In this document: positions 1 to 53,666 of the stretch, one piece after another
Layout: the number at the start of each line of letters is the position of its first letter
Numbering within the stretch: position 1 is the first letter of the stretch
NCBI GenBank assembly: GCA_003554945.1
Contig: PWHN01000032.1
Span: 1 to 53,666, forward strand
Direction: 5' to 3'
DNA length: 53,666 bases
Source: a bacterium
GTDB lineage: Bacteria; T1Sed10-126
Notes under the pieces: model-generated
Told to the model about the DNA's origin: nothing
Seen by the model: the letters and a program-made list of their open reading frames with translations, nothing else
Databases searched by the model: none
Position numbers and translations under genes: made by a program

Positions 1-553
1 CGGTTATGGATGAATCCTCCGGCGGACCGCGGGTAGGTTCGGTTTCAGGCTCCTTCAGCATGTCCAGGGGATCCAGGATCCGGAAGATCACCCTCGGGTT
101 GCGGATAAAAGAGATTATCTTCATCTCCCCTCCACACTCGGGGCACTGAAGTGGATCTACTTCATAGACCTGCTTGAGCAGCATTGCCCAGCGCTTATGA
201 GCTTCGCTGGCAGGACGCACGTAAGTCTCTTTATATTGTTTCCCCTTGCCCTTTGCCCGTTTGCCCCGCGATACATTCGAATACCAGCCGTAATATCTGG
301 TCAAGTGTTGATTCTTGTCCGGTATATGCTGGGTCACCTGGGCCAGGAAGTCCAGCGGATCGAACACTTCAAAGTTTCGGGTGATCGTTCTTTCGGTGGG
401 CAAAGCCTTCCACTTCTGGAAAGGCAGCGGCTCGGAATGTTCGGCGTCATACAGGATCTTATCCCCCGGCGAGTCCCGATGGATCTTCGCCTCGGCCACC
501 GGACAGCGGGCGATGTAGTGTGTAAACACAAAAACTGTGTAAAAAGTGCTAAC
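1..553 (-). pseudogene. IS91-family transposase, C-terminal remnant
   Basis: Reading the minus strand leftward from about 553 gives one open frame of roughly 180 codons that runs off the window edge. It carries the signature pieces of the IS91/IS801 (Y2, rolling-circle) transposase C-terminal half: YIARCPVAEAKI, then DSPGDKILYDAE, FEVFDPLDFLAQVTQHIPDK, RYYGWYSN, and a late CPECGGEMKIISFI Cys pair. The N-terminal half with the catalytic tyrosines is absent: an in-frame stop lies at 554-556, next to the end of the cysteine desulfurase gene, and no start codon is suitably placed. It is therefore a truncated, inactive copy (or the end of an element broken at this junction). What lies beyond position 1 is unknown. 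Confidence 0.8.
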
Positions 554-1670
554 TTACTTTTTCTAATTTCTCAGCCGCTTCTTCCAGGTCAGTTTTTTTG
601 GTATAACGGCCAAGACTAAAACGAACTGCCCCCTTACCTGTCTCATTATCAATCCCCAACGCTTTTAATACCGGTGAGAGTTCCACCGAATCCGAGTGGC
701 AGGCCGAGCCGGTTGAAGCCGCAATCTCTTCCGTATGTTTGAGCAGGTCGTTAGCGTCCCAGCCGCGGAAACTAATGTTCAGGGTGTTCGGGAGCCTCCG
801 GTGAGGGTGACCGTTGAGGACCACATCATCACCAAACTTATTCTTCAGCAGTTCGTGGAAGTAGTCCCGTTTCTCCTCCAGTTGAGGCGCTTCTTCGTCC
901 GGCCGGGCCCGCCGGCAGGCAGCACCCAGGCCGACGTCGAGGATCAAATTCTCGGTGCCGGCGCGGAGGCCAAACTCATGCCCGGCCCCATGAATCAAAG
1001 GCTCAAGTTCAGATTTGTCCCGGGCATACAGAGCCCCAACCCCCTTGGGAGCATAAAGTTTATGTCCCGCAACAGTCAGCAGATCTACTCCAAGTTCATC
1101 GACGTCAACTTCGATTTTTCCGAGCGACTGGGCGGCATCGGTATGGAAAAGTGCCCCGTGATTATGCGCTATTTCAGCCAGCTCAGCTACAGGCTGGATG
1201 GTGCCAACTTCATTGTTGGCGTGCATCACCGATACAATACGAGTTTCGGGTCTGATCATAGCCCGCAACTGATTCGGATCTACCAGCCCCGTTACGTCGA
1301 CTTCAAGGTAGTCGACTTCATAACCCCGATTCTCCAGGGCGTCGCAGGTCTGCAGGACAGAGGGATGCTCGATCCGGCTGGTGATCAGGTGCGGTTTTTC
1401 CTCCCCGGCGACGACTGTTCCTTTCAGGGCAAGGTTGTTTGATTCACTGCCACAACTGGTGAAGAGGACCTGGCCGGGGTTCGCGTTTATCAGCTCCGCT
1501 ACCTGGCGGCGGGCCCTGTCCACTGCCCGGCCCGCCTTTTTGCCGTAGCGGTGGGCGCTGGAGGGGTTGCCAAAGTTACCCGCCTCCAGGCCGCTTTTTA
1601 CGAAGGGTTTCATTGCTTCCTCTACTTCGGGTGCAAGTGGAGTGGTGGCGTTGTAGTCAAGATAAATCAT
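549..1670 (-). CDS. nifS: Cysteine desulfurase (NifS/IscS family)
   Basis: A PLP enzyme that takes sulfur from cysteine as an enzyme-bound persulfide for Fe-S clusters or other thio-cofactors. Visible features over 373 residues: the N-terminal YLDYNATTPL motif, TSCGSESNNLALKG (cofactor phosphate contact), THH-type AGHKLYAPKG with the Schiff-base lysine near residue 204, RAGTEN, and the active cysteine near residue 324 in STGSACHS. Length is slightly short but complete. A GGAGG site sits just upstream of the ATG. It lies 23 bp downstream of ilvB on the same strand, so the two are probably co-transcribed. No scaffold (IscU/NifU) or regulator is adjacent, so the acceptor is unknown. The 3' end abuts the transposase remnant but appears intact. 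Confidence 0.93.
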   Translation of the reverse strand: MIYLDYNATTPLAPEVEEAMKPFVKSGLEAGNFGNPSSAHRYGKKAGRAVDRARRQVAELINANPGQVLFTSCGSESNNLALKGTVVAGEEKPHLITSRIEHPSVLQTCDALENRGYEVDYLEVDVTGLVDPNQLRAMIRPETRIVSVMHANNEVGTIQPVAELAEIAHNHGALFHTDAAQSLGKIEVDVDELGVDLLTVAGHKLYAPKGVGALYARDKSELEPLIHGAGHEFGLRAGTENLILDVGLGAACRRARPDEEAPQLEEKRDYFHELLKNKFGDDVVLNGHPHRRLPNTLNISFRGWDANDLLKHTEEIAASTGSACHSDSVELSPVLKALGIDNETGKGAVRFSLGRYTKKTDLEEAAEKLEKVS

Positions 1671-1693
1671 AGCTAAAACCTCCTGTTTGATTT

Positions 1694-3466
1694 TTAAACT
1701 TCGGGCACGATCATGTCCTCGATTGAACCGCCGGCCGGGATCATCGGCAACACGTCGTCCTGGTAGGGAACCTCGACCTCAAGCACCCGCGGTCCGTCGT
1801 GGTCCAGCAGCTCCTCCAGGGCCGGTTTGAGTTCTCGCGCCCGGCCAATTTTACCGGCCGGGATTCCGTAGGCCTCGCAGATACCGACAAAGTCAACTTC
1901 AGGATCGCTCAGGTCGGTATCGGCCCGGTCGCCGGCGTAGAACTTGTCCTCAAATTGGGCCACCATGCCCAGATGGCGGTTGTTAATAATAGCTTTGACG
2001 GGCAGGTCGTGCTGGGCGGCGGTGGCCAGCTCCTGGACGTTCATCAGGAAACTTCCGTCCCCGTCCACGACCACGACCTGTTGTTTCGGGTTTGCCGCCT
2101 GGGCTCCCAGCGCGGCGGGATAGCCAAACCCCATCGCCCCAAGACCGCTGCTGCTCAACCAGGTGCGCGGCCTGCGAAACTGGTAAAACTGGGCGGCAAA
2201 CATCTGGTGCTGGCCGACGCCCGAGGCCAGGATAGTTTGCCCGTCGGTCAGTCTGCTTAACTGCTCACAGACTTCCTGGGGCAGGATGGCGTCCTCACGG
2301 TCACGGTAGCGCAGCGGTCTGTTTTGTTTCCATTCGACCAATTTATTCAGCCAGGGGCCGTAGTTGCCCCCCCGGTTCAGCTTTTCCTTCAGTTGTTCCA
2401 ATGCCAGCCGGGCGTCGCTTTCAATGCCAAGGTCGGCGGGTTTGTTCTTGTTGATCTCGGCCGGGTCAATGTCGATGTGAATTATTTTTGCGTGGGGTGC
2501 AAAACGGTCGACGTCACCGGTAACCCGGTCGCTGAACCGGGTGCCCACGGCCAGCAGAAGGTCGGCGTTGGCCACGGCCAGGTTGGCATATTCGGTTCCG
2601 TGCATGCCCAGCAGTCCAAGCGACAGCTCATGGTTCTCGGGGAAGGAGCCCAGTCCTTTGAGTGTTGTGGCCACCGGAATACGGGCCCTGGTTGCCAGGT
2701 CGATCAAATCCCGCGAAGCGGCTGCTGAAATAACCCCGCCCCCGGCACAGGTAACCGGTTTGTCGGCTGAGTTCAACCAGCTGATAGCCTGGTTGATAGC
2801 TGCCGGGTCGGGCTCGGGGTTGCTTCGGGCAGGGGTTGGGTTAAGCTCCAGCGTTTCGGTGAAGTCGGGGCGGGCATAGCCCTTCTGGACGTCCTTGGGT
2901 ATGTCCACCAGGACCGGTCCCGGGCGCCCGGAACGGGCCAGTTCAAAAGCAGCGTTCAGAATTCTTGGGATTTCTTCGGTGGAACGAATCTGGAAGCTGC
3001 GCTTGGTCATCTGATTTGTGGCGTTTAAAACGTCAGTTTCCTGGAAGGCGTCGGTCCCGATAGCATCGGTCGCCACCTGACCGGTCAGGGCTACCAGGGG
3101 CACAGAATCCATGGCCGCGCCCTGGATGCCGGTCAATAGGTTGGTGGCTCCCGGCCCCGAGGTGGCCATACAGACGCCAACCTTACCACTTGAACGGGCG
3201 TAACCCTGGGCGGCAAAAGCTGCCCCCTGTTCGTGGCGGGCGAGCAGAATCTCAACTTCTGCTGAACGGAGAAACGAGTGGTGAATCTCCACCGTCGCCG
3301 CGCCGGGGTAGGCAAAAATCTTTTGCACGGCCTGGCGGGTTATGGACTCGCGGATTATGTCCGCTCCGCGAACCGGTTCGACCGGCTTATCCTCCAGTCG
3401 CTTGGTGGTAAAATTAGCAATCCTATTCGATTCATCTTTCTGAGTCGTATTCGTGGATTTGTTCAT
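1694..3466 (-). CDS. ilvB: Acetolactate synthase large subunit (thiamine-diphosphate enzyme)
   Basis: Condenses pyruvate with pyruvate or 2-ketobutyrate in branched-chain amino acid synthesis. The 590 residues show the three ThDP-enzyme domains: an N-terminal pyrimidine-binding part (FAYPGAATVEIH, the RHEQGAAFAAQGYARSSGK segment with the catalytic Glu, TSGPGATNLLTG), a central FAD-type domain, and a C-terminal pyrophosphate domain with GDGSFLMNVQEL...NN. The loop reads NNRHLGMVAQFEDKFY, so the usual Trp of MVxQW is Phe. That position governs 2-ketobutyrate preference and herbicide binding in characterised enzymes. The start has a strong AGGAGG site. No small regulatory subunit (ilvN) or ilvC is present nearby. 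The sequence style resembles plant/Verrucomicrobia-type enzymes more than E. coli ones (impression, not an alignment). Confidence 0.93.
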   Translation of the reverse strand: MNKSTNTTQKDESNRIANFTTKRLEDKPVEPVRGADIIRESITRQAVQKIFAYPGAATVEIHHSFLRSAEVEILLARHEQGAAFAAQGYARSSGKVGVCMATSGPGATNLLTGIQGAAMDSVPLVALTGQVATDAIGTDAFQETDVLNATNQMTKRSFQIRSTEEIPRILNAAFELARSGRPGPVLVDIPKDVQKGYARPDFTETLELNPTPARSNPEPDPAAINQAISWLNSADKPVTCAGGGVISAAASRDLIDLATRARIPVATTLKGLGSFPENHELSLGLLGMHGTEYANLAVANADLLLAVGTRFSDRVTGDVDRFAPHAKIIHIDIDPAEINKNKPADLGIESDARLALEQLKEKLNRGGNYGPWLNKLVEWKQNRPLRYRDREDAILPQEVCEQLSRLTDGQTILASGVGQHQMFAAQFYQFRRPRTWLSSSGLGAMGFGYPAALGAQAANPKQQVVVVDGDGSFLMNVQELATAAQHDLPVKAIINNRHLGMVAQFEDKFYAGDRADTDLSDPEVDFVGICEAYGIPAGKIGRARELKPALEELLDHDGPRVLEVEVPYQDDVLPMIPAGGSIEDMIVPEV

Positions 3467-3785
3467 CAGTTTACCTCCTGGTCGGGGGAGTAGTGTATAG
3501 GGACAAGTTGATTCAAAGAGTCGCTGAAATTAGGAAAAATTATTGAGGAACGAAACAGGAAAGGATGTTAATTGTTTATGACCCCAAAAGGGGTACTATA
3601 CCCGACAGGAGGACAGAAGGAAGGTACATGCAGCAGGTGGTGAGAGAACTTTGATAGGCAGACGTGAAAAATATATTGATCCTTCTTAAGTCCATAGCAA
3701 CTCACACTCAGTTTTTGTGGCGCTTACAGAGATTTGTGGCCGTATTGCTCGAACCGCAAGTAAATTATACTATTCAATTGAACAC
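3467..3785. other. Intergenic region between ilvB and the dsrE-like gene
   Basis: About 390 bp lie between the two divergent genes. A CCCC-AAAA-GGGG hairpin is at 3580-3591 (no T-run after it) and a 10-bp palindrome TTCAATTGAA at 3773-3782 lies just upstream of the plus-strand promoter. I looked for a T-box or leader peptide rich in Ile/Leu/Val codons before ilvB and did not find one. The ilvB promoter was not confidently located. Confidence 0.5.
3773..3782. promoter_or_regulatory. Candidate operator palindrome TTCAATTGAA
   Basis: A perfect 10-bp palindrome ending 3 bp before the -35 element of the promoter for the sulfur/redox cluster. Its size and position suit a repressor or activator site. 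The nearby ArsR-rhodanese protein is the natural candidate, but no second copy was found in the window, so the assignment is inference. Confidence 0.3.
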
Positions 3786-3815
3786 TTGAAAAGAGGTTTG
3801 TTTTTAAGTTATACT
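3786..3815 (+). promoter_or_regulatory. Sigma70-type promoter for the dsrE-like gene
   Basis: TTGAAA at 3786-3791, a 17-bp spacer, and TTATAC at 3809-3814 (TATACT with 18 bp). The distance to the GTG start at 3857 gives a short leader holding an AAGGAGG ribosome site at 3843-3849. Confidence 0.6.
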
Positions 3816-3856
3816 TAGGAACCAAAGTTGATTATTTTTAGCAAGGAGGAGTTAAA

Positions 3857-4216
3857 GTGGAGAAAATTTTAATTGTTATTAACGATGCTCCATACGGCAG
3901 CGAAGGGGCCTATAACGCCCTGCGGATGGCGATGACTCTCCAGAAGGAACACGGCGATGAAGTAGAGGTAAACGTGTTTCTGCTGGCCGACGCGGTTACC
4001 TGTGCGTTGACCGACCAGGAGACGCCAAAGGGCTACTACAACGTCGAACGGATGTTAAAATCCATCCTTCAGAAGGGCGCCGGCGTCAAAGCCTGCGGCA
4101 GTTGCTCGTCCGCCCGCGGTATAGAGGACAAACCGCTGGTTGAGGGCGTGGAGGTCAGCAACATGAAGGAGTTTTCCCGCTGGACGGTGGAAGCCGACAA
4201 GGTTATGACTTTCTGA
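3857..4216 (+). CDS. DsrE-family sulfur-carrier-like protein
   Basis: A 119-residue single-domain protein of the DsrE/YchN type: MEKILIVINDAPYGSEGAYNALRMA at the N-terminus, an alternating alpha/beta pattern, and a conserved cysteine region KACGSCSSARG near residue 80. Relatives act in sulfur relay, carrying persulfide on cysteine, as small cytosolic oligomers. The GTG start is fixed by an AAGGAGG site 7 bp upstream. It heads a plus-strand series with a dihydrolipoamide-dehydrogenase-like enzyme, OsmC and an ArsR-rhodanese regulator, which supports a role in reactive-sulfur or arsenic-thiol handling (inference). The exact substrate is unknown. Confidence 0.85.
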   Translation: MEKILIVINDAPYGSEGAYNALRMAMTLQKEHGDEVEVNVFLLADAVTCALTDQETPKGYYNVERMLKSILQKGAGVKACGSCSSARGIEDKPLVEGVEVSNMKEFSRWTVEADKVMTF

Positions 4217-4291
4217 CCGGGTATACTTCTGGAAAGTAGCCAGGACGGCAAAACGGTGTAAAATTTATTTCAGTAAAGAGTGGTGATAACA

Positions 4292-5659
4292 GTGCACGAT
4301 TTAATTGTGATTGGAGCCGGACCGGCCGGTTACATCGGAGCAATAAAGGCGGCCCAGGAGGGGATGGACGTGGTTGTGTTCGACGAGAACAAGCGCCCCG
4401 GTGGGGTATGTCTGAACTGGGGCTGTATTCCAACCAAGTCCCTCCTGCACCTGGCCGAGAAGTTTCAGTTCACCAAAAACGCCGCTGACTACGGGATCTC
4501 CCTCGAAGTCGACGGAGTTGACTGGGAGCAGGTAGTCAGCAAGAGCCGCCGGGTCGTCCGGCGTCTGGGGAAGGGAATCGAGGCCCTTTTTAAGAAATAC
4601 GGCGTCCGTCTGAAAAAGAAACGGGCCAGCCTGGTCGAGCCGGGAGTTGTCGAGGCCGACGGGGAGCGCTTCGAGGCCGAGAACCTTCTCCTGGCGACCG
4701 GTTCAAAACCACTGGAGTTAGATTCCGTCAGTGCTAACGGCGAGCGCATTATGACCAGCCGTGAGGCCCTGTCGCTTGACCGGCTGCCCGACAGCCTGCT
4801 GATTGCCGGGGGCGGTGCTATCGGGCTTGAGTTCGCCTACCTGTTCAATACCTTTGGCGTTGACGTCACCGTGTTTGAACTTGAGGATCAACTGTTGCCC
4901 GGCGCCGACCGCGAGGTTGCCCGGGTGGTGGAAAAGGAGTTGAGCAAAGCCGGAATAAACTTTGAAACTTCCACCGCGGTTGCCGGTCTCAGCCAACAAC
5001 AGGATGAAGTAGTCGCTGAAACCGAGTCCGGGTCCGGCTACAGCGCCGAGCTCGGTCTCATCGCCCTGGGTCGCGTCCCGGCAGTGGACGGTTGCCCGGG
5101 AGAAAAGGTTGAGCCGGAGACGGACTCCCGCGGCTGGATTGAAGTAGATCGAAGCTACCAGACGAGTCTGCCCGGCGTTTACGCGGCTGGAGACGCGATT
5201 GGTCCACCGCACCTGGCTCATGTAGCTTCGGCGGAAGCGCTTCGCGCCGTCGATAGTATGTTGGGGGCGCAACCGGACCCGCTCGACTACGACCGGATAC
5301 CGGCCGCCGTCTTCACTAACCCGGAAGTTGGCGCCATGGGATTGACCGAAACAGAAGCCAAACAAAGTTACGACCGGGTTGAGACGGGCAAGTTTCCCTT
5401 CCGGGCCCTGGGGCGGGCCGTCGCCGAGGCCGAGGTCGAGGGTTTCGTAAAACTTGTCTTCGCCGGAGAAGACAGCGAGCTGGTTGGAGCCCACGCGGCT
5501 GGGGCGGACGTGGCCTCACTGCTGGGAGAACTGTCCCTCGCCGGTAGCCTGGGAGCCACGCCCGAGGAACTTCACCGCGCCGTCCACGTGCATCCGACCC
5601 GCTCGGAAGCTATCCCCGAGGCTGCCCTCGCTGCCGTGGGCAATACCCTGCACATGTAG
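4292..5659 (+). CDS. lpdA: Dihydrolipoyl dehydrogenase-like flavoprotein
   Basis: A pyridine-nucleotide disulfide oxidoreductase with the dihydrolipoamide dehydrogenase layout: FAD motif VIGAGPAGY at the N-terminus, redox disulfide GGVCLNWGCIPTKSLL, NAD motif GGGAIGLEFAYLF, FAD motif GVYAAGDAIG, and the C-terminal HVHPTRSE His-Glu pair that serves as catalytic base. I choose the GTG at 4292 (MHDLIVIGAGPAGY) because a GGTGAT ribosome-site match lies just upstream; the longer reading from 4280 would include that site. No E1/E2 complex or glycine-cleavage genes are adjacent, so the dithiol partner may be a sulfur carrier or a lipoyl protein elsewhere. Mercuric reductase is less likely: no N-terminal HMA domain or C-terminal vicinal cysteines. 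Confidence 0.88.
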   Translation: MHDLIVIGAGPAGYIGAIKAAQEGMDVVVFDENKRPGGVCLNWGCIPTKSLLHLAEKFQFTKNAADYGISLEVDGVDWEQVVSKSRRVVRRLGKGIEALFKKYGVRLKKKRASLVEPGVVEADGERFEAENLLLATGSKPLELDSVSANGERIMTSREALSLDRLPDSLLIAGGGAIGLEFAYLFNTFGVDVTVFELEDQLLPGADREVARVVEKELSKAGINFETSTAVAGLSQQQDEVVAETESGSGYSAELGLIALGRVPAVDGCPGEKVEPETDSRGWIEVDRSYQTSLPGVYAAGDAIGPPHLAHVASAEALRAVDSMLGAQPDPLDYDRIPAAVFTNPEVGAMGLTETEAKQSYDRVETGKFPFRALGRAVAEAEVEGFVKLVFAGEDSELVGAHAAGADVASLLGELSLAGSLGATPEELHRAVHVHPTRSEAIPEAALAAVGNTLHM

Positions 5660-6011
5660 TGACTTTGTAAAATCAATTGGCTTTGTAGAGATCCCAAAGC
5701 AGAATGTAGTTTTGGACCCTTTCGCTACTCACCAGACGAAGTCTGGAGTTGTTAACTTTAACAGGTTCCATCTATTGTCTGAGTTATTAGGCGAAATATT
5801 AAACCTCGGTTGATAACATCACCGGAGATACTCCGGTCCGGCGAATCTCCGAGGTATAGAAATTAGTAATCAGCCCATCCGGGGCTACTAATTTCTACAA
5901 ATCCGTATACGAAGGGTCCAAAACCTTCTGTCGAAGTTGAAAGGTGAATTATGAGGTTTTCTATCGAACCAATAAACTTGAAAATACAACCAAAATTAAG
6001 GAGTGATTGCA
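5660..6011. other. Intergenic region with structured repeats
   Basis: About 350 bp separate the flavoprotein gene from the OsmC gene. Most of it is occupied by the inverted-repeat element at 5710-5923 described separately. The remaining 90 bp before OsmC are AT-rich and end in an AAGGAGTGAT ribosome site; no clear promoter was identified. Confidence 0.5.
5710..5923. repeat. Small inverted-repeat element (MITE-like)
   Basis: The left end TTTTGGACCCTTTCG (5710-5724) is matched in inverse by CGAAGGGTCCAAAA (5910-5923), with one base inserted. Inside are two more hairpins: ACCGGAG-ata-CTCCGGT (5821-5837) and a 12-bp perfect stem TAGAAATTAGTA (5857-5868) pairing with 5886-5897, enclosing a GCCC/GGGC inner stem. 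No coding potential is seen. The nested arms and terminal inverted repeats suggest a non-autonomous mobile element or a strongly folded RNA leader before OsmC. Confidence 0.6.
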
Positions 6012-6461
6012 TTGAGCAAGGACTACACCTGTGAAGCCGACTACAGTTGGATTGAGGACAAGGACGGGGAAGTCAGTTTTCCTAACGGAACAACGCTCCC
6101 GGTAAGTATTCCCGGTCATTTCGGGGGCGACGACAGCAAGCTGGATCCGGAGGAACTGCTGGCCGGGGCGGTAAACTCCTGCATCAGCGTTACTATGCTC
6201 GGCGTTTTGCGGCGGGCCGGAGCGCCAATCGATGCTGTGGTCGACTACCAGGCCCGCGCGGAAGGAAGCTACGGCAAGGGCGAGAGCGGCCTGGAGTTTA
6301 AAGAGTTTGTTGTCGTGGCCGAGTTCGTGGTGGAAGACGAAAGTGCCGCCGGCGAACTTCGGACTAAAATTGAGTCCAATGAAATTGAATGCCTGGTAAC
6401 GGAGACGCTTAACGTTCCCACCCGTCTGGAGACTACGGTTCAGATACAGGAGCAGGTATAG
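6012..6461 (+). CDS. OsmC/Ohr-family peroxiredoxin-like protein
   Basis: A 149-residue OsmC-superfamily protein. The first conserved cysteine sits in DPEELLAGAVNSCISVTML and the second in NEIECLVTETLNVP, matching the two-cysteine site that reduces organic hydroperoxides or reacts with persulfides in this family. The start is taken as TTG at 6012 (MSKDYTCEADYSW) because AAGGAGTGAT lies 6-10 bp upstream; the GTG at 6003 would be inside that site. It is separated by 2 bp from the ArsR-rhodanese gene, so they are translationally linked. Dithiol reduction of OsmC by a lipoamide-dehydrogenase-type system is known, which makes the upstream flavoprotein a plausible partner (inference). Confidence 0.88.
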   Translation: MSKDYTCEADYSWIEDKDGEVSFPNGTTLPVSIPGHFGGDDSKLDPEELLAGAVNSCISVTMLGVLRRAGAPIDAVVDYQARAEGSYGKGESGLEFKEFVVVAEFVVEDESAAGELRTKIESNEIECLVTETLNVPTRLETTVQIQEQV

Positions 6462-6463
6462 GG

Positions 6464-7132
6464 ATGGAAGGCGACAAGCTTGATGACCTCTATTACGATC
6501 AACTGGCCCGGATCGGCCAGGCCCTGGACAGCGCCAGCCGGCTGCGGCTGCTTGATTGTCTATCTTACGGCAAACAGTCCGTGGAGCAGCTGGCCGAAAA
6601 AACTAATCTTACCGTGGCTAACGCCTCCCAGCACCTGCAGAAGCTGAAGGACGTTCGACTTGTTCAAGCTGAAAAAGACGGACTTAAAGTTTATTACCGC
6701 CTGGCGGCCAGTGAGGTGGGAGAATTTTACCAGAAGTTGCAGAAGCTGGCCGACCAGCGGCTGTTCGAGGTAAAGTCGCTCCTCGACCAGTATCAGCGTG
6801 ACGCGGATGCGCTTGAGGAAGACGACGCCAAGACGCTGGCCGAAAAAGCGCGCCGGGGCGAGGTAACCGTCCTGGACGTCCGGCCCCGCGATGAATACGA
6901 ACAGCAGCGACTGCCGGGCGCCGTTTCAGTGCCCCTGGAGGAGCTGGAGAAGCACCTGGACGAGCTGCCCGATGACCAGCAGATAGTGGCTTACTGCCGG
7001 GGCTCTTACTGCGTGCTCTCGGACAAGGCGGCCAGCAAGCTGCGCCAGCGCGGCTATAACGCCCATAGCCTCGCCGAAGGAGTCGAGGAGTGGGAGGCTG
7101 AAGAAGATCTTGAGCTAATTTCCGGCCAGTAA
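6464..7132 (+). CDS. ArsR-type regulator fused to a rhodanese domain
   Basis: 222 residues in two parts. Residues 1-100 form an ArsR/SmtB winged helix (ALDSASRLRLLDCLSYGKQSVEQLAE, recognition helix TVANASQHLQKLKDVRLVQ). Residues 120-215 form a rhodanese domain with LDVRPRDEYEQQRLPGAVSVP and the sulfur-accepting loop AYCRGSYC, cysteine near 178 with a second at 183. The classical arsenic-binding ELCVCDL motif is missing, but Cys32 is present in the HTH half. This architecture is known and is thought to link transcription to sulfane-sulfur or thiol chemistry. It directly follows osmC and is probably autoregulatory for the cluster. A possible target is the palindrome at 3773-3782. Confidence 0.9.
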   Translation: MEGDKLDDLYYDQLARIGQALDSASRLRLLDCLSYGKQSVEQLAEKTNLTVANASQHLQKLKDVRLVQAEKDGLKVYYRLAASEVGEFYQKLQKLADQRLFEVKSLLDQYQRDADALEEDDAKTLAEKARRGEVTVLDVRPRDEYEQQRLPGAVSVPLEELEKHLDELPDDQQIVAYCRGSYCVLSDKAASKLRQRGYNAHSLAEGVEEWEAEEDLELISGQ

Positions 7133-7192
7133 CGGAATAACTCCCTGACTTCAAACTTTCTAACTTTCAAACAAAAAAGGTGGTTAAAGAGA

Positions 7193-7822
7193 TTGAACTT
7201 TGAAAATCATCTTCCGGGTGAGGGCGAGGCCGACCATCGCTTTAACCCCGAGCAAGTTGAAAAACTGTTTGAGCCCTCCCGCGTGGCTGAGCTTGAGCCG
7301 GACCAACTGGTGGAAAAGCTTCAGCTACAGCCGGGGGACCGGGTTCTTGACCTGGGAACTGGGGCGGGCCTGTTTCTCCAGCCTCTGCGCCGGAAAGTCG
7401 GCGAACGGGGCGAAGTAATTGGGGTCGACCTGTCGGAGGAAATGCTGGCGGCCGCCAGGTCACAGTGGTTACAGCAACCGCCGGCAAACCTAACCCTGCA
7501 AAGGAATGATCCGGGGGAGATCCCCCTGGCCACCGGCAGTGTCGACGCCGTGCTGGCCGTCTGTCTGCTGCATGAGCTGGCCGAGCCGGAAGCCACTCTG
7601 AAGGAAGTTCGGCGGGTGCTGAAATCCTCCGGGAAAGTGGTGGCTCTCGACTGGCGCGATGTGGAGAGGGAGGAAGGTCCTCCGCTCGACCACCGGCTGT
7701 CCGCTCAGGAGGCGTCGAAAATTTTCCCGGAGGCCGGTCTGCCGGAACCGGAGGTAGAAACGTGGAGCGACAACTACTATCTTTTGGTTTCCGGAGGATT
7801 AGAGCAGGATTGTTTTAAGTGA
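7193..7822 (+). CDS. Class I SAM-dependent methyltransferase
   Basis: A 209-residue UbiE/type-11 methyltransferase: an N-terminal HRFNPEQVEKLFEPSRV segment, SAM motif I VLDLGTGAGLFLQPL near residue 51, the acidic GEVIGVDLSEEML, and a late AVCLLHELAEPEATLKEVRRVLKSSGKVVALDW. It begins at a TTG with AAAGGTGG upstream. It is shorter than typical arsenite methyltransferases (ArsM) and lacks their paired cysteine sites, so an arsenic substrate is not shown, despite the neighbourhood. It follows the ArsR-rhodanese gene by 60 bp and may belong to that operon. Substrate unknown. Confidence 0.85.
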   Translation: MNFENHLPGEGEADHRFNPEQVEKLFEPSRVAELEPDQLVEKLQLQPGDRVLDLGTGAGLFLQPLRRKVGERGEVIGVDLSEEMLAAARSQWLQQPPANLTLQRNDPGEIPLATGSVDAVLAVCLLHELAEPEATLKEVRRVLKSSGKVVALDWRDVEREEGPPLDHRLSAQEASKIFPEAGLPEPEVETWSDNYYLLVSGGLEQDCFK

Positions 7823-7849
7823 AATCAAAACAGGAAAAGGGTGAAAGCT

Positions 7850-8123
7850 ATGATTATTGGCGTGCCCCGGGAGAAGGGAGACGAGGACCGGGTAGGGCTT
7901 GACCCCGCCTCGACCCGATAAGATTCGCACGAAAAAGCTGCCTGAAACGAGACGAGGACCGGGTAGGGCTTGACCCCGCCTCGACCGCGGAGCTGGCTGA
8001 CCAGGGTCACGAGGTTCTGATCGAAGCCGGGGCCGGCGAGGCGGCAGGTTTCTCCGACCGGGATTACGACCGGGCTGGAGCCGAAGTCAGATCAGGCGCA
8101 GGGAAAATACTGGCCGAGGCCAA
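7850..8123 (+). pseudogene. Alanine dehydrogenase / PNT N-terminal fragment, broken
   Basis: The frame opens with ATG at 7850 behind an AGGGTGA site and reads MIIGVPREKGDEDRVGLDPAST, the start of the AlaDH/PNT family. A 38-bp segment (7878-7915) is then repeated at 7949-7986, adding 71 bp, which shifts the frame and brings in stops. Removing the duplication restores DPASTAELADQGHEVLIEAG, AGEAAGFSDRDYDRAGAEV, exactly the family's next block. Homology stops near 8123, where an opposite-strand fragment begins. Only about 70 of the usual 370 residues remain. It probably once belonged to the upstream operon, 27 bp from the methyltransferase. Confidence 0.8.
7878..7986 (+). repeat. Tandem 38-bp duplication inside the alanine dehydrogenase remnant
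   Basis: Copies at 7878-7915 and 7949-7986 appear identical, beginning GAGACGAGGACCGGG. They are separated by 33 bp of unrelated sequence, giving a 71-bp insertion that is not a multiple of three. Confidence 0.9.
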
Positions 8124-8273
8124 CAGAGTAATGGAGTCAGGTTCAAGCGGGTCCCATTGAATGACTTTCTCCCCTTCTGCACTGCGGCTGACGACGTAAG
8201 CTTCATCCCCTCGGGCTTCGAGGGCTTCAACGAGACGTGAACCAATTAAGCCGGTCCCACCGGTGACAACCAC
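8124..8273 (-). pseudogene. NAD-dependent epimerase-like (TIGR01777-type) N-terminal fragment
   Basis: The minus strand from 8273 reads VVVTGGTGLIGSRLVEALEARG, then AYVVSRSAEGEKVIQWDP: the Rossmann start of SDR epimerases, the WDP resembling the TIGR01777/YfcH group. After about 48 residues the reading enters the antisense of the alanine dehydrogenase fragment and meets a stop at 8064, so over 80 per cent of the expected 300-residue protein is missing. Both remnants lost their 3' parts at one join, as expected of a single deletion or inversion. Confidence 0.7.
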
Positions 8274-8412
8274 TTGTATGGCCGCGGTTCCTTTCCCTCA
8301 AGAAGTGAGATTTCAACTGATGGAAGTATAACAAACGTTGTCAATCTGTATTCTGAGAAATGAGCGCGCTTTTCTCCGCCTTGCACTGAACATAAAATTA
8401 TGATTAAGTTAA

Positions 8413-8473
8413 ACGTAAACAGCCGAACAAACTGCACGTAAACTACCGAATAAATAAAACGTAAATTGCCGAA
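8413..8473 (+). repeat. Three direct repeats with exact 23-bp period (iteron-like)
   Basis: ACGTAAACAGCCGAA (8413-8427), ACGTAAACTACCGAA (8436-8450) and ACGTAAATTGCCGAA (8459-8473) share ACGTAAA--nnCCGAA with a constant 23-bp start-to-start distance, about two helical turns. The last copy ends 3 bp before the GTG start of the ATPase gene, occupying its ribosome-site region. This looks like a multi-site operator or iteron for a protein bound on one face of the DNA. The binder is unknown; autoregulation by the downstream gene is one possibility. Confidence 0.85.
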
Positions 8474-8476
8474 TGG

Positions 8477-9745
8477 GTGATCAAAATAGATTTTAAATAT
8501 TATCCGAGGATTATAGAAAGTGAGCTTGAAAATTGGCTTTCTTCAACCGGTGGAGTGGTAATAGAAGGCCCCAAAGTATGTGGTAAGACAACCACAGCTC
8601 GTCGTTTTGCTGAAAGCGAAGTGCTTCTTGACGTTGATGAGGAAGCCCGCGAGGCAGTAAAAGTTGATCCCACCCTGGTTTTGGAAGGCGAGACTCCCCG
8701 GTTGATTGACGAGTGGCAGCTTGCCCCAGACCTGTGGAACCATATCCGTCGGACGATTGATGAACGCTCTAATCCGGGTCAATTCATTCTCGCCGGATCG
8801 GCGACTCCAACTGATGATATTACCCGTCATAGTGGGGCTGGCCGTCTACGTAGAATTCAAATGCGTACTATGTCCCTGTATGAACGTGAGAACTCCAGTG
8901 GCGAAATTTCCCTGTCCCAACTTCTGGACGGGCAAGAACAACGTTGTTCTAAACCAGAAATGAGCGTCCGGGAGCTGGCCGAGCTGACTTCCATTGGCGG
9001 TTGGCCGGTTCACCTTGGACTTGAAATAAATGATGCGCTGGAGACTGTTCGTGGGTATATTGACGAGATCAGGCGTGTTGACGTTAGTCAGGTAGATGAA
9101 CGCACCCGGGAGCCGCAAAAAGTAGCGCTGTTGATGAAGTCGTTTGCTCGCAACGTAACAACTGCGGCCAGCTTAAAGACCCTGGCGACCGATACAGGTC
9201 GCGGAAACGGGGAAATACATCCGGATACGGTAAGAGACTATCTGGGTGTGTTGAAAAGATTAAAAATTGTTGAAAATCAACCGGCCTGGGCTCCTCATCT
9301 TCGCTCAAAAGTAAGGCTGCGCAAGAAACCACGACATCATTTCGTGGATCCATCGCTTTCCGCGGCGGCACTTGACGCGGGACCGGAACGATTGCTGGAT
9401 GACCTTGAATTTTTTGGCTTATTATTTGAGTCCCTGGTTATTCGTGACCTGCGAATCTACGCGCAGCCGCTTGGCGGCACCGTTTATTACTATCGTGACG
9501 AGACGGGGCTGGAGGTTGACGCGGTGGTTGAGACAAATGATGGGCGCTGGGGGGCTTTTGAAGTAAAACTGGGCCCCGGTAGAATAGATGAGGGGGCAGA
9601 AAATTTACTGGATTTTGTTGAGAAAGTTGATACGGACAAATGCGGCCAGCCGGCCGTGCTGGGAGTAATCGTGGGTAAGGGAACTTATGGCCGGCAGCGT
9701 GAGGACGGAGTCGCAGTTCTACCAATAGCCAGTCTCGGTCCCTAA
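8477..9745 (+). CDS. AAA ATPase with DUF4143 domain
   Basis: A 422-residue protein of the AAA_14/DUF4143 group. Walker A is GPKVCGKTT at residues 31-39, Walker B PRLIDEWQLAP near 74-84, sensor-type ILAGSATP near 117, and the C-terminal DUF4143 part ends with a PD-(D/E)XK-like pattern: GLEVDAVVE then GAFEVKLG. Members are common solitary ATPases in bacteria and archaea, of unresolved role, sometimes suspected of acting in defence or as mobile cassettes. The GTG at 8477 has no good Shine-Dalgarno and is preceded directly by the three 23-bp repeats. It sits between gene remnants and a metal pump with no operon partner, as expected of a recently arrived gene. Confidence 0.9.
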   Translation: MIKIDFKYYPRIIESELENWLSSTGGVVIEGPKVCGKTTTARRFAESEVLLDVDEEAREAVKVDPTLVLEGETPRLIDEWQLAPDLWNHIRRTIDERSNPGQFILAGSATPTDDITRHSGAGRLRRIQMRTMSLYERENSSGEISLSQLLDGQEQRCSKPEMSVRELAELTSIGGWPVHLGLEINDALETVRGYIDEIRRVDVSQVDERTREPQKVALLMKSFARNVTTAASLKTLATDTGRGNGEIHPDTVRDYLGVLKRLKIVENQPAWAPHLRSKVRLRKKPRHHFVDPSLSAAALDAGPERLLDDLEFFGLLFESLVIRDLRIYAQPLGGTVYYYRDETGLEVDAVVETNDGRWGAFEVKLGPGRIDEGAENLLDFVEKVDTDKCGQPAVLGVIVGKGTYGRQREDGVAVLPIASLGP

Positions 9746-9926
9746 TAAGCTTTAAAAGTTAATCCTCCCTCCAGGTAATCCGTGGTTCTAGCTGGTAATT
9801 TCTCATTGGCGACAAAATGACACACTCGTCTTGAAGGCGCAAAATCGGTAAATTGGGGTAGATTCAAAAAATGTTGTACAATTGCGCTAAATAAGGCGTT
9901 GAGTTACTGAGATATGTTTGAGTAAG
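9746..9926. other. Convergent intergenic space
   Basis: About 180 bp between the 3' ends of the DUF4143 gene and cadA. I see no terminator hairpin with a T-run and no coding potential. Confidence 0.4.
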
Positions 9927-12086
9927 TTATGAATCACCCCGTCCCAGGCGCAGGGCGTTGGTGGTGACCGCCAGGCTCATGCCCATGTCGCCGATCAAGA
10001 CGGCCAGGGCCACCGTGACGTAGCCGAGGGGCACGCCGACGGCCAGCAGGAGTTTGACTAACAGACTGGACCAGATGTTTTGCTTGATAACTGCTCCCGC
10101 CTTGCGGCCCAGCTGGACAAGGTAGGGGAGGCGGCCAAGCTCGTCGGCCATCAGCGATATGTCGGCTGTTTCAATGGCGGTGTCCGAGCCGGCGGCGCCC
10201 ATCGCCACGCCGACGGTGGCTTTGGCCAGGGCCGGGGCGTCGTTGACGCCGTCGCCAACCATGAGCACCCGGCCGTATTCTTCCTCAAGCCGGTCGGTCA
10301 TCTCCACTTTTTCCTCGGGCAGAAGCTCCGCCCGGTAGTCGTCCAGCCCCAGTTCCCCGGCGGACGCCGCCGCGGTTGCTTCGTTATCGCCGGTTAACAT
10401 CATTATTCGCTCTATCCCCAGCTCACGGAGATTGCTGACGGTTTTACGGGCATCCGGTCTTATTTGATCGCTTATCGCGATGGCCCCCAGCAATTTCTCT
10501 TCAGCCCCCACGTAAACTACCGTCATGGACGACTGCTCAAGTTCGTCTAAACCTGGTTCTGTATGGAATTTATCCTCCATTATCTGTTTCCCGAACTTCA
10601 GCCTGCCAACCCAGGTTTCAGTCTCTTTTATTTTTCCCGTGATTCCCAGGCCCTCGTGGTTCTTGAACTCTACTACTTCCGAGAGCTGAAGGTTTTTGTC
10701 CTCCGCCTGCTGGAGGATTGCCCGGCCAAGAGGATGTTCGCTGCGTTCCTCCAGAGCGGCCGCGCGGCGCAACAGCTCTTCCTCGTCGGCTCCCTTGAGG
10801 GGAATGAGCTTCTCCACCTTCAACTGACCGGTGGTAAGTGTGCCGGTTTTATCAAACACAACACAGCCGGTTCGGGCCGTGTTCTCCAGGTGGGTTCCTC
10901 CCTTTATCAGCACACCGTTTTTAGCCGCCGCAGTAATTCCGGAGGTGACGGTAACCGGAGTGGAAATTACAAAGGCGCAGGGACAGGAGATAACGATCAA
11001 CATCAAACCGCGAACAAACCAGGGCGACCAGCTCCAGCCAAGCGCCAGGGGCGGGAAGAAAATGGCAACCAGCGCCAGTCCGACAATTACAGGTGTGTAG
11101 ACGGAAGCAAACCGGTCCACAAACTGCTCCGTAGGAGTTCGATCGGCCTCCGCCTCCCGGACCAGCCTGATTATATTATTTAGCGTGGAGTCTGAGGCCT
11201 CTTTAGTAGCCTCCACCTCGAGGTATCCCGATTCGTTTAATGTTCCGGCATATACAGGATCACCGGTAGATTTATCGACGGGCACGCTCTCGCCGGTGAT
11301 AGGTGACTGGTCGACGGCGCTGTTTCCTTCAACAACTTCCCCGTCCACGGGAATCTTTTCGCCCGGCCGGACGGCCACCCGGTCGTCTTCACTCAACTGC
11401 TCGGCAGGTATTGTTTCTTCCTCGCCGTTTTTGAGCAGTCGCGTCTGGTCGGGTGAAAGCTCAACAAGCTCACGCAGGGAGCGACGGGTGCGGTTCATTG
11501 AATACTGCTCGAGCAGCTCGGCAATGCTGTAAAGGACCGCCAGGGTGGCCGCCTCGTCGAAGAAACCGATCGCCGTCGCCGCCACTATCGCCGTGCCCAT
11601 CAGCAGATCTACGTCCAAATTTAAGTTACGGTAGGAGTGATAGCCGGCCCTAATCACGGGCAGGCCGCTGACCGCAATCGCCGCCAGCAGGAGGAAGTCG
11701 CTGGCCTGCAGCCAGTGACCAAAAAGCTCCAGCAGTTGGGGATTCAGTTCGACGAAGAGAAACTCCAGGCCCAAACCGGCCAGGAGAAAAACAGCGCCAA
11801 TACCGGTAGCTATTGCTCGCGGGGAGCGCCAGACGGGAGTGGTCTTTTCCCTTTGTCCCCCGGAGGATTCGGGATCCAGGTGTTTGGCAGGGTAACCTGT
11901 GTTCTCCAGGACAATATATATATCCTCCGGATCGAGCGTTTCGGGAGATGTGACCTTGACCTCCCCGGCGGTGAGGTAGACTTCAACCTCGGCCTGGGGT
12001 TCAGCCCGTTTGAGAGCTTTTTTAATTTTTTTGGCACACTCCGGACAATCCATCCCGGCAACCTTAAAACGTAGTGATTCGGACAT
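9927..12086 (-). CDS. cadA: Heavy-metal P1B-type ATPase (Zn/Cd/Pb exporter)
   Basis: A 719-residue inner-membrane pump. An N-terminal HMA domain carries GMDCPEC (Cys14, Cys17); a linker with one low-complexity segment follows; then membrane helices, the TGES actuator motif (SPITGESVPVDKS), the intramembrane CPC in ISCPCAFVIS, phosphorylation site DKTGTLTTG, the P1B-specific SEHPLGRAI, MLTGDNEATA and MVGDGVNDAPAL. The final helices contain VKLLL and LIGDMG...TNALRL, residues that coordinate divalent Zn/Cd/Pb in ZntA-type pumps rather than Cu. It follows arsC by 83 bp on the same strand, probably part of the TetR-arsC unit. Confidence 0.94.
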   Translation of the reverse strand: MSESLRFKVAGMDCPECAKKIKKALKRAEPQAEVEVYLTAGEVKVTSPETLDPEDIYIVLENTGYPAKHLDPESSGGQREKTTPVWRSPRAIATGIGAVFLLAGLGLEFLFVELNPQLLELFGHWLQASDFLLLAAIAVSGLPVIRAGYHSYRNLNLDVDLLMGTAIVAATAIGFFDEAATLAVLYSIAELLEQYSMNRTRRSLRELVELSPDQTRLLKNGEEETIPAEQLSEDDRVAVRPGEKIPVDGEVVEGNSAVDQSPITGESVPVDKSTGDPVYAGTLNESGYLEVEATKEASDSTLNNIIRLVREAEADRTPTEQFVDRFASVYTPVIVGLALVAIFFPPLALGWSWSPWFVRGLMLIVISCPCAFVISTPVTVTSGITAAAKNGVLIKGGTHLENTARTGCVVFDKTGTLTTGQLKVEKLIPLKGADEEELLRRAAALEERSEHPLGRAILQQAEDKNLQLSEVVEFKNHEGLGITGKIKETETWVGRLKFGKQIMEDKFHTEPGLDELEQSSMTVVYVGAEEKLLGAIAISDQIRPDARKTVSNLRELGIERIMMLTGDNEATAAASAGELGLDDYRAELLPEEKVEMTDRLEEEYGRVLMVGDGVNDAPALAKATVGVAMGAAGSDTAIETADISLMADELGRLPYLVQLGRKAGAVIKQNIWSSLLVKLLLAVGVPLGYVTVALAVLIGDMGMSLAVTTNALRLGRGDS

Positions 12087-12169
12087 AATCTATCAATCCC
12101 GTGGCTTAATCGAATTTCAGCTCAGTTTAAACTTTTTACTCCAGAACTTGTGGGTCTTAATTTTACCCC

Positions 12170-12601
12170 TCAGTTTGCTGATAAATCCGACAGGTTTTTG
12201 ACGAACTGTCTTATTTCATCGCGGACGCGACGGTAGATGTCGAGAGCTTCTTTTTTACTATCGGCTTGTTTTGCAAGCCGGGGCGGGTCGTCGAAACCAG
12301 CGTGTATCTGTTTTGTCCCCCCCGGATAGACCGGACAGGCCTCGCGGGCTGAGTCGCAGACCGTCACTACGTAGTCAAAATTGAGATCCGGTAGTTCGTC
12401 AATTGTCTGCGATTCCTGTTGACTTATATCAACCCCCGCCTCCTTCATAACCCGCACGGCATTATCATTCAAACCGTGCTTCTCAATCCCGGCAGAATAA
12501 GCCTCAAACTGCTCAGATTTTAACTCCCGGGTCCAGCCCTCGGCCATCTGACTGCGGCAGGAATTCCCGGTGCACAGGTAAAGGATTTTCTCTTTCGACA
12601 T
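12170..12601 (-). CDS. arsC: Arsenate reductase, thioredoxin-coupled (LMW-phosphatase type)
   Basis: Reduces arsenate to arsenite in the cytosol. The P-loop is C10-TGNSC-R16 (LYLCTGNSCRSQMAEGW) and the relay cysteines fall at 82 and 89 in VVTVCDSAREACPVYPG, the same numbering as the Staphylococcus enzyme. HAGFDDPPRLA follows. The start is ATG at 12601 rather than the GTG one codon earlier: GGAGG lies 7 bp before the ATG. The TetR stop (TGA) overlaps this ATG by one base, so translation is coupled. Product arsenite would be taken by Acr3 at 24.8 kb; the thioredoxin donor is not in the window unless the small CxxC protein at 22.9 kb serves. Confidence 0.95.
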   Translation of the reverse strand: MSKEKILYLCTGNSCRSQMAEGWTRELKSEQFEAYSAGIEKHGLNDNAVRVMKEAGVDISQQESQTIDELPDLNFDYVVTVCDSAREACPVYPGGTKQIHAGFDDPPRLAKQADSKKEALDIYRRVRDEIRQFVKNLSDLSAN

Positions 12602-13227
12602 CACAAAACCTCCGCATCGTAGTCTTGTATTGTTGAGGGATCTTCGGCCAGTCCCTTTAATATAAGAGAAAAGACTTCTTCCAGTGCTTCGGAGGGCCTG
12701 GGACCCTCGGGGTTTAGCCGGTAATAAATACAGCGGGATTGAATTAATCCCATCACAGCCGTGGCGCTTGTCTGCAGGTTGAGGTCAGACCGAAAGGTTC
12801 CCGCCTCTATTCCAGCCTGAATTATTTCTTCAAAGCGGGACCGAAGAAGTTCGAGGGCGTCGGCCATCAGCTCACGCCAGTGGTCGTTTTTCTGAATTAC
12901 GCAGTTGCCGAGCAGGGTCAGATAAACGGCGTCCACCTGTTCCATGTGCTCCAGCAGGATTTTAAGCAGCTTACGCAGGGCCTCGTCCGCTGATAACTCA
13001 GGGTTCAGCACCGGTGCCGTAAGTTCTTTTAGTTTCGAATGAGTGAAGTAGTAGAGAGTTTCTACCAGCTCACTTTTGCTCTCAAAATGGCGGTAGATAG
13101 CCGGCTCGGTCACGTCGAGTTGCTGTGCGATTCGCCTAAATGTTAATTTCTGCATCCCCTCGCGCCGAATTATCTCCAGCGCTGTTTCGAGGACGTCCCG
13201 CTGACGGTCAGTTAAATCCTCTACCAC
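12601..13227 (-). CDS. TetR/AcrR-family regulator
   Basis: 208 residues with an N-terminal TetR helix-turn-helix (RDVLETALEIIRREGMQKL, FRRIAQQLDVTEPAIYRHFESKSELVE) and a divergent helical ligand domain containing three cysteine-poor helices. It starts at GTG behind GAGGTGA and is translationally coupled to arsC. The divergent RND adaptor and pump begin 257 bp away, and a 16-bp inverted repeat lies on their promoter, so it most likely represses the pump and itself. A TetR protein rather than ArsR controlling arsC is uncommon. The inducer is unknown: it could be the pump substrate rather than arsenic. Confidence 0.88.
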   Translation of the reverse strand: MVEDLTDRQRDVLETALEIIRREGMQKLTFRRIAQQLDVTEPAIYRHFESKSELVETLYYFTHSKLKELTAPVLNPELSADEALRKLLKILLEHMEQVDAVYLTLLGNCVIQKNDHWRELMADALELLRSRFEEIIQAGIEAGTFRSDLNLQTSATAVMGLIQSRCIYYRLNPEGPRPSEALEEVFSLILKGLAEDPSTIQDYDAEVL

Positions 13228-13285
13228 TGGTTGTCACCTCGTAAGAAAATTTTCATGTAAAGTAAACCTGTTAGATGAAAAAGAC

Positions 13286-13315
13286 TTGACTTTCATTCGC
13301 ATGTTAGTTTATACT
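13286..13315 (+). promoter_or_regulatory. Promoter of the first RND operon
   Basis: TTGACT at 13286-13291, an 18-bp spacer and TATACT at 13310-13315. Transcripts would carry a leader of roughly 160 bases containing a dispersed repeat before the adaptor start. Confidence 0.6.
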
Positions 13316-13318
13316 AAC
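13303..13318. promoter_or_regulatory. Candidate TetR operator GTTAGTttatACTAAC
   Basis: A 6-4-6 inverted repeat that covers the -10 element of the pump promoter, in the divergent space between the TetR gene and the pump genes. Position and symmetry fit a repressor site; binding by the TetR protein is inferred. Confidence 0.55.
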
Positions 13319-13361
13319 TAACAAAGAATATCAAGTCTTAAACAGAACCTGCTGAACCCTC

Positions 13362-13449
13362 GTCATTGTTGGGCTTGACCCGGCAATCCATTTTCATGAG
13401 ACCATAGATTCCGGATCTGCGGGCACTTCGTGCCCTTGTCCGGAATGAC
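13362..13449. repeat. Dispersed palindromic repeat, short composite copy
   Basis: Begins GTCATTGTTGGGCTTGACCC and ends GTCCGGAATGAC, with hairpins at both ends and a third (GGGCACTTCGTGCCC) inside. The same ends occur in the longer copies at 24572-24760 and 43297-43476. It lies in the leader of the RND operon, between promoter and start codon. Confidence 0.75.
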
Positions 13450-13483
13450 GTCGGTAGGTTCTGAGTCTAAAAGGAGTAGAAAA

Positions 13484-14668
13484 ATGGTTAAAAGCCAATT
13501 CAGCAGTCTCAAGGCCTGGCTGGGAGTGTTAGCCGCTTTTGTTTTGATAATGACGGCCGGCCTGGCCCGGCACTACATTTTTTATCCCGAACCCGAGGAA
13601 CCGCCCTCGGTGGCGGTTCGAGCCCATACCGTCGAGTCCGAGGACGTGCTTGAGAAGCGGGAATACACAGGCCAGGTCGAGTCCGTCTCCCGGGTTAACG
13701 TCCAGGCCCAGATCAGCGGCGAAGTGCTGAGGGCTAACTACCGCGAAGGTGACCGGGTGGAGGCCGGCGAAGTCCTCGCCCAAATCGACGACTCCGAAGT
13801 CCGGGCGCGACTGGAGGCGCTTCGTGCCCGCCGCCGCTCGGCCGAGGAAGTGCTGGCCTCACAGCGCGAGGAACTGACCGCGGCCCGGGCTGAGAAGGAG
13901 TATCTGACGGCGGAAAAAGAGCGTCACCGGAACCTGTTCGAGCGGGGCTTGACACCGGAGAGTCAGTTCGAGGAAATTGAATCCAAACAGCGCCAGGCGG
14001 TCAGCCGGGTGGAGAACCTTGCTGCCCGTGTGCGTTCCCAGCGGGAACAGGTAGAGGCTATTTCCGAGGAAATCAACGAAGCCCAGACCCGGTTGTCCTA
14101 CGCTACCGTCAGAGCCCCCGTCAGCGGGGTGGTGGTGGATCAAAACCTGGAGGCCGGTGAGCTGGCCCAGCCGGCAAGATCGCTCTACGTGCTGGACTCG
14201 GGCAGTGGCTACCGGGTTCGATTTTCTTATCCCCAGGAGGACGTGCCGCTTATTGCCACCGGCCAGGAGGTTCTGCTGCATCTGCCAGAGGAAACACGGC
14301 GGGGCCTGATCACCCGGATTCACGGCGCTTTAACGTCGCATAGTCTGGCCACGGCCGAGGTTGACCTACCGGAACTGCCCGAGTCGCTCAAGAGCGGTAG
14401 TTACGTCAGCCTGGAGGTTATTCACGCACATCACCAGGAGGTGCCGGTGGTGCCCGAACAGGCTGTCCTCAGTCGCGATGACTCCCGCTACGTCTACCTG
14501 CTCGAAGAGGGACAGCTGAGGCAGCGGGAGGTCGAGGCTGGACCGACCGAAGACAGGCGCACGGTAGTCCGGGAGCTCGAACCGGGAACCGAGGTGGCAA
14601 CGGGCGCGTTTCTTGAGCTGTCCCGTAACTACGACGGTCAACCGGTAACTGTTTACGAGGACAATTAA
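13484..14668 (+). CDS. RND efflux periplasmic adaptor (membrane fusion protein)
   Basis: 394 residues. An N-terminal membrane anchor (WLGVLAAFVLIMTAGLARHY) is followed by the biotinyl-lipoyl-like half motif VSRVNVQAQISGEVLRANYREGD, a long helical hairpin (residues about 100-190, rich in Glu/Arg with RGLTPESQFEEIESKQ), the second lipoyl half APVSGVVVDQNLEAGE, and beta-barrel and membrane-proximal domains. The ATG at 13484 has AAGGAG 8 bp upstream; the longer frame from 13430 runs through repeat sequence and is unlikely. TAATG overlap couples it to the pump gene. No outer-membrane channel gene is next to it; the TolC at 44.2 kb or another could serve. Confidence 0.92.
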   Translation: MVKSQFSSLKAWLGVLAAFVLIMTAGLARHYIFYPEPEEPPSVAVRAHTVESEDVLEKREYTGQVESVSRVNVQAQISGEVLRANYREGDRVEAGEVLAQIDDSEVRARLEALRARRRSAEEVLASQREELTAARAEKEYLTAEKERHRNLFERGLTPESQFEEIESKQRQAVSRVENLAARVRSQREQVEAISEEINEAQTRLSYATVRAPVSGVVVDQNLEAGELAQPARSLYVLDSGSGYRVRFSYPQEDVPLIATGQEVLLHLPEETRRGLITRIHGALTSHSLATAEVDLPELPESLKSGSYVSLEVIHAHHQEVPVVPEQAVLSRDDSRYVYLLEEGQLRQREVEAGPTEDRRTVVRELEPGTEVATGAFLELSRNYDGQPVTVYEDN

Positions 14669-17600
14669 TGGACATAACTGATATTTCGTTGCGTAATCCT
14701 TACCTGGTCACAATTGGTGTCTTGTTTGTCCTGCTTGGAGCGGTTTACGCCGGCCTGTTCATGCCCACCGACCTGTTTCCGGACACCGTTCCTCCACAGA
14801 CTGCGGTTATCACCAGCTGGCCGGGTGCCAGTCAGGGCGAAGTTGCGGCCGCCGTTACCCGACCGCTGGAACGCGAGCTGGTTGAACTTGACGGAATCAG
14901 GGAGATTTCTTCCACCACCCGGGATGAGGTTTCGTCAATAAATGTTGAATTTCATTACTACCGTGACGACTCCCTGGTTGCTTCCGAGGTTAGTAACGTC
15001 ATTGACCAGGTCCGGGGAGAGCTGCCCGCCGGAGCGGCGGATCCTGAGGTGCACACGATAACCGACGTTACCAATCAACTGCTCACCCTGAGTCTCCGCC
15101 CACAGCCTGATTCACCGAAAAAACTTCCGGACGTGCGACTGCTGGCCGAAAATGACATTCGGGACTTTTTGCTGCAGGTGGACGGTGTCGGCGACGTTGA
15201 GGTTTTTGGCGGCCACCAGCCCCAGGTTAAAGTGGAGCTTGACCGCGACGCGGTTCGTGAATACGGCCTTTCTTTTTCCAAAGTGGCCGAGAGGGTGGCC
15301 GCTTCAAACATTAACCTGCCGGGCGGCTTCCTTACCGGCGAGGCCGGTGAGTTTATTGTCGAATCCGATCATCGTTACCGTGTTCCGAGCCAGGTAGAGA
15401 CGATTATAGTTGGCGGCGACGAGGAACAGCGGATCAGCCTCGGCGACCTCGCCGAGGTCTCTTACTCCTACTCCGACAATCGGAGTCTCTACCGGGGTAA
15501 CGGTGAGACGGCTATCGGCATCAACGTCATGCGCCTCGAGGAGGCTGCCTCCGTCACCACGATCCGCAACGTCAAGGACGCCGTCGCCGAGCTGCGCCGG
15601 GATTATGGGGATATTGATTTTGAGATTACTACCGACGAGGAGCCCATAATTAACGTCAATATTCGCGGCATGTACCTTTCCCTGCTCAGCGCAATGCTGA
15701 TGACAACGGTGGTTGTCTTCCTCTTCATTTACGACTTTCGTTCCTCACTGCTTGTGGGCTTCAGTATCCTGCTCTCCTTCTCGGCCGCCTTCACCTTCAT
15801 GAACTTTACGCCCTGGACGCTGAATATGGTCACCCTGTCGGCCCTGATTATCGCCACCGGCATGGTTGTTGACGCCGCTATTATCATGGTCGAAAACATA
15901 GTCCGACACTACCAGGACGGGGACCTGGAGGCGCTGGAAGCCGTCCGGGTTGGAGCAAGCGAGGTGGCGTTTGACGTATTTGCTGGCATGACGACCACGG
16001 TTATTGTATTAATCCCCATCATGTATGTCGGCGGTTACCCCCAGCAGGTGCTGCGTCCCCTCTCCGTCGTTCTTTCGGTTACTCTGATTGCATCCTGGCT
16101 GGCTTCGGTAACCGTTATCCCCCTGCTTCTGCGTAAATTTCTGGCCACCACCGGCCACCACAACCGGGTGGAAAGGATTGTTTCCAAGCTATACTCGGGA
16201 CTTGATCAGAAGCTGGTGAACTTTTACCTTGCCCTGGTTAAAGGAGCCCTGCGTCACAAGAAGAAGCTGCTGCTGGGACTGCTAATTCTAGCCCTGTTTA
16301 CGGCCGGATTTACCGTCCAGTTTACCGGACGCGACCTGATGCCCCCCTTCGACACCGGGATTTTCTTTGTTCACTTTGAGTTTCCACCTTCCCATGACAT
16401 CGACCGGGTAGAGTCGGTGGTCGAACGCATGGAGGAAGAAATTATTGCCGAACCGGTGGTTGAACAAACATCGACCGTAATCGGCAGTGAGCCGGGCCGG
16501 GTTAGCTTCGGTGAGGGCGGACAGACGACCCAGCAGGGCAGTATCGAAGTAACTCTCGTGCCCCGCAACCGCCGTGATACCGACATCTGGACCTACATGA
16601 GTCGCTGGCGCGAGGAGTTTAACCAGTATCCCGAGCTACTTAATCTGGGTCTGGTTGAATACGGCGCTACGCCTTTTGCGACCACAGTTGCACCGGTTGA
16701 ACTAAGGCTCCGTGGCCGCCGCGACGAGCTGCTGGACCGGGCGGCTGAAGATATTTTGGCCGAGCTGCGCGAAGTTGACGAAGTTACCGACCTGAGGCGG
16801 GACTGGTATCGGGCGCAAATCAAGCACAACCTTCAACCGCGCGAGTGGAAGACGGCCCGCCACGGACTAACCCCGGGTGATGTGGCTAATTTCATCAACG
16901 CCGTCGTCCGCGGCCGCCGCGCCGGTGATTTGGACCTGCAGGATTTCGACGATATTCCACTGCAGGTCGAATACGCCACGGATCGTTACCTTAGTCGGCC
17001 GAAGCAACTGCTTGACCTCACCCTGCCCGTCGACGGCCGGCCGCTGCCCCTGCGTTCTCTGGTCGACCTCGAGCAGCGGCGCGAGAAGACAGTTGAAACC
17101 CGCCGCGACCTCCAGCGCACCGTCTCCGTCCTCGGCGTAAACCACCGGCTGCCCGTCTCCCAGACTACCGATGCTGTAACTGCCCGCCTGGACGAGGTCG
17201 ACTACGAGACCCCGCCCGGAGTTGAGCTGGAAGTGGCCGGCACCATCGCCGACATGAACGAGACGATGAGCCGTCTCGGGCCGGCCCTGCTGGTCGGTCT
17301 GGCCCTGCTCTACCTGTTTCTCAGCGCCGTCTTCAAGGACTGGCTTCACCCGCTGACCCTGATGGCCGTGATCCCGCTCTCTCTGCTGGGTGCTTTCCCC
17401 GCTCTGCTGCTTTTCAACAAGCCGATGTCCATGCCGGCAATGATGGGTTTTGTGCTGATGAACGGCACCGTGGTTAACGACGCCATCCTTATGCTCACCT
17501 TTATCCTTGAGGAACGCAAAAGCGGCAGCTCAACTACGACAGCTGTCGAGCAGGGCGTGCGCCTGCGCATGCGACCAATACTGATGACTACCGTCTCCAC

Positions 17601-17775
17601 CGTGGTCGGCTTCTCGCCGCTGATCTTCGAGTGGGCGGTTGGGCTCGAACGGATGAGTCCGCTGGGGATCGTCGCCGGCGCCGGTCTGATAACCGGCACC
17701 TTCCTCACCCTGGTTATCGTCCCCATGGTCTACGCCATCTTCGAGGACCTGCGTTCTGATTCAGCTCGTAGTTAA
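14668..17775 (+). CDS. RND efflux permease
   Basis: A 1035-residue inner-membrane proton antiporter: N-terminal helix, periplasmic PN/PC loops (FPDTVPPQTAVITSWPGAS), central six helices, second loop, final six helices (ALLYLFLSAVFKDWLHPLTLMAVIPLSLLG). The proton-relay segment in helix 4 reads GMVVDAAIIMVEN: a single Asp followed by Ala, the form seen in heavy-metal pumps such as CusA, not the Asp-Asp of AcrB. Helix 10 does not look CusA-like, however (GFVLMNGTVVNDAILML). The substrate is therefore uncertain. The gene overlaps the adaptor by one base and is followed by the palindrome-bracketed ArsR gene. Confidence 0.93.
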   Translation: MDITDISLRNPYLVTIGVLFVLLGAVYAGLFMPTDLFPDTVPPQTAVITSWPGASQGEVAAAVTRPLERELVELDGIREISSTTRDEVSSINVEFHYYRDDSLVASEVSNVIDQVRGELPAGAADPEVHTITDVTNQLLTLSLRPQPDSPKKLPDVRLLAENDIRDFLLQVDGVGDVEVFGGHQPQVKVELDRDAVREYGLSFSKVAERVAASNINLPGGFLTGEAGEFIVESDHRYRVPSQVETIIVGGDEEQRISLGDLAEVSYSYSDNRSLYRGNGETAIGINVMRLEEAASVTTIRNVKDAVAELRRDYGDIDFEITTDEEPIINVNIRGMYLSLLSAMLMTTVVVFLFIYDFRSSLLVGFSILLSFSAAFTFMNFTPWTLNMVTLSALIIATGMVVDAAIIMVENIVRHYQDGDLEALEAVRVGASEVAFDVFAGMTTTVIVLIPIMYVGGYPQQVLRPLSVVLSVTLIASWLASVTVIPLLLRKFLATTGHHNRVERIVSKLYSGLDQKLVNFYLALVKGALRHKKKLLLGLLILALFTAGFTVQFTGRDLMPPFDTGIFFVHFEFPPSHDIDRVESVVERMEEEIIAEPVVEQTSTVIGSEPGRVSFGEGGQTTQQGSIEVTLVPRNRRDTDIWTYMSRWREEFNQYPELLNLGLVEYGATPFATTVAPVELRLRGRRDELLDRAAEDILAELREVDEVTDLRRDWYRAQIKHNLQPREWKTARHGLTPGDVANFINAVVRGRRAGDLDLQDFDDIPLQVEYATDRYLSRPKQLLDLTLPVDGRPLPLRSLVDLEQRREKTVETRRDLQRTVSVLGVNHRLPVSQTTDAVTARLDEVDYETPPGVELEVAGTIADMNETMSRLGPALLVGLALLYLFLSAVFKDWLHPLTLMAVIPLSLLGAFPALLLFNKPMSMPAMMGFVLMNGTVVNDAILMLTFILEERKSGSSTTTAVEQGVRLRMRPILMTTVSTVVGFSPLIFEWAVGLERMSPLGIVAGAGLITGTFLTLVIVPMVYAIFEDLRSDSARS

Positions 17776-17840
17776 TTTGTCAGAATCTTCCACCGGCTCT
17801 TTTCAAAAAAATTTCCCAGCCCTAACAAATCAATAAGCGA

Positions 17841-17882
17841 TTCATTCCGATATTCTTACGATCGTAAGAATATCAGAATGAA
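17841..17882. promoter_or_regulatory. Large palindrome, ArsR-site copy 1
   Basis: A 42-bp nearly perfect palindrome with one mismatched pair; its central 26 bp (17849-17874) are fully symmetric and contain ATTCTTACGATCGTAAGAAT. It lies 2 bp beyond the stop codon of the ArsR gene and about 65 bp past the RND pump, so it sits between two convergent 3' ends. It could act as a bidirectional terminator hairpin, but the identical core upstream of ArsR suggests a binding site. Confidence 0.75.
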
Positions 17883-17883
17883 T

Positions 17884-18171
17884 TTAATCCTCGAATCTCT
17901 CTAAAAATTCTTTGAGTGCAAAAACTGCTCTTACTAATTTCGGTCGTTTCAGCCAGTAAAATCGTTTTCGTCCTTTGGTGTGTGATTCCACCAGATCGTT
18001 GTCCCGTAAAACTCTCATGTGGTGTGAAACCGTTTTTACGGAGCGATTTACGTAATTTGCCAGGAGAGTCACGTTTGCCTTACCTTCCTGGAGTCGCAGC
18101 AAAATTTGTAGCCGAACTCCATTACCTAACGCCTGGAACATCTCGCTAAGCCGGTGAAGAATTTCATCCAT
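17884..18171 (-). CDS. ArsR-family transcriptional regulator
   Basis: About 95 residues: MDEILHRLSEMFQALGNGVR then a winged helix (LLANYVNRSVKTVSHHMRVL, DNDLVESHTKGRKRFYWLKRP). There is no cysteine at all, so arsenic, cadmium or persulfide sensing through thiols is excluded; the HH in SVKTVSHHM is in the DNA-reading helix. The start is ATG at 18171 because GGAGGTG lies 10 bp upstream; a frame extension from TTG 18189 would translate that ribosome site. Palindromes sharing a 20-bp core lie 2 bp after the gene and about 30 bp before it. It most likely represses itself and the divergent rhodanese gene. Inducer unknown. Confidence 0.85.
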   Translation of the reverse strand: MDEILHRLSEMFQALGNGVRLQILLRLQEGKANVTLLANYVNRSVKTVSHHMRVLRDNDLVESHTKGRKRFYWLKRPKLVRAVFALKEFLERFED

Positions 18172-18203
18172 TTCAAAAAACACCTCCAAAAAAATATTCC
18201 CAC

Positions 18204-18223
18204 ATTCTTACGATCGTAAGAAT
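18204..18223. promoter_or_regulatory. Palindrome ATTCTTACGATCGTAAGAAT, ArsR-site copy 2
   Basis: A perfect 20-bp palindrome identical to the core of the site at 17849-17874. It lies in the divergent space between the ArsR gene and the rhodanese lipoprotein gene, about 30 bp upstream of the ArsR start, where an autorepressor operator is expected. Confidence 0.75.
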
Positions 18224-18295
18224 ATAAGAATAAATGTGAAAGGTCAATGAGGCGAGAATAATCGAATAGAGTTCTTTGGTAGGAAGAAAAAATAC

Positions 18296-18324
18296 TTAAT
18301 TTTCGGATTTATCTCGGGTATAAT
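18296..18324 (+). promoter_or_regulatory. Promoter for the rhodanese lipoprotein
   Basis: TTAATT (18296-18301), 17-bp spacer, perfect TATAAT (18319-18324). The -10 overlaps CGGGTATA (18315-18322), whose inverse TATACCCG occurs at 18361-18368 just before the start codon, so a leader hairpin or second operator is possible. Confidence 0.55.
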
Positions 18325-18382
18325 TTTGAACTCTAAAAATCAGCATGTTCTTGCTTGAAATATACCCGGGTAGTGGTTTAAA

Positions 18383-18766
18383 TTGATTATTCAGCCTAAA
18401 AATCTGTTATTTTTGCTGGTGGCTTTTGTGTTATTGAACGGTGGAGGTTGCAGCGGTGAACCGGTGGAAGAAGTTGTGCATCTTAACGCGGAGGAAGCGC
18501 GAACGGTGCTGGAAGAATACGAGGAGATCACCATATTAGACGTTCGCAGCGACCAGGAGTTCAGTAACGAGCGGATCCAGGGGGCGGTAAACGTCCCTCA
18601 CAATCATCCCCGTTTTACGCAGCGAGTGGAACAGCTTACTGAAACCGAGGCAATTTTAATTTACTGCCTCAGGGGACGACGAAGTAGTTTGGTGCTGAGC
18701 GAACTTACGGAAGCCGTTGAGGGAAAAATTTATCACCTGGAGGCCGGGATTATTGGCTGGCGCTGA
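18383..18766 (+). CDS. Rhodanese-domain lipoprotein
   Basis: 127 residues: a hydrophobic signal ending in LLNGGGCS, a likely lipobox, then one rhodanese domain with ILDVRSDQEFSNERIQGAVNVP and the catalytic loop YCLRGRRS, Cys then Arg. It would sit in the periplasm or on an envelope membrane and transfer sulfane sulfur. The domain stops abruptly at AGIIGWR, about ten residues short of the usual end (W-x-x-G-[YF]-P), so it may be slightly truncated. The start is a TTG with only a weak ribosome site. It is divergent from the ArsR gene and shares its palindrome. Confidence 0.8.
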   Translation: MIIQPKNLLFLLVAFVLLNGGGCSGEPVEEVVHLNAEEARTVLEEYEEITILDVRSDQEFSNERIQGAVNVPHNHPRFTQRVEQLTETEAILIYCLRGRRSSLVLSELTEAVEGKIYHLEAGIIGWR

Positions 18767-19039
18767 GCGTTAAGTTCGGTATTCGGTTATCGGTGTTCAG
18801 TAGTCGGTAAGTTCAAAACCGCTCACCGATTACTGTTGCTAAATACGGGCTACCTCTTTTTCGTCCGTTAATCCCATCGTTTTTTCGCTACTCGCCTCAT
18901 CGCCTCCTCGCTTCCCAGTGCTGGGGTCGGAGCCTGCGATGATAAACGTCGGGGCCAAGGCTCAGGATATAATTCGTCCTCGCATTGGGGCTGTAGTCGT
19001 CAAACAAGTAATTTTGTTGTATCAGAAAGGAAATCCTTT
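18767..19039. other. Intergenic region before the MFS gene
   Basis: About 270 bp. The first part is low-complexity (TCGGTATTCGGTTATCGG type), and 18890-18920 holds a short CGCCTCATCGCCTCCTCGC repeat whose inverse resembles 22890-22915. The end has an AAAGGAAA ribosome site for the transporter. No confident promoter. Confidence 0.4.
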
Positions 19040-20275
19040 ATGTCCGAAAATCTAATTGACAAAAACATAGTCAAGTTTGGTTTTTATGGTTTTTTGAAGA
19101 ACCTGCAGTTTTTTGAGCCTTTTATCTATCTTTACTTTCTTGCCGTTGGACTGAACTACTTCCAGATCGGGATTATCCTTTCCATCCGGGAGATCAGCAC
19201 TTACGTCTTTGAGATTCCGACCGGAGTGATCGCCGACACCTGGGGTAAGAAACGTTCAATGTTGCTCTGTTTTACTTTCTACTCGATTTCCTTTGCCGTT
19301 TACTGGACGGCGGAGACCTTCTGGATTATTGCCCTGGCCAGCGTCTTTTTCGGTCTTGGTGAGGCCTTCCGCCAGGGTACCCACAAGGCGATAATTTTTG
19401 ACTATCTTGATTATCGCGGCATACCGGATCGCAAGTCGGAGGTCTATGGGTTCACCAGTGCAGTCGCCCAGGTGGGTTCGGCCCTGTCGGCTATACTGGC
19501 CGCCGCGTTGCTGCTCTGGCGCCGTGATTACCACCTGATTTTCCTCTTCTCCATAATTCCTTATGCGGCTGCTTTCATGCTTATATTGACCTATCCGCCC
19601 GAGAAACGAAATTACGAGGAGGGTCAGTCGCTGGGCCGGTTGATGTGGGAACATGCGAAGGAGAGTCTCGGCGTGCTTACTAATATCGGTTCTCTGCACC
19701 ACGTGCTTATGAATTCTTCGACCTTTGACGGCACCTTCATGGCCAGTCGCGATTATGTCCAGCCGCTCGTTCGTGACTTTCTGGTTGCCGCTCCCGTCTT
19801 AGCTGTTCTTGGTGATGATTTTACCCAGGAGACGGTTACGGTCAGTTTGCTTTATCTTCTGCTTCATCTCGTCGGCGCGGTTGCTTCTCGATACGCTTAC
19901 CGGATAAACGATTATTTTTCATCACCTCTTGGACCGTTGAACGCGATTTTTATCGGGCAGGCCCTGGTGTTATTCTTGGTTGGTCTGTTCAGTGAAATCA
20001 GCCTGATCGCCGTCTTCCTTCTCTTCCTGCTGCTCAAAGCGGCCATGTATTCTCGCCGGCCGCTGTTGCTGGCCCACCTGGACAAGCAGATTGATGAGAA
20101 ACAGCGAGCTACGATGCTCTCCATCGAGAATCAGCTTCGCGCCCTCACCGTCGTCGTGGTCGCTCCCATACTCGGCGCAATAGCCGAGTATTTTTCTCTA
20201 CGGATAATGTTCATGTCCGCCGGCGGCGCCATGGCCCTGCTTTATTTTGTGGCGCTGCGATTTAAAGAAAATTAA
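19040..20275 (+). CDS. MFS transporter
   Basis: A 411-residue inner-membrane protein with about twelve hydrophobic segments. The loop 2-3 motif reads TGVIADTWGKKRSM, the major-facilitator motif A. The N-terminus (NIVKFGFYGFLKNLQFFEPFIYLYFLAVGL) and IREISTYVFEIPTG are typical of a large uncharacterised MFS subgroup in prokaryotes. It has its own ATG and AAAGGA site, no operon partner, and a repeat element immediately after its stop. Substrate unknown; placement next to metal and drug pumps suggests export. Confidence 0.85.
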   Translation: MSENLIDKNIVKFGFYGFLKNLQFFEPFIYLYFLAVGLNYFQIGIILSIREISTYVFEIPTGVIADTWGKKRSMLLCFTFYSISFAVYWTAETFWIIALASVFFGLGEAFRQGTHKAIIFDYLDYRGIPDRKSEVYGFTSAVAQVGSALSAILAAALLLWRRDYHLIFLFSIIPYAAAFMLILTYPPEKRNYEEGQSLGRLMWEHAKESLGVLTNIGSLHHVLMNSSTFDGTFMASRDYVQPLVRDFLVAAPVLAVLGDDFTQETVTVSLLYLLLHLVGAVASRYAYRINDYFSSPLGPLNAIFIGQALVLFLVGLFSEISLIAVFLLFLLLKAAMYSRRPLLLAHLDKQIDEKQRATMLSIENQLRALTVVVVAPILGAIAEYFSLRIMFMSAGGAMALLYFVALRFKEN

Positions 20276-20428
20276 TAACTACTCATCTATCCCCTCTCCC
20301 GAGCAGTCAATCGGGAACGCAAGGCCTGAATTAATCATTGATTTTCCCTTTACAGGCCCGATTGACTGCTCCGGTCACCCCCCTTTATCTTTCCCCCTTC
20401 AAAGGGGGAAAGATAAGGTGAGTAGTTA
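20276..20428. repeat. 153-bp inverted-repeat element, copy 1
   Basis: Ends TAACTACTCA (20276-20285) and TGAGTAGTTA (20419-20428) are exact inverses. Inside, GAGCAGTCAATCGGG (20301-20315) is mirrored at 20357-20371, and a 15-bp C-run hairpin TTATCTTTCCCCCTT (mirror ending 20416) precedes the right end. The left 74 bp recur in opposite orientation at 38888-38959. It has no coding potential and starts 1 base after the MFS stop. Confidence 0.8.
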
Positions 20429-20699
20429 CGAAAATTAATTGTACTGGAATTTAAGTTTATTTTGATATTATTTCAACGAACTGAATATAGCATACAGGAC
20501 AGGTCATTTATTTTTTAATTCGACGTGGTAGAATTTTTCAAGGATAGTTTTTGCGGGGATGGTTTAAGCGATTATTTACATTGGGCCTTGATGTAAGTGG
20601 AGGCTTTGTTCTGGTCTCATAAGAACTTGAACTTGAAGCCACCTTGCGAGACAATATAATCCGGTTCCAAGGAGAAACTAAAATTAAGGAAACCCACCT
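20429..20699. other. AT-rich intergenic region
   Basis: About 270 bp without convincing coding potential. It contains AAGGAGAAACTAAAATTAAGGA just before the small truncated gene at 20700. I searched for a transposase or antitoxin remnant and found no clear frame. Confidence 0.35.
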
Positions 20700-20873
20700 A
20701 TGAACGAAACGGAATTACAACAATCAAGCACTACTTTGACTTATACATTAAGAGACAAGCCTCCAATGAATAAAGAAATTTTGACAAAAGAGCAGACTGA
20801 ATTATTATCTCCGGTAGGGGATTTTTCAAGTGATTTTAAAGTCGAGTCAGGAGACTGCGCTTATGCCAGGTGA
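20700..20873 (+). pseudogene. Truncated AbiEii-like nucleotidyltransferase (toxin family) start
   Basis: A 57-codon frame from ATG at 20700. From codon 23 (ATG 20766) it reads MNKEILTKEQTELLSPVG then DFSSDF, very like the first residues of short AbiEii/DUF1814 nucleotidyltransferases, which continue with YLVGGTAIALQLGHR. Here the similarity ends at SSDF and the frame runs into the last codons of the ABC permease on the opposite strand. It is thus the stump of a toxin-like gene cut by a join near 20830. The first 22 codons are unrecognised and may belong to a lost upstream partner. Assignment rests on a short match. Confidence 0.4.
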
Positions 20874-21585
20874 GGGCGCCGGCGAGAATAGTCAGAGTAA
20901 AAAGACAGCTCATCAACAAAGCCATGGAAGGGTTGAGGTAACTCGTGTTGCTGTAAGTCAAATCAAGCAGATCGACCGTGTAGGTCAGGGGCGAAAATAG
21001 GGCCAGGAAGCGCAATCCTCCGGGCAGATCAGCCAGCGGCATAAATACTCCGCTTAAAAAGATCAGTGGCAACCGGACGATGTTGGAAAGCATCATCACG
21101 TTGGCCGGTTTGTCGGTGGGCAGGGCGGAAAACAAGCTGCCCAGGGCGGCGAAACAGAAGCTCCCCGGCAAAAGAGCCAGTAATAGTGTCAAAATTGATC
21201 CGGGCTGGACGCCGAGAAAGAAAAACCCGCCGGTGACGATGAGGAGACTGAGCGCCAGGCCGAAAATAAAACCGGCGAGCACGTCGCCAAGAATTAGCAG
21301 GGAAAAGGGAGCCGGGCTGGTAAGCAGCCGTTCAAGAGTTCGGGTTCGTGTCTCCCAGGGAGTTATGAAAGGACCGACCGAGGAGCCGGTGAAGAACAGA
21401 GTTATGCCCAGGAAAGCGGGCATGAGCTCGGCCGGACCGCTACCGCGGCCAAAGGCAAAGGCCAGGAAAAGAAAGAAGGGAAAAAAGAGACCAAAGATGA
21501 GTACCGGCGGTTCGGTGTAGTAAACCCGAACGTTCTTCCAGGTGACGGCCGCCAGTTGCCGCGAGCGCAGAAGTAATTTATTCAT
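20836..21585 (-). CDS. ABC-2-type transporter permease
   Basis: 249 residues with six membrane segments, including PPVLIFGLFFPFFLFLAFAFG, GPFITPWETRTRTLERLLTSPAPFSLLILGDVLAG and the C-terminal IVRLPLIFLSGVFMPLADLPGG typical of ABC-2 (DrrB/NodJ-type) exporters. It starts 8 bp before the end of the ATPase gene, so the pair is translationally coupled and forms a homodimeric or two-component exporter. Its C-terminal end coincides with a recombination join, but HKRSLLTRL looks like a natural end. Substrate unknown. Confidence 0.88.
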   Translation of the reverse strand: MNKLLLRSRQLAAVTWKNVRVYYTEPPVLIFGLFFPFFLFLAFAFGRGSGPAELMPAFLGITLFFTGSSVGPFITPWETRTRTLERLLTSPAPFSLLILGDVLAGFIFGLALSLLIVTGGFFFLGVQPGSILTLLLALLPGSFCFAALGSLFSALPTDKPANVMMLSNIVRLPLIFLSGVFMPLADLPGGLRFLALFSPLTYTVDLLDLTYSNTSYLNPSMALLMSCLFTLTILAGALTWHKRSLLTRL

Positions 21586-22546
21586 CCGTACCCTTCCTAA
21601 CAGCAGTGCTGTCCCCGGTTAGTCTTACAAACGCGTCCTCAAGGCTTGGGTCGAGAGTGTTCAGGGAAACAATTTCTCGCTCGTGTTTGGCTGCATAATC
21701 GCTGAGCGCTTTAATTAGTGGATCAAGAGAGCCGGAGAAAATACGGAATTTCTTACCGGTACCTTCTACTTTTTCAACTTCCGGCAGTCCTTTCAAATCA
21801 TCAACGGGAACTGGTGAATCTTCAGCTTCCGCAAACACGACTTCCACGGAGCGGGTGGACTGGATGTCAGCCCGCAGATTTTCCGGGCTGTCAATTGCCG
21901 CGATCCGGCCGTTGTTAATTACCGCCACCCGGTCACACAACCGGTTGGCTTCCTCAATGTTGTGGGTCATCAGATAGATGGTGACGCCGGTTTCGTTAAG
22001 CTCGGAGATTATCGTCCGAATTAGGCGGGCGCTCTGGACGTCCAGGCCGCTGGTCGGCTCGTCGAGAAAAAGCAGTTGTGGTTCGTGCAAAAGCGCACCA
22101 CAGAGCGCGACTCGCTGACGCATTCCCTTGGAGAACTCTTTTGTTTTTACGTCTTCGACGTCGCCAAGCCCAAATTCCTGCAGCAGGTCGGAGCTGCGTT
22201 GTTCTATCTTTGCCGAATCCATTCCGTACATTCGACCGGAGAACCAGAGGTTCTCCCGCGGCGTCAGGTCGGGGTAAGTGTTTACCGTCTCGGGTACGAC
22301 GCCGAGTTGTTCCTTGGCCGCCGGGGCAGATTTTTCTATGTCGTAGCCCATCACCCGCGCCTCTCCTGCCGTCGGCGGTAGAATTCCCGTCAGCACCCGG
22401 ACGGTCGTGGTTTTACCGGCGCCGTTGGGACCCAGAAAACCGAAAAAATCGCCGCGTTCGACGCTGAAGCTTATCCCGTTAACGGCCGGGAAATCGTCGT
22501 AATATTTTTTTAAATCAGTAACCTCAATCGCTTGTTCGCTATTCAT
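21578..22546 (-). CDS. ABC transporter ATP-binding protein (DrrA-type)
   Basis: About 322 residues. Walker A GPNGAGKTT, Q-loop VPETVNTYPDLTPRENL, signature FSKGMRQRVALCGALL, Walker B LLFLDEPTSGLD, H-loop LMTHNIEEANRLC, then an extra C-terminal domain of about 100 residues as in DrrA/CcmA-like exporters. The start is ATG 22546 (MNSEQAIEV), with TTGGAGAA 9 bp upstream; the 15 codons before it in the frame have no ribosome site. Couples to the permease that follows. Confidence 0.93.
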   Translation of the reverse strand: MNSEQAIEVTDLKKYYDDFPAVNGISFSVERGDFFGFLGPNGAGKTTTVRVLTGILPPTAGEARVMGYDIEKSAPAAKEQLGVVPETVNTYPDLTPRENLWFSGRMYGMDSAKIEQRSSDLLQEFGLGDVEDVKTKEFSKGMRQRVALCGALLHEPQLLFLDEPTSGLDVQSARLIRTIISELNETGVTIYLMTHNIEEANRLCDRVAVINNGRIAAIDSPENLRADIQSTRSVEVVFAEAEDSPVPVDDLKGLPEVEKVEGTGKKFRIFSGSLDPLIKALSDYAAKHEREIVSLNTLDPSLEDAFVRLTGDSTAVRKGTDE

Positions 22547-22939
22547 TAAGTGTATTCTCCAAGGCAATGCTCTGGTTGCAGGTATGCTCAATGATAAAGG
22601 AGGTATCTTATTATCTTATTCTCGCGGCCATCCAGGCCGCTCCGAGGTTTAAATCGCACAAAGCAAAAACATCCTGTTTATAGTGAGATTTAAAAATCCG
22701 ATAATAAGCGCCTCCTTCATCTGTAATCGAAATGGAAGAAGACAAGAATCCTTTTAGTTACGCTAAATATGTTAGTTCTAATTATATGTCAAAAACATAT
22801 AAGACGCAAGTATAAAATTTTGGAGCCGCATACTCTTGAAGAGGGAAGACAAAAAAGGGGGGGGGGATTGCGGAGCGGGGGCCGGGGGAGTCAAGGAGGC
22901 GAGTGGGCGATGGGGGAGCGGACCGAAGAAAATTACGGA
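22547..22939. other. Intergenic region with G-rich tract
   Basis: About 390 bp between the ABC operon start and the 3' end of the thioredoxin-like gene. A run of about ten G residues (22856-22866) and purine-rich GGAGGCGAGTGGGCGATGGGG follow; the latter resembles the inverse of 18890-18915. No gene or clear terminator is seen; the ABC promoter must lie in the left half but was not located with confidence. Confidence 0.4.
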
Positions 22940-23182
22940 TTAGTTGTAGTCTTCCAATATAGCCTGGATGTCAGCGACAGAAGCTACCTCGCCCTGGATC
23001 TTTACGTCACCGTTGACGGCCAGTCCCGGCGTGTTCATGACGCCGTAGGACGTTATCTCGTTCAGGTCCTCGATCTTAACCAGTTCGTAGTCGAGGTCCA
23101 GGTCCGCAGCCGCCTCACGAACATTGTCCGCCAGGCGTTCGCAGTTCTTGCAGCCGGGGCCTAAAACTTCCAGTTTGACCAT
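22940..23182 (-). CDS. Small thioredoxin-like protein (CxxC, thioredoxin_3 type)
   Basis: About 80 residues: MVKLEVLGPGCKNCERLADN with the redox pair Cys-Lys-Asn-Cys, then EIKDL-type strand VKIEDLNEITSYGVMNTPGLAVNGDVKIQGEV containing the cis-Pro loop. ATG 23182 is chosen because GGAGGTG is 6 bp upstream; three extra codons in the frame cover that site. It lies downstream of the YraQ/ArsP-type permease, the standard pairing in arsenic and mercury loci, and probably works with it as a thiol reductant or metal acceptor. Confidence 0.92.
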   Translation of the reverse strand: MVKLEVLGPGCKNCERLADNVREAAADLDLDYELVKIEDLNEITSYGVMNTPGLAVNGDVKIQGEVASVADIQAILEDYN

Positions 23183-23222
23183 TGTAACCACCTCCTGGAG
23201 TAATGGACAGGATAAAACTCAT

Positions 23223-24518
23223 CTAAATAATCAGGCCATAAAAATAGCCGGCGAAGCTTGAAATTATCACGACCAGGCAAAAATAAGCAACAGTTTTACG
23301 GGTGCCGATGACCGAATGAATTACCAGCAGGTTGGGTAGCGAGACGGCCGGGCCGGCGAGTAGCAGACTGAGCGCCGGGCCCTCGCCCATGCCGGCGTCA
23401 AGCAGGCCCTCCAGGATGGGCACCTCGGTCAGGGTGGCGAAGTACATGAAGGCACCGGCCAGGGCTGAGAAGACGTTGGCCGGCCAGCTGTTGCCGCCGA
23501 CCAGGGTCTGCACCCAGGTCGCCGGCACAATTCCATCCTCACGGCCGGGCAGGCCGAAGAAAAAACCGGCAACCAGGACACCGGCCAGCAGTAGAGGTAG
23601 AATCTGACGGGCAAAGCTCCAGCTCTCCTCAAACCACTGCTCGGCCTCGCCGCCTTCGCTGATACAGACGAGGGAAAAGCCGACCAGACCGAGGCCGAAG
23701 GGAACCTCCGGAACGTCGGGGAAAAAGTAGGAGAGCAGGCCGATGGCGGCGGCGAGCAAAAATAGTTTCCAGCCCGAAAAATTGAAAAGTTTGACCAGCA
23801 GGCCGGCCAGGCCGAGCCCAAGACCGGCAGCCAGCGGCCAGCGGTAGGCGTGAACCGCCGCCCAGAAACCGGGCTGAGCCGGTTCGGCCAGCGTTGCGAG
23901 GACAAGAATTCCAACCATTAGAGCAAAATATATTACTGTTTCTGGCAGGGAGCGCTCAAGTTCGTCCGAGTCCATCGCCGGAGTGTCGGTGGTTTCGTTT
24001 TCCTCGCCGCGAAAGATGAAGTGCATTGACAGGCCCACGACTATGCCCAGAAGAACAGCGCCAATGGCGCGGGCCAGTCCAAGCTGTAAGCCAAGCACGC
24101 GGGCGGTAAGAACAATCGCTAGCACGTTAATTGCCGGTCCCGAGTAGAGGAAAGCGGTTGCCGGGCCGAGCCCGGCGCCCATCTTGTAGATGCCGGCGAA
24201 CAGGGGCAGGATGGTGCAGGAACAGACGGCGAGCACGCTCCCCGAGACTGAGGCGACGCCGTAGGAAACAACTTTTTTAGCCTCGGCGCCGAGGTATTTT
24301 ATAATCGCGTCCTGGCTGAGAAAGACGGCCATGGCGCCGGCAATGAAGAAAGTGGGGAGCAGGCATAAGACCACGTGTTCGCGGGCATACCAGCGGGCCA
24401 GCTCCAGGGCCGAAAGGACGGCCGCTTGAAAAGCCTCAAAATGAACCGGCAGGTAGTAGAGGCCGAAGAACACCAGGACAAACAGCGCAATGGTTTTACC
24501 CTCATTTTTTAACTTCAC
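23223..24518 (-). CDS. YraQ/ArsP-type permease (DUF318)
   Basis: A 431-residue inner-membrane protein with ten or more helices. The conserved core reads SVSGSVLAVCSCTILPLFAG, with the CSC pair, followed by GAGLGPATAFLYSGPAINVLAI; a second half-repeat occurs late (TLTEVPILEGLLDAGMGEGPALSLLLAGPAVSLP). Family members export organoarsenicals or otherwise accompany arsenic resistance. It begins at a GTG after GGGTGATC. It lies between acr3 (272 bp upstream) and the small thioredoxin (41 bp downstream) on one strand. The substrate cannot be read from sequence. Confidence 0.88.
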   Translation of the reverse strand: MKLKNEGKTIALFVLVFFGLYYLPVHFEAFQAAVLSALELARWYAREHVVLCLLPTFFIAGAMAVFLSQDAIIKYLGAEAKKVVSYGVASVSGSVLAVCSCTILPLFAGIYKMGAGLGPATAFLYSGPAINVLAIVLTARVLGLQLGLARAIGAVLLGIVVGLSMHFIFRGEENETTDTPAMDSDELERSLPETVIYFALMVGILVLATLAEPAQPGFWAAVHAYRWPLAAGLGLGLAGLLVKLFNFSGWKLFLLAAAIGLLSYFFPDVPEVPFGLGLVGFSLVCISEGGEAEQWFEESWSFARQILPLLLAGVLVAGFFFGLPGREDGIVPATWVQTLVGGNSWPANVFSALAGAFMYFATLTEVPILEGLLDAGMGEGPALSLLLAGPAVSLPNLLVIHSVIGTRKTVAYFCLVVIISSFAGYFYGLII

Positions 24519-24790
24519 TTCAGATCACCCGGTCAAACGTATTTTTCCAGCATAGTCCCCCCAAACGTAAAGTCATTCCGGGCAAGCGACCGCAGGGAGC
24601 GCGACCCGGAATCCAACTTGAATTTCATGGGTTATCGTTCAAGACTTAAAAACTTGAGGCGCGGGGCGAGTCACGAGTTACGGGTTAAAACCTTTAACTA
24701 AAAACTTTAAACTGAAAACTGAGAACTTAAAATGGATTGCGGGTCGTGGCCCGCAATGACAGCGGAGACGCTAACCAAGCACGGTCAAAC
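24519..24790. other. Intergenic region filled by repeat element
   Basis: The gap between acr3 and the permease is mostly the 189-bp composite repeat at 24572-24760. About 50 bp to its left hold the permease ribosome site. A separate promoter for the permease was not found. Confidence 0.5.
24572..24760. repeat. Composite palindromic repeat, long copy 1
   Basis: Starts GTCATTCCGGGCAAGCGACC and ends GCCCGCAATGAC. It is made of a left hairpin unit, a central low-complexity stretch (GGTTATCGTTCAAGACTTAA... then repeated AAACTTTAAACTG-type words), and a right hairpin unit. Copy 2 at 43297-43476 has the same three parts in the same order in inverse orientation. Confidence 0.85.
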
Positions 24791-25924
24791 TTAGCCGGCC
24801 GCAGAAGAGGCGGCAAGTTCGGGGTTAGACTCAAAATAACCTCTTGTAGAGAGGCATATTCGCACCAGGAAGAGCATCGCGGGCACCTCAATGAGCACGC
24901 CGACGACGGCAGCCAACGCCGCTGGCGATCCGGCACCGAAAAGCATAATCGCCACGGCGAGGGCGACCTCAAAGTGGTTGGAGGCGCCGATCATTGAGGC
25001 CGGAGCGGCGTCCTCGTAGACAACCCCCAGCAGTTTGGCGGCCAGATAAGCGATGATAAAAATTGAAAATGTCTGCAGCAACAGAGGTATGGCAATCATC
25101 ACTATATTTAACGGTAGACGAACGATTTCTTCGGCTTCCATAGTAAAAATGAAGGTTAACGTAAGCAGCAGGGCGACCGTAGCTACGTTATCAAGTTTAG
25201 GTAGGAACGTTTCTTCGAACCACTGCCGGCTCTTTAAAGTGATCAGAGAGTGGCGGGTGATGTAACCGGCAACCAGCGGCAGGCCGATGTAAACCCCGAC
25301 CGAGAACGCCAGGTAGCCCAACGGTATCGCTTCGCCGACTCCGGCCGTCATTTCAACCACGCCCGGCACGCCGACAAGCCCGAGCAGCAGTACGCCAAGC
25401 GGTGCGTAGAGGAAGAGCATACTGAGAGAGTTGATAGCGACCATAATAAGAGTGTACCCCATGTTGCCTTCGGCGAGATAGCTCCAGACAAGGACCATCG
25501 CCGTACAGGGAGCTATGCCCAACAGTATCATTCCGGCCATGTAGCCGTAGGCGACCTCCATTTCCAGCCAGGGGGACCAGATGTGGACCATGAACAGCCA
25601 GCCCCAGAAGGCCATAGTGAATGGTTTGATCGCCCAGTTGACAATCAGCGTCAGCAGGACCGGTTTCGGCCGCTTGGTGGCGTTAACTATTTCGCTGAAT
25701 TCAATTTGAACCATTATCGGGTAGATCATCAGGAACAATAGAACGGCGATAGGCACGTTAACGTCACGAATTTCGTAGTCTATCGCTTCGGCAAAGCCCG
25801 GCAGGCCCCAGCCGATCAGGGTTCCCGCGGCGATACAGAGAATCACCCAGACGGTCAGGTAACGTTCGAAGAAAGTTAAACCACGTCCTTTTTCTTCTGC
25901 TTTTTCGCTAACTTCACTGCTCAT
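24791..25924 (-). CDS. acr3: Arsenite efflux transporter Acr3
   Basis: 377 residues, ten membrane helices, of the Acr3 (BASS-like) family: N-terminal LTFFERYLTVWVILCIAAGTLIGW, MIYPIMVQIEFSEIVNATKRPKPV, ILLGIAPCTAMVLVWSYLAEG with the conserved Cys of helix 4, and ASNHFEVALAVAIMLFG. It expels arsenite using the proton gradient. ATG with GGGAGGGAT upstream. It heads the acr3-permease-thioredoxin series. No ArsR gene is directly beside it. The possible -35 TTGACA on the minus strand (26012-26017) is followed 17 bp on by a weak TAACCT. Confidence 0.95.
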   Translation of the reverse strand: MSSEVSEKAEEKGRGLTFFERYLTVWVILCIAAGTLIGWGLPGFAEAIDYEIRDVNVPIAVLLFLMIYPIMVQIEFSEIVNATKRPKPVLLTLIVNWAIKPFTMAFWGWLFMVHIWSPWLEMEVAYGYMAGMILLGIAPCTAMVLVWSYLAEGNMGYTLIMVAINSLSMLFLYAPLGVLLLGLVGVPGVVEMTAGVGEAIPLGYLAFSVGVYIGLPLVAGYITRHSLITLKSRQWFEETFLPKLDNVATVALLLTLTFIFTMEAEEIVRLPLNIVMIAIPLLLQTFSIFIIAYLAAKLLGVVYEDAAPASMIGASNHFEVALAVAIMLFGAGSPAALAAVVGVLIEVPAMLFLVRICLSTRGYFESNPELAASSAAG

Positions 25925-26253
25925 AAGAAATCCCTCCCGAGGGCAAATTTAGCTCATAAATCTTTCTTTATATAAAAAGTTCTTTATAAGGTTAATTTAA
26001 TTTTTCGGTGATGTCAAGGTATTTTTCTTGGACATGTTTAGCGCAGACTTATAAATGCCACTTAGGTTGTCGTTCCGGCCTGGCCGAGCAATTAATCGAG
26101 AGGTCAGGGAACAAGAACCTAAAAACATAGCCTCACAGGTTTGATTGAGTGTTCTGGAGGATATGAAAATCATCCACCCTTTCCTTTTCCCCCTGCAGGG
26201 GGAAAAGATGCTTTGGATGCTTTGGAAGGTTCGGGAAATAAGTTCAGCGCTAC
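25925..26253. other. Intergenic region upstream of acr3 and tRNA-Ala
   Basis: About 330 bp. Near acr3 there is an AT-rich stretch with two direct TATAAAGAA words (25960-25990) and a minus-strand TTGACA at 26012-26017. A 24-bp palindromic hairpin, CTTTTCCCCC-TGCA-GGGGGAAAAG, is at 26184-26207. GAGCAATTAATCGAGAGG at about 26087 resembles a decayed copy of the 20.3-kb element. No gene seen. Confidence 0.45.
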
Positions 26254-26282
26254 TTGACTTTAGTAGCGAAAGAAAATATAAT
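26254..26282 (+). promoter_or_regulatory. Promoter of tRNA-Ala
   Basis: TTGACT (26254-26259), 17-bp spacer, perfect TATAAT (26277-26282), 16 bp before the mature tRNA. Likely also drives the outer-membrane protein gene, which starts 28 bp after the tRNA. Confidence 0.75.
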
Positions 26283-26298
26283 AAACAGACAACTTAAT

Positions 26299-26371
26299 GG
26301 GGCTGTAGCTCAGTTGGGAGAGCGCATCACTGGCAGTGATGAGGTCACGGGTTCGAGTCCCGTCAGCTCCA
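26299..26371 (+). tRNA. tRNA-Ala (GGC)
   Basis: Full cloverleaf of 73 nt: acceptor GGGGCTG with CAGCTCC including the G3-U70 wobble that identifies alanine, D stem GCTC/GAGC, anticodon loop CTGGCAG giving GGC (reads GCC/GCU), T arm ACGGGTTCGAGTCCCGT, discriminator A. The 3' CCA is not encoded. Confidence 0.95.
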
Positions 26372-26399
26372 CTATTTTCTTTTCTCTGGAGCCGTCCTT

Positions 26400-27686
26400 A
26401 TGAATTATAAATTTCTTACCTTTTTCGCATTGCTTAGTTTGATTTTGACAATCCCAGGACTTTCTCCGGGGTATGCTCTGTCGAATTTGACAGAAGTTGA
26501 GGACGTTCGAATTCAACCCCGGGGAGGTTTTCGCCTTGAGCTGGGAGCGACGTATGAGGAAGAGCGTGAGCTAATTGACGACAGGGAATACAACAACGTT
26601 AGGTTTGCCCCCTTACGTTTGCGTTATGGACTGCGAGATGATTTTGAAATTGCCCTAGGGAGCGGTTATTCGCTAAATCGTGAAGTGGAAGAAAGTGGTC
26701 TGGCCGAGGAAGGATTTGAGGCGGTAGAAATATCCGGAAAATATCGCTGGGGACCAAATTTTTCCATTTCAGGAGGTTACCGGCATGGGGGGAGTAATGA
26801 CGTTTACCCGCATGGGAATGACAACCGTATGGTCTGGATGAATGCTCCCTTTAAGACACCGGCCGGTCCGGGAGCGATACATTATGAAGTCGGGTATACC
26901 TTCGCCGACGGACGAACTGGAGACGACGAACGACTGCGAGACCACTGGAACTGGGGGATTGGCTATTATTTTGTAGTCTCCCCTCAACTGGCGCTGCGTT
27001 CAGAAATAGTGGCCCGGGAGCGATTATTAAAAGGAGGATCTAATCATCGGGACGTGGTGGTAGGTTTTGACTGGCGTCCCACCCGCTACAGCACCTACAG
27101 GACGCAGCTTCAGTTTGGGGTCGACGACGGTAGTCCCGACTACGGCGTTGGCATCAAATTTTCCTATGACTTTGGTGACCAGGGACCGGAGCCGGAACCG
27201 ATCCGCGACGCCTTCCGTCAGACACCAATATTTGGCCGCGCCGCGCCGGAGCCGGAGGAGCACCTGGTGGTGCCGCCGGCAGGAGATGAACCGGGGGTTG
27301 TGCCGCCCGGCCCCCTGGATGAAGCGGCTGTCCGTGAAGTCTTTGCTATTGTCGATGAAGGACTAAGGGCTTTTGAGGAGGAAGACTTTCAGACGGCGGC
27401 TGAGCATTTTGAGGAAGCCCGAGAAAAGGATCCGGACAATCCAGATGTGTTGATTAATCTTGCTACGGTCTATTATTTTTTGGAAGATTACGAGCGGGCG
27501 GCGGAAAATTATCAAAGAGCTGTAGACATAGAGCCGGAAGAAATAACAGCGATGATTGGTCTGGCCGCTTCTAAATATATGCTTGGAGATCAGGAAGCGG
27601 CGCTGGAACTCGTTGAGGAAGTGCTTGAGCGTGCCCCCGGCAACGAGCAGGCTGAGCAGTGGCTGGAAGAGCTGCAGGACGAGTAG
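26400..27686 (+). CDS. Outer-membrane beta-barrel protein with C-terminal TPR repeats
   Basis: 428 residues. A signal peptide (FLTFFALLSLILTIPGLSPGYA) precedes about 240 residues of alternating, aromatic-rich strands (SGKYRWGPNFSISGGYRHGG, YEVGYTFADGR, WNWGIGYYFVVSPQLALRSE, QFGVDDGSPDYGVGIKFSYD), then a Pro/Glu linker and three TPR units (FEEEDFQTAAEHFEEAREKDP, ATVYYFLEDYERAAENYQ, ASKYMLGDQEAALELVEEVL). The barrel part is paralogous to the protein at 42454-43239. Barrels of this sort resemble porin-like or phenol-pathway 'MetA' transporters. It starts 28 bp after tRNA-Ala with a TGGAG site; the periplasmic TPR tail suggests partner binding. Confidence 0.8.
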   Translation: MNYKFLTFFALLSLILTIPGLSPGYALSNLTEVEDVRIQPRGGFRLELGATYEEERELIDDREYNNVRFAPLRLRYGLRDDFEIALGSGYSLNREVEESGLAEEGFEAVEISGKYRWGPNFSISGGYRHGGSNDVYPHGNDNRMVWMNAPFKTPAGPGAIHYEVGYTFADGRTGDDERLRDHWNWGIGYYFVVSPQLALRSEIVARERLLKGGSNHRDVVVGFDWRPTRYSTYRTQLQFGVDDGSPDYGVGIKFSYDFGDQGPEPEPIRDAFRQTPIFGRAAPEPEEHLVVPPAGDEPGVVPPGPLDEAAVREVFAIVDEGLRAFEEEDFQTAAEHFEEAREKDPDNPDVLINLATVYYFLEDYERAAENYQRAVDIEPEEITAMIGLAASKYMLGDQEAALELVEEVLERAPGNEQAEQWLEELQDE

Positions 27687-27878
27687 TTAGTCTTCCATAA
27701 GTTTTCTAATAAATCTTCCCATCACACCCGCCGTAAAGAGAAAAAATGCCAGTAATCCAAGTTCTTCTCCCCGGCTCAGCTCGTATTCGAGAGTCAGGTA
27801 AGAAAATAGAGCTACTGCAGAGGCCACGCACAGTAGCTGTAGGAGCATGATCAAATTTTCTCTGGCTTCCTTATTCAA
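27687..27878 (-). CDS. Small two-helix membrane protein
   Basis: 63 residues with two hydrophobic segments, NLIMLLQLLCVASAVALFSYLTL and ELGLLAFFLFTAGVMGRFI, and a short charged tail. Not recognised. The GGGAGGT site before its ATG and the absence of a competing frame argue that it is real. It converges directly on the TPR barrel gene, stop codons adjoining. Function unknown. Confidence 0.65.
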   Translation of the reverse strand: MNKEARENLIMLLQLLCVASAVALFSYLTLEYELSRGEELGLLAFFLFTAGVMGRFIRKLMED

Positions 27879-27970
27879 AAAAATACCTCCCGCGGTAAAG
27901 CTCTGTTACTGCTCTACTTGCTTTTGAGGTCAATCTGCAGCTTACTGAATTAAGTTCGTTAAAAAAATCT

Positions 27971-28252
27971 TCAGTCTTTTTCGTTAAATAGGGAACGCTG
28001 CTTTTTTAATCCACGGTCGAGAAAAGGTATTTTTTGTTGAATTTTTTCTATAAGTGTAAAGTGTATATCTTTCTGGTGGGCGGTCCACTCAAGATTTTTA
28101 TCGTGAGACATCCGGTAGACGAATCCGTTGATGAAATCCAGCAGTTCCTGATAGTGCTTCTCAAAATCCGGATCGTCCCGTCCGCGAGACGCACATTCAA
28201 TATATAAATTTTCCAACTTTAGTATATCTTCCCGCAGCCGCTGCTTGTCCAT
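27971..28252 (-). CDS. Hypothetical helical protein
   Basis: 93 residues, charged, predicted all-helical (MDKQRLREDILKLENLYIECAS, then EKHYQELLDFINGFVYRMS, HFTLIEKIQQKIPFLDRGL). No signal or membrane segment. AGGGAGG lies 5 bp before the ATG, which supports expression. Probably co-transcribed with the small membrane protein. Not recognised. Confidence 0.65.
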   Translation of the reverse strand: MDKQRLREDILKLENLYIECASRGRDDPDFEKHYQELLDFINGFVYRMSHDKNLEWTAHQKDIHFTLIEKIQQKIPFLDRGLKKQRSLFNEKD

Positions 28253-28345
28253 GCTCGCCTCCCTGAGGTGGGTGGTTCCTGACGTTAACTATAGATTAGC
28301 TAAATTTAGAAAAAATGGTAGGGAATTGTTTACAAAAATGAAGCA

Positions 28346-28374
28346 TTGATTAGTTAACGGGAAATAGGTAAAAT
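28346..28374 (+). promoter_or_regulatory. Promoter of the CAT-anticodon tRNA
   Basis: TTGATT (28346-28351), 17-bp spacer and TAAAAT (28369-28374), placing the transcription start about 20 bp before the tRNA. Confidence 0.6.
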
Positions 28375-28399
28375 ATAGCCGGTATGTAAAAGTAAAAAA

Positions 28400-28474
28400 G
28401 GGCCCGTAGCTCAGCCTGGTTAGAGCAGTCGACTCATAATCGATTGGCCGCAGGTTCGAATCCTGCCGGGCCCA
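28400..28474 (+). tRNA. tRNA with CAT anticodon (Met, or Ile2 with lysidine)
   Basis: A 75-nt cloverleaf: acceptor GGGCCCG with CGGGCCC, D arm GCTCAGCCTGGTTAGAGC, anticodon loop CTCATAA, T arm GCAGGTTCGAATCCTGC, discriminator A, no encoded CCA. The acceptor begins with a paired G, so it is not the initiator. Elongator Met and the Ile tRNA that is modified to read AUA share this anticodon. The GGGCCCG acceptor and the TCGA-type anticodon stem lean toward Ile2, but this is not decisive. Confidence 0.92.
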
Positions 28475-28754
28475 TTAATTCAGCTGAAAGTTGAAAGCTA
28501 AAAGCAGAAAGCAAAGGCGATAGCATTGAAACCGGGATCAAATTCAGCTAAAAGTCAAACCCCAAAACCACAAAAAATCTGCAAATTCTCTCCTGTAGAC
28601 GTTATATTCCTCTAAATTAGCCTTATATTAAATAAATGGCTGTAGCCAACAAATATGCGCAAATCTATATTTGTTAACGACCAGATTTTGTGAGGGGTAT
28701 AAAGGAACTGATTTTTATGGCCAAGAAGTGACCATGGTTCTGATCAGAGTAAGG
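28475..28754. other. Intergenic region after the tRNA
   Basis: About 280 bp of low-complexity (AAAGTTGAAAGCTAAAAGCAG) and AT-rich sequence. One 9-bp inverted repeat AACAAATAT/ATATTTGTT (28648-28656 and 28667-28675). No gene found. Confidence 0.4.
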
Positions 28755-28788
28755 TAAAAAAAATCCCGTCCCCGGCACCGGGGACGGG
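28755..28788 (-). terminator. Rho-independent terminator of the repeat-protein gene
   Basis: On the minus strand an 11-bp GC-rich stem CCCGTCCCCGG-tg-CCGGGGACGGG is followed by a run of eight T. It lies 24 bp after the stop of the LA_2272-type gene. A textbook structure. Confidence 0.9.
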
Positions 28789-28811
28789 AGTTAACGGTTG
28801 AAATTTGTCCG

Positions 28812-29387
28812 TTAGAAGGTCCAGTTAACCACTGGAAATACTTTCATCGGAATGGAATCAGGCATGCCCGGGCCAACTTCTTCCTTCATGTTGATCAGGC
28901 CGATCTGTAAACCATGCAGTGACCTAGTCCGGTTTATAAAACCAAGCTGCAAACCTGAGATGTGGTCGGCCTGATTGTAGAAGCCATACTGCAGCCCTTT
29001 TTGATAACCGTCCGAGATATTCACCAATCCTAACTGTATGCCTGAAACATCTCCTTTGGTGTTGTTGACCATTCCCCACTGGAGTCCGGTGGTTTTGTTT
29101 CCAACTTCGTTGTAAAGGCCAAGTTGTACCCCCGTCATGTCGCCGCGAAGGAAGTTAAAGGGGAGGATCAGTCCAAGGTCAACTCCAGTCAGATCCTCGT
29201 TGACGGCATAAACCGCGTTGGCTCGCAGCCCCCGTATCGAAAAGGATTCGTCAGGGTACTGAACTGGGTTAAAAACCGCCAGTCCAATTGCCGACTCGCC
29301 TGCTTCAGCTACGTTCGGCTGGTGCAGTGCACCGGTCAACAAAGTAACCACCAAAAGACACAGAACTATTTTACAAAAATAACGCAT
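28812..29387 (-). CDS. LA_2272-type surface repeat protein
   Basis: About 191 residues. A signal peptide (MRYFCKIVLCLLVVTLLTG) is followed by an FNPVQ segment and at least six imperfect repeats of about 20 residues built on [TS]G[VIL]QLG[LF]xN: TGVQLGLYN, TGLQWGMVN, SGIQLGLVN, KGLQYGFYN, SGLQLGFIN, HGLQIGLIN. This periodic pattern is that of the LA_2272/LA_2273 surface-protein family first noted in Leptospira. ATG 29387 is used because GGAGGTG is 6 bp before it; five extra codons cover that site. Exported or outer-membrane; function unknown. Confidence 0.75.
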   Translation of the reverse strand: MRYFCKIVLCLLVVTLLTGALHQPNVAEAGESAIGLAVFNPVQYPDESFSIRGLRANAVYAVNEDLTGVDLGLILPFNFLRGDMTGVQLGLYNEVGNKTTGLQWGMVNNTKGDVSGIQLGLVNISDGYQKGLQYGFYNQADHISGLQLGFINRTRSLHGLQIGLINMKEEVGPGMPDSIPMKVFPVVNWTF

Positions 29388-29587
29388 ACTACCCACCTCC
29401 ATTAAAAATTAAAGTAATTTGAACCTGTAGTGTCTATCCCTATATTAATTAAATAAAAGTTTTCGACTACCATCAAGCATAATTACTTTTCGTAAAAAAG
29501 CAATAAGTTTTATGAGCTGGGTTGTTTATGCAATTATATTTCGAAAATCAATGGCTAAGCTTCTGAGTGAGAGGAACAAACGGGGGG

Positions 29588-30076
29588 CTATGGTTGCAGG
29601 ATATCTTCAGTATTACTTTCTATTTTTATTACTGTTCTTTCGACCGTTTCAAACTGTTCAAGGGTGTGGGTGATCTGGTCACGGATAGCGGTAACCCAGG
29701 CGGATCCGCCTCCCGGCTCGAGTTTTTCGGTGAAGTCTGCGGTGGCCGTTCCTTCCACAAGTTCAAAGGATAGTAATTCTGTTTCGTCCGGAATTGATGT
29801 GGTTATTCCCGCTTCTTTTTCCTCCGGTGTTGGCCCTGTAAGCAGGGATTGAAGGGCTGTTTCTTCCTTGCCGTTGTCCACCGTAATTTTTCTTTCTATC
29901 GGTGTAAGTTTTTCCTGGCTGTCTTCAACCGACATGAAGTAAAGGGTTACTGGTTTAGTTTGAGCTTCCTCAACCTCGGGAGGATAGGCTTCTTCCCAGC
30001 CGGGGGCGACAAAGAGATAACCCAGGTAGAGGCCTGCGGATAAAAGGACAAGGAAGAGGAAAAATTTTCTATACAT
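29588..30076 (-). CDS. GerMN-domain membrane-anchored protein
   Basis: 162 residues: an N-terminal anchor (FFLFLVLLSAGLYLGYLFV), then one GerMN domain with VTLYFMSVEDSQEKLTPIER, ALQSLLTGPTPEEKEAGITTSIP and a TATADFTEKL strand. The domain was named from GerM of spore-formers but occurs in many non-spore lipoproteins and envelope proteins. It is alone on the minus strand. The presence of the family does not prove sporulation. Confidence 0.85.
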   Translation of the reverse strand: MYRKFFLFLVLLSAGLYLGYLFVAPGWEEAYPPEVEEAQTKPVTLYFMSVEDSQEKLTPIERKITVDNGKEETALQSLLTGPTPEEKEAGITTSIPDETELLSFELVEGTATADFTEKLEPGGGSAWVTAIRDQITHTLEQFETVERTVIKIESNTEDILQP

Positions 30077-30389
30077 ATTTGATTTCGTTTCCTATTTAAT
30101 ATGATCAGTAATCTGCTTCGATAAAACTGTTCAACGAATTTGAGCTACCTGCGAGCAATTACCTACTAAAATGATGATACATCAATTTTAGAAAATTGTA
30201 AGGAGGAATTTTTCTATATCAAAACCTTCCATATCAGTCCGGGCAAATACAGCCTATGCTCCCATTTTTTCGTGCTTCTCGTGAAGTGAAGAAAAAAGGA
30301 AGACAATAAATTGCGGTTTGGTGTCAATATTGACCTAATCGTGTAAAATTGCTGGGGGTGAAGATTGAACTACAAACTTACTGTTTTTC
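30077..30389. other. Intergenic region upstream of the ammonia-lyase
   Basis: About 310 bp. A long imperfect hairpin TTTTTTCGTGCTTC...GAAGTGAAGAAAAAA lies at 30265-30298 and could terminate transcription in either direction. AAGGAGG at 30200 is not followed by a usable start codon. No gene seen. Confidence 0.45.
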
Positions 30390-30398
30390 TGTTATACT
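30390..30398 (+). promoter_or_regulatory. Extended -10 promoter element
   Basis: TGTTATACT (TG-n-TATACT) 45 bp before the ammonia-lyase ATG. No good -35 lies at 17 bp, so it would depend on the extended -10. Confidence 0.4.
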
Positions 30399-30442
30399 TT
30401 TGAAAATTTACATAATCACTAAAGTTAAAGGGGGCATTTTCA

Positions 30443-31687
30443 ATGAGCGAGGAGACAGAAATAGACTGGTATGAGAACGCGACTCAACCGGGGAGTGCGG
30501 ATTCAACGGAGATTCTTGATATCGTGCCGCGGGGGGTGGGTCGGGAAGCACGCAATTTTCACCGGCAAATTCCTGGTTACCGGCAGACGCCGTTAAAAGG
30601 GCTGAACAATTTATCAGAGATGCTCGGTCTGGGAGGAATCTGGGTTAAGGACGAGTCGCAGCGGTTGAATCTTAACTCGTTTAAGGCCCTGGGGGGAGCT
30701 TTTGCTATTTACCGGTTTCTAAAACAAGAACTTGACCGTGAGGATGAAGAGATACCGTTTGAAGAGTTAAAAGCGGATGCGGTACCGGGAGATTTAAGTG
30801 AGACTGTATTTGCGACGGCGACGGACGGTAACCATGGTCGTGGTGTTGCCTGGGCGGCGAACAAGCTGGGTTATCGGTCTGTAATATATGTGCATGAGAA
30901 CACGAGTCGTGCTCGAATAGAAGCAATAGAAAGTTACGGCGCCGAAGTGGAGATAATTGGTGGGACATACGACGATGCGGTTGAGCAGCTCAGTCAGGAT
31001 GCCGCCGAGCAGGGTTGGCAAATAATATCCGATACTTCCTGGCCCGGTTACGAAGTCATACCGGCCTGGATAATGCAGGGTTATACCACCATGTACGTCG
31101 AAGCCCAGGAGCAGCTTGCCGGGCTTGGCTTTGACCGGCCCACTCACGTTTTTGTGCAGGCTGGAGTCGGCTCGCTGGCAGCTTCTGTACTTGCCTATTA
31201 CGAGGGTTTGCTCGGTGAAGATAGACCCAAAACTATTGTGGTGGAACCGTCGCGTGCAGCCTGTATTTACGAGTCCATCCGCGAGGGCGAGCTAACTAAG
31301 TTTGGCGGAGATCTGGACACTATAATGGCCGGTCTGGCTTGTGGAGAAACCAATCCTATGGCCTGGGAAATACTAAAACATTGTGGCGATTATTTTGTTT
31401 CCTGTCCTGATTTTGTAGCCGCCAAAGGAATGCGAGTTTATGCTGTTCCTGTCGAGGGGGACCCGTTTGTGGTCTCCGGTGAATCGGGCGCAGTAACCCT
31501 GGGTCTGTTAACTTTCATAATGGAACATCCAGAGCTCAAACCTCTGCGTGAGGGACTCGGGCTTGGTCCTGATTCGCAGGTGCTCCTGCTCAATACCGAG
31601 GGCAACACCGACCCAATTTATTTCCGTCGGGTTGTCTGGGAGGGAACCAATCCGGTCCCCGATAAGTTTCGGCTGCTCAAAGATTGA
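30443..31687 (+). CDS. ygeX: Diaminopropionate ammonia-lyase
   Basis: A PLP fold-type II enzyme that converts 2,3-diaminopropionate to pyruvate and two ammonia. 414 residues. The Schiff-base lysine is near 81 in NLNSFKALGGAFAIY, the catalytic aspartates of the E. coli enzyme are matched at about 128 (TATDGNHGRGVAW) and 197 (ISDTSWPGYE), and the pyridine-ring Gly region GGTYDDAV and GESGAVTLG are present. AAAGGGGG precedes the ATG. It stands alone: no ygeY/ygfK purine-degradation genes are adjacent. Diaminopropionate can come from unusual amino acids, so a detoxifying or nitrogen-scavenging role is likely. Confidence 0.93.
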   Translation: MSEETEIDWYENATQPGSADSTEILDIVPRGVGREARNFHRQIPGYRQTPLKGLNNLSEMLGLGGIWVKDESQRLNLNSFKALGGAFAIYRFLKQELDREDEEIPFEELKADAVPGDLSETVFATATDGNHGRGVAWAANKLGYRSVIYVHENTSRARIEAIESYGAEVEIIGGTYDDAVEQLSQDAAEQGWQIISDTSWPGYEVIPAWIMQGYTTMYVEAQEQLAGLGFDRPTHVFVQAGVGSLAASVLAYYEGLLGEDRPKTIVVEPSRAACIYESIREGELTKFGGDLDTIMAGLACGETNPMAWEILKHCGDYFVSCPDFVAAKGMRVYAVPVEGDPFVVSGESGAVTLGLLTFIMEHPELKPLREGLGLGPDSQVLLLNTEGNTDPIYFRRVVWEGTNPVPDKFRLLKD

Positions 31688-31703
31688 CTTGATGTTTTTT
31701 GTG

Positions 31704-32990
31704 TTAAACGGTGTGGGCGATGGGTAGTTGTTGCCAGCGAGTGGTAAAAGCGGGGGAAAGATGATTTCTCCTCATATGCCAGTTTTTTTCCAGACCTTCA
31801 CCCAGTAACTGAAGTGAATTCTTCCCAAACTTTTTATTAATTTCGTCAAAAACATGCATCATTTTTTCGTCGGGGGGAGAGGTTTCAGCTTTTGTTAGAC
31901 TTCTCTGTATCTTATCCCGGGGCACAAGTTCGCTGAGTATAACTCCAGCCTTATGGTAGCGATAGTGGGGGCGATAAATTTCTTCCAGGCAGCGGCAAGC
32001 CTTTCGGGCGATTACGTGCGTAGAATCGGTCGGTTGAGATAGTCCTTGTAAAGTTATACTACTGTATTTTTTTTCCTCCACAAAGCGGTCGGTTCGAATA
32101 AAAACCTGTACCGTTGCAGCACACTGTTCGTCGTCGCGTAACCGCTTACAGGCGTGGCGTGTGTAAGTTAACACGGCTTCGCGGAGATCCTGGAACTCAG
32201 TTATTTTCTCGCCAAACATACGGGAGCAGGTGATACGCTTCTTAGGGGCGCTGCCGGGTTCTAACGGTATACAACTAATACCCTGAAGTTCCCTTTTGCG
32301 GCGCAGGCCGGTGACGGTAAGATTATTCCGCGCCCAGCGGGAACTGCAGTTACGCAGGTCGAGGGCGGTCTTAATTCCCGCCTGGCGGCAGGTGCGGGCG
32401 TAGGCTGAGCCGATTCCCCAGACGTCCTCGACGGGGAGAGTAGCGAGGACTGCTTCTGGGTCCTTCCAGTTGGCGGTATTTTGCACGTCCTCTTGTCCTT
32501 CTATTTTAGCCCGCTCCATTGCTACTTTGCAGAGAGTCTTTGTGGGAGCAATAGCTACGGAGACGGGAATTCCTGTACATTTTTTTACTGTTTGAACTAT
32601 GTGGTGGCCGTATTGAGTGAGATCCCGGTGAGGAGAGCCGGTGAGGCGGAGGAACATCTCGTCGATTGAGTAAGTTTCCAGGTGGGGTGAAAACTGTTTT
32701 AAAGTGCTGCGGACTCGGCGTGACATATCGCCATAGAGGGTGTAGTTACTGGAGCGAACAGCGACGTTGTTTTTTTCAATCACGTCCTGTTTTTTGAAGT
32801 AGGGATCGCCGAGTTCAAGCCCCAGCCGCCGAGCTTCGGGAGTAAGAGCAATCAGACAGCCGTCGTTGTTGGATAGAACAACGAGAGGTCGTTTTCGTAG
32901 AGCCGGCTGGAAGACGCGCTCGCAGGAGGCGTAGAAACTGTTGCAGTCAACCAGCAGGAAATAGCTATCGTCAGAGCCGGTGGATGACAT
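31704..32990 (-). CDS. umuC: DNA polymerase V catalytic subunit UmuC
   Basis: A Y-family translesion polymerase of about 428 residues. Catalytic carboxylates lie in FLLVDCNSFYASCERVF and YSIDEMFLRL; the LSNNDGCLIALTPEAR, helix-hairpin-helix (DVWGIGSAYARTCRQAGI) and C-terminal little-finger/UmuC regions follow (EKITEFQDLREAVLTY). I start at ATG 32990 (MSSTGSDDSYF), which overlaps the end of umuD by 20 bp; the longer frame to 33020 overlaps by 50 bp and is less likely. Part of the umuDC SOS operon. Confidence 0.93.
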   Translation of the reverse strand: MSSTGSDDSYFLLVDCNSFYASCERVFQPALRKRPLVVLSNNDGCLIALTPEARRLGLELGDPYFKKQDVIEKNNVAVRSSNYTLYGDMSRRVRSTLKQFSPHLETYSIDEMFLRLTGSPHRDLTQYGHHIVQTVKKCTGIPVSVAIAPTKTLCKVAMERAKIEGQEDVQNTANWKDPEAVLATLPVEDVWGIGSAYARTCRQAGIKTALDLRNCSSRWARNNLTVTGLRRKRELQGISCIPLEPGSAPKKRITCSRMFGEKITEFQDLREAVLTYTRHACKRLRDDEQCAATVQVFIRTDRFVEEKKYSSITLQGLSQPTDSTHVIARKACRCLEEIYRPHYRYHKAGVILSELVPRDKIQRSLTKAETSPPDEKMMHVFDEINKKFGKNSLQLLGEGLEKNWHMRRNHLSPAFTTRWQQLPIAHTV

Positions 32991-33411
32991 TAGTAGCCAC
33001 GCCCCAGATTCTGAAGTCACTTTCCGGATTTATTTTCAGGTTCTCGTAATCGTCGTTTTCGGAAAATAGATAGAATTCCCCTTTTTCTTTGACAAGCCGT
33101 TTAACCGCTAACTGGCCGTCAAGAACTGCTATTACTATCTCACCTTCAGAAGGCTCAAGGGAACGGTCAACAATCAGAATATCACCGTTGTGAATACCGG
33201 CATCGACCATGGAAGCGCCGGATACGCGGACGAAGAAGGTCGCGGCGGGATTGTCAATCAGGTGTTCGTTGAGGTCGAGCCGCTCTTCCATGTAATCTTC
33301 GGCAGGAGATGGAAACCCGGCAGGACATGCGGCTTCGGCCATGGGCAGCTTCAGCTCCGTCGACGTATCAGCCGGCTGTATTTCGGTTATTACCAGTTCA
33401 TTTTCGCTCAT
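32971..33411 (-). CDS. umuD: UmuD, self-cleaving mutagenesis subunit (S24 family)
   Basis: 146 residues. The self-cleavage site is within EAACPAGFPSPAEDY; the nucleophile Ser67 is in VSGASMVDAGI and the general base Lys104 in GQLAVKRL. The spacing from the cleaved Gly to Ser (35) and Ser to Lys (37) equals E. coli UmuD, although the bond is Ala-Gly rather than Cys-Gly. ATG 33411 is used with GGTGG upstream; three further codons cover that site. RecA-stimulated cleavage would give UmuD' that joins UmuC. A promoter with an internal palindrome lies 75-100 bp upstream. Confidence 0.93.
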   Translation of the reverse strand: MSENELVITEIQPADTSTELKLPMAEAACPAGFPSPAEDYMEERLDLNEHLIDNPAATFFVRVSGASMVDAGIHNGDILIVDRSLEPSEGEIVIAVLDGQLAVKRLVKEKGEFYLFSENDDYENLKINPESDFRIWGVATNVIHRL

Positions 33412-33420
33412 TGTTACCAC

Positions 33421-33485
33421 CGGATAATCAAGAGTAGTTCGCAGATTAGCGCAGATGATCGCAGGTTAAATTCAAAACCATGTAA
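33421..33485. repeat. Decamer-like direct repeats in the umuDC leader
   Basis: TCGCAGATTA, GCGCAGATGA and TCGCAGGTTA follow one another (33439-33468) with a 10-bp step. Similar CGCAGATTA words are dispersed in many genomes as simple repeats; here they lie between promoter and start. Confidence 0.5.
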
Positions 33486-33513
33486 ACTATAGATTTCACG
33501 AGTGAAGTGTAAA
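33486..33513 (-). promoter_or_regulatory. umuDC promoter
   Basis: On the minus strand TTTACA (33508-33513), a 16-bp spacer, TATAGT (33486-33491). The spacer is almost filled by a palindrome. Confidence 0.55.
33495..33506. promoter_or_regulatory. Candidate LexA/SOS operator TTCACGAGTGAA
   Basis: A 5-2-5 inverted repeat centred between the -35 and -10 of the predicted umuDC promoter, the expected place for SOS repression. It does not match the E. coli or Bacillus LexA box; lineage-specific boxes are common. Confidence 0.45.
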
Positions 33514-33540
33514 TCAAATTCCATCAAAATCAAGAAGCCG

Positions 33541-33619
33541 CCCCAAAAAACATGCGAATTTTCGCAATTGATCATTTGATCATTTCATCATTTTCGAAAA
33601 TGCGCAATTGTTTTTGGGG
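33541..33619. repeat. Long inverted repeat between umuD and nif3-like gene
   Basis: The left arm 33541-33564 (CCCCAAAAAACATGCGAATT, then TTCG) pairs with 33595-33619 (CGAAAATGCGCAATTGTTTT, then TGGGG) with small gaps. The 30-base loop holds three 8-bp words TGATCATT, TGATCATT, TCATCATT. It could be a terminator-like or recombination hairpin. No gene. Confidence 0.65.
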
Positions 33620-33697
33620 GAGGGGGTAAAGAAGGTTCCGCGTATATTTTAGATGTGATAAAATTATTGAAAATCCAACAGACGAGGAGCTGTTATA

Positions 33698-34522
33698 GTG
33701 AATTTGGGTGATTTTGGAGCGAGACTACTTGAGGAAGTGCCCACTGACTTTGCCTGTGAGTGGGATAATGTCGGTTGGTCGGTAGGCCCGCTTTCGCAGC
33801 AACTGACCGGTATTATGGTAAGCGTTGATCCCTCGTCGGAAGCAGTGCAGGCCGCTCTGGACAAGAACTGCAATCTGCTTTTTTGTCATCATCCACTTCT
33901 TTTTGAGCCAGTCAATCAGCTTGTAGAGTCGAATCCTCTGCAGAACCTGGTGTTGAAGGCTGTTCGCGAGTCACTGGGTATTTTTGCGCTGCACACCAAC
34001 GCCGACGCCTGTCCGGGTGGATTAAACGATATTTACGCCGATTACCTGGGTCTGCGGGAGCGTCAACCGATTCAGCAGGTGGCTGAGGAGTATCCGGGGG
34101 CAGGACTTGGCCGGGTGGGAAATTTAGAGGGGACAGTCACCGTCAGGCTGTTGGAGAATAAATTGAACCGTCGGCCTGAGATTAGCTACTTTCGCCGCGT
34201 CGGTGACCCGGAAGCTAAAGTTACCCGTCTGGCGCTCTGCACCGGCAGTGGCGGCGATCTAATTGAACGTCCTCCGGTCGTTGAATCCGATCTCTTTATT
34301 ACCGCTGATCTCAAGCACCATGACGTCGAAGCGGCCCGAGCACGTGGTTTAAATCTGATAATTCTTGATCATTACGAAATGGAACAGGTTTTTCTGGATT
34401 TTGCCCGTGAGTTGTTTGAAAAGAAGTTGAAAGTATCAGAAGCGATCCATTACTTTGAAAGGAAAAATCCTTACCGACATACCGTCAAACATAAATTTTT
34501 AATTAACCGGGAGGAAAAATAG
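33698..34522 (+). CDS. Nif3-like dinuclear metal-centre protein
   Basis: 274 residues of the Nif3/YbgI/YqfO family: VPTDFACEWDNVGWSVG, LLFCHHPLLFEPV and IFALHTNADACPGGLND supply metal ligands, and the C-terminal TADLKHHDVEAARARGLNLIILDHYEMEQ closes the site. The family forms hexameric rings; a GTP cyclohydrolase I type 2 role has been assigned to some members, but physiological function is mostly unsettled. The GTG start has GAGGAG upstream. It overlaps the next gene (TAGTG), opening a five-gene operon. Confidence 0.93.
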   Translation: MNLGDFGARLLEEVPTDFACEWDNVGWSVGPLSQQLTGIMVSVDPSSEAVQAALDKNCNLLFCHHPLLFEPVNQLVESNPLQNLVLKAVRESLGIFALHTNADACPGGLNDIYADYLGLRERQPIQQVAEEYPGAGLGRVGNLEGTVTVRLLENKLNRRPEISYFRRVGDPEAKVTRLALCTGSGGDLIERPPVVESDLFITADLKHHDVEAARARGLNLIILDHYEMEQVFLDFARELFEKKLKVSEAIHYFERKNPYRHTVKHKFLINREEK

Positions 34523-35256
34523 TGAGTTTATTAAGGAAATTAAAGGCAGTAGAAAGGTTACAGGAAGTAGACCTGGAGATAGATCGGCTGGAAGGTTTGA
34601 ACGAAAAAATTCCTCAGCAGATTGAGGAAGAAAAACAGTCCGTTGAGGCTATGAAAGACCAACTGGACGAGCTGGAAGAGCAGAGGCTGGAGCAGATAAA
34701 AAGACGCGACGGCAAAGAGGTCGACGTTAAGCAGTATGAAAAAGATATTGAAAAGAAAAAAAGCGACCGTTTCAACGTAAGCAAGCAAGAACAATACGAA
34801 GCGATAAACGAAGAGATTGAACGGCTGGAGAAAAAAGTTGAAGAGGCTTCTGAACAGTATCTGGTTTTAGACGAGGAGATCGAGCAGGTTGAGGGAGAAA
34901 TTGCGGAGATGAAAGCTCGCCTGCAGGAAGCCCAGGGCGAGATTGACAAGTTTGTGAAGGAACGAGAAGAGCAGATGGCAAAAAATGAGGAGAAACTGGA
35001 GAAGCTTTATTCGGAGCGAGAAAAACACCGAGAAAAACTGGAAAGTCTTGATTCCGGGTTGTTACGACGCTACGATCGGATTAAGAAGAAAAAAACGCCG
35101 GTTTTGGCGGCCATAGTTGATCACACCTGCGACGGCTGTCACGCTCGCATCCCGGCCCAGCGGATAAACGAGGTCCGACAGTTGAAGGATATCTACTATT
35201 GTGAGAGCTGTTCGCGTATGATTTACTGGCAAGAAAAAAGTGAAACTGATAAATAG
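34522..35256 (+). CDS. Coiled-coil protein with C4 zinc ribbon
   Basis: 244 residues. Residues 5-180 are an almost continuous charged coiled coil (EIDRLEGLNEKIPQQIEEEKQ and similar). The end has a zinc ribbon with CDGCHARIPAQRINEVRQLK and YYCESC, the four cysteines of the CT398/DUF164 family. The nif3 plus zinc-ribbon pair is a conserved arrangement in many bacteria. A role in nucleic-acid or envelope processes has been proposed for the family; not settled. GTG start overlapping the nif3 stop. Confidence 0.88.
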   Translation: MSLLRKLKAVERLQEVDLEIDRLEGLNEKIPQQIEEEKQSVEAMKDQLDELEEQRLEQIKRRDGKEVDVKQYEKDIEKKKSDRFNVSKQEQYEAINEEIERLEKKVEEASEQYLVLDEEIEQVEGEIAEMKARLQEAQGEIDKFVKEREEQMAKNEEKLEKLYSEREKHREKLESLDSGLLRRYDRIKKKKTPVLAAIVDHTCDGCHARIPAQRINEVRQLKDIYYCESCSRMIYWQEKSETDK

Positions 35257-35278
35257 ATAGAGATAGGTGGAGACTAAA

Positions 35279-36013
35279 GTGTCAGGCTGGGAACGGTATT
35301 TTTTCAAAGGAAAGAACGACAACCAGCCCAAGAAAGTTTGGGTAGAGGTTGATGACGAGGGCCAGCTACAGCGTGATGATGGACTCGCCCGGATGAAATA
35401 TGATAACTCCGAGGAAGCAAAAGTTTATAACGCCAGTCCAGCCAATCTAACTCCAATTGCAAAAGCAGACAAACCCGAGAACACTGAGCCCGAGCTGAAA
35501 CCGGGTGAGATAGAGGTGCGTCGCGGCTGTCCGGCCTCAGTCGACCCACCGTCAATGCCTGACGGTGTTGATATTCTCATCTATACGGACGGAGCCACCT
35601 CATCCGCTACTCACCAGGGTAGCGGTCCAACCGGTATAGGGGTGGTGTTCTGGGACGGTAAAAACTACAAAGAGTTAAGCCAACCGCTGGGACGTGCTAC
35701 CAACCAGGTCGCAGAACTGGCGGCGATCCGCCAGGCGCTGGAAGAGATTCGGACTCCCGAACGATCAATTGTTTTGCGAACTGACAGCCAGTATGCTCAG
35801 AAATCTTTGACCCAGTGGATACATAACTGGAAACGTAACGGCTGGCAGAACTCCAGTGGCCAGCCGGTTTCAAACCAGTCACTAATTAAGGAGATCAGCC
35901 GGCGAATGGAAGATTTTAAAGATTTGAAAATTGAGTGGGTGGAGGGCCACGCCGGCGAAGAACTTAACGAGCGTGCGGACGAGCTGGCCGTGCGGGCGGT
36001 GGAAAAATGCTGA
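35279..36013 (+). CDS. rnhA: Ribonuclease HI with N-terminal extension
   Basis: About 244 residues. The C-terminal 150 are type-1 RNase H with all catalytic residues: Asp104 in LIYTDGATSS, Glu146 in QVAELAAIRQAL, Asp169 in LRTDSQYA, His224 in VEGHAGEELN and Asp234 in NERADELA. It cleaves RNA in RNA-DNA hybrids. About 95 extra N-terminal residues (MSGWERYFFKGKNDNQPKK, KVWVEVDDEGQLQRDDG and an acidic linker) match no RNase H hybrid-binding domain I know. The start is GTG 35279, with AGGTGGAG 9 bp upstream. It overlaps the HU gene by 7 bp. Confidence 0.92.
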   Translation: MSGWERYFFKGKNDNQPKKVWVEVDDEGQLQRDDGLARMKYDNSEEAKVYNASPANLTPIAKADKPENTEPELKPGEIEVRRGCPASVDPPSMPDGVDILIYTDGATSSATHQGSGPTGIGVVFWDGKNYKELSQPLGRATNQVAELAAIRQALEEIRTPERSIVLRTDSQYAQKSLTQWIHNWKRNGWQNSSGQPVSNQSLIKEISRRMEDFKDLKIEWVEGHAGEELNERADELAVRAVEKC

Positions 36014-36291
36014 AATCTGACCTGGTCAGGGAACTGGCAGAAGAGATTGAGGTTAGCGAGCGTGAAGCCCGCCAGCTTGTCAAACATTTTTTTAAATCAA
36101 TCGGTAAAATACTGGAGGAAGAGGGACGATTAGAACTACGCGGTTTTGGTGTTTTTGAGCTGCGCCAACGGAAGGGACGTACCAGTCAGAATCCGCTGAC
36201 GGGCGAAGAAATGGAAGTTCCACCCCGCCAGGCGCCGGTTTTTAAGCCTGGTAAAGATTTAAAAGAGGCGGTACGTCAGAGCAATGATTAA
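36007..36291 (+). CDS. HU/IHF-family DNA-binding protein
   Basis: 94 residues: MLKSDLVRELAEEIEVSERE, helical dimer part, GRLELRGFGVFELRQRKGRTSQ and the beta-arm with NPLTGEEMEVPPRQAPVFKPGKDLKEAV. The Pro in the arm intercalates and bends DNA. The NPLTGE loop is between HU and IHF forms. Overlaps rnhA upstream and the HAD gene downstream, so it is made as part of this operon. Confidence 0.93.
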   Translation: MLKSDLVRELAEEIEVSEREARQLVKHFFKSIGKILEEEGRLELRGFGVFELRQRKGRTSQNPLTGEEMEVPPRQAPVFKPGKDLKEAVRQSND

Positions 36292-36943
36292 AGGGATATT
36301 TTTTGATCTGGACGGTACGCTGTATCTTTCCACCCCAATTCTACATTCCGCCTACGCCGAAGGAATAAAAAGTTATAACGAAGCCAGCGGTCGCGAGGTA
36401 AGGATTCCAACCGAGCGGGAGGTGCTGGAGCAGGTAGGTAATCCCGTTGATAAGATTTATGCCAATCTCTTTCCAGATCTTGCCCCGGCGGAGCGAGATA
36501 AGATGACGCGCCGGATAGTTAGCACGCTGCTTAAAAAAATTAAGAGGCGAGGTGGCCGGTTGATCGAAGGTGTCCCGGCAGTGCTGGATCAACTGAACAG
36601 CAAATATAGCCTGGCCCTGGTGACTAACGCTCAGAAGGCCTACATGGACGCCGTTGTGGAGACGTATGAGCTGGGAAAATATTTTTCTTCAATGATTTGT
36701 GCTGGTGAGATAGAGACCAATGACAAGGCCGACCTGATTGAAATCAGTCTGAATCGGCTTGGCCTAAAAGCGAAAGAAGTGGTAATGATTGGCGATCGGC
36801 TTTCCGACCGAAAGGCAGCGGAGCAAGCCGGGACAGGATTTATCGGCTGTAGTTTTGGTCACGGTTCAGACGATTTGATAGGTGAAATAAAGGTTGATTC
36901 GTTAAAAGAAATAGAAGCGCTGCTTAATGGTCAGTTCCTGTAG
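36284..36943 (+). CDS. HAD-superfamily phosphatase (phosphoglycolate phosphatase-like)
   Basis: 219 residues: motif I FFDLDGTLYLS, motif II ALVTNAQ, lysine of motif III in ETNDKADLIEIS, motif IV MIGDRLSDRKAAEQAG. A helical cap lies between residues 16 and 85. Cytosolic; likely hydrolyses a small phosphorylated metabolite, the exact one unknown. Overlaps HU by 8 bp and ends the operon, followed by hairpin repeats that can terminate transcription. Confidence 0.88.
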   Translation: MIKGIFFDLDGTLYLSTPILHSAYAEGIKSYNEASGREVRIPTEREVLEQVGNPVDKIYANLFPDLAPAERDKMTRRIVSTLLKKIKRRGGRLIEGVPAVLDQLNSKYSLALVTNAQKAYMDAVVETYELGKYFSSMICAGEIETNDKADLIEISLNRLGLKAKEVVMIGDRLSDRKAAEQAGTGFIGCSFGHGSDDLIGEIKVDSLKEIEALLNGQFL

Positions 36944-36981
36944 GTAATCAAACCTTCTTCAAAAAACTTTCCCTCTAATCC

Positions 36982-37100
36982 TAACCCTCTCCCTCGGAGG
37001 GAGAGGGTTAAGGTGAGGGGGATAAAACGTTAAAACCGTTGTTCGGCCTCTACGCGGCCTCTTCACCCCCACCTTAATCCTCCCCCCTCAAGGGGGAGGA
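36982..37100. repeat. Nested inverted repeats, terminator-like
   Basis: A 14-bp perfect arm pair TAACCCTCTCCCTC (36982-36995) with 36997-37010; a second pair TCCTCCCCC (37078-37086) with GGGGGAGGA (37092-37100) followed by GATTTTTAA; and TTAAGGTGAGGGG (37008-37020) mirrored by CCCCACCTTAA before the second hairpin. It occupies the convergent space between the HAD and degP genes and probably terminates both. The same kind of C-run hairpin is at 20384-20416 and 26184-26207. Confidence 0.75.
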
Positions 37101-37130
37101 GATTTTTAACCCTTTTCGGAGAGGCTCTAA

Positions 37131-38663
37131 TTAACGGGGCAAGGGGAGGACTCGCCAGTAGTAGTTGCCCCGGTGCTGGACGAGAAGCAGTACGTCAGTT
37201 GCACCTGCTTCAATCTGCCGTTCCAGGAAAGCTTTAAATTCATCCAGGCTTTCAACTGCTCTGCGATCGACCTCGACTATTAAATCGCCCTTCCGAAAAC
37301 CGCGTTCGTAAGCCGCTGAAGCGGGGTCAATTTCTGTGATCTTGAGAACTGGCCGTGCCGGGCTGATATTATGTTGTTCGGCAGCTTCTTCTGCAGGAAT
37401 TTCTTGCAGGCGAAGGCCAAGGTCCTCAAAGACGTCGGCCTCTGGTTCCAGTGGCTCTTCGGGCTCGACAGTAGCTACCTCTTCGTCGATTGGAACCTCA
37501 CCCAGAGTTACCTTGATTTCCTGTTCTTCGCCGTCGCGGTATATTAGCAGAGTAATCTCCTCTCCAATTTCTCTTCCCAGGATTTTGCGCTGAAGAGTGT
37601 CCGGCGCTTCAACGGGTTCGCCATTTAATTCAAGAATTAAATCACCGTGTTCAAGGCCCGCTTCTTTTGCCGGAGATTCGGAAGCGACTTCAGCGATGAG
37701 GACGCCCTCTTCTCGTTTGAATTGTTCGGCAAGCTCTGGTGTCATCTGTTGAATGACAACCCCCAACCAGGGGCGTCTGGGATGGCCGTATTCAATCAGG
37801 TCCCGGGCGGTTCTTTGGGCCATGTTGCCGGAAATGGCGAAGCCGATGCCGACGTTACCGTGAGTGCCGTCGGTGGCGATGGCCGTGTTGACACCAATTA
37901 CCTCACCTTCAATATTAACCAGGGGACCGCCGGAGTTACCGGGATTGATGGCGGCATCGGTCTGGATTAAATCTTCGTATTGACCGATACCTATCGTTCG
38001 ATGCAGGGCACTGATGTGCCCGACGTTTACAGTGTCGCGGTATTGAAAGGGAGCCCCGATGGCGATAGCCCATTCGCCGACCTTGACCCGGTCGGAATCT
38101 CCAAACTCGGCCGTGGGCAGGCCGGTCTTATCAACCTTTATAACAGCCAGATCGTTGTGGGGGTCGACAGCTTTAACTTCTGCCTCAACTTCAGTACCCT
38201 CTTCGATTTCTACCTCGATTTTATCGGCTTTGTCGACGACGTGGCGGTTGGTCAATATGTAACCATTGGAATCGACTATAATGCCGCTCCCCAGGTTTTC
38301 GACGTCTCTTTCAAAGGGGTGCTGGAAGAAGCGTTCAAAGAAGGGATCGTCAAAGCCGGGGAAATCCCGGAACGGAAAGCCTCTCTCGCGTACTCTTGTG
38401 CGGGTGATGATGGAGACAACAGCAGGGCGGACGCGCTGGGAAGCGTAATTTATAGCTGTTTCTATTTGTTTGGCCGTTTCGATCGCTTCATCCGGCCGCT
38501 CGGGTTCCTCATGTTCTGTCAGCACCGTGGATTCCGAGTTGTTAGCCCAGCTGATCAAATTAGTTTCATGCTGTAGGCTTCCAAATAGAAAACCAAGTGA
38601 GAGCGCAAGGATTGCAACCAGCAGAAGTTTTTGTTTGTCAGTATTCTTTAAAAGATCAATCAT
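37131..38663 (-). CDS. degP: DegP/HtrA-family periplasmic serine protease
   Basis: 510 residues. An N-terminal membrane anchor or uncleaved signal (LLLVAILALSLGFLFGSL), a trypsin-like domain with His141 (LTNRHVVD), Asp171 (PHNDLAVIKV) and Ser244 (NPGNSGGPLV), and two PDZ domains (GVLIAEVASESPAKEAGLEHGDLILELNG; ITEIDPASAAYERGFRKGDLIVEVD). Degrades or refolds damaged envelope proteins. A strong GGGAGGAAG site precedes the ATG. The acidic linker between PDZ domains (EEVATVEPEEPLEPEAD) is unusually long. Single-gene unit, divergent from the envelope operon at 39 kb. Confidence 0.94.
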   Translation of the reverse strand: MIDLLKNTDKQKLLLVAILALSLGFLFGSLQHETNLISWANNSESTVLTEHEEPERPDEAIETAKQIETAINYASQRVRPAVVSIITRTRVRERGFPFRDFPGFDDPFFERFFQHPFERDVENLGSGIIVDSNGYILTNRHVVDKADKIEVEIEEGTEVEAEVKAVDPHNDLAVIKVDKTGLPTAEFGDSDRVKVGEWAIAIGAPFQYRDTVNVGHISALHRTIGIGQYEDLIQTDAAINPGNSGGPLVNIEGEVIGVNTAIATDGTHGNVGIGFAISGNMAQRTARDLIEYGHPRRPWLGVVIQQMTPELAEQFKREEGVLIAEVASESPAKEAGLEHGDLILELNGEPVEAPDTLQRKILGREIGEEITLLIYRDGEEQEIKVTLGEVPIDEEVATVEPEEPLEPEADVFEDLGLRLQEIPAEEAAEQHNISPARPVLKITEIDPASAAYERGFRKGDLIVEVDRRAVESLDEFKAFLERQIEAGATDVLLLVQHRGNYYWRVLPLPR

Positions 38664-38800
38664 GATAACTTCCTCCCGTAATTTGGTTAGATTTCATATA
38701 CTATTTTAACAAAGTAATAGTAAAGTCACCACAGACCAGTGGTATTGAGCAAAGTTTAATGGGAGTTAAAAGTCGACGCTCAATGTTCGAAAGTCAAATT

Positions 38801-38849
38801 CAAGATGGATTCCGGCTCACGCTCCTCGCGGTCGCTTGCTTGGAATGAC
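38801..38849. repeat. Single dispersed palindromic unit
   Basis: CAAGATGGATTCCGGCTCAC through TTGGAATGAC, the hairpin unit that forms one end of the composite repeats at 24.6 and 43.4 kb (there GGTCGCTTGC and GGAATGAC are shared). Confidence 0.75.
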
Positions 38850-38887
38850 GAACTAAACAGCATTTGACAGTAGGTGCTAACAGTTAC

Positions 38888-38959
38888 GGAAAATCAATGA
38901 TTAATTCAGGCCTTGCGTTCCCGATTGACTGCTCGGGAGAGGGACAGATGAGTAGTTAC
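38888..38959. repeat. Inverted partial copy of the 20.3-kb element
   Basis: Reads GGAAAATCAATGATTAATTC to AGATGAGTAGTTA, the reverse complement of 20276-20349 with only two or three differences over about 72 bp. Only this half of the element is present. Confidence 0.85.
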
Positions 38960-39072
38960 CGGTGACTTATGGGTGGTGCTGGCTTGAGAGTTACCGAATC
39001 AAGCGAGGGTTCAGGGGGCGGATGGAAATGATGAGAGTATTTTGAGGTTCTGACAGAGCGAGGTGTAGAGAT

Positions 39073-39834
39073 TTGGCGTCAGATAAGAGAAAAAAGCTGC
39101 TGATCATCTCTGATTTGCACGGCAACTATGAGGCGCTCAATACGGTATTGGATACCAGGATGGCGAGAGAAGCGGAGGAAATTTACTGTTTAGGGGACAT
39201 TGTCGGCTATGGTGCTTCGCCGGGAGATTGTATTGATCGAATGCGAAGTAGTGGGGCAAAAGTAATTCTTGGTAATCACGATGCGCTGGTAACCGGCCGT
39301 ATTCCTTTTCAGGACATAAATATGCTGGCAAAGCAGGCGGCACGGTGGACACAAAATCAGCTTACCAAAAGGCAAATAGGATATTTACGCGGTCTGCCGG
39401 TCAAACGGCGGACGGAAGAGTTTATGTTTTATCACGGTAGCCCCTCGAAGCCTCTGCGTCAGTACGTGGAAACGCCCTGGGATTTCAGGCAGGCCTGGAG
39501 TCGTGTCAACGACTGCCGTTTGCTCGGTCTGGGTCATCTGCACAAACCCCGGTTAGCACGGGGCTGTCATGGCGAAGAACTGCAGGCCGTGAAAGTAAAA
39601 TACGAGGAGCCGTTTGAATTTACCGAGGATGAGGTAGGAGTTTTTAACCCGGGGAGCGTCGGTCAGCCGCGGGACGGCGACCCGCGGGCCTCTTTTTGTC
39701 AGGCAGAAGTTGTGGGGAAAAATATTAAATTAAGCTGGCAACGGCTGGAATACGATGTGACTGCAGCAGCAGACAGGATAGTTGAGGCCGGTTTGCCGAC
39801 ACGACTGGCCGACAGGTTGTTCAAAGGACGGTGA
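39073..39834 (+). CDS. Calcineurin-like metallophosphoesterase
   Basis: 253 residues: LLIISDLHGNYEAL, YCLGDIVGYGASP, VILGNHDALVTG, a late GLGHLHKP and FNPGSVGQPRDGDPRA, the five metal-binding blocks of the YfcE/Icc group. Cytosolic, substrate unknown. TTG start with GAGGTG upstream. Its last bases overlap the GTG of the subtilase gene by 4 bp, so it heads the four-gene envelope operon, an unusual partner for secreted proteins. Confidence 0.9.
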   Translation: MASDKRKKLLIISDLHGNYEALNTVLDTRMAREAEEIYCLGDIVGYGASPGDCIDRMRSSGAKVILGNHDALVTGRIPFQDINMLAKQAARWTQNQLTKRQIGYLRGLPVKRRTEEFMFYHGSPSKPLRQYVETPWDFRQAWSRVNDCRLLGLGHLHKPRLARGCHGEELQAVKVKYEEPFEFTEDEVGVFNPGSVGQPRDGDPRASFCQAEVVGKNIKLSWQRLEYDVTAAADRIVEAGLPTRLADRLFKGR

Positions 39835-41510
39835 CTAATTTTTTGAAAATTGAGCGACGATTGCCAAATATAATATTTCTGCTTTTAAGCCTTCTGGTGC
39901 TTCTTTATCCTGTTCAATCCCGGGGCACAGAGGAAACAAAACTTACTGCCGAGGTGCGTCAGCAGGCGGCCGAGGAAGGAAGCGTCAGAGCACTTGTTAA
40001 GCTGGATCTGCCGCTGCAGCCGGAGTCGCGGTTATCGGTTCAGCAGCGGAATAGCCAGCGCCGGGGTATCCAGCGTGCCCAGGAAAAGGTTGCCGCGAAA
40101 GTTGATGAAAACGGCGGGCGTGTCAAACAGCGTCTGCAGTCAAGCTCCCTGATGGCAGTTGAGGTCGACGAGGCTGGCCTGGAAAAATTAAGCCGGCTGG
40201 AACTGGTAGAATCGGTAAGCAAAGAACCTGTGTTAAATATCCAGGCGGAAGCCAGCCTGGGAACAAGCGGACCCCACATCGGGGCGGCCGACCTTCACGA
40301 CACGGCAACGGGGGAGGACCAGATTATTGCCGTGCTGGATACCGGAATTGATACGCATCCGGCTTTTGATGAACGGGAGCGAATTGTTGGTGAAGCTTGT
40401 TTTTTGAGCGCCAACGATGGCCAGTGCCCCAACGGTGATACTGAGCAATTTGGTCCCGGGTCGGGAATAGACTTTGAAGGGCATGGTACGCACGTGGCCG
40501 GCATAGCGGCGGGACAATTTGTGGGGGCCGACGAACTGGAAAACAGTAACGATGACCTGGATACCGGCGTGGCTCCCGGCGCCGATCTGCTGGCAGTGAC
40601 AGTTTTAAACGAAGAGGGGGACGGGAAATTTACCGATATTTTTAAGGGTCTTGAATGGGTGGCTGATAAGGCGTCTGATTCGTCCGTGGTGGCAGCAAAT
40701 TTAAGCCTGGGTGACGGCGAAAAATATACGAGTTACTGTGACAACATAACCGTTGAAGGGGAGGCGGCGAAAGGTGTATTTGATAACTTGATAGAGGCGG
40801 GGGTTGTGCCCGTTGTGGCCAGCGGCAATGAAGGTCACAGCGATGGAGTTTCTTTTCCGGCCTGCCTTTCTAATACGGTTGCAGTTGGAGCGACTAAGAA
40901 TTATCTAAACGAAGAAATCACATCGTTTTCCAATCAGCATCCTGAGATGGTTTCCCTGGTTGCGCCCGGGAACAATATCAGGGCTGCCAAACCGCAAAAC
41001 TCAGCCGGCCAAAAAAGTGGTACTTCAATGTCGGCACCGCACCTCGCCGGTGGTCTGGCGCTTTTGAGTGATGCGCTTGAGGAGCAAGCCCCGGAGGAGA
41101 TTATTGCTGCCATGCGAACCAGCGGCAAACGGGTTGTAGATGATCGAGCCGGGGGAGCTTCGTATTCAAGTATTCGTCTGCTGCGGGCCTACAATTATCT
41201 CGTGGGACTCGAGGAAGAATTTGATGAAGAAGATAAATTTTTTATTGTTCCCAATCCATACCGGCCCCATGATGACAGTGCGCGCACAGGTAGTGTCGCT
41301 CACGGAATAAATTTTGTCAAGTTGCCGGAGGATTTTGAACTAACAGTTTACAGTCTCACCGGTGAAGAAGTGGTTTCCCGCCGGAAAAGAAATTCAGGTG
41401 GTAGCTGGGAGTGGTATCCGGTGGAAGCGGGGAGCGGCACTTATTTTGTCGTGGTGAAGGATCTTGCAACAGGTCGCCTGGAGAAACGAAAGCTGGGGAT
41501 AGTGAAATGA
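39831..41510 (+). CDS. Secreted subtilisin-like serine protease with C-terminal sorting-like domain
   Basis: 559 residues. Signal segment (NIIFLLLSLLVLLYPVQS), an I9-like propeptide (residues 40-135), and an S8 catalytic domain with Asp170 (AVLDTGIDTHPAFD), His218 (FEGHGTHVAGIAAG), Asn333 (VVASGNEGH) and Ser399 (SGTSMSAPHLAGG). The last 90 residues form a small beta domain beginning FFIVPNPYRP and ending TYFVVVKDLATGRLEKRKLG, with FELTVYSLTGEEV in the middle: the FlgD-Ig/T9SS-type-A pattern. Translational overlap with the PorV-like gene (ATGA) suggests co-function, for example secretion or surface anchoring of the protease. Confidence 0.93.
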   Translation: MTNFLKIERRLPNIIFLLLSLLVLLYPVQSRGTEETKLTAEVRQQAAEEGSVRALVKLDLPLQPESRLSVQQRNSQRRGIQRAQEKVAAKVDENGGRVKQRLQSSSLMAVEVDEAGLEKLSRLELVESVSKEPVLNIQAEASLGTSGPHIGAADLHDTATGEDQIIAVLDTGIDTHPAFDERERIVGEACFLSANDGQCPNGDTEQFGPGSGIDFEGHGTHVAGIAAGQFVGADELENSNDDLDTGVAPGADLLAVTVLNEEGDGKFTDIFKGLEWVADKASDSSVVAANLSLGDGEKYTSYCDNITVEGEAAKGVFDNLIEAGVVPVVASGNEGHSDGVSFPACLSNTVAVGATKNYLNEEITSFSNQHPEMVSLVAPGNNIRAAKPQNSAGQKSGTSMSAPHLAGGLALLSDALEEQAPEEIIAAMRTSGKRVVDDRAGGASYSSIRLLRAYNYLVGLEEEFDEEDKFFIVPNPYRPHDDSARTGSVAHGINFVKLPEDFELTVYSLTGEEVVSRRKRNSGGSWEWYPVEAGSGTYFVVVKDLATGRLEKRKLGIVK

Positions 41511-42457
41511 GAAGCTTATCTCAGTTAAGGCTGACCGGAGGGTGGATCTTTTTATTCCTGTTGTGTTTTATTGTTCTGTTTCCAGTGTCGGCAGAAGCCG
41601 CTCATGAACACGTGGGCGACTTTCTGCAGCTCGGTCATGGAGCGCGGGGGCCAGCCCTGGCGAATGCGGTCGCTGCCAGAGCCGAAGGAAGCCTGGCGGC
41701 ACGTTACAATCCAGCCGGTCTTGCTACGCTTGAGACCGGTCGGATACAGATGTCGGTTGGAGAAAAAGCGCTTGATGTTGAGCAGGGTGACGTAACTTTA
41801 AGCTGGCCCGCGTCAAGTTCGGGTAGCGCACTGACAGTTCAGTATCTTGATTATGGCCGTGAGGATCGGGTTGAGATAGGAACTGACGGTAGTCCCCGCC
41901 GGGAGGGGACCTTTTCCAGTCATGATTTTGCGATCGGTTTTGCCCGGGGAAGCAAAGCCGGGAAATTAAACGGCTGGGACCTGAGCTGGGGCTGGGGGTT
42001 TCGTTTGCTGCGTCTGAATGTTGATAATGTTTATGCACACACTGTTAGTGGCGAGCTGGGCGGTTATAGTGTCAGTCCGTCGGGTTCAAATAGGATCGGT
42101 GTTGTGTTCAGAAATTTTGGTCCTGAAGCCGAGTTTGACGAGCGTTCTGAGCCGCTGCCTTATCTGCTCCGGTTTGGTATTGCCCGGCGGTTATTTGTTG
42201 AGGATTGGGGAAAAGCCTGGTTAATTATTGAAGGAGAAAATCGCCGTTTTGACAAAACTTCTGAGTTTGCCGCCGTTGAGCTAGAAATACTTGAACGGCT
42301 GGCGCTGCGGGCCGGCTACGATGGCCGCACTGATCTCAGCGACCGCCTGCGCTTTGGTCTTGGCCTTAATTTTCCAGTCGGTAATTTTGACTACGCTTAC
42401 CTGCCCGGGGGCGACCTGGGAGACAACCATCGTTTTTCGATTGAGGTGAAATTTTGA
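41507..42457 (+). CDS. PorV/PorQ-like outer-membrane beta-barrel
   Basis: About 316 residues from ATG 41507, which overlaps the protease stop. Signal peptide (GWIFLFLLCFIVLFPVSAEA), then LGHGARGPALANAVAARAEGSLAARYNPAGLATLE, the N-terminal block of the PorV/FadL-like (UPF0164) group, followed by alternating strands to a terminal FSIEVKF with a C-terminal Phe, the usual barrel end. PorV proteins carry type IX substrates to the cell surface; many relatives outside Bacteroidota have no proven role. The frame extends 32 codons upstream inside the protease gene but has no start signal there. Confidence 0.82.
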   Translation: MRSLSQLRLTGGWIFLFLLCFIVLFPVSAEAAHEHVGDFLQLGHGARGPALANAVAARAEGSLAARYNPAGLATLETGRIQMSVGEKALDVEQGDVTLSWPASSSGSALTVQYLDYGREDRVEIGTDGSPRREGTFSSHDFAIGFARGSKAGKLNGWDLSWGWGFRLLRLNVDNVYAHTVSGELGGYSVSPSGSNRIGVVFRNFGPEAEFDERSEPLPYLLRFGIARRLFVEDWGKAWLIIEGENRRFDKTSEFAAVELEILERLALRAGYDGRTDLSDRLRFGLGLNFPVGNFDYAYLPGGDLGDNHRFSIEVKF

Positions 42458-43239
42458 AGAGGCTGCTGATTTTTTTCGTTCTGGTCCTATTGGTGGTTAG
42501 TTCTGCCGGTCTAAATGCGGCAGGTGGATTTCCTGATATTCAGCCGGCTCGTGTGCTGCAGCCGCTGGAGGAAGAGTTTACTGTTTACTGGCGGTCGGAG
42601 CGGGAAAGAACTGAGCGCCGGCCAAGCGGGGTTGAATATAATTACGATAACACCCGCCTGTTTCCAATCATGGTAAGAGCGGGATTGGAAGAGGAATTTT
42701 TAAATTTTCAGAGTGAGGTTGGCGGCTGGGTGGCTATCTCATCCAACTCCGGTGACTACTCGGAGACGGATCTTGAGTCGCTGAATTTTTATGGAAAAGT
42801 AAAACTGCTGGACGGGGTGGCCCTCAGCGGGGGACTGTCGACCGGTGGAACTGACGAGGTACGGCCCTACGGAAACGAGGGGCTGGACTTCTGGATTAAT
42901 CTGCCCGCTGAAATTGAAGTGGATACCGGTAGCTACCTTTATGCTGAGGCCGGCTACACTTTCAAGGGGGGCGATTTTGAAAATTATCCCAGCCTTGGTG
43001 TGGGCTATCGCACTGGTGAAGGGAGTGGTAACAAACGTTATCTTGAAGTTCGCGGTCACGGCGAGTTATATGCTCTCGAGTCTGCGGGAAGCAATTCATT
43101 TCTGGAAGTCGAGGCCGGTTTGCAGATAGCTCTGGAGCGGGGTAGTTATCTGCTGCCCAGCGTTGGAATGGGTCTTGATACCGGGAGCCCGGAGTATAGT
43201 TTAGGGTTGAGATACCGGGTAACCTCGGCTGGTCGATAA
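42454..43239 (+). CDS. Outer-membrane beta-barrel protein
   Basis: 261 residues: signal (LLIFFVLVLLVVSSAGLNA), then about ten strand pairs including GGTDEVRPYGNEGLDFWINLP, LYAEAGYTFKGG, LGVGYRTG and GLDTGSPEYSLGLRYR. These match, block for block, the barrel of the TPR protein at 26.4 kb (GGSNDVYPHGNDN, YEVGYTFADGR, GVDDGSPDYGVGIKFSY), so the two are paralogues; this one lacks TPRs. It overlaps the PorV-like gene by 4 bp and closes the envelope operon. Function unknown, perhaps porin-like. Confidence 0.8.
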   Translation: MKRLLIFFVLVLLVVSSAGLNAAGGFPDIQPARVLQPLEEEFTVYWRSERERTERRPSGVEYNYDNTRLFPIMVRAGLEEEFLNFQSEVGGWVAISSNSGDYSETDLESLNFYGKVKLLDGVALSGGLSTGGTDEVRPYGNEGLDFWINLPAEIEVDTGSYLYAEAGYTFKGGDFENYPSLGVGYRTGEGSGNKRYLEVRGHGELYALESAGSNSFLEVEAGLQIALERGSYLLPSVGMGLDTGSPEYSLGLRYRVTSAGR

Positions 43240-43589
43240 AGGTGGAGGGTAACTGTTTAGCGCCCCTAGCGTTATTGTGGGTTTGCTCCCACGATCGTCA
43301 TTGCGGGCTTGACCCGCAATCCATTTTAAGTTCTTAGTTTCCAGTTTGTAGTTTAAAGTTTCCAGTTATAGGTTCTGACCCGTAACTCATAACTCGCAAC
43401 GCGCAACAGGTTTTTAAGTCTTGAACGATAACCGCTTAAAAATCAAGATGGATTCCGGCTCGGGGGCCGGAATGACGTCAAAATCAAGAGGGATTCAAGA
43501 CCGCTTGCCCGGGATAACGGAATACGGAATATTTTGTCAGTACCAGGCTAAACGAGGAGATGGAAGTTTTTGTCCTTGCAATAATCTGT
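43240..43589. other. Intergenic region with composite repeat
   Basis: About 350 bp up to the efflux-operon promoter, dominated by the element at 43297-43476. After it, 43480-43590 is unremarkable. No terminator with a T-run was seen for the envelope operon. Confidence 0.5.
43297..43476. repeat. Composite palindromic repeat, long copy 2
   Basis: Starts GTCATTGCGGGCTTGACCCG and ends GGGGGCCGGAATGAC. In reverse complement it follows 24572-24760 unit by unit: hairpin, GGTTATCGTTCAAGACTTAA, the GAGTTACGGGT and AAACTTTAAACT words, ATGGATTGCGGGTC hairpin. Length 180 bp against 189. Confidence 0.85.
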
Positions 43590-43618
43590 TTGACAGACGA
43601 AATCATTTAACATATACT
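43590..43618 (+). promoter_or_regulatory. Strong promoter of the TetR-TolC-RND operon
   Basis: Consensus TTGACA (43590-43595), 17-bp spacer, TATACT (43613-43618), the clearest promoter in the window. Confidence 0.85.
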
Positions 43619-43625
43619 TTACGGA

Positions 43626-43641
43626 CTGACTGGTCAGTCAG
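43626..43641. promoter_or_regulatory. TetR operator CTGACTG-gt-CAGTCAG
   Basis: A perfect 7-2-7 inverted repeat over the expected transcription start, just upstream of the AAAAAGGAGG ribosome site. GACTGACTGGTCAGTC-type sites are typical for TetR/AcrR repressors that control their own efflux operon. Confidence 0.75.
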
Positions 43642-43661
43642 GAAAAAGGAGGCAGTTTAAA

Positions 43662-44240
43662 TTGACAGTTGCACAAAAGGAAAAAACTCAACGTGACATA
43701 ATCACAGCGTCCCGGGAAGTTTTTGCCCGGAAGGGGTATCACAAGGCCAAGGTGTCGGAGATTGCCGATCGTTCGGGCGTGGGCAAAGGAACAATATACC
43801 GTTATTTCAACACCAAGGCGGAACTGTTTGCAAGTATGGTTGACGACGTTTCAGCGGAGATGGCCCGGCGTGTGAAAGAATCACTTGGCGAGACAGAGTC
43901 TCCCGTAAAGCAGCTGGAGATTATTTGTGATGCACACATGGATCTTTTTGAACAAAAGCTGTCTATTTTTGGTATTCTGGTTAATGAAGGCCTGGAACCG
44001 ACGGGAATAAAGAAGCACGATGTAGTCAGCCGCTGGGACCGCTACCTGGGGATTGTAGAGGACGCCTTTATTCGTGGACGGGAGCAGGGAGTCTTTAGCT
44101 GCAAAGATCCCAAGAAAGCTGCTCGAATATTTATTAGTGCGCTCTGGGGGCTGTTAAGAAATGCTATTATTTTTAACGTCGAGGACCCCCGGAATGAATA
44201 CGGGGACGAGTTTTTACGAATTTTTCTTGAGGGAGTGTGA
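43662..44240 (+). CDS. TetR/AcrR-family repressor of the efflux operon
   Basis: 192 residues with the HTH in REVFARKGYHKAKVSEIADR and SGVGKGTIYRYFNTKAELFASM, then a helical ligand-binding domain. TTG start with GGAGG upstream. It is the first gene after a strong promoter with an operator on the start site, so it should repress the whole unit, itself included, until a pump substrate binds. Its stop overlaps the GTG of the long TolC reading. Confidence 0.92.
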   Translation: MTVAQKEKTQRDIITASREVFARKGYHKAKVSEIADRSGVGKGTIYRYFNTKAELFASMVDDVSAEMARRVKESLGETESPVKQLEIICDAHMDLFEQKLSIFGILVNEGLEPTGIKKHDVVSRWDRYLGIVEDAFIRGREQGVFSCKDPKKAARIFISALWGLLRNAIIFNVEDPRNEYGDEFLRIFLEGV

Positions 44241-44248
44241 CGGGAAGA

Positions 44249-45586
44249 ATGCGAATAATAAAAAAAACCGGAGTATTTTTATTGATTTTCGGTCTGGCCG
44301 GGTTACTGGTAGCTCCCCTGGCAGCCGAGGAAAAATTAACCCTGGAAGAAGCTTACACGATGGCCCTGGAGAACAATCATACTTTAATTACGTTGCGCGA
44401 ACAAATCAAGGAATTGGGCGAAGATGTTACTGTGGAGACATCTCGTATTCTGCCGCAGTTAGAGGTCTCGGCGACAGCAGACCGTCGACGGGACCGTCAG
44501 GCTTTTGGGTATGACCCCGATGCAGAAAAAGTTGTGCCCGGGTCAGCAACAACCGACGATTCGTGGAGGGCAACGGCGACGTTGAGTCAACCGCTTTACC
44601 GGGCCGGTCAATTATTGTCGGCCCGTCAGATAGCTCGTCTGCATCGTGAAGCCGCCGAGCTGGACTATTTTTACGAGACTCAGCAGGTTCTATATCATGT
44701 GGCAAGTCAATTTTATGGGGTTGAGCTGGCCCGTAAACAGATAGAAATATTTAAAAATATGAAAGAACGGGCGCAAACTCAGCTTGAGCGTTCCGAAGCG
44801 ATGTATGAGGAAGGGATGATCACAAGAACTCCGATGCTGCGTGCTCGAGTGCAGGTGGCTGAAGCCGAGCGTGAACTGGAGCGAGCGAAAAATGGACTGC
44901 AATTGCGGCTGTCGGAGCTTCGCCGTGAATTAGGCGGTGATCCTATACCCGCTCGGGTGGAAGCCCGGGTTGAAACGGAAGTTAGTCTGGAGTCAATAGA
45001 GACATATTTTGAGTCGGCGCGGAGCAACCGCCGTGACTATCTCGGTACGGAAAGAAAACTTGACCAGGCCAGGCAACGAGTGGAAATGGAGCTGGCTGAA
45101 CGCTATCCTTCTATTGACGCTCAGTTAACGGGAACACATTACGACGAAGAGGTTGGCGATGAAGACCAGGAATGGGTGGTTAGTGGGACCGTAAGTTATC
45201 CGCTCTTTAGTGGCGGTAGGATTGAAGCCGAGATAAGGCGAGCCCGAGCCATTCACCGCCAGGCCGAGGCCGGGCTGGGTCGGATGAACGAAGACCTGCG
45301 TGTTCAGGTGGAAGAAGCCTACCGGGACGTTCAGACGCGCGAAAAAGTATTGCAAGCACTCGAACAGGAAGTGGAGGCCGCAGATGAGAACCACCGCGAA
45401 GTGACGGCCAAGTTTGAAGAAGGGTTGGCCGACCAGGTTGAAGTTAGTGACGCTATCACTATACTTAACGAAGCGGAACTTGGGCTGGCTTCCGAACAAA
45501 TTAATTTAAAGCTGGATAAACTGGCTCTCGAGCTGGCAACCGGCCAATTTCAAGAATCACTGTTAGAACAGGAATTGAAATTTTGA
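44249..45586 (+). CDS. TolC-family outer-membrane channel protein
   Basis: About 445 residues. Signal peptide (GVFLLIFGLAGLLVAPLAA), then KLTLEEAYTMALENNHTL, the repeated helical-barrel halves with long coiled coils (ELARKQIEIFKNMKERAQTQLE; VEEAYRDVQTREKVLQALEQEV) and strand pairs (ATLSQPLYRAGQ; GTVSYPLFSGG). It forms the trimeric exit duct for the adaptor and pump that follow. ATG 44249 is preferred to GTG 44237, which directly abuts the TetR stop and lacks spacing for a ribosome site. Confidence 0.93.
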   Translation: MRIIKKTGVFLLIFGLAGLLVAPLAAEEKLTLEEAYTMALENNHTLITLREQIKELGEDVTVETSRILPQLEVSATADRRRDRQAFGYDPDAEKVVPGSATTDDSWRATATLSQPLYRAGQLLSARQIARLHREAAELDYFYETQQVLYHVASQFYGVELARKQIEIFKNMKERAQTQLERSEAMYEEGMITRTPMLRARVQVAEAERELERAKNGLQLRLSELRRELGGDPIPARVEARVETEVSLESIETYFESARSNRRDYLGTERKLDQARQRVEMELAERYPSIDAQLTGTHYDEEVGDEDQEWVVSGTVSYPLFSGGRIEAEIRRARAIHRQAEAGLGRMNEDLRVQVEEAYRDVQTREKVLQALEQEVEAADENHREVTAKFEEGLADQVEVSDAITILNEAELGLASEQINLKLDKLALELATGQFQESLLEQELKF

Positions 45587-45621
45587 CACGACTTCTCAAA
45601 AGGAAATCAGGGTGAAATGAA

Positions 45622-46728
45622 ATGTCACGAGTCAAAAGCTTAAATTGGTTTTTACCGTTCATCATACTGCCGTTGTTATTTTTGCTCAGCGGCTGTCCGG
45701 CCGAAGTAGAAGAAGAGGAGGTAGAGGAGGAACGAGGGGCAGCGGTTGAAGTTACTGAGGTTGAAAGCAGGACGCTGGAAGAAAGTATCAGCGCTATCGG
45801 TTCAGTTGAAGCGACCGAACAGGTGATCATCCGGCCCGAGGTTGGTGGTCGAATCGAAAGTGTTAACTTTCGTGACGGGGCAACTGTTTCGGCGGGAGAA
45901 AAATTATTTGAAATTGAATCTGAGGAGCTTCGCCAGGAGGTCGCCGCGGCCCGTTCAGGTCTGGAGTCGGCGCGTTCTTCGCTGGAGCGGGCGGAAAAGG
46001 ACTTCAAAAGAATTGAGAATCTTTTCCAGCGGGGGTTACAGCCTGAGCAGGAGTATGACCGGGCGAGAGAAGCTTATAAGACCGCCCGCGAGCGGGTTAA
46101 TGAGCTAAAAGCCCGCCTTGAACAGGCAAAGGATCGCTACGAAGATGCCGTTGTTAAAGCGCCGTCATCCGGTGTCCTGGGGGAAGTTATGGTTGATACC
46201 GGGAACGTCATAAGTGCCGGTGATGCGCTGGCTTATTTATATCAAACGCATCGCCCCGAGGTTACTTTTTCGATTCCGGAGCGACACTCGGCCCGCGTTA
46301 GACGCGGACAGGAAGTAAGGGTTCGCCCCGCCGCACTTGTAGAACGTGAACTAACCGGCGAGGTACATTTTGCCAGCCCGGCGATTGCCGAGCCAACCCG
46401 CTCTCTGCAGGTTAAAGCCTATCTGCAGGCAGACGAGGAGCTACGACCCGGTGGTTTCAGTCATGTTGAGCTGCTTATCGATGAACGGACAGATCGTCCG
46501 GTGGTGCCGGAGGAAGCATTAGTGTCGACCCGGGAAGGATTCGTGGTATTTCGAGTAGTGGACGGTCGAGCGCGTAGTCAGGAAGTAGAGGTTGGTCAGC
46601 GCCTGCCCGGTTATGCGGAAATAACCTCCGGTCTGGTTCCAGGAGAGACGATAGTGCGCCGGGGGCACATGGAGCTGGTTGACGGTGACCCGGTGGAAAT
46701 TGTTGAGGAAGGGGAAACAGAGCAATAA
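45622..46728 (+). CDS. RND efflux adaptor lipoprotein
   Basis: 368 residues: a signal with lipobox LLFLLSGC, an acidic linker, the lipoyl halves (VEATEQVIIRPEVGGRIESVNF and VVKAPSSGVLGEVMVDTGNV), a short helical hairpin (residues 95-175), then barrel and membrane-proximal domains. Bridges pump and TolC in the periplasm. The one-base TAATG overlap with the pump gene couples translation. Confidence 0.93.
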   Translation: MSRVKSLNWFLPFIILPLLFLLSGCPAEVEEEEVEEERGAAVEVTEVESRTLEESISAIGSVEATEQVIIRPEVGGRIESVNFRDGATVSAGEKLFEIESEELRQEVAAARSGLESARSSLERAEKDFKRIENLFQRGLQPEQEYDRAREAYKTARERVNELKARLEQAKDRYEDAVVKAPSSGVLGEVMVDTGNVISAGDALAYLYQTHRPEVTFSIPERHSARVRRGQEVRVRPAALVERELTGEVHFASPAIAEPTRSLQVKAYLQADEELRPGGFSHVELLIDERTDRPVVPEEALVSTREGFVVFRVVDGRARSQEVEVGQRLPGYAEITSGLVPGETIVRRGHMELVDGDPVEIVEEGETEQ

Positions 46729-49700
46729 TGATCTGGAATCGCTGTATAAAACGACCGGTATTTACCACCGTAATCTTTCTGGTTCTGGTTATTTTTGGAA
46801 TTTATGGTTATTTTGATCTGCCGATAAGAAATTTTCCCGACATAGAATTTCCGGTTGTAAACGTTAATGTTATTTTACCCGGTGCCGAACCCGAAGTTGT
46901 AGAGACGGAGATTGTTGAGCCGCTGGAAGAAGAAATAAATACAATCGAAGGTCTAGAAGAGCTGCAGTCAACCGCGAGCGAACAGCGCGGTAGCGTAACG
47001 GCAGAATTTGAGCTGGAGCGTGATATTGACGTGGCGGCGCAGGACGTGCGAGACGCTGTTGAGCGAGCTCGCCGTGATCTGCCGGCAGATGCCGAAGCTC
47101 CTATAGTGCGTAAAATGGATATGGATGCGAGGCCGATTGTCTGGATAACACTGACCGGCGATGAACGCTGGGATCCAATAGATCTTTCCACCTATGCTGA
47201 TGAAAACATTGTTGAGAGATTAGAGCCTCTGTCCGGGGTTGGCAGGGTTATGATTGGTGGGGAACAGCGTTATGCCGTACGGTTGGAGCTTGATCACGAA
47301 AAAATGGCCGCCCACCGGGTGACCGTTCACGACGTCGTGCAGACCATTCAGGCCAATAATCTTGACATTCCAGCCGGGCGTGTGGAGAGTGAACGCCGCG
47401 AGTTCACAGTAAAAACACTGGGCCGTTTTGATGAACCGGAACCGTTGAATGATCTTATTATAGATCATCGTGACGGCCAGCCGGTTCGTATTGGTGACGT
47501 TGGTCAGGCTCGTGACGGCGTAGAATCAGACCGCCAGATAGCCCGCTTTAACAGTGAACAAGCTGTTGGTCTGGGAATAGTGCAGCAGTCGGGAGCAAAT
47601 ACGGTTGAGGTCGCCGACCTGGTCCGAGAACGGATGGAGGAAATTGAGGAAGATCTCCCCGCCGGTCTTGAATACGAAATAGCCAGCGACCAGTCGCGCT
47701 TCATTCGCGAGTCGATATTTGACCTGCAAATATCCATTCTGCTCGCCACGATTCTGGTCTTTTTTGTCATTATGTTCTTCCTGCGCTCGCTGGGCGCGAC
47801 TGTCATCACCACAATAGCAATCCCCAGTTCGCTGGCTGTCGGGCTTGCCCTGATTTACTTCTTCGGTTTCAGTATGAACGTAATTACGTTGCTGGCCCTT
47901 ATTTTAGTTATTGGTATTGTGGTGGACGATGCTGTCGTAATTCTTGAAAGTTCTTACCGTCACCTGGAAGAGGGAGCCAATGCCCGAGCCGCAGCCCGGG
48001 TGGGAACAACCGAAGTGGCCTTTGCTGCTATCGCTAACACCCTTTCCCTGGGAGCGGTTTTTATTCCGGTTGCCCTGACCCGGGGATTAATTGGACGAAT
48101 TTTCTATCAGTTCGGGATAACTGTGGCAGTTACCGTATTTGCTTCAACTTTTACTGCCTTGACCCTGACTCCGATGCTCTGCTCACGCTTTCTTGCTCAT
48201 TCTGAGTCACGCAGCAGGCTATCTATAGGTATTGATAAATTTCTTGATTTGCTTGCTATTGGATATGAAAAACTTTTAGATTGGAGCCTTGCTTACCGCT
48301 GGCTGGTTGTTCTTTTGGCTATTGGCGCTATGCTGCTTGGGATTTACTTTTTTTCTGGGTTATCAACTGAATTCCAACCTGATATTGACGCGGCCGAGTT
48401 TGCCATCTCGTTTGAGACCCCTCAAGGGGCAACGCTTCCAGAAACGGAGAGATTTGCATCAAAAATAGAGGATTACCTCCAGACACTACCGGAAGTTAAT
48501 CACGTATTCATGGCGATTGGTCTTGGTATGGGGGGTGGCGGAGGCGAGGTTAACCGGGGAATGATCATGGTTGATCTTGTGGCTCCGGAAGATCGTGAAG
48601 ATCATCAGCAGGTTATAATGGATCAAGTTCGGCGAAAGATTGAAGAATTCCCCGATGGACGGGGTTTTACTATACAACTGGGAGGACCGGGAGGTGGTGA
48701 AGCACCTCTGCAGATGGCAATTCAGCACGATGACCTTGATGAGCTGGACGAGCAGCGTGAAGCAATTGTTGAATGGATGAGGGAGCAAGAAGAATTTGTT
48801 GGAGTTGATTACGACCTCTCCATGGATTTACCGCAGGTAGAGGTTGAATTTAATCGCGAGCTGGCTGCAAGCCATGGGATTACTATTAGTGAGATTTCAC
48901 AAACTATGCGCTATTTACTCAGTCAGACGGATATTACAGAGATAGAACGGGCCCATCAACGTTACGAGGTGATACCTGAAACACATGAAAGAGGTCGCAG
49001 CGTCCCGGTGCTGCTGGAAGACTTTTACATCCGCTCACCTGAGGGTGAGATGATATCGCTCTCCAATCTGGTGCATACTGAAGAGACTGTCGGGCCGAGC
49101 GAGATAGCCCGTTTTAACCGGCGTCGCGCTGTAACAATTTCTGCTTCAACTCCACCGGGAGTTGCCATGGGAGACGCAAATCGTAAACTGCAGGAACATC
49201 TGGCGGAGACGCTTCCTCCGGGTTTTACTTTTGAGTCGACCGGTGAAGCGGATATGATGGAGGAGTCATTTCAATATCTGACCGAATCACTGCTTCTTGG
49301 TATTATATTTGTTTATCTTGTGATGGCCGCGCAGTTTGAATCTTTTCTTCATCCCCTGACTATAATGATGACCCTGCCCCTGGCTGCTGTCGGGGCTTTT
49401 GGATTGCTCTATTTATTTGACATGACGTTTAACGTATTTAGCTTTATTGGCATAATAATGCTGGTTGGACTGGTGACCAAAAACGGCATTCTCCTGGTGG
49501 ACTACACTAATGTGCTGCGTGCGCGCGGTCATGATCTGTTTGCGGCAGCCGCTGAAGCTGGCCGGGTTCGTTTCCGTCCCGTGCTGATGACCGCCGCTTC
49601 CACAATTCTTGGCATGATGCCAATTGCGCTCGGCTATGGCATGGGGGGGGAAGCGCGGGCGCCAATGGGCTGGGCGGTGGCCGGTGGTATGTTCTCTTCT

Positions 49701-50141
49701 ACTGTATTGACTCTTGTTGTAATTCCTGTCGTCTATACCCTTTTCTCTCAGATTTCTAACGTCTGTTCCCGTAACTGCTGGAAATTGTTCAGCTTTGTTT
49801 TCGCGATGCTCACCCTGGTCCTTGCTCTCTGGTCGGCTTATTTCGCCGTCTATTACACGACCGGTGCTGAAATGATTCTCATGCTTGTGTTTGCGCTTTT
49901 ATTACTTGTTTTCGATATTTTACTGATTGGGCGACAGAGTTTTGCCCGCCTCTACCAGCTTATTTTTGTGCTCTTTTTCTTCATTGGCGGACTTATATGG
50001 TTTTTCCCTGAAATAGCCGGAACAATATTTATAAAAATTGATCCTGTGTATTCCGGTGTTATTCTGGCTCTCTACGGCTTTTTGGGAGCTCTGTTTCTAT
50101 ATCCGCCGGGGGTGCGCTGCATGCTTGGAGGTGAAGAATGA
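46728..50141 (+). CDS. RND efflux permease (HAE1 type) with extra C-terminal membrane domain
   Basis: 1137 residues. Normal RND layout: MIWNRCIKRPVFTTVIFLVLV, FPDIEFPVVNVNVILPGAEPE, proton-relay GIVVDDAVVILE with the Asp pair of multidrug pumps, and MLVGLVTKNGILLVDYTN in helix 10. After the normal end (VYTLFSQI) about 110 more residues add four hydrophobic segments (LFSFVFAMLTLVLALWSAYF; MILMLVFALLLLVFDILLIG; LYQLIFVLFFFIGGLIWFF; GVILALYGFLGALFLY). The tail is unusual for the family. It overlaps the PG0541-like gene by 4 bp. Confidence 0.93.
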   Translation: MIWNRCIKRPVFTTVIFLVLVIFGIYGYFDLPIRNFPDIEFPVVNVNVILPGAEPEVVETEIVEPLEEEINTIEGLEELQSTASEQRGSVTAEFELERDIDVAAQDVRDAVERARRDLPADAEAPIVRKMDMDARPIVWITLTGDERWDPIDLSTYADENIVERLEPLSGVGRVMIGGEQRYAVRLELDHEKMAAHRVTVHDVVQTIQANNLDIPAGRVESERREFTVKTLGRFDEPEPLNDLIIDHRDGQPVRIGDVGQARDGVESDRQIARFNSEQAVGLGIVQQSGANTVEVADLVRERMEEIEEDLPAGLEYEIASDQSRFIRESIFDLQISILLATILVFFVIMFFLRSLGATVITTIAIPSSLAVGLALIYFFGFSMNVITLLALILVIGIVVDDAVVILESSYRHLEEGANARAAARVGTTEVAFAAIANTLSLGAVFIPVALTRGLIGRIFYQFGITVAVTVFASTFTALTLTPMLCSRFLAHSESRSRLSIGIDKFLDLLAIGYEKLLDWSLAYRWLVVLLAIGAMLLGIYFFSGLSTEFQPDIDAAEFAISFETPQGATLPETERFASKIEDYLQTLPEVNHVFMAIGLGMGGGGGEVNRGMIMVDLVAPEDREDHQQVIMDQVRRKIEEFPDGRGFTIQLGGPGGGEAPLQMAIQHDDLDELDEQREAIVEWMREQEEFVGVDYDLSMDLPQVEVEFNRELAASHGITISEISQTMRYLLSQTDITEIERAHQRYEVIPETHERGRSVPVLLEDFYIRSPEGEMISLSNLVHTEETVGPSEIARFNRRRAVTISASTPPGVAMGDANRKLQEHLAETLPPGFTFESTGEADMMEESFQYLTESLLLGIIFVYLVMAAQFESFLHPLTIMMTLPLAAVGAFGLLYLFDMTFNVFSFIGIIMLVGLVTKNGILLVDYTNVLRARGHDLFAAAAEAGRVRFRPVLMTAASTILGMMPIALGYGMGGEARAPMGWAVAGGMFSSTVLTLVVIPVVYTLFSQISNVCSRNCWKLFSFVFAMLTLVLALWSAYFAVYYTTGAEMILMLVFALLLLVFDILLIGRQSFARLYQLIFVLFFFIGGLIWFFPEIAGTIFIKIDPVYSGVILALYGFLGALFLYPPGVRCMLGGEE

Positions 50142-50458
50142 AGTTACTGCATCTGACTTTTCATTTTGAATACCGTGAAGCCATAGAGAAAATTCTCGAC
50201 GAACAGGGTGTGCAAAATTATGTGGTTTATCCGATGATGGAGGGCAAGGACATTGACGGTAAACACTTCGGTTCGAAAATTCATCCGGGTAACGTCTCTG
50301 TGATTGAGGCCCAGGTGGAGGAAGACCAGATAGAGCAACTTTTTGAGAAACTAAGTGAGTTCAAGCACGCCAAAAGGTCACGCTATCATCTTGAAGCCTT
50401 AATCCTACCAATAGAGAGAAAGATTGAGCGAGAAATTAAGTTGGAAAGGGAAGAATAG
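50138..50458 (+). CDS. PG0541-type transporter-associated protein (PII-like fold)
   Basis: 106 residues: MKLLHLTFHFEYREAIEKIL, a DEQGVQNYVVYPMMEGKDIDG core and VSVIEAQVEEDQIEQLFEKL, an alpha-beta ferredoxin-like pattern. Genes of this type follow RND pumps in several anaerobes and are thought to be cytosolic pump-associated or regulatory proteins. The four-base overlap with the pump and its C-terminal addition hint at contact between the two. The tail is charged (ERKIEREIKLEREE). It converges on, and overlaps by 23 bp, the PAP2 gene. Confidence 0.8.
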   Translation: MKLLHLTFHFEYREAIEKILDEQGVQNYVVYPMMEGKDIDGKHFGSKIHPGNVSVIEAQVEEDQIEQLFEKLSEFKHAKRSRYHLEALILPIERKIEREIKLEREE

Positions 50459-50999
50459 AGGTTAGCCGGGGATAGAGTTTCTCCTCAAGGTAAGCAGCCA
50501 GTATTCCACAGGCTCCCCCCACAAACCAGCCGGTAACTATATCCAGCGGGTAGTGAACCCCGACGATAACTCGCGAAATTCCAACCAGGACGGTCAGCAA
50601 AATGACAATCCATTTAGTATACTGATTGCCGTAGCGGTAGAAAACGTAGGCGAAAACAGCCGTAGCAACGGCGTGGTTGCTGGGCAGGGAATAGTCTTCC
50701 GACGGAGAGACGTAAGGCTCAGCCCCTGTTAAGGGGGTGAACTCTGCTGTATGATAGGGCCGTAGTCTCTGGAAAATATTCTGCAGTAGCTCGCTGGCGG
50801 GATAGCTGATAAGCTGTCCAAGCGTAACCACGGCCGGGATTTTCCATGTTTCATGATTTCTTACATACAACCAGCGCAGCCATAGAACTGCGAGTAAGAA
50901 GGCGAAAGCTTCCTGACTGTAGCGGGCTATCATGGTCCAGAAACCCGGCAAAAAAGTATTGTTGACTATGAAGCCGATTGTTTCTGCGGATATCATCAT
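50436..50999 (-). CDS. PAP2-family membrane phosphatase
   Basis: 187 residues, about five helices, with the three phosphatase motifs: FQRLRPYH, PSNHAVA and SRVIVGVHYPLDIVTG. Such enzymes dephosphorylate undecaprenyl pyrophosphate (BcrC-type) or phosphatidyl lipids at the outer face of the inner membrane. Overlaps folA by 4 bp (ATGA), so it is co-translated with it. Confidence 0.9.
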   Translation of the reverse strand: MMISAETIGFIVNNTFLPGFWTMIARYSQEAFAFLLAVLWLRWLYVRNHETWKIPAVVTLGQLISYPASELLQNIFQRLRPYHTAEFTPLTGAEPYVSPSEDYSLPSNHAVATAVFAYVFYRYGNQYTKWIVILLTVLVGISRVIVGVHYPLDIVTGWFVGGACGILAAYLEEKLYPRLTSILPFPT

Positions 51000-51493
51000 T
51001 TTTCAGCCTTTCTAATGAATTTATAGGTTTTAAAAGCCCACGGGTTTTCCTTGTCCGGCTGTTTTTTTAAAATTATTTCCTGTCGCCAGTTTTCCATATT
51101 TATGTCGGGAAAGTATACATCTCCCTCAAAAGTAGCGTTAATAACCGAGAGATATATTTTCCCGGCCCGTGGTAGGAACTGTCGATACACGGTAGCCCCG
51201 CCGATAATCATTATTTCACTGCTATTTCCTGCAATTTGTAACGCTTCTTCGATGGAACTAACAGTATGACAGCCCCGGGGGTGAAAGTCATCGTCGTTAC
51301 TCAGCACTATATTTTTTCTTTGTTCCAGTGGTTTTTTCAGGCTTTTAAATGTTTTGCGACCCATGACCACCGGTTTGTTTAAAGTTAGCCTTCGAAATAG
51401 CTTTAACTCGGCTGGCAAATGCCAGGGTAATTTCATTTCACTGCCCAGCAACCAGTTCTTATCTACGGCTGCGATCAGGGAAATAGCAGACAT
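50996..51493 (-). CDS. folA: Dihydrofolate reductase
   Basis: 165 residues: SLIAAVDKNWLLGSEMKLPWHLPAELKLFRRLT (NADPH and folate contacts, with Glu of the PW-LP-EL segment in place of the usual Asp), VVMGRKTFKSL, IMIIGGATVYRQFLP, and a typical C-terminal strand set. Supplies tetrahydrofolate; trimethoprim target. ATG preceded by AAAGGA. No thymidylate synthase gene is adjacent, which is unusual for folA but possible with ThyX. Confidence 0.95.
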   Translation of the reverse strand: MSAISLIAAVDKNWLLGSEMKLPWHLPAELKLFRRLTLNKPVVMGRKTFKSLKKPLEQRKNIVLSNDDDFHPRGCHTVSSIEEALQIAGNSSEIMIIGGATVYRQFLPRAGKIYLSVINATFEGDVYFPDINMENWRQEIILKKQPDKENPWAFKTYKFIRKAEK

Positions 51494-51511
51494 GCTCGGT
51501 CCTTTCCGTCC

Positions 51512-52417
51512 TCACATCTTCAGGTCTTCGAGGTCAAGCTCTTTTGATTTTGAATCCTTGCTTTGTCTACTATCCTGCTTCTTCTTTGATTTTCCTGGCG
51601 TCTGTTTCCGGTTCTTTTTCTGCTTGCCGGGCTTCATTTCAAATTCATCTGGAAGTGTCAGATTAAATTCAGCCAGAAATTCAGCTATTTCTTCTTCGCT
51701 GTATTTTATCTGCTGAAGCTGCGGGTTTATTTTCTTGGGGAGGACCCAGGCAAAGTTAATTACTGAGGTATCACCATCCACTTCCAGTGTGTGATACTTA
51801 TTTACCATGGCGACATAGTTGTGGACGTCCTCTTCGGCAAACGCCAGGTCGTTGTCCCGGATGAAGTTAAGCAGCACTTCAATGTGGTATTTGTTCTGCT
51901 GAATCGGGTTGGTCAGCATATTTTTTTTCCTGTTACCGTTGTATTCTTTGATCTGGGTCCACTTCTCGTCATTGGCGTGACCTTGCAGGGTGCCGCTGTA
52001 GGCTTTTGTTTCAATCACAAATAAACCGGCCGGAGTAACAACCACATGGTCCATCTGAGCCGGTCGATTTCGAGGTTCTGCCTGCAGGTCGTTTAAAATC
52101 AGACAGTTGTCCGGCAGATCGTTTTCCAGTATTTCGGTTGCAAACTCTTCGCCAGATTTACCGTAGTCAAACCGAGCTGCGTCGGCAATATTCTGTTTTG
52201 ATTTTACGTAGTGGCTGACTGCCAAAAAAAGCATAATACCGCCAAAAATTAGCCAGCCAAAACCTTCATACAGAAACCAGTATGCCAGCCCCCAGAGGAC
52301 CAGCAGAACGCCAGCGGCTAATTCGCCGTATTGTATCATGGTAAGTATGGAGCTCTCCTTGCGCAGCGATTCGCTTTCGGCGGAAAGTGTATCCTCTTCG
52401 GTTAATACAATTGCCAT
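51512..52417 (-). CDS. NERD-domain membrane protein
   Basis: 301 residues. Two adjacent helices (GELAAGVLLVLWGLAYWFL and LIFGGIMLFLAVSHYV) precede a nuclease-related NERD domain with GKSGEEFATEIL, PAQMDHVVVTPAGLFVIETKAYSG and NPIQQNKYHIEVL. A basic tail (KPGKQKKNRKQTPGKSKKKQ) ends the protein. The Asp and Glu-x-Lys positions of the PD-(D/E)XK core are kept, so nuclease activity is possible. GGGAGG upstream of ATG. Confidence 0.88.
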   Translation of the reverse strand: MAIVLTEEDTLSAESESLRKESSILTMIQYGELAAGVLLVLWGLAYWFLYEGFGWLIFGGIMLFLAVSHYVKSKQNIADAARFDYGKSGEEFATEILENDLPDNCLILNDLQAEPRNRPAQMDHVVVTPAGLFVIETKAYSGTLQGHANDEKWTQIKEYNGNRKKNMLTNPIQQNKYHIEVLLNFIRDNDLAFAEEDVHNYVAMVNKYHTLEVDGDTSVINFAWVLPKKINPQLQQIKYSEEEIAEFLAEFNLTLPDEFEMKPGKQKKNRKQTPGKSKKKQDSRQSKDSKSKELDLEDLKM

Positions 52418-52431
52418 TTAAATTACCTCCC

Positions 52432-52462
52432 AATAAAAATACGCAGCTTTTAAAAAAAGCTG
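52432..52462 (-). terminator. Terminator after the right-edge membrane protein
   Basis: On the minus strand CAGCTTTT-TTT-AAAAGCTG (52444-52462) is followed by CGTATTTTTATT. It lies about 50 bp after the membrane-protein stop, before the NERD gene. Confidence 0.6.
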
Positions 52463-52512
52463 GAGAATCAGCCAGCAATTATTTCTGAAAAAGTATAAAT
52501 TTTATATCCTTG

Positions 52513-53666
52513 TTAGGCAAGGAAGCGGTAGGAATAAAGGAAGAAACCGAATAAAAATGCCAGGATTACCCAGACAACTATTATTGTTGTGCCAGTGAAA
52601 TTTAAGGGGGCGAGGAGAAACAGCATGATGATTCCCGTCAGTAAAAATAAATTGCCAAAAAGACCGGCCCAGTCCTGTTTTTTAAAGTAGCGGAGTAAAA
52701 TACCGCCAATGCAGAAAGCAGTTATGGCCAGAGCCAGTCCACTTACAAACCTGGGATTAGTTAAGAGCTTAAAAGGAGCCTCTTCTTGAGGTGTTTGAGG
52801 AAGCAGACGTACAAGCCAGTAGATGGTTCCTGCAAAAAAGTATGAAAAACCGGCCATAACCGGTCCGATCAGGTTAAGCAGTCCGCCAAGCAAGGAGATA
52901 ACAACGGCGCCGCTAAATAAAATTAATACCAGAGTGAGGCTTGAAAACTGGTGGTAAAGACCAACTCCAACCAGCAAAAAACCGGTAAAGATAAATGTTT
53001 CCAGTATCTCTTTTTTCTCTGTGAGAAAATAATTTGTTGCTAACCCCCAGGTCAGGTAGATAAATGTGAACAGGTAAGTGAACGGAGCCAGCAGGTCGGG
53101 GTTGAGCTGGAAAACCAGGTGAGCGGCCCCGAGATAAAATAGGCTGCCAAGGCTGAACAGTTGTAATAAGTACCGTAATTTTATAGGACTGGAGGTGAGA
53201 TTTATTCTCAAGCAAAGCTCGTGGCCAAAGTAAAGAATTAACATCCAGAGGAAAATTATCGCTGCCCTGGTTGGTGCAAGGACAAGCGGGAGGGAAGAAA
53301 AATAGATGAGAGCTGTGGCGAAAAGAGAGAGCGGTAAAAATTCAAACCAGTTTTGCCGGGAAAATATTTTCAAAGCGACCAGGTTTAACATAGCCAGGTA
53401 AGCCAGCAGGAGAAATAGATAAGGGGCGTCCGGGAGCAAAAAAGGAGCCGGGAATGCAAACAAAAAGCTAAAAATGACCGGGGCTCTTAGGTTATAAGTC
53501 AAACCCGCCCCGAGCAATAGTCCGGCGAAAAGAAGCACGATTAAGAAGCCGCTCTGTTGTGGTAATAGCCCTAATTGCTGGTTTAGAAGATATATAGTCA
53601 GAAATAAAGCTGCTGCGAAGACAACCAGGGTGCCGCTTATTGCCAGCTCTAAGCCCAGCCGCCAGC
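52513..53666 (-). CDS. Multi-spanning membrane protein, partial at right edge
   Basis: The frame stays open from its stop at 52513 to the window edge. Although a GTG occurs at 53538, upstream codons continue a hydrophobic sequence (GLELAISGTLVVFAAALFLT, then YLLNQQLGLLPQQSGFL), so the start is beyond 53666. The visible 384 residues form at least twelve membrane segments with few polar loops, resembling the DUF2339/DUF2157-like large membrane proteins, but I cannot name the family with certainty. Function unknown. Followed by a terminator hairpin. Confidence 0.75.
   Translation of the reverse strand, partial: WRLGLELAISGTLVVFAAALFLTIYLLNQQLGLLPQQSGFLIVLLFAGLLLGAGLTYNLRAPVIFSFLFAFPAPFLLPDAPYLFLLLAYLAMLNLVALKIFSRQNWFEFLPLSLFATALIYFSSLPLVLAPTRAAIIFLWMLILYFGHELCLRINLTSSPIKLRYLLQLFSLGSLFYLGAAHLVFQLNPDLLAPFTYLFTFIYLTWGLATNYFLTEKKEILETFIFTGFLLVGVGLYHQFSSLTLVLILFSGAVVISLLGGLLNLIGPVMAGFSYFFAGTIYWLVRLLPQTPQEEAPFKLLTNPRFVSGLALAITAFCIGGILLRYFKKQDWAGLFGNLFLLTGIIMLFLLAPLNFTGTTIIVVWVILAFLFGFFLYSYRFLA

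Follow-up and report, generated by a model that had tools for sequence, protein, structure and literature searches.

A 23-bp repeat array as a probable self-read operator of AAA_14-DUF4143 ATPase-nuclease genes

Why should the gene of a bacterial ATPase carry, right up to its start codon, copies of one short sequence set at a constant step? The question is raised by a stretch of 53,666 nucleotides (hereafter the window, meaning the whole of the DNA analysed), in which the pattern ACGTAAAnnnCCGAA occurs exactly at positions 8413, 8436 and 8459, with a step of precisely 23 bp. The letters of the three copies are ACGTAAACAGCCGAA (8413-8427), ACGTAAACTACCGAA (8436-8450) and ACGTAAATTGCCGAA (8459-8473); taken as columns 1-15 of a 23-bp unit on the forward strand, they constitute repeat unit 1 (ACGTAAAcagCCGAA), unit 2 (ACGTAAActaCCGAA) and unit 3 (ACGTAAAttgCCGAA), the last of which ends 3 bp short of the GTG start codon at 8477. 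In these respects the preliminary description of the locus was accurate; its count of three holds for the exact copies but overlooked a decayed fourth unit on the same strand, ACATAAAATTATGAT at 8390-8404, which lies in register with the array and retains 8 of the 12 fixed positions. The repeat family as a whole reaches back to 8385.

An ungapped self-alignment of the 220 bp upstream of the gene, over lags of 12-60 bp, is best at lag 23, with a score of 21 (z of about 10) that was matched by none of 2000 dinucleotide shuffles of this region. The array is also the top lag-23 segment across the entire window; the runner-up, at 41394-41437, scores 13 and is probably a chance match. The 15-mer core is exact between units while the 8-bp spacers vary, which argues against recent slippage. 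Within the 2.2-Mb genome of this organism the only exact copies of the 15-mer are the three in the array, and the six sites with one mismatch are no commoner than those of a reversed-pattern control; the prospect that the 15-mer might be common elsewhere in the genome was thus not borne out. The spacing had been described as exactly two helical turns, placing all units on one face of the DNA. Two turns of B-DNA amount to 21 bp; a 23-bp step corresponds to 23/10.5 = 2.19 turns and rotates each unit by about 69 degrees relative to its neighbour, so this part of the description has to be given up. There is no Shine-Dalgarno-like run between the array and the GTG, and a TAA at 8462 closes the reading frame, which rules out a start codon much further upstream.

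The gene itself (8477-9745, forward strand) encodes a protein of 422 residues, in which both Pfam domains score above their gathering cut-offs: PF13173 (AAA_14) with 113 against 28.1 bits and PF13635 (DUF4143) with 47.8 against 27 bits. An AlphaFold model built from an alignment of 41 sequences (mean pLDDT 92.5, pTM 0.93) shows an AAA core followed by a winged helix and a C-terminal domain with a nuclease motif. The core carries the Walker A motif GPKVCGKT (residues 31-38; 8567-8590), whose residues 31, 36 and 37 are invariant in all 130 array-bearing homologues, and a Walker B region ending in D78-E79 (residues 75-79; 8699-8713), both of these acidic residues being likewise present in 130 of 130. 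In the predicted structure the recognition helix of the winged helix spans residues 249-261 (9221-9259) and its wing residues 265-289 (9269-9343). The C-terminal PD-(D/E)XK-type domain (residues 310-416; 9404-9724) contains the motif E318, D348, E362-x-K364, which is kept among the 130 homologues with E318 in 129, D348 in 129, E362 or its replacement D in 128 and K364 in 128. By this conserved E...D...(E/D)xK motif the protein is a member of the PD-(D/E)XK nuclease superfamily, with a predicted nuclease activity. A sequence search of the PDB recovered no real relative, and the nearest solved folds in a structure search are the archaeal AAA+ ATPases 2qen and 2fna, Cdc6/Orc1 on origin DNA (2qby) and NLR resistosomes, the AAA+ ATPases and Cdc6/Orc1 with low TM-scores (0.2-0.5).

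The gene had been called an orphan, a label that is apt for its neighbourhood, where it stands alone, and inapt for the genome, which holds four DUF4143 genes; the single genome sampled from its family contains none. Its flanks in the window comprise ordinary metabolic genes, metal-resistance genes and gene fragments. Just upstream lie a remnant of an alanine dehydrogenase gene (AlaDh_PNT_N; 7850-8160), interrupted by a 36-bp direct repeat, GACGAGGACCGGGTAGGGCTTGACCCCGCCTCGACC, whose two copies, at 7880 and 7951, are 71 bp apart, and an NAD-dependent epimerase gene on the reverse strand (8067-8273) that is cut down to an N-terminal piece. Together they form a small gene graveyard, as at an insertion site.

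A functional setting is offered by PADLOC, whose PDC-S01 model (PDLC04790) matches residues 7-420 of the window protein (1.1e-67) and all 41 members of the homologue alignment. PDC-S01 is described as an ATPase fused to a PD-(D/E)XK domain and has been ranked the fourth commonest defence across prokaryotes, with tens of thousands of copies, although most PDCs, PDC-S01 included, still await validation (PMC12988326). The likeness extends to the full-length match of the window protein and the same ATPase-PD-(D/E)XK fusion; hence, a role as a candidate defence effector is plausible.

The array proved to be a property of the gene's relatives. Some 85,000 species genomes were scanned and yielded 67 relatives, the upstream DNA of nearly all of which contains tandem repeats, with letters that differ in each. 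In this first set, with the lag left free and a significance threshold of p<=0.02, 50 of 61 upstream regions show significant self-repeats, 43 of them at lag 23 and five at lag 46, as against none of 63 coding and one of 59 far-upstream controls. The pattern holds in an enlarged set of 157 close homologues from many phyla, including loci from plasmids, phages, viral contigs and further genomes: 140 have significant upstream self-repeats, peaking at 23 bp in 119 and at 46 bp in 12, whereas random flanking windows are significant in 18 of 300 cases, with scattered lags and only two at lag 23. The arrays have a median of four units, and the median distance from core to start codon is 45 bp in the relatives; the window array abuts its start codon. 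At one locus (L057) the gene is also followed downstream by an array (about 4330-4450) whose sequence type is that of the upstream array, perhaps the mark of a lost second copy.

The distribution of the arrays follows subfamily boundaries. GPRQSGKTTL-type DUF4143 genes have essentially no such arrays, and other subfamilies, for example the GPRQCGKTTL group, do possess them. In a further DUF4143 subfamily (GARQTGKSTL or GPRQVGKSTL; L009, which is G000:C95, and L143 and L144) palindromic sites about 22 bp apart occur upstream, for instance ACCACTAAGTGGTT..ACCACCCGGTGGTT at L009, which is possibly another operator design.

What is conserved is the 23-bp architecture and not the 15-mer. It had been expected that close homologues would share the 15-mer, an expectation that failed: a search of 290 genomes for two tandem copies of the motif recovered this locus alone, and none was found in viral contigs. 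As a check on autoregulation such a search gives a false negative, because it is the architecture and not the sequence that persists. For the same reason the arrays are easily overlooked: searches based on sequence conservation are blind to them, and searches for architecture are needed.

Comparisons within genomes indicate that the sites are private to each gene. All five near-exact sites in a complete genome (G635) lie inside the gene's own array, so that in this genome, as in that of the window, the array is absent elsewhere. The tandem paralogues at two loci (L064 and L075) each have their own, different array, and in genomes with three to five copies the arrays are mostly dissimilar, with cosines mostly of 0.0-0.45; pairs of proteins with more than 75% identity have a median array cosine of 0.81. 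A counterpoint to the idea of private addresses is that a few same-genome paralogues have fairly similar arrays, with cosines of about 0.7.

If each protein reads its own array, the letters of the repeats should follow residues of the protein. When the arrays of 130 homologues are set in a common 23-column frame, residue 250 and column 11 form the strongest residue-column pair (robust z of 16.8, compared to a maximum of 10.9 in 30 label permutations), followed by 250 with 13, with 249-10 and 342-2 close behind. The preferences can be read out directly: D, E or N at residue 250 goes with C at column 11, K with G, and Q or P with T; R249 or K249 goes with G at column 10; and K at residue 342 goes with G at column 2. 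When phylogenetically independent pairs were used to take out shared ancestry, the pair of residue 250 and column 13 came first among 5509 tests over 52 such pairs (p=6e-6). Residue 250 is also the best of 415 residues in predicting column 11 from training homologues less than 50% identical, with 77% success against a baseline of 35%, and the second-best residue gains a mere 13 points; under the same regime residues 250 and 248 are the best predictors of columns 12 and 13, and residue 342 that of column 2. In several distant lineages (L057, L077, L146, L179, L075) the helix start SRPT is paired with GTAA.

These residues fall at suggestive places in the predicted structure. Residues 248-250, which track columns 10-13, form the start of the recognition helix, a position from which contacts to the major groove are expected; residues 280 and 283 of the wing covary more weakly with columns 3-4; and residue 342, which tracks columns 2-3, lies in a hairpin (residues 341-343; 9497-9505) six residues before the catalytic D348. 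The covariation argues strongly, if indirectly, that the ATPase binds its own array. A window-wise partial correlation points to the hairpin region 334-342, the wing and residues 247-256, and also to 28-36 and 188-196; because the last two also score, this measure alone does not localise the DNA-reading surface. No DNA contact is expected of them, and leftover common descent is the probable source of their signal. Carried over to the distant GPRQCGKTTL group with its TTRCRATYGGCCG arrays, where the frame or orientation may differ, the code gave no clear fit. Earlier comparisons on 58 loci were less informative: a first mutual-information run was noisy, and a rotation-free comparison of arrays gave weak correlations, which improved in the common 23-column frame with 130 loci.

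The position of the arrays relative to promoters bears on what such binding might do. At the threshold used, a sigma-70-like promoter site is recognisable in 66 of 130 upstream regions, about half being without one. In these 66, most -10 boxes follow column 1 of the last unit at a distance of 20-22 bp, or of one period more (43-45 bp); three phases carry 23.5 of about 34 weight units, and the largest weight of a single phase is 10.9, compared to a null mean of 4.1 and a null maximum of 7.1. Given a 17-bp spacer, the first columns of the last unit coincide in part with the -35 hexamer (TTGACA, TTGCCA). Where relatives have a recognisable promoter, the last repeat thus usually overlaps the -35 box and the spacer. 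The two promoter boxes, measured from start to start, are likewise 23 bp apart. No sigma-70 promoter was recognised upstream of the window's own gene, whose array runs up to the start codon, so that promoter occlusion is only conjectural for this particular copy. TAAATT at 8462-8467, inside unit 3, is a possible -10 box of a nearly leaderless mRNA. In the GPRQCGKTTL subfamily (L132-L139, L148) the TTRCRATYGGCCG array likewise stops a few bases before the start codon; there, a leaderless promoter could be formed from successive units, with TTGCGA as its -35 and TACGAT as its -10 box, and the window gene may be arranged likewise.

Taken together, we consider it probable, at roughly 0.78, that the repeats are an operator array bound by the ATPase-nuclease encoded downstream, by which the gene represses itself through an address private to each copy, and that the product so controlled is a candidate defence effector. 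On this account the ATPase-nuclease would bind just upstream of its own gene, with the approximately 16-bp core of each 23-bp unit divided into two halves for reading: residues 248-250, at the N-terminal end of the recognition helix, would read columns 10-13 (here CCG, paired with D250), and columns 2-4 would be faced by the wing and the nuclease-domain hairpin with residue 342. Several protomers might then sit side by side at the fixed 23-bp step, perhaps cooperatively. With the last unit over the -35 box and spacer, RNA polymerase would be blocked and expression held low in a self-limited manner; own addresses would allow paralogues in one genome to avoid cross-regulation. The effector under such control would be the candidate anti-phage ATPase-nuclease of the PDC-S01 type. 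Autorepression is the simplest reading because the last unit overlaps the promoter in relatives, as occlusion would have it; the sign of regulation could be activation instead. The suggestion in the preliminary description that a dedicated array signals autoregulation is therefore well supported by the arrays of the homologues, the letters that track recognition-helix residues and the promoter-phased last unit in relatives.

A related, rather unlikely alternative gives the array-bound protein the role of an activator, or of a nuclease that is kept poised or sequestered. While the array is occupied, the effector would stay inactive, and release on infection would both derepress the gene and free the nuclease; possible triggers are a phage competitor and the loss of DNA or supercoiling. 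The proximity of residue 342 to D348 suggests that DNA held by the protein could come close to the nuclease site, and the STAND-like/NLR fold neighbours and the PADLOC candidacy are in keeping with such a sensor. Sensing and nuclease activity are both conjectural, however, and simple feedback repression accounts for the phasing. In its fullest form, which we regard as equally doubtful, the array would be the resting seat of a STAND-like ATPase-nuclease, placed on its own promoter with DNA near the nuclease site, that becomes derepressed and armed when occupancy is lost through phage takeover or DNA damage, with fast-changing base codes insulating the many copies of a genome from each other.

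Distinctly improbable is the possibility that an integrated or former plasmid is involved, with the protein as its replication initiator or partition factor and the repeats as origin iterons or a centromere. In iteron-Rep systems, encoded winged helices bind fixed-step direct repeats beside the gene and thereby autoregulate, so that tandem direct repeats next to the gene are a shared feature. Further, the AAA+/winged-helix protein has a fold similar to that of Cdc6/Orc1 on origin DNA, and some homologues are found on plasmids and phage-like contigs. The archaeal Cdc6/Orc1 (2qby) shares the order of an AAA+ domain and then a winged helix, the latter binding DNA repeats; the window protein differs in its lack of a replication context, in its extra nuclease domain and in the low similarity scores given above. 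In contrast to iteron-Rep systems, the DUF4143 genes are solitary and chromosomal, show no sign of an origin, encode a nuclease motif and are often present in several copies per genome, with repeats that change between paralogues. An almost invariant C-terminal PD-(D/E)XK motif would be needless for an initiator, and the phasing of the arrays with promoters also speaks against one. Among the plasmids examined, the two from Collinsella have ParA and CopG/ParG-type genes of their own, and pPAES01 has a ParA. A replication- or partition-like role, as had been entertained for this locus, thus finds no footing in solitary genes and in plasmids with other par genes. Membership in a Rep family was considered and rejected, Pfam giving AAA_14 and DUF4143 only and PHROGs just a weak AAA hit. 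A two-gene ParABS or ParMR module was likewise rejected: no partner gene stands beside the ATPase gene in the window, and the neighbours varied in the annotated regions read.

It is still less likely that another host regulator, such as a global repressor of defence islands, binds the array. A precedent is RptR, a separate repressor that represses its own promoter and controls a defence island via three direct repeats overlapping the promoter of the phage-defence locus (PMC12255303). Against such a regulator, the letters of the arrays differ between same-genome paralogues and follow residues of the ATPase itself, and the genomes searched contain no further copies of the sites. The presumed array resembles the RptR operator in being a set of direct repeats over the promoter of its own defence locus; RptR differs in being a dedicated small homodimeric repressor with 9-bp repeats, whereas here the ATPase-nuclease would itself be the repressor. 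That the three repeats are a functionless product of chance or slippage in a short, AT-rich stretch can be dismissed on computational grounds in view of the shuffles, of spacers that differ around an exact core, unlike recent slippage, and of the more than a hundred homologues that share the 23-bp step.

Direct-repeat operators, autoregulated defence loci and iteron-Rep systems are already known; what appears new is an effector ATPase-nuclease that is presumably its own, individually coded repressor. In the literature searched, which excluded preprints and most subscription papers, we found no report of an array for DUF4143 or PDC-S01 genes, PDC-S01 is described with neither an upstream array nor self-recognition, and DUF4143 appears by name solely in a Thermus gene list. 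For the PDC-S01 clade, a self-read 23-bp array would assign these ATPase-nucleases a sequence-specific DNA ligand, place them in a probable regulatory circuit and supply a code that relates residues of the protein to bases of the operator.
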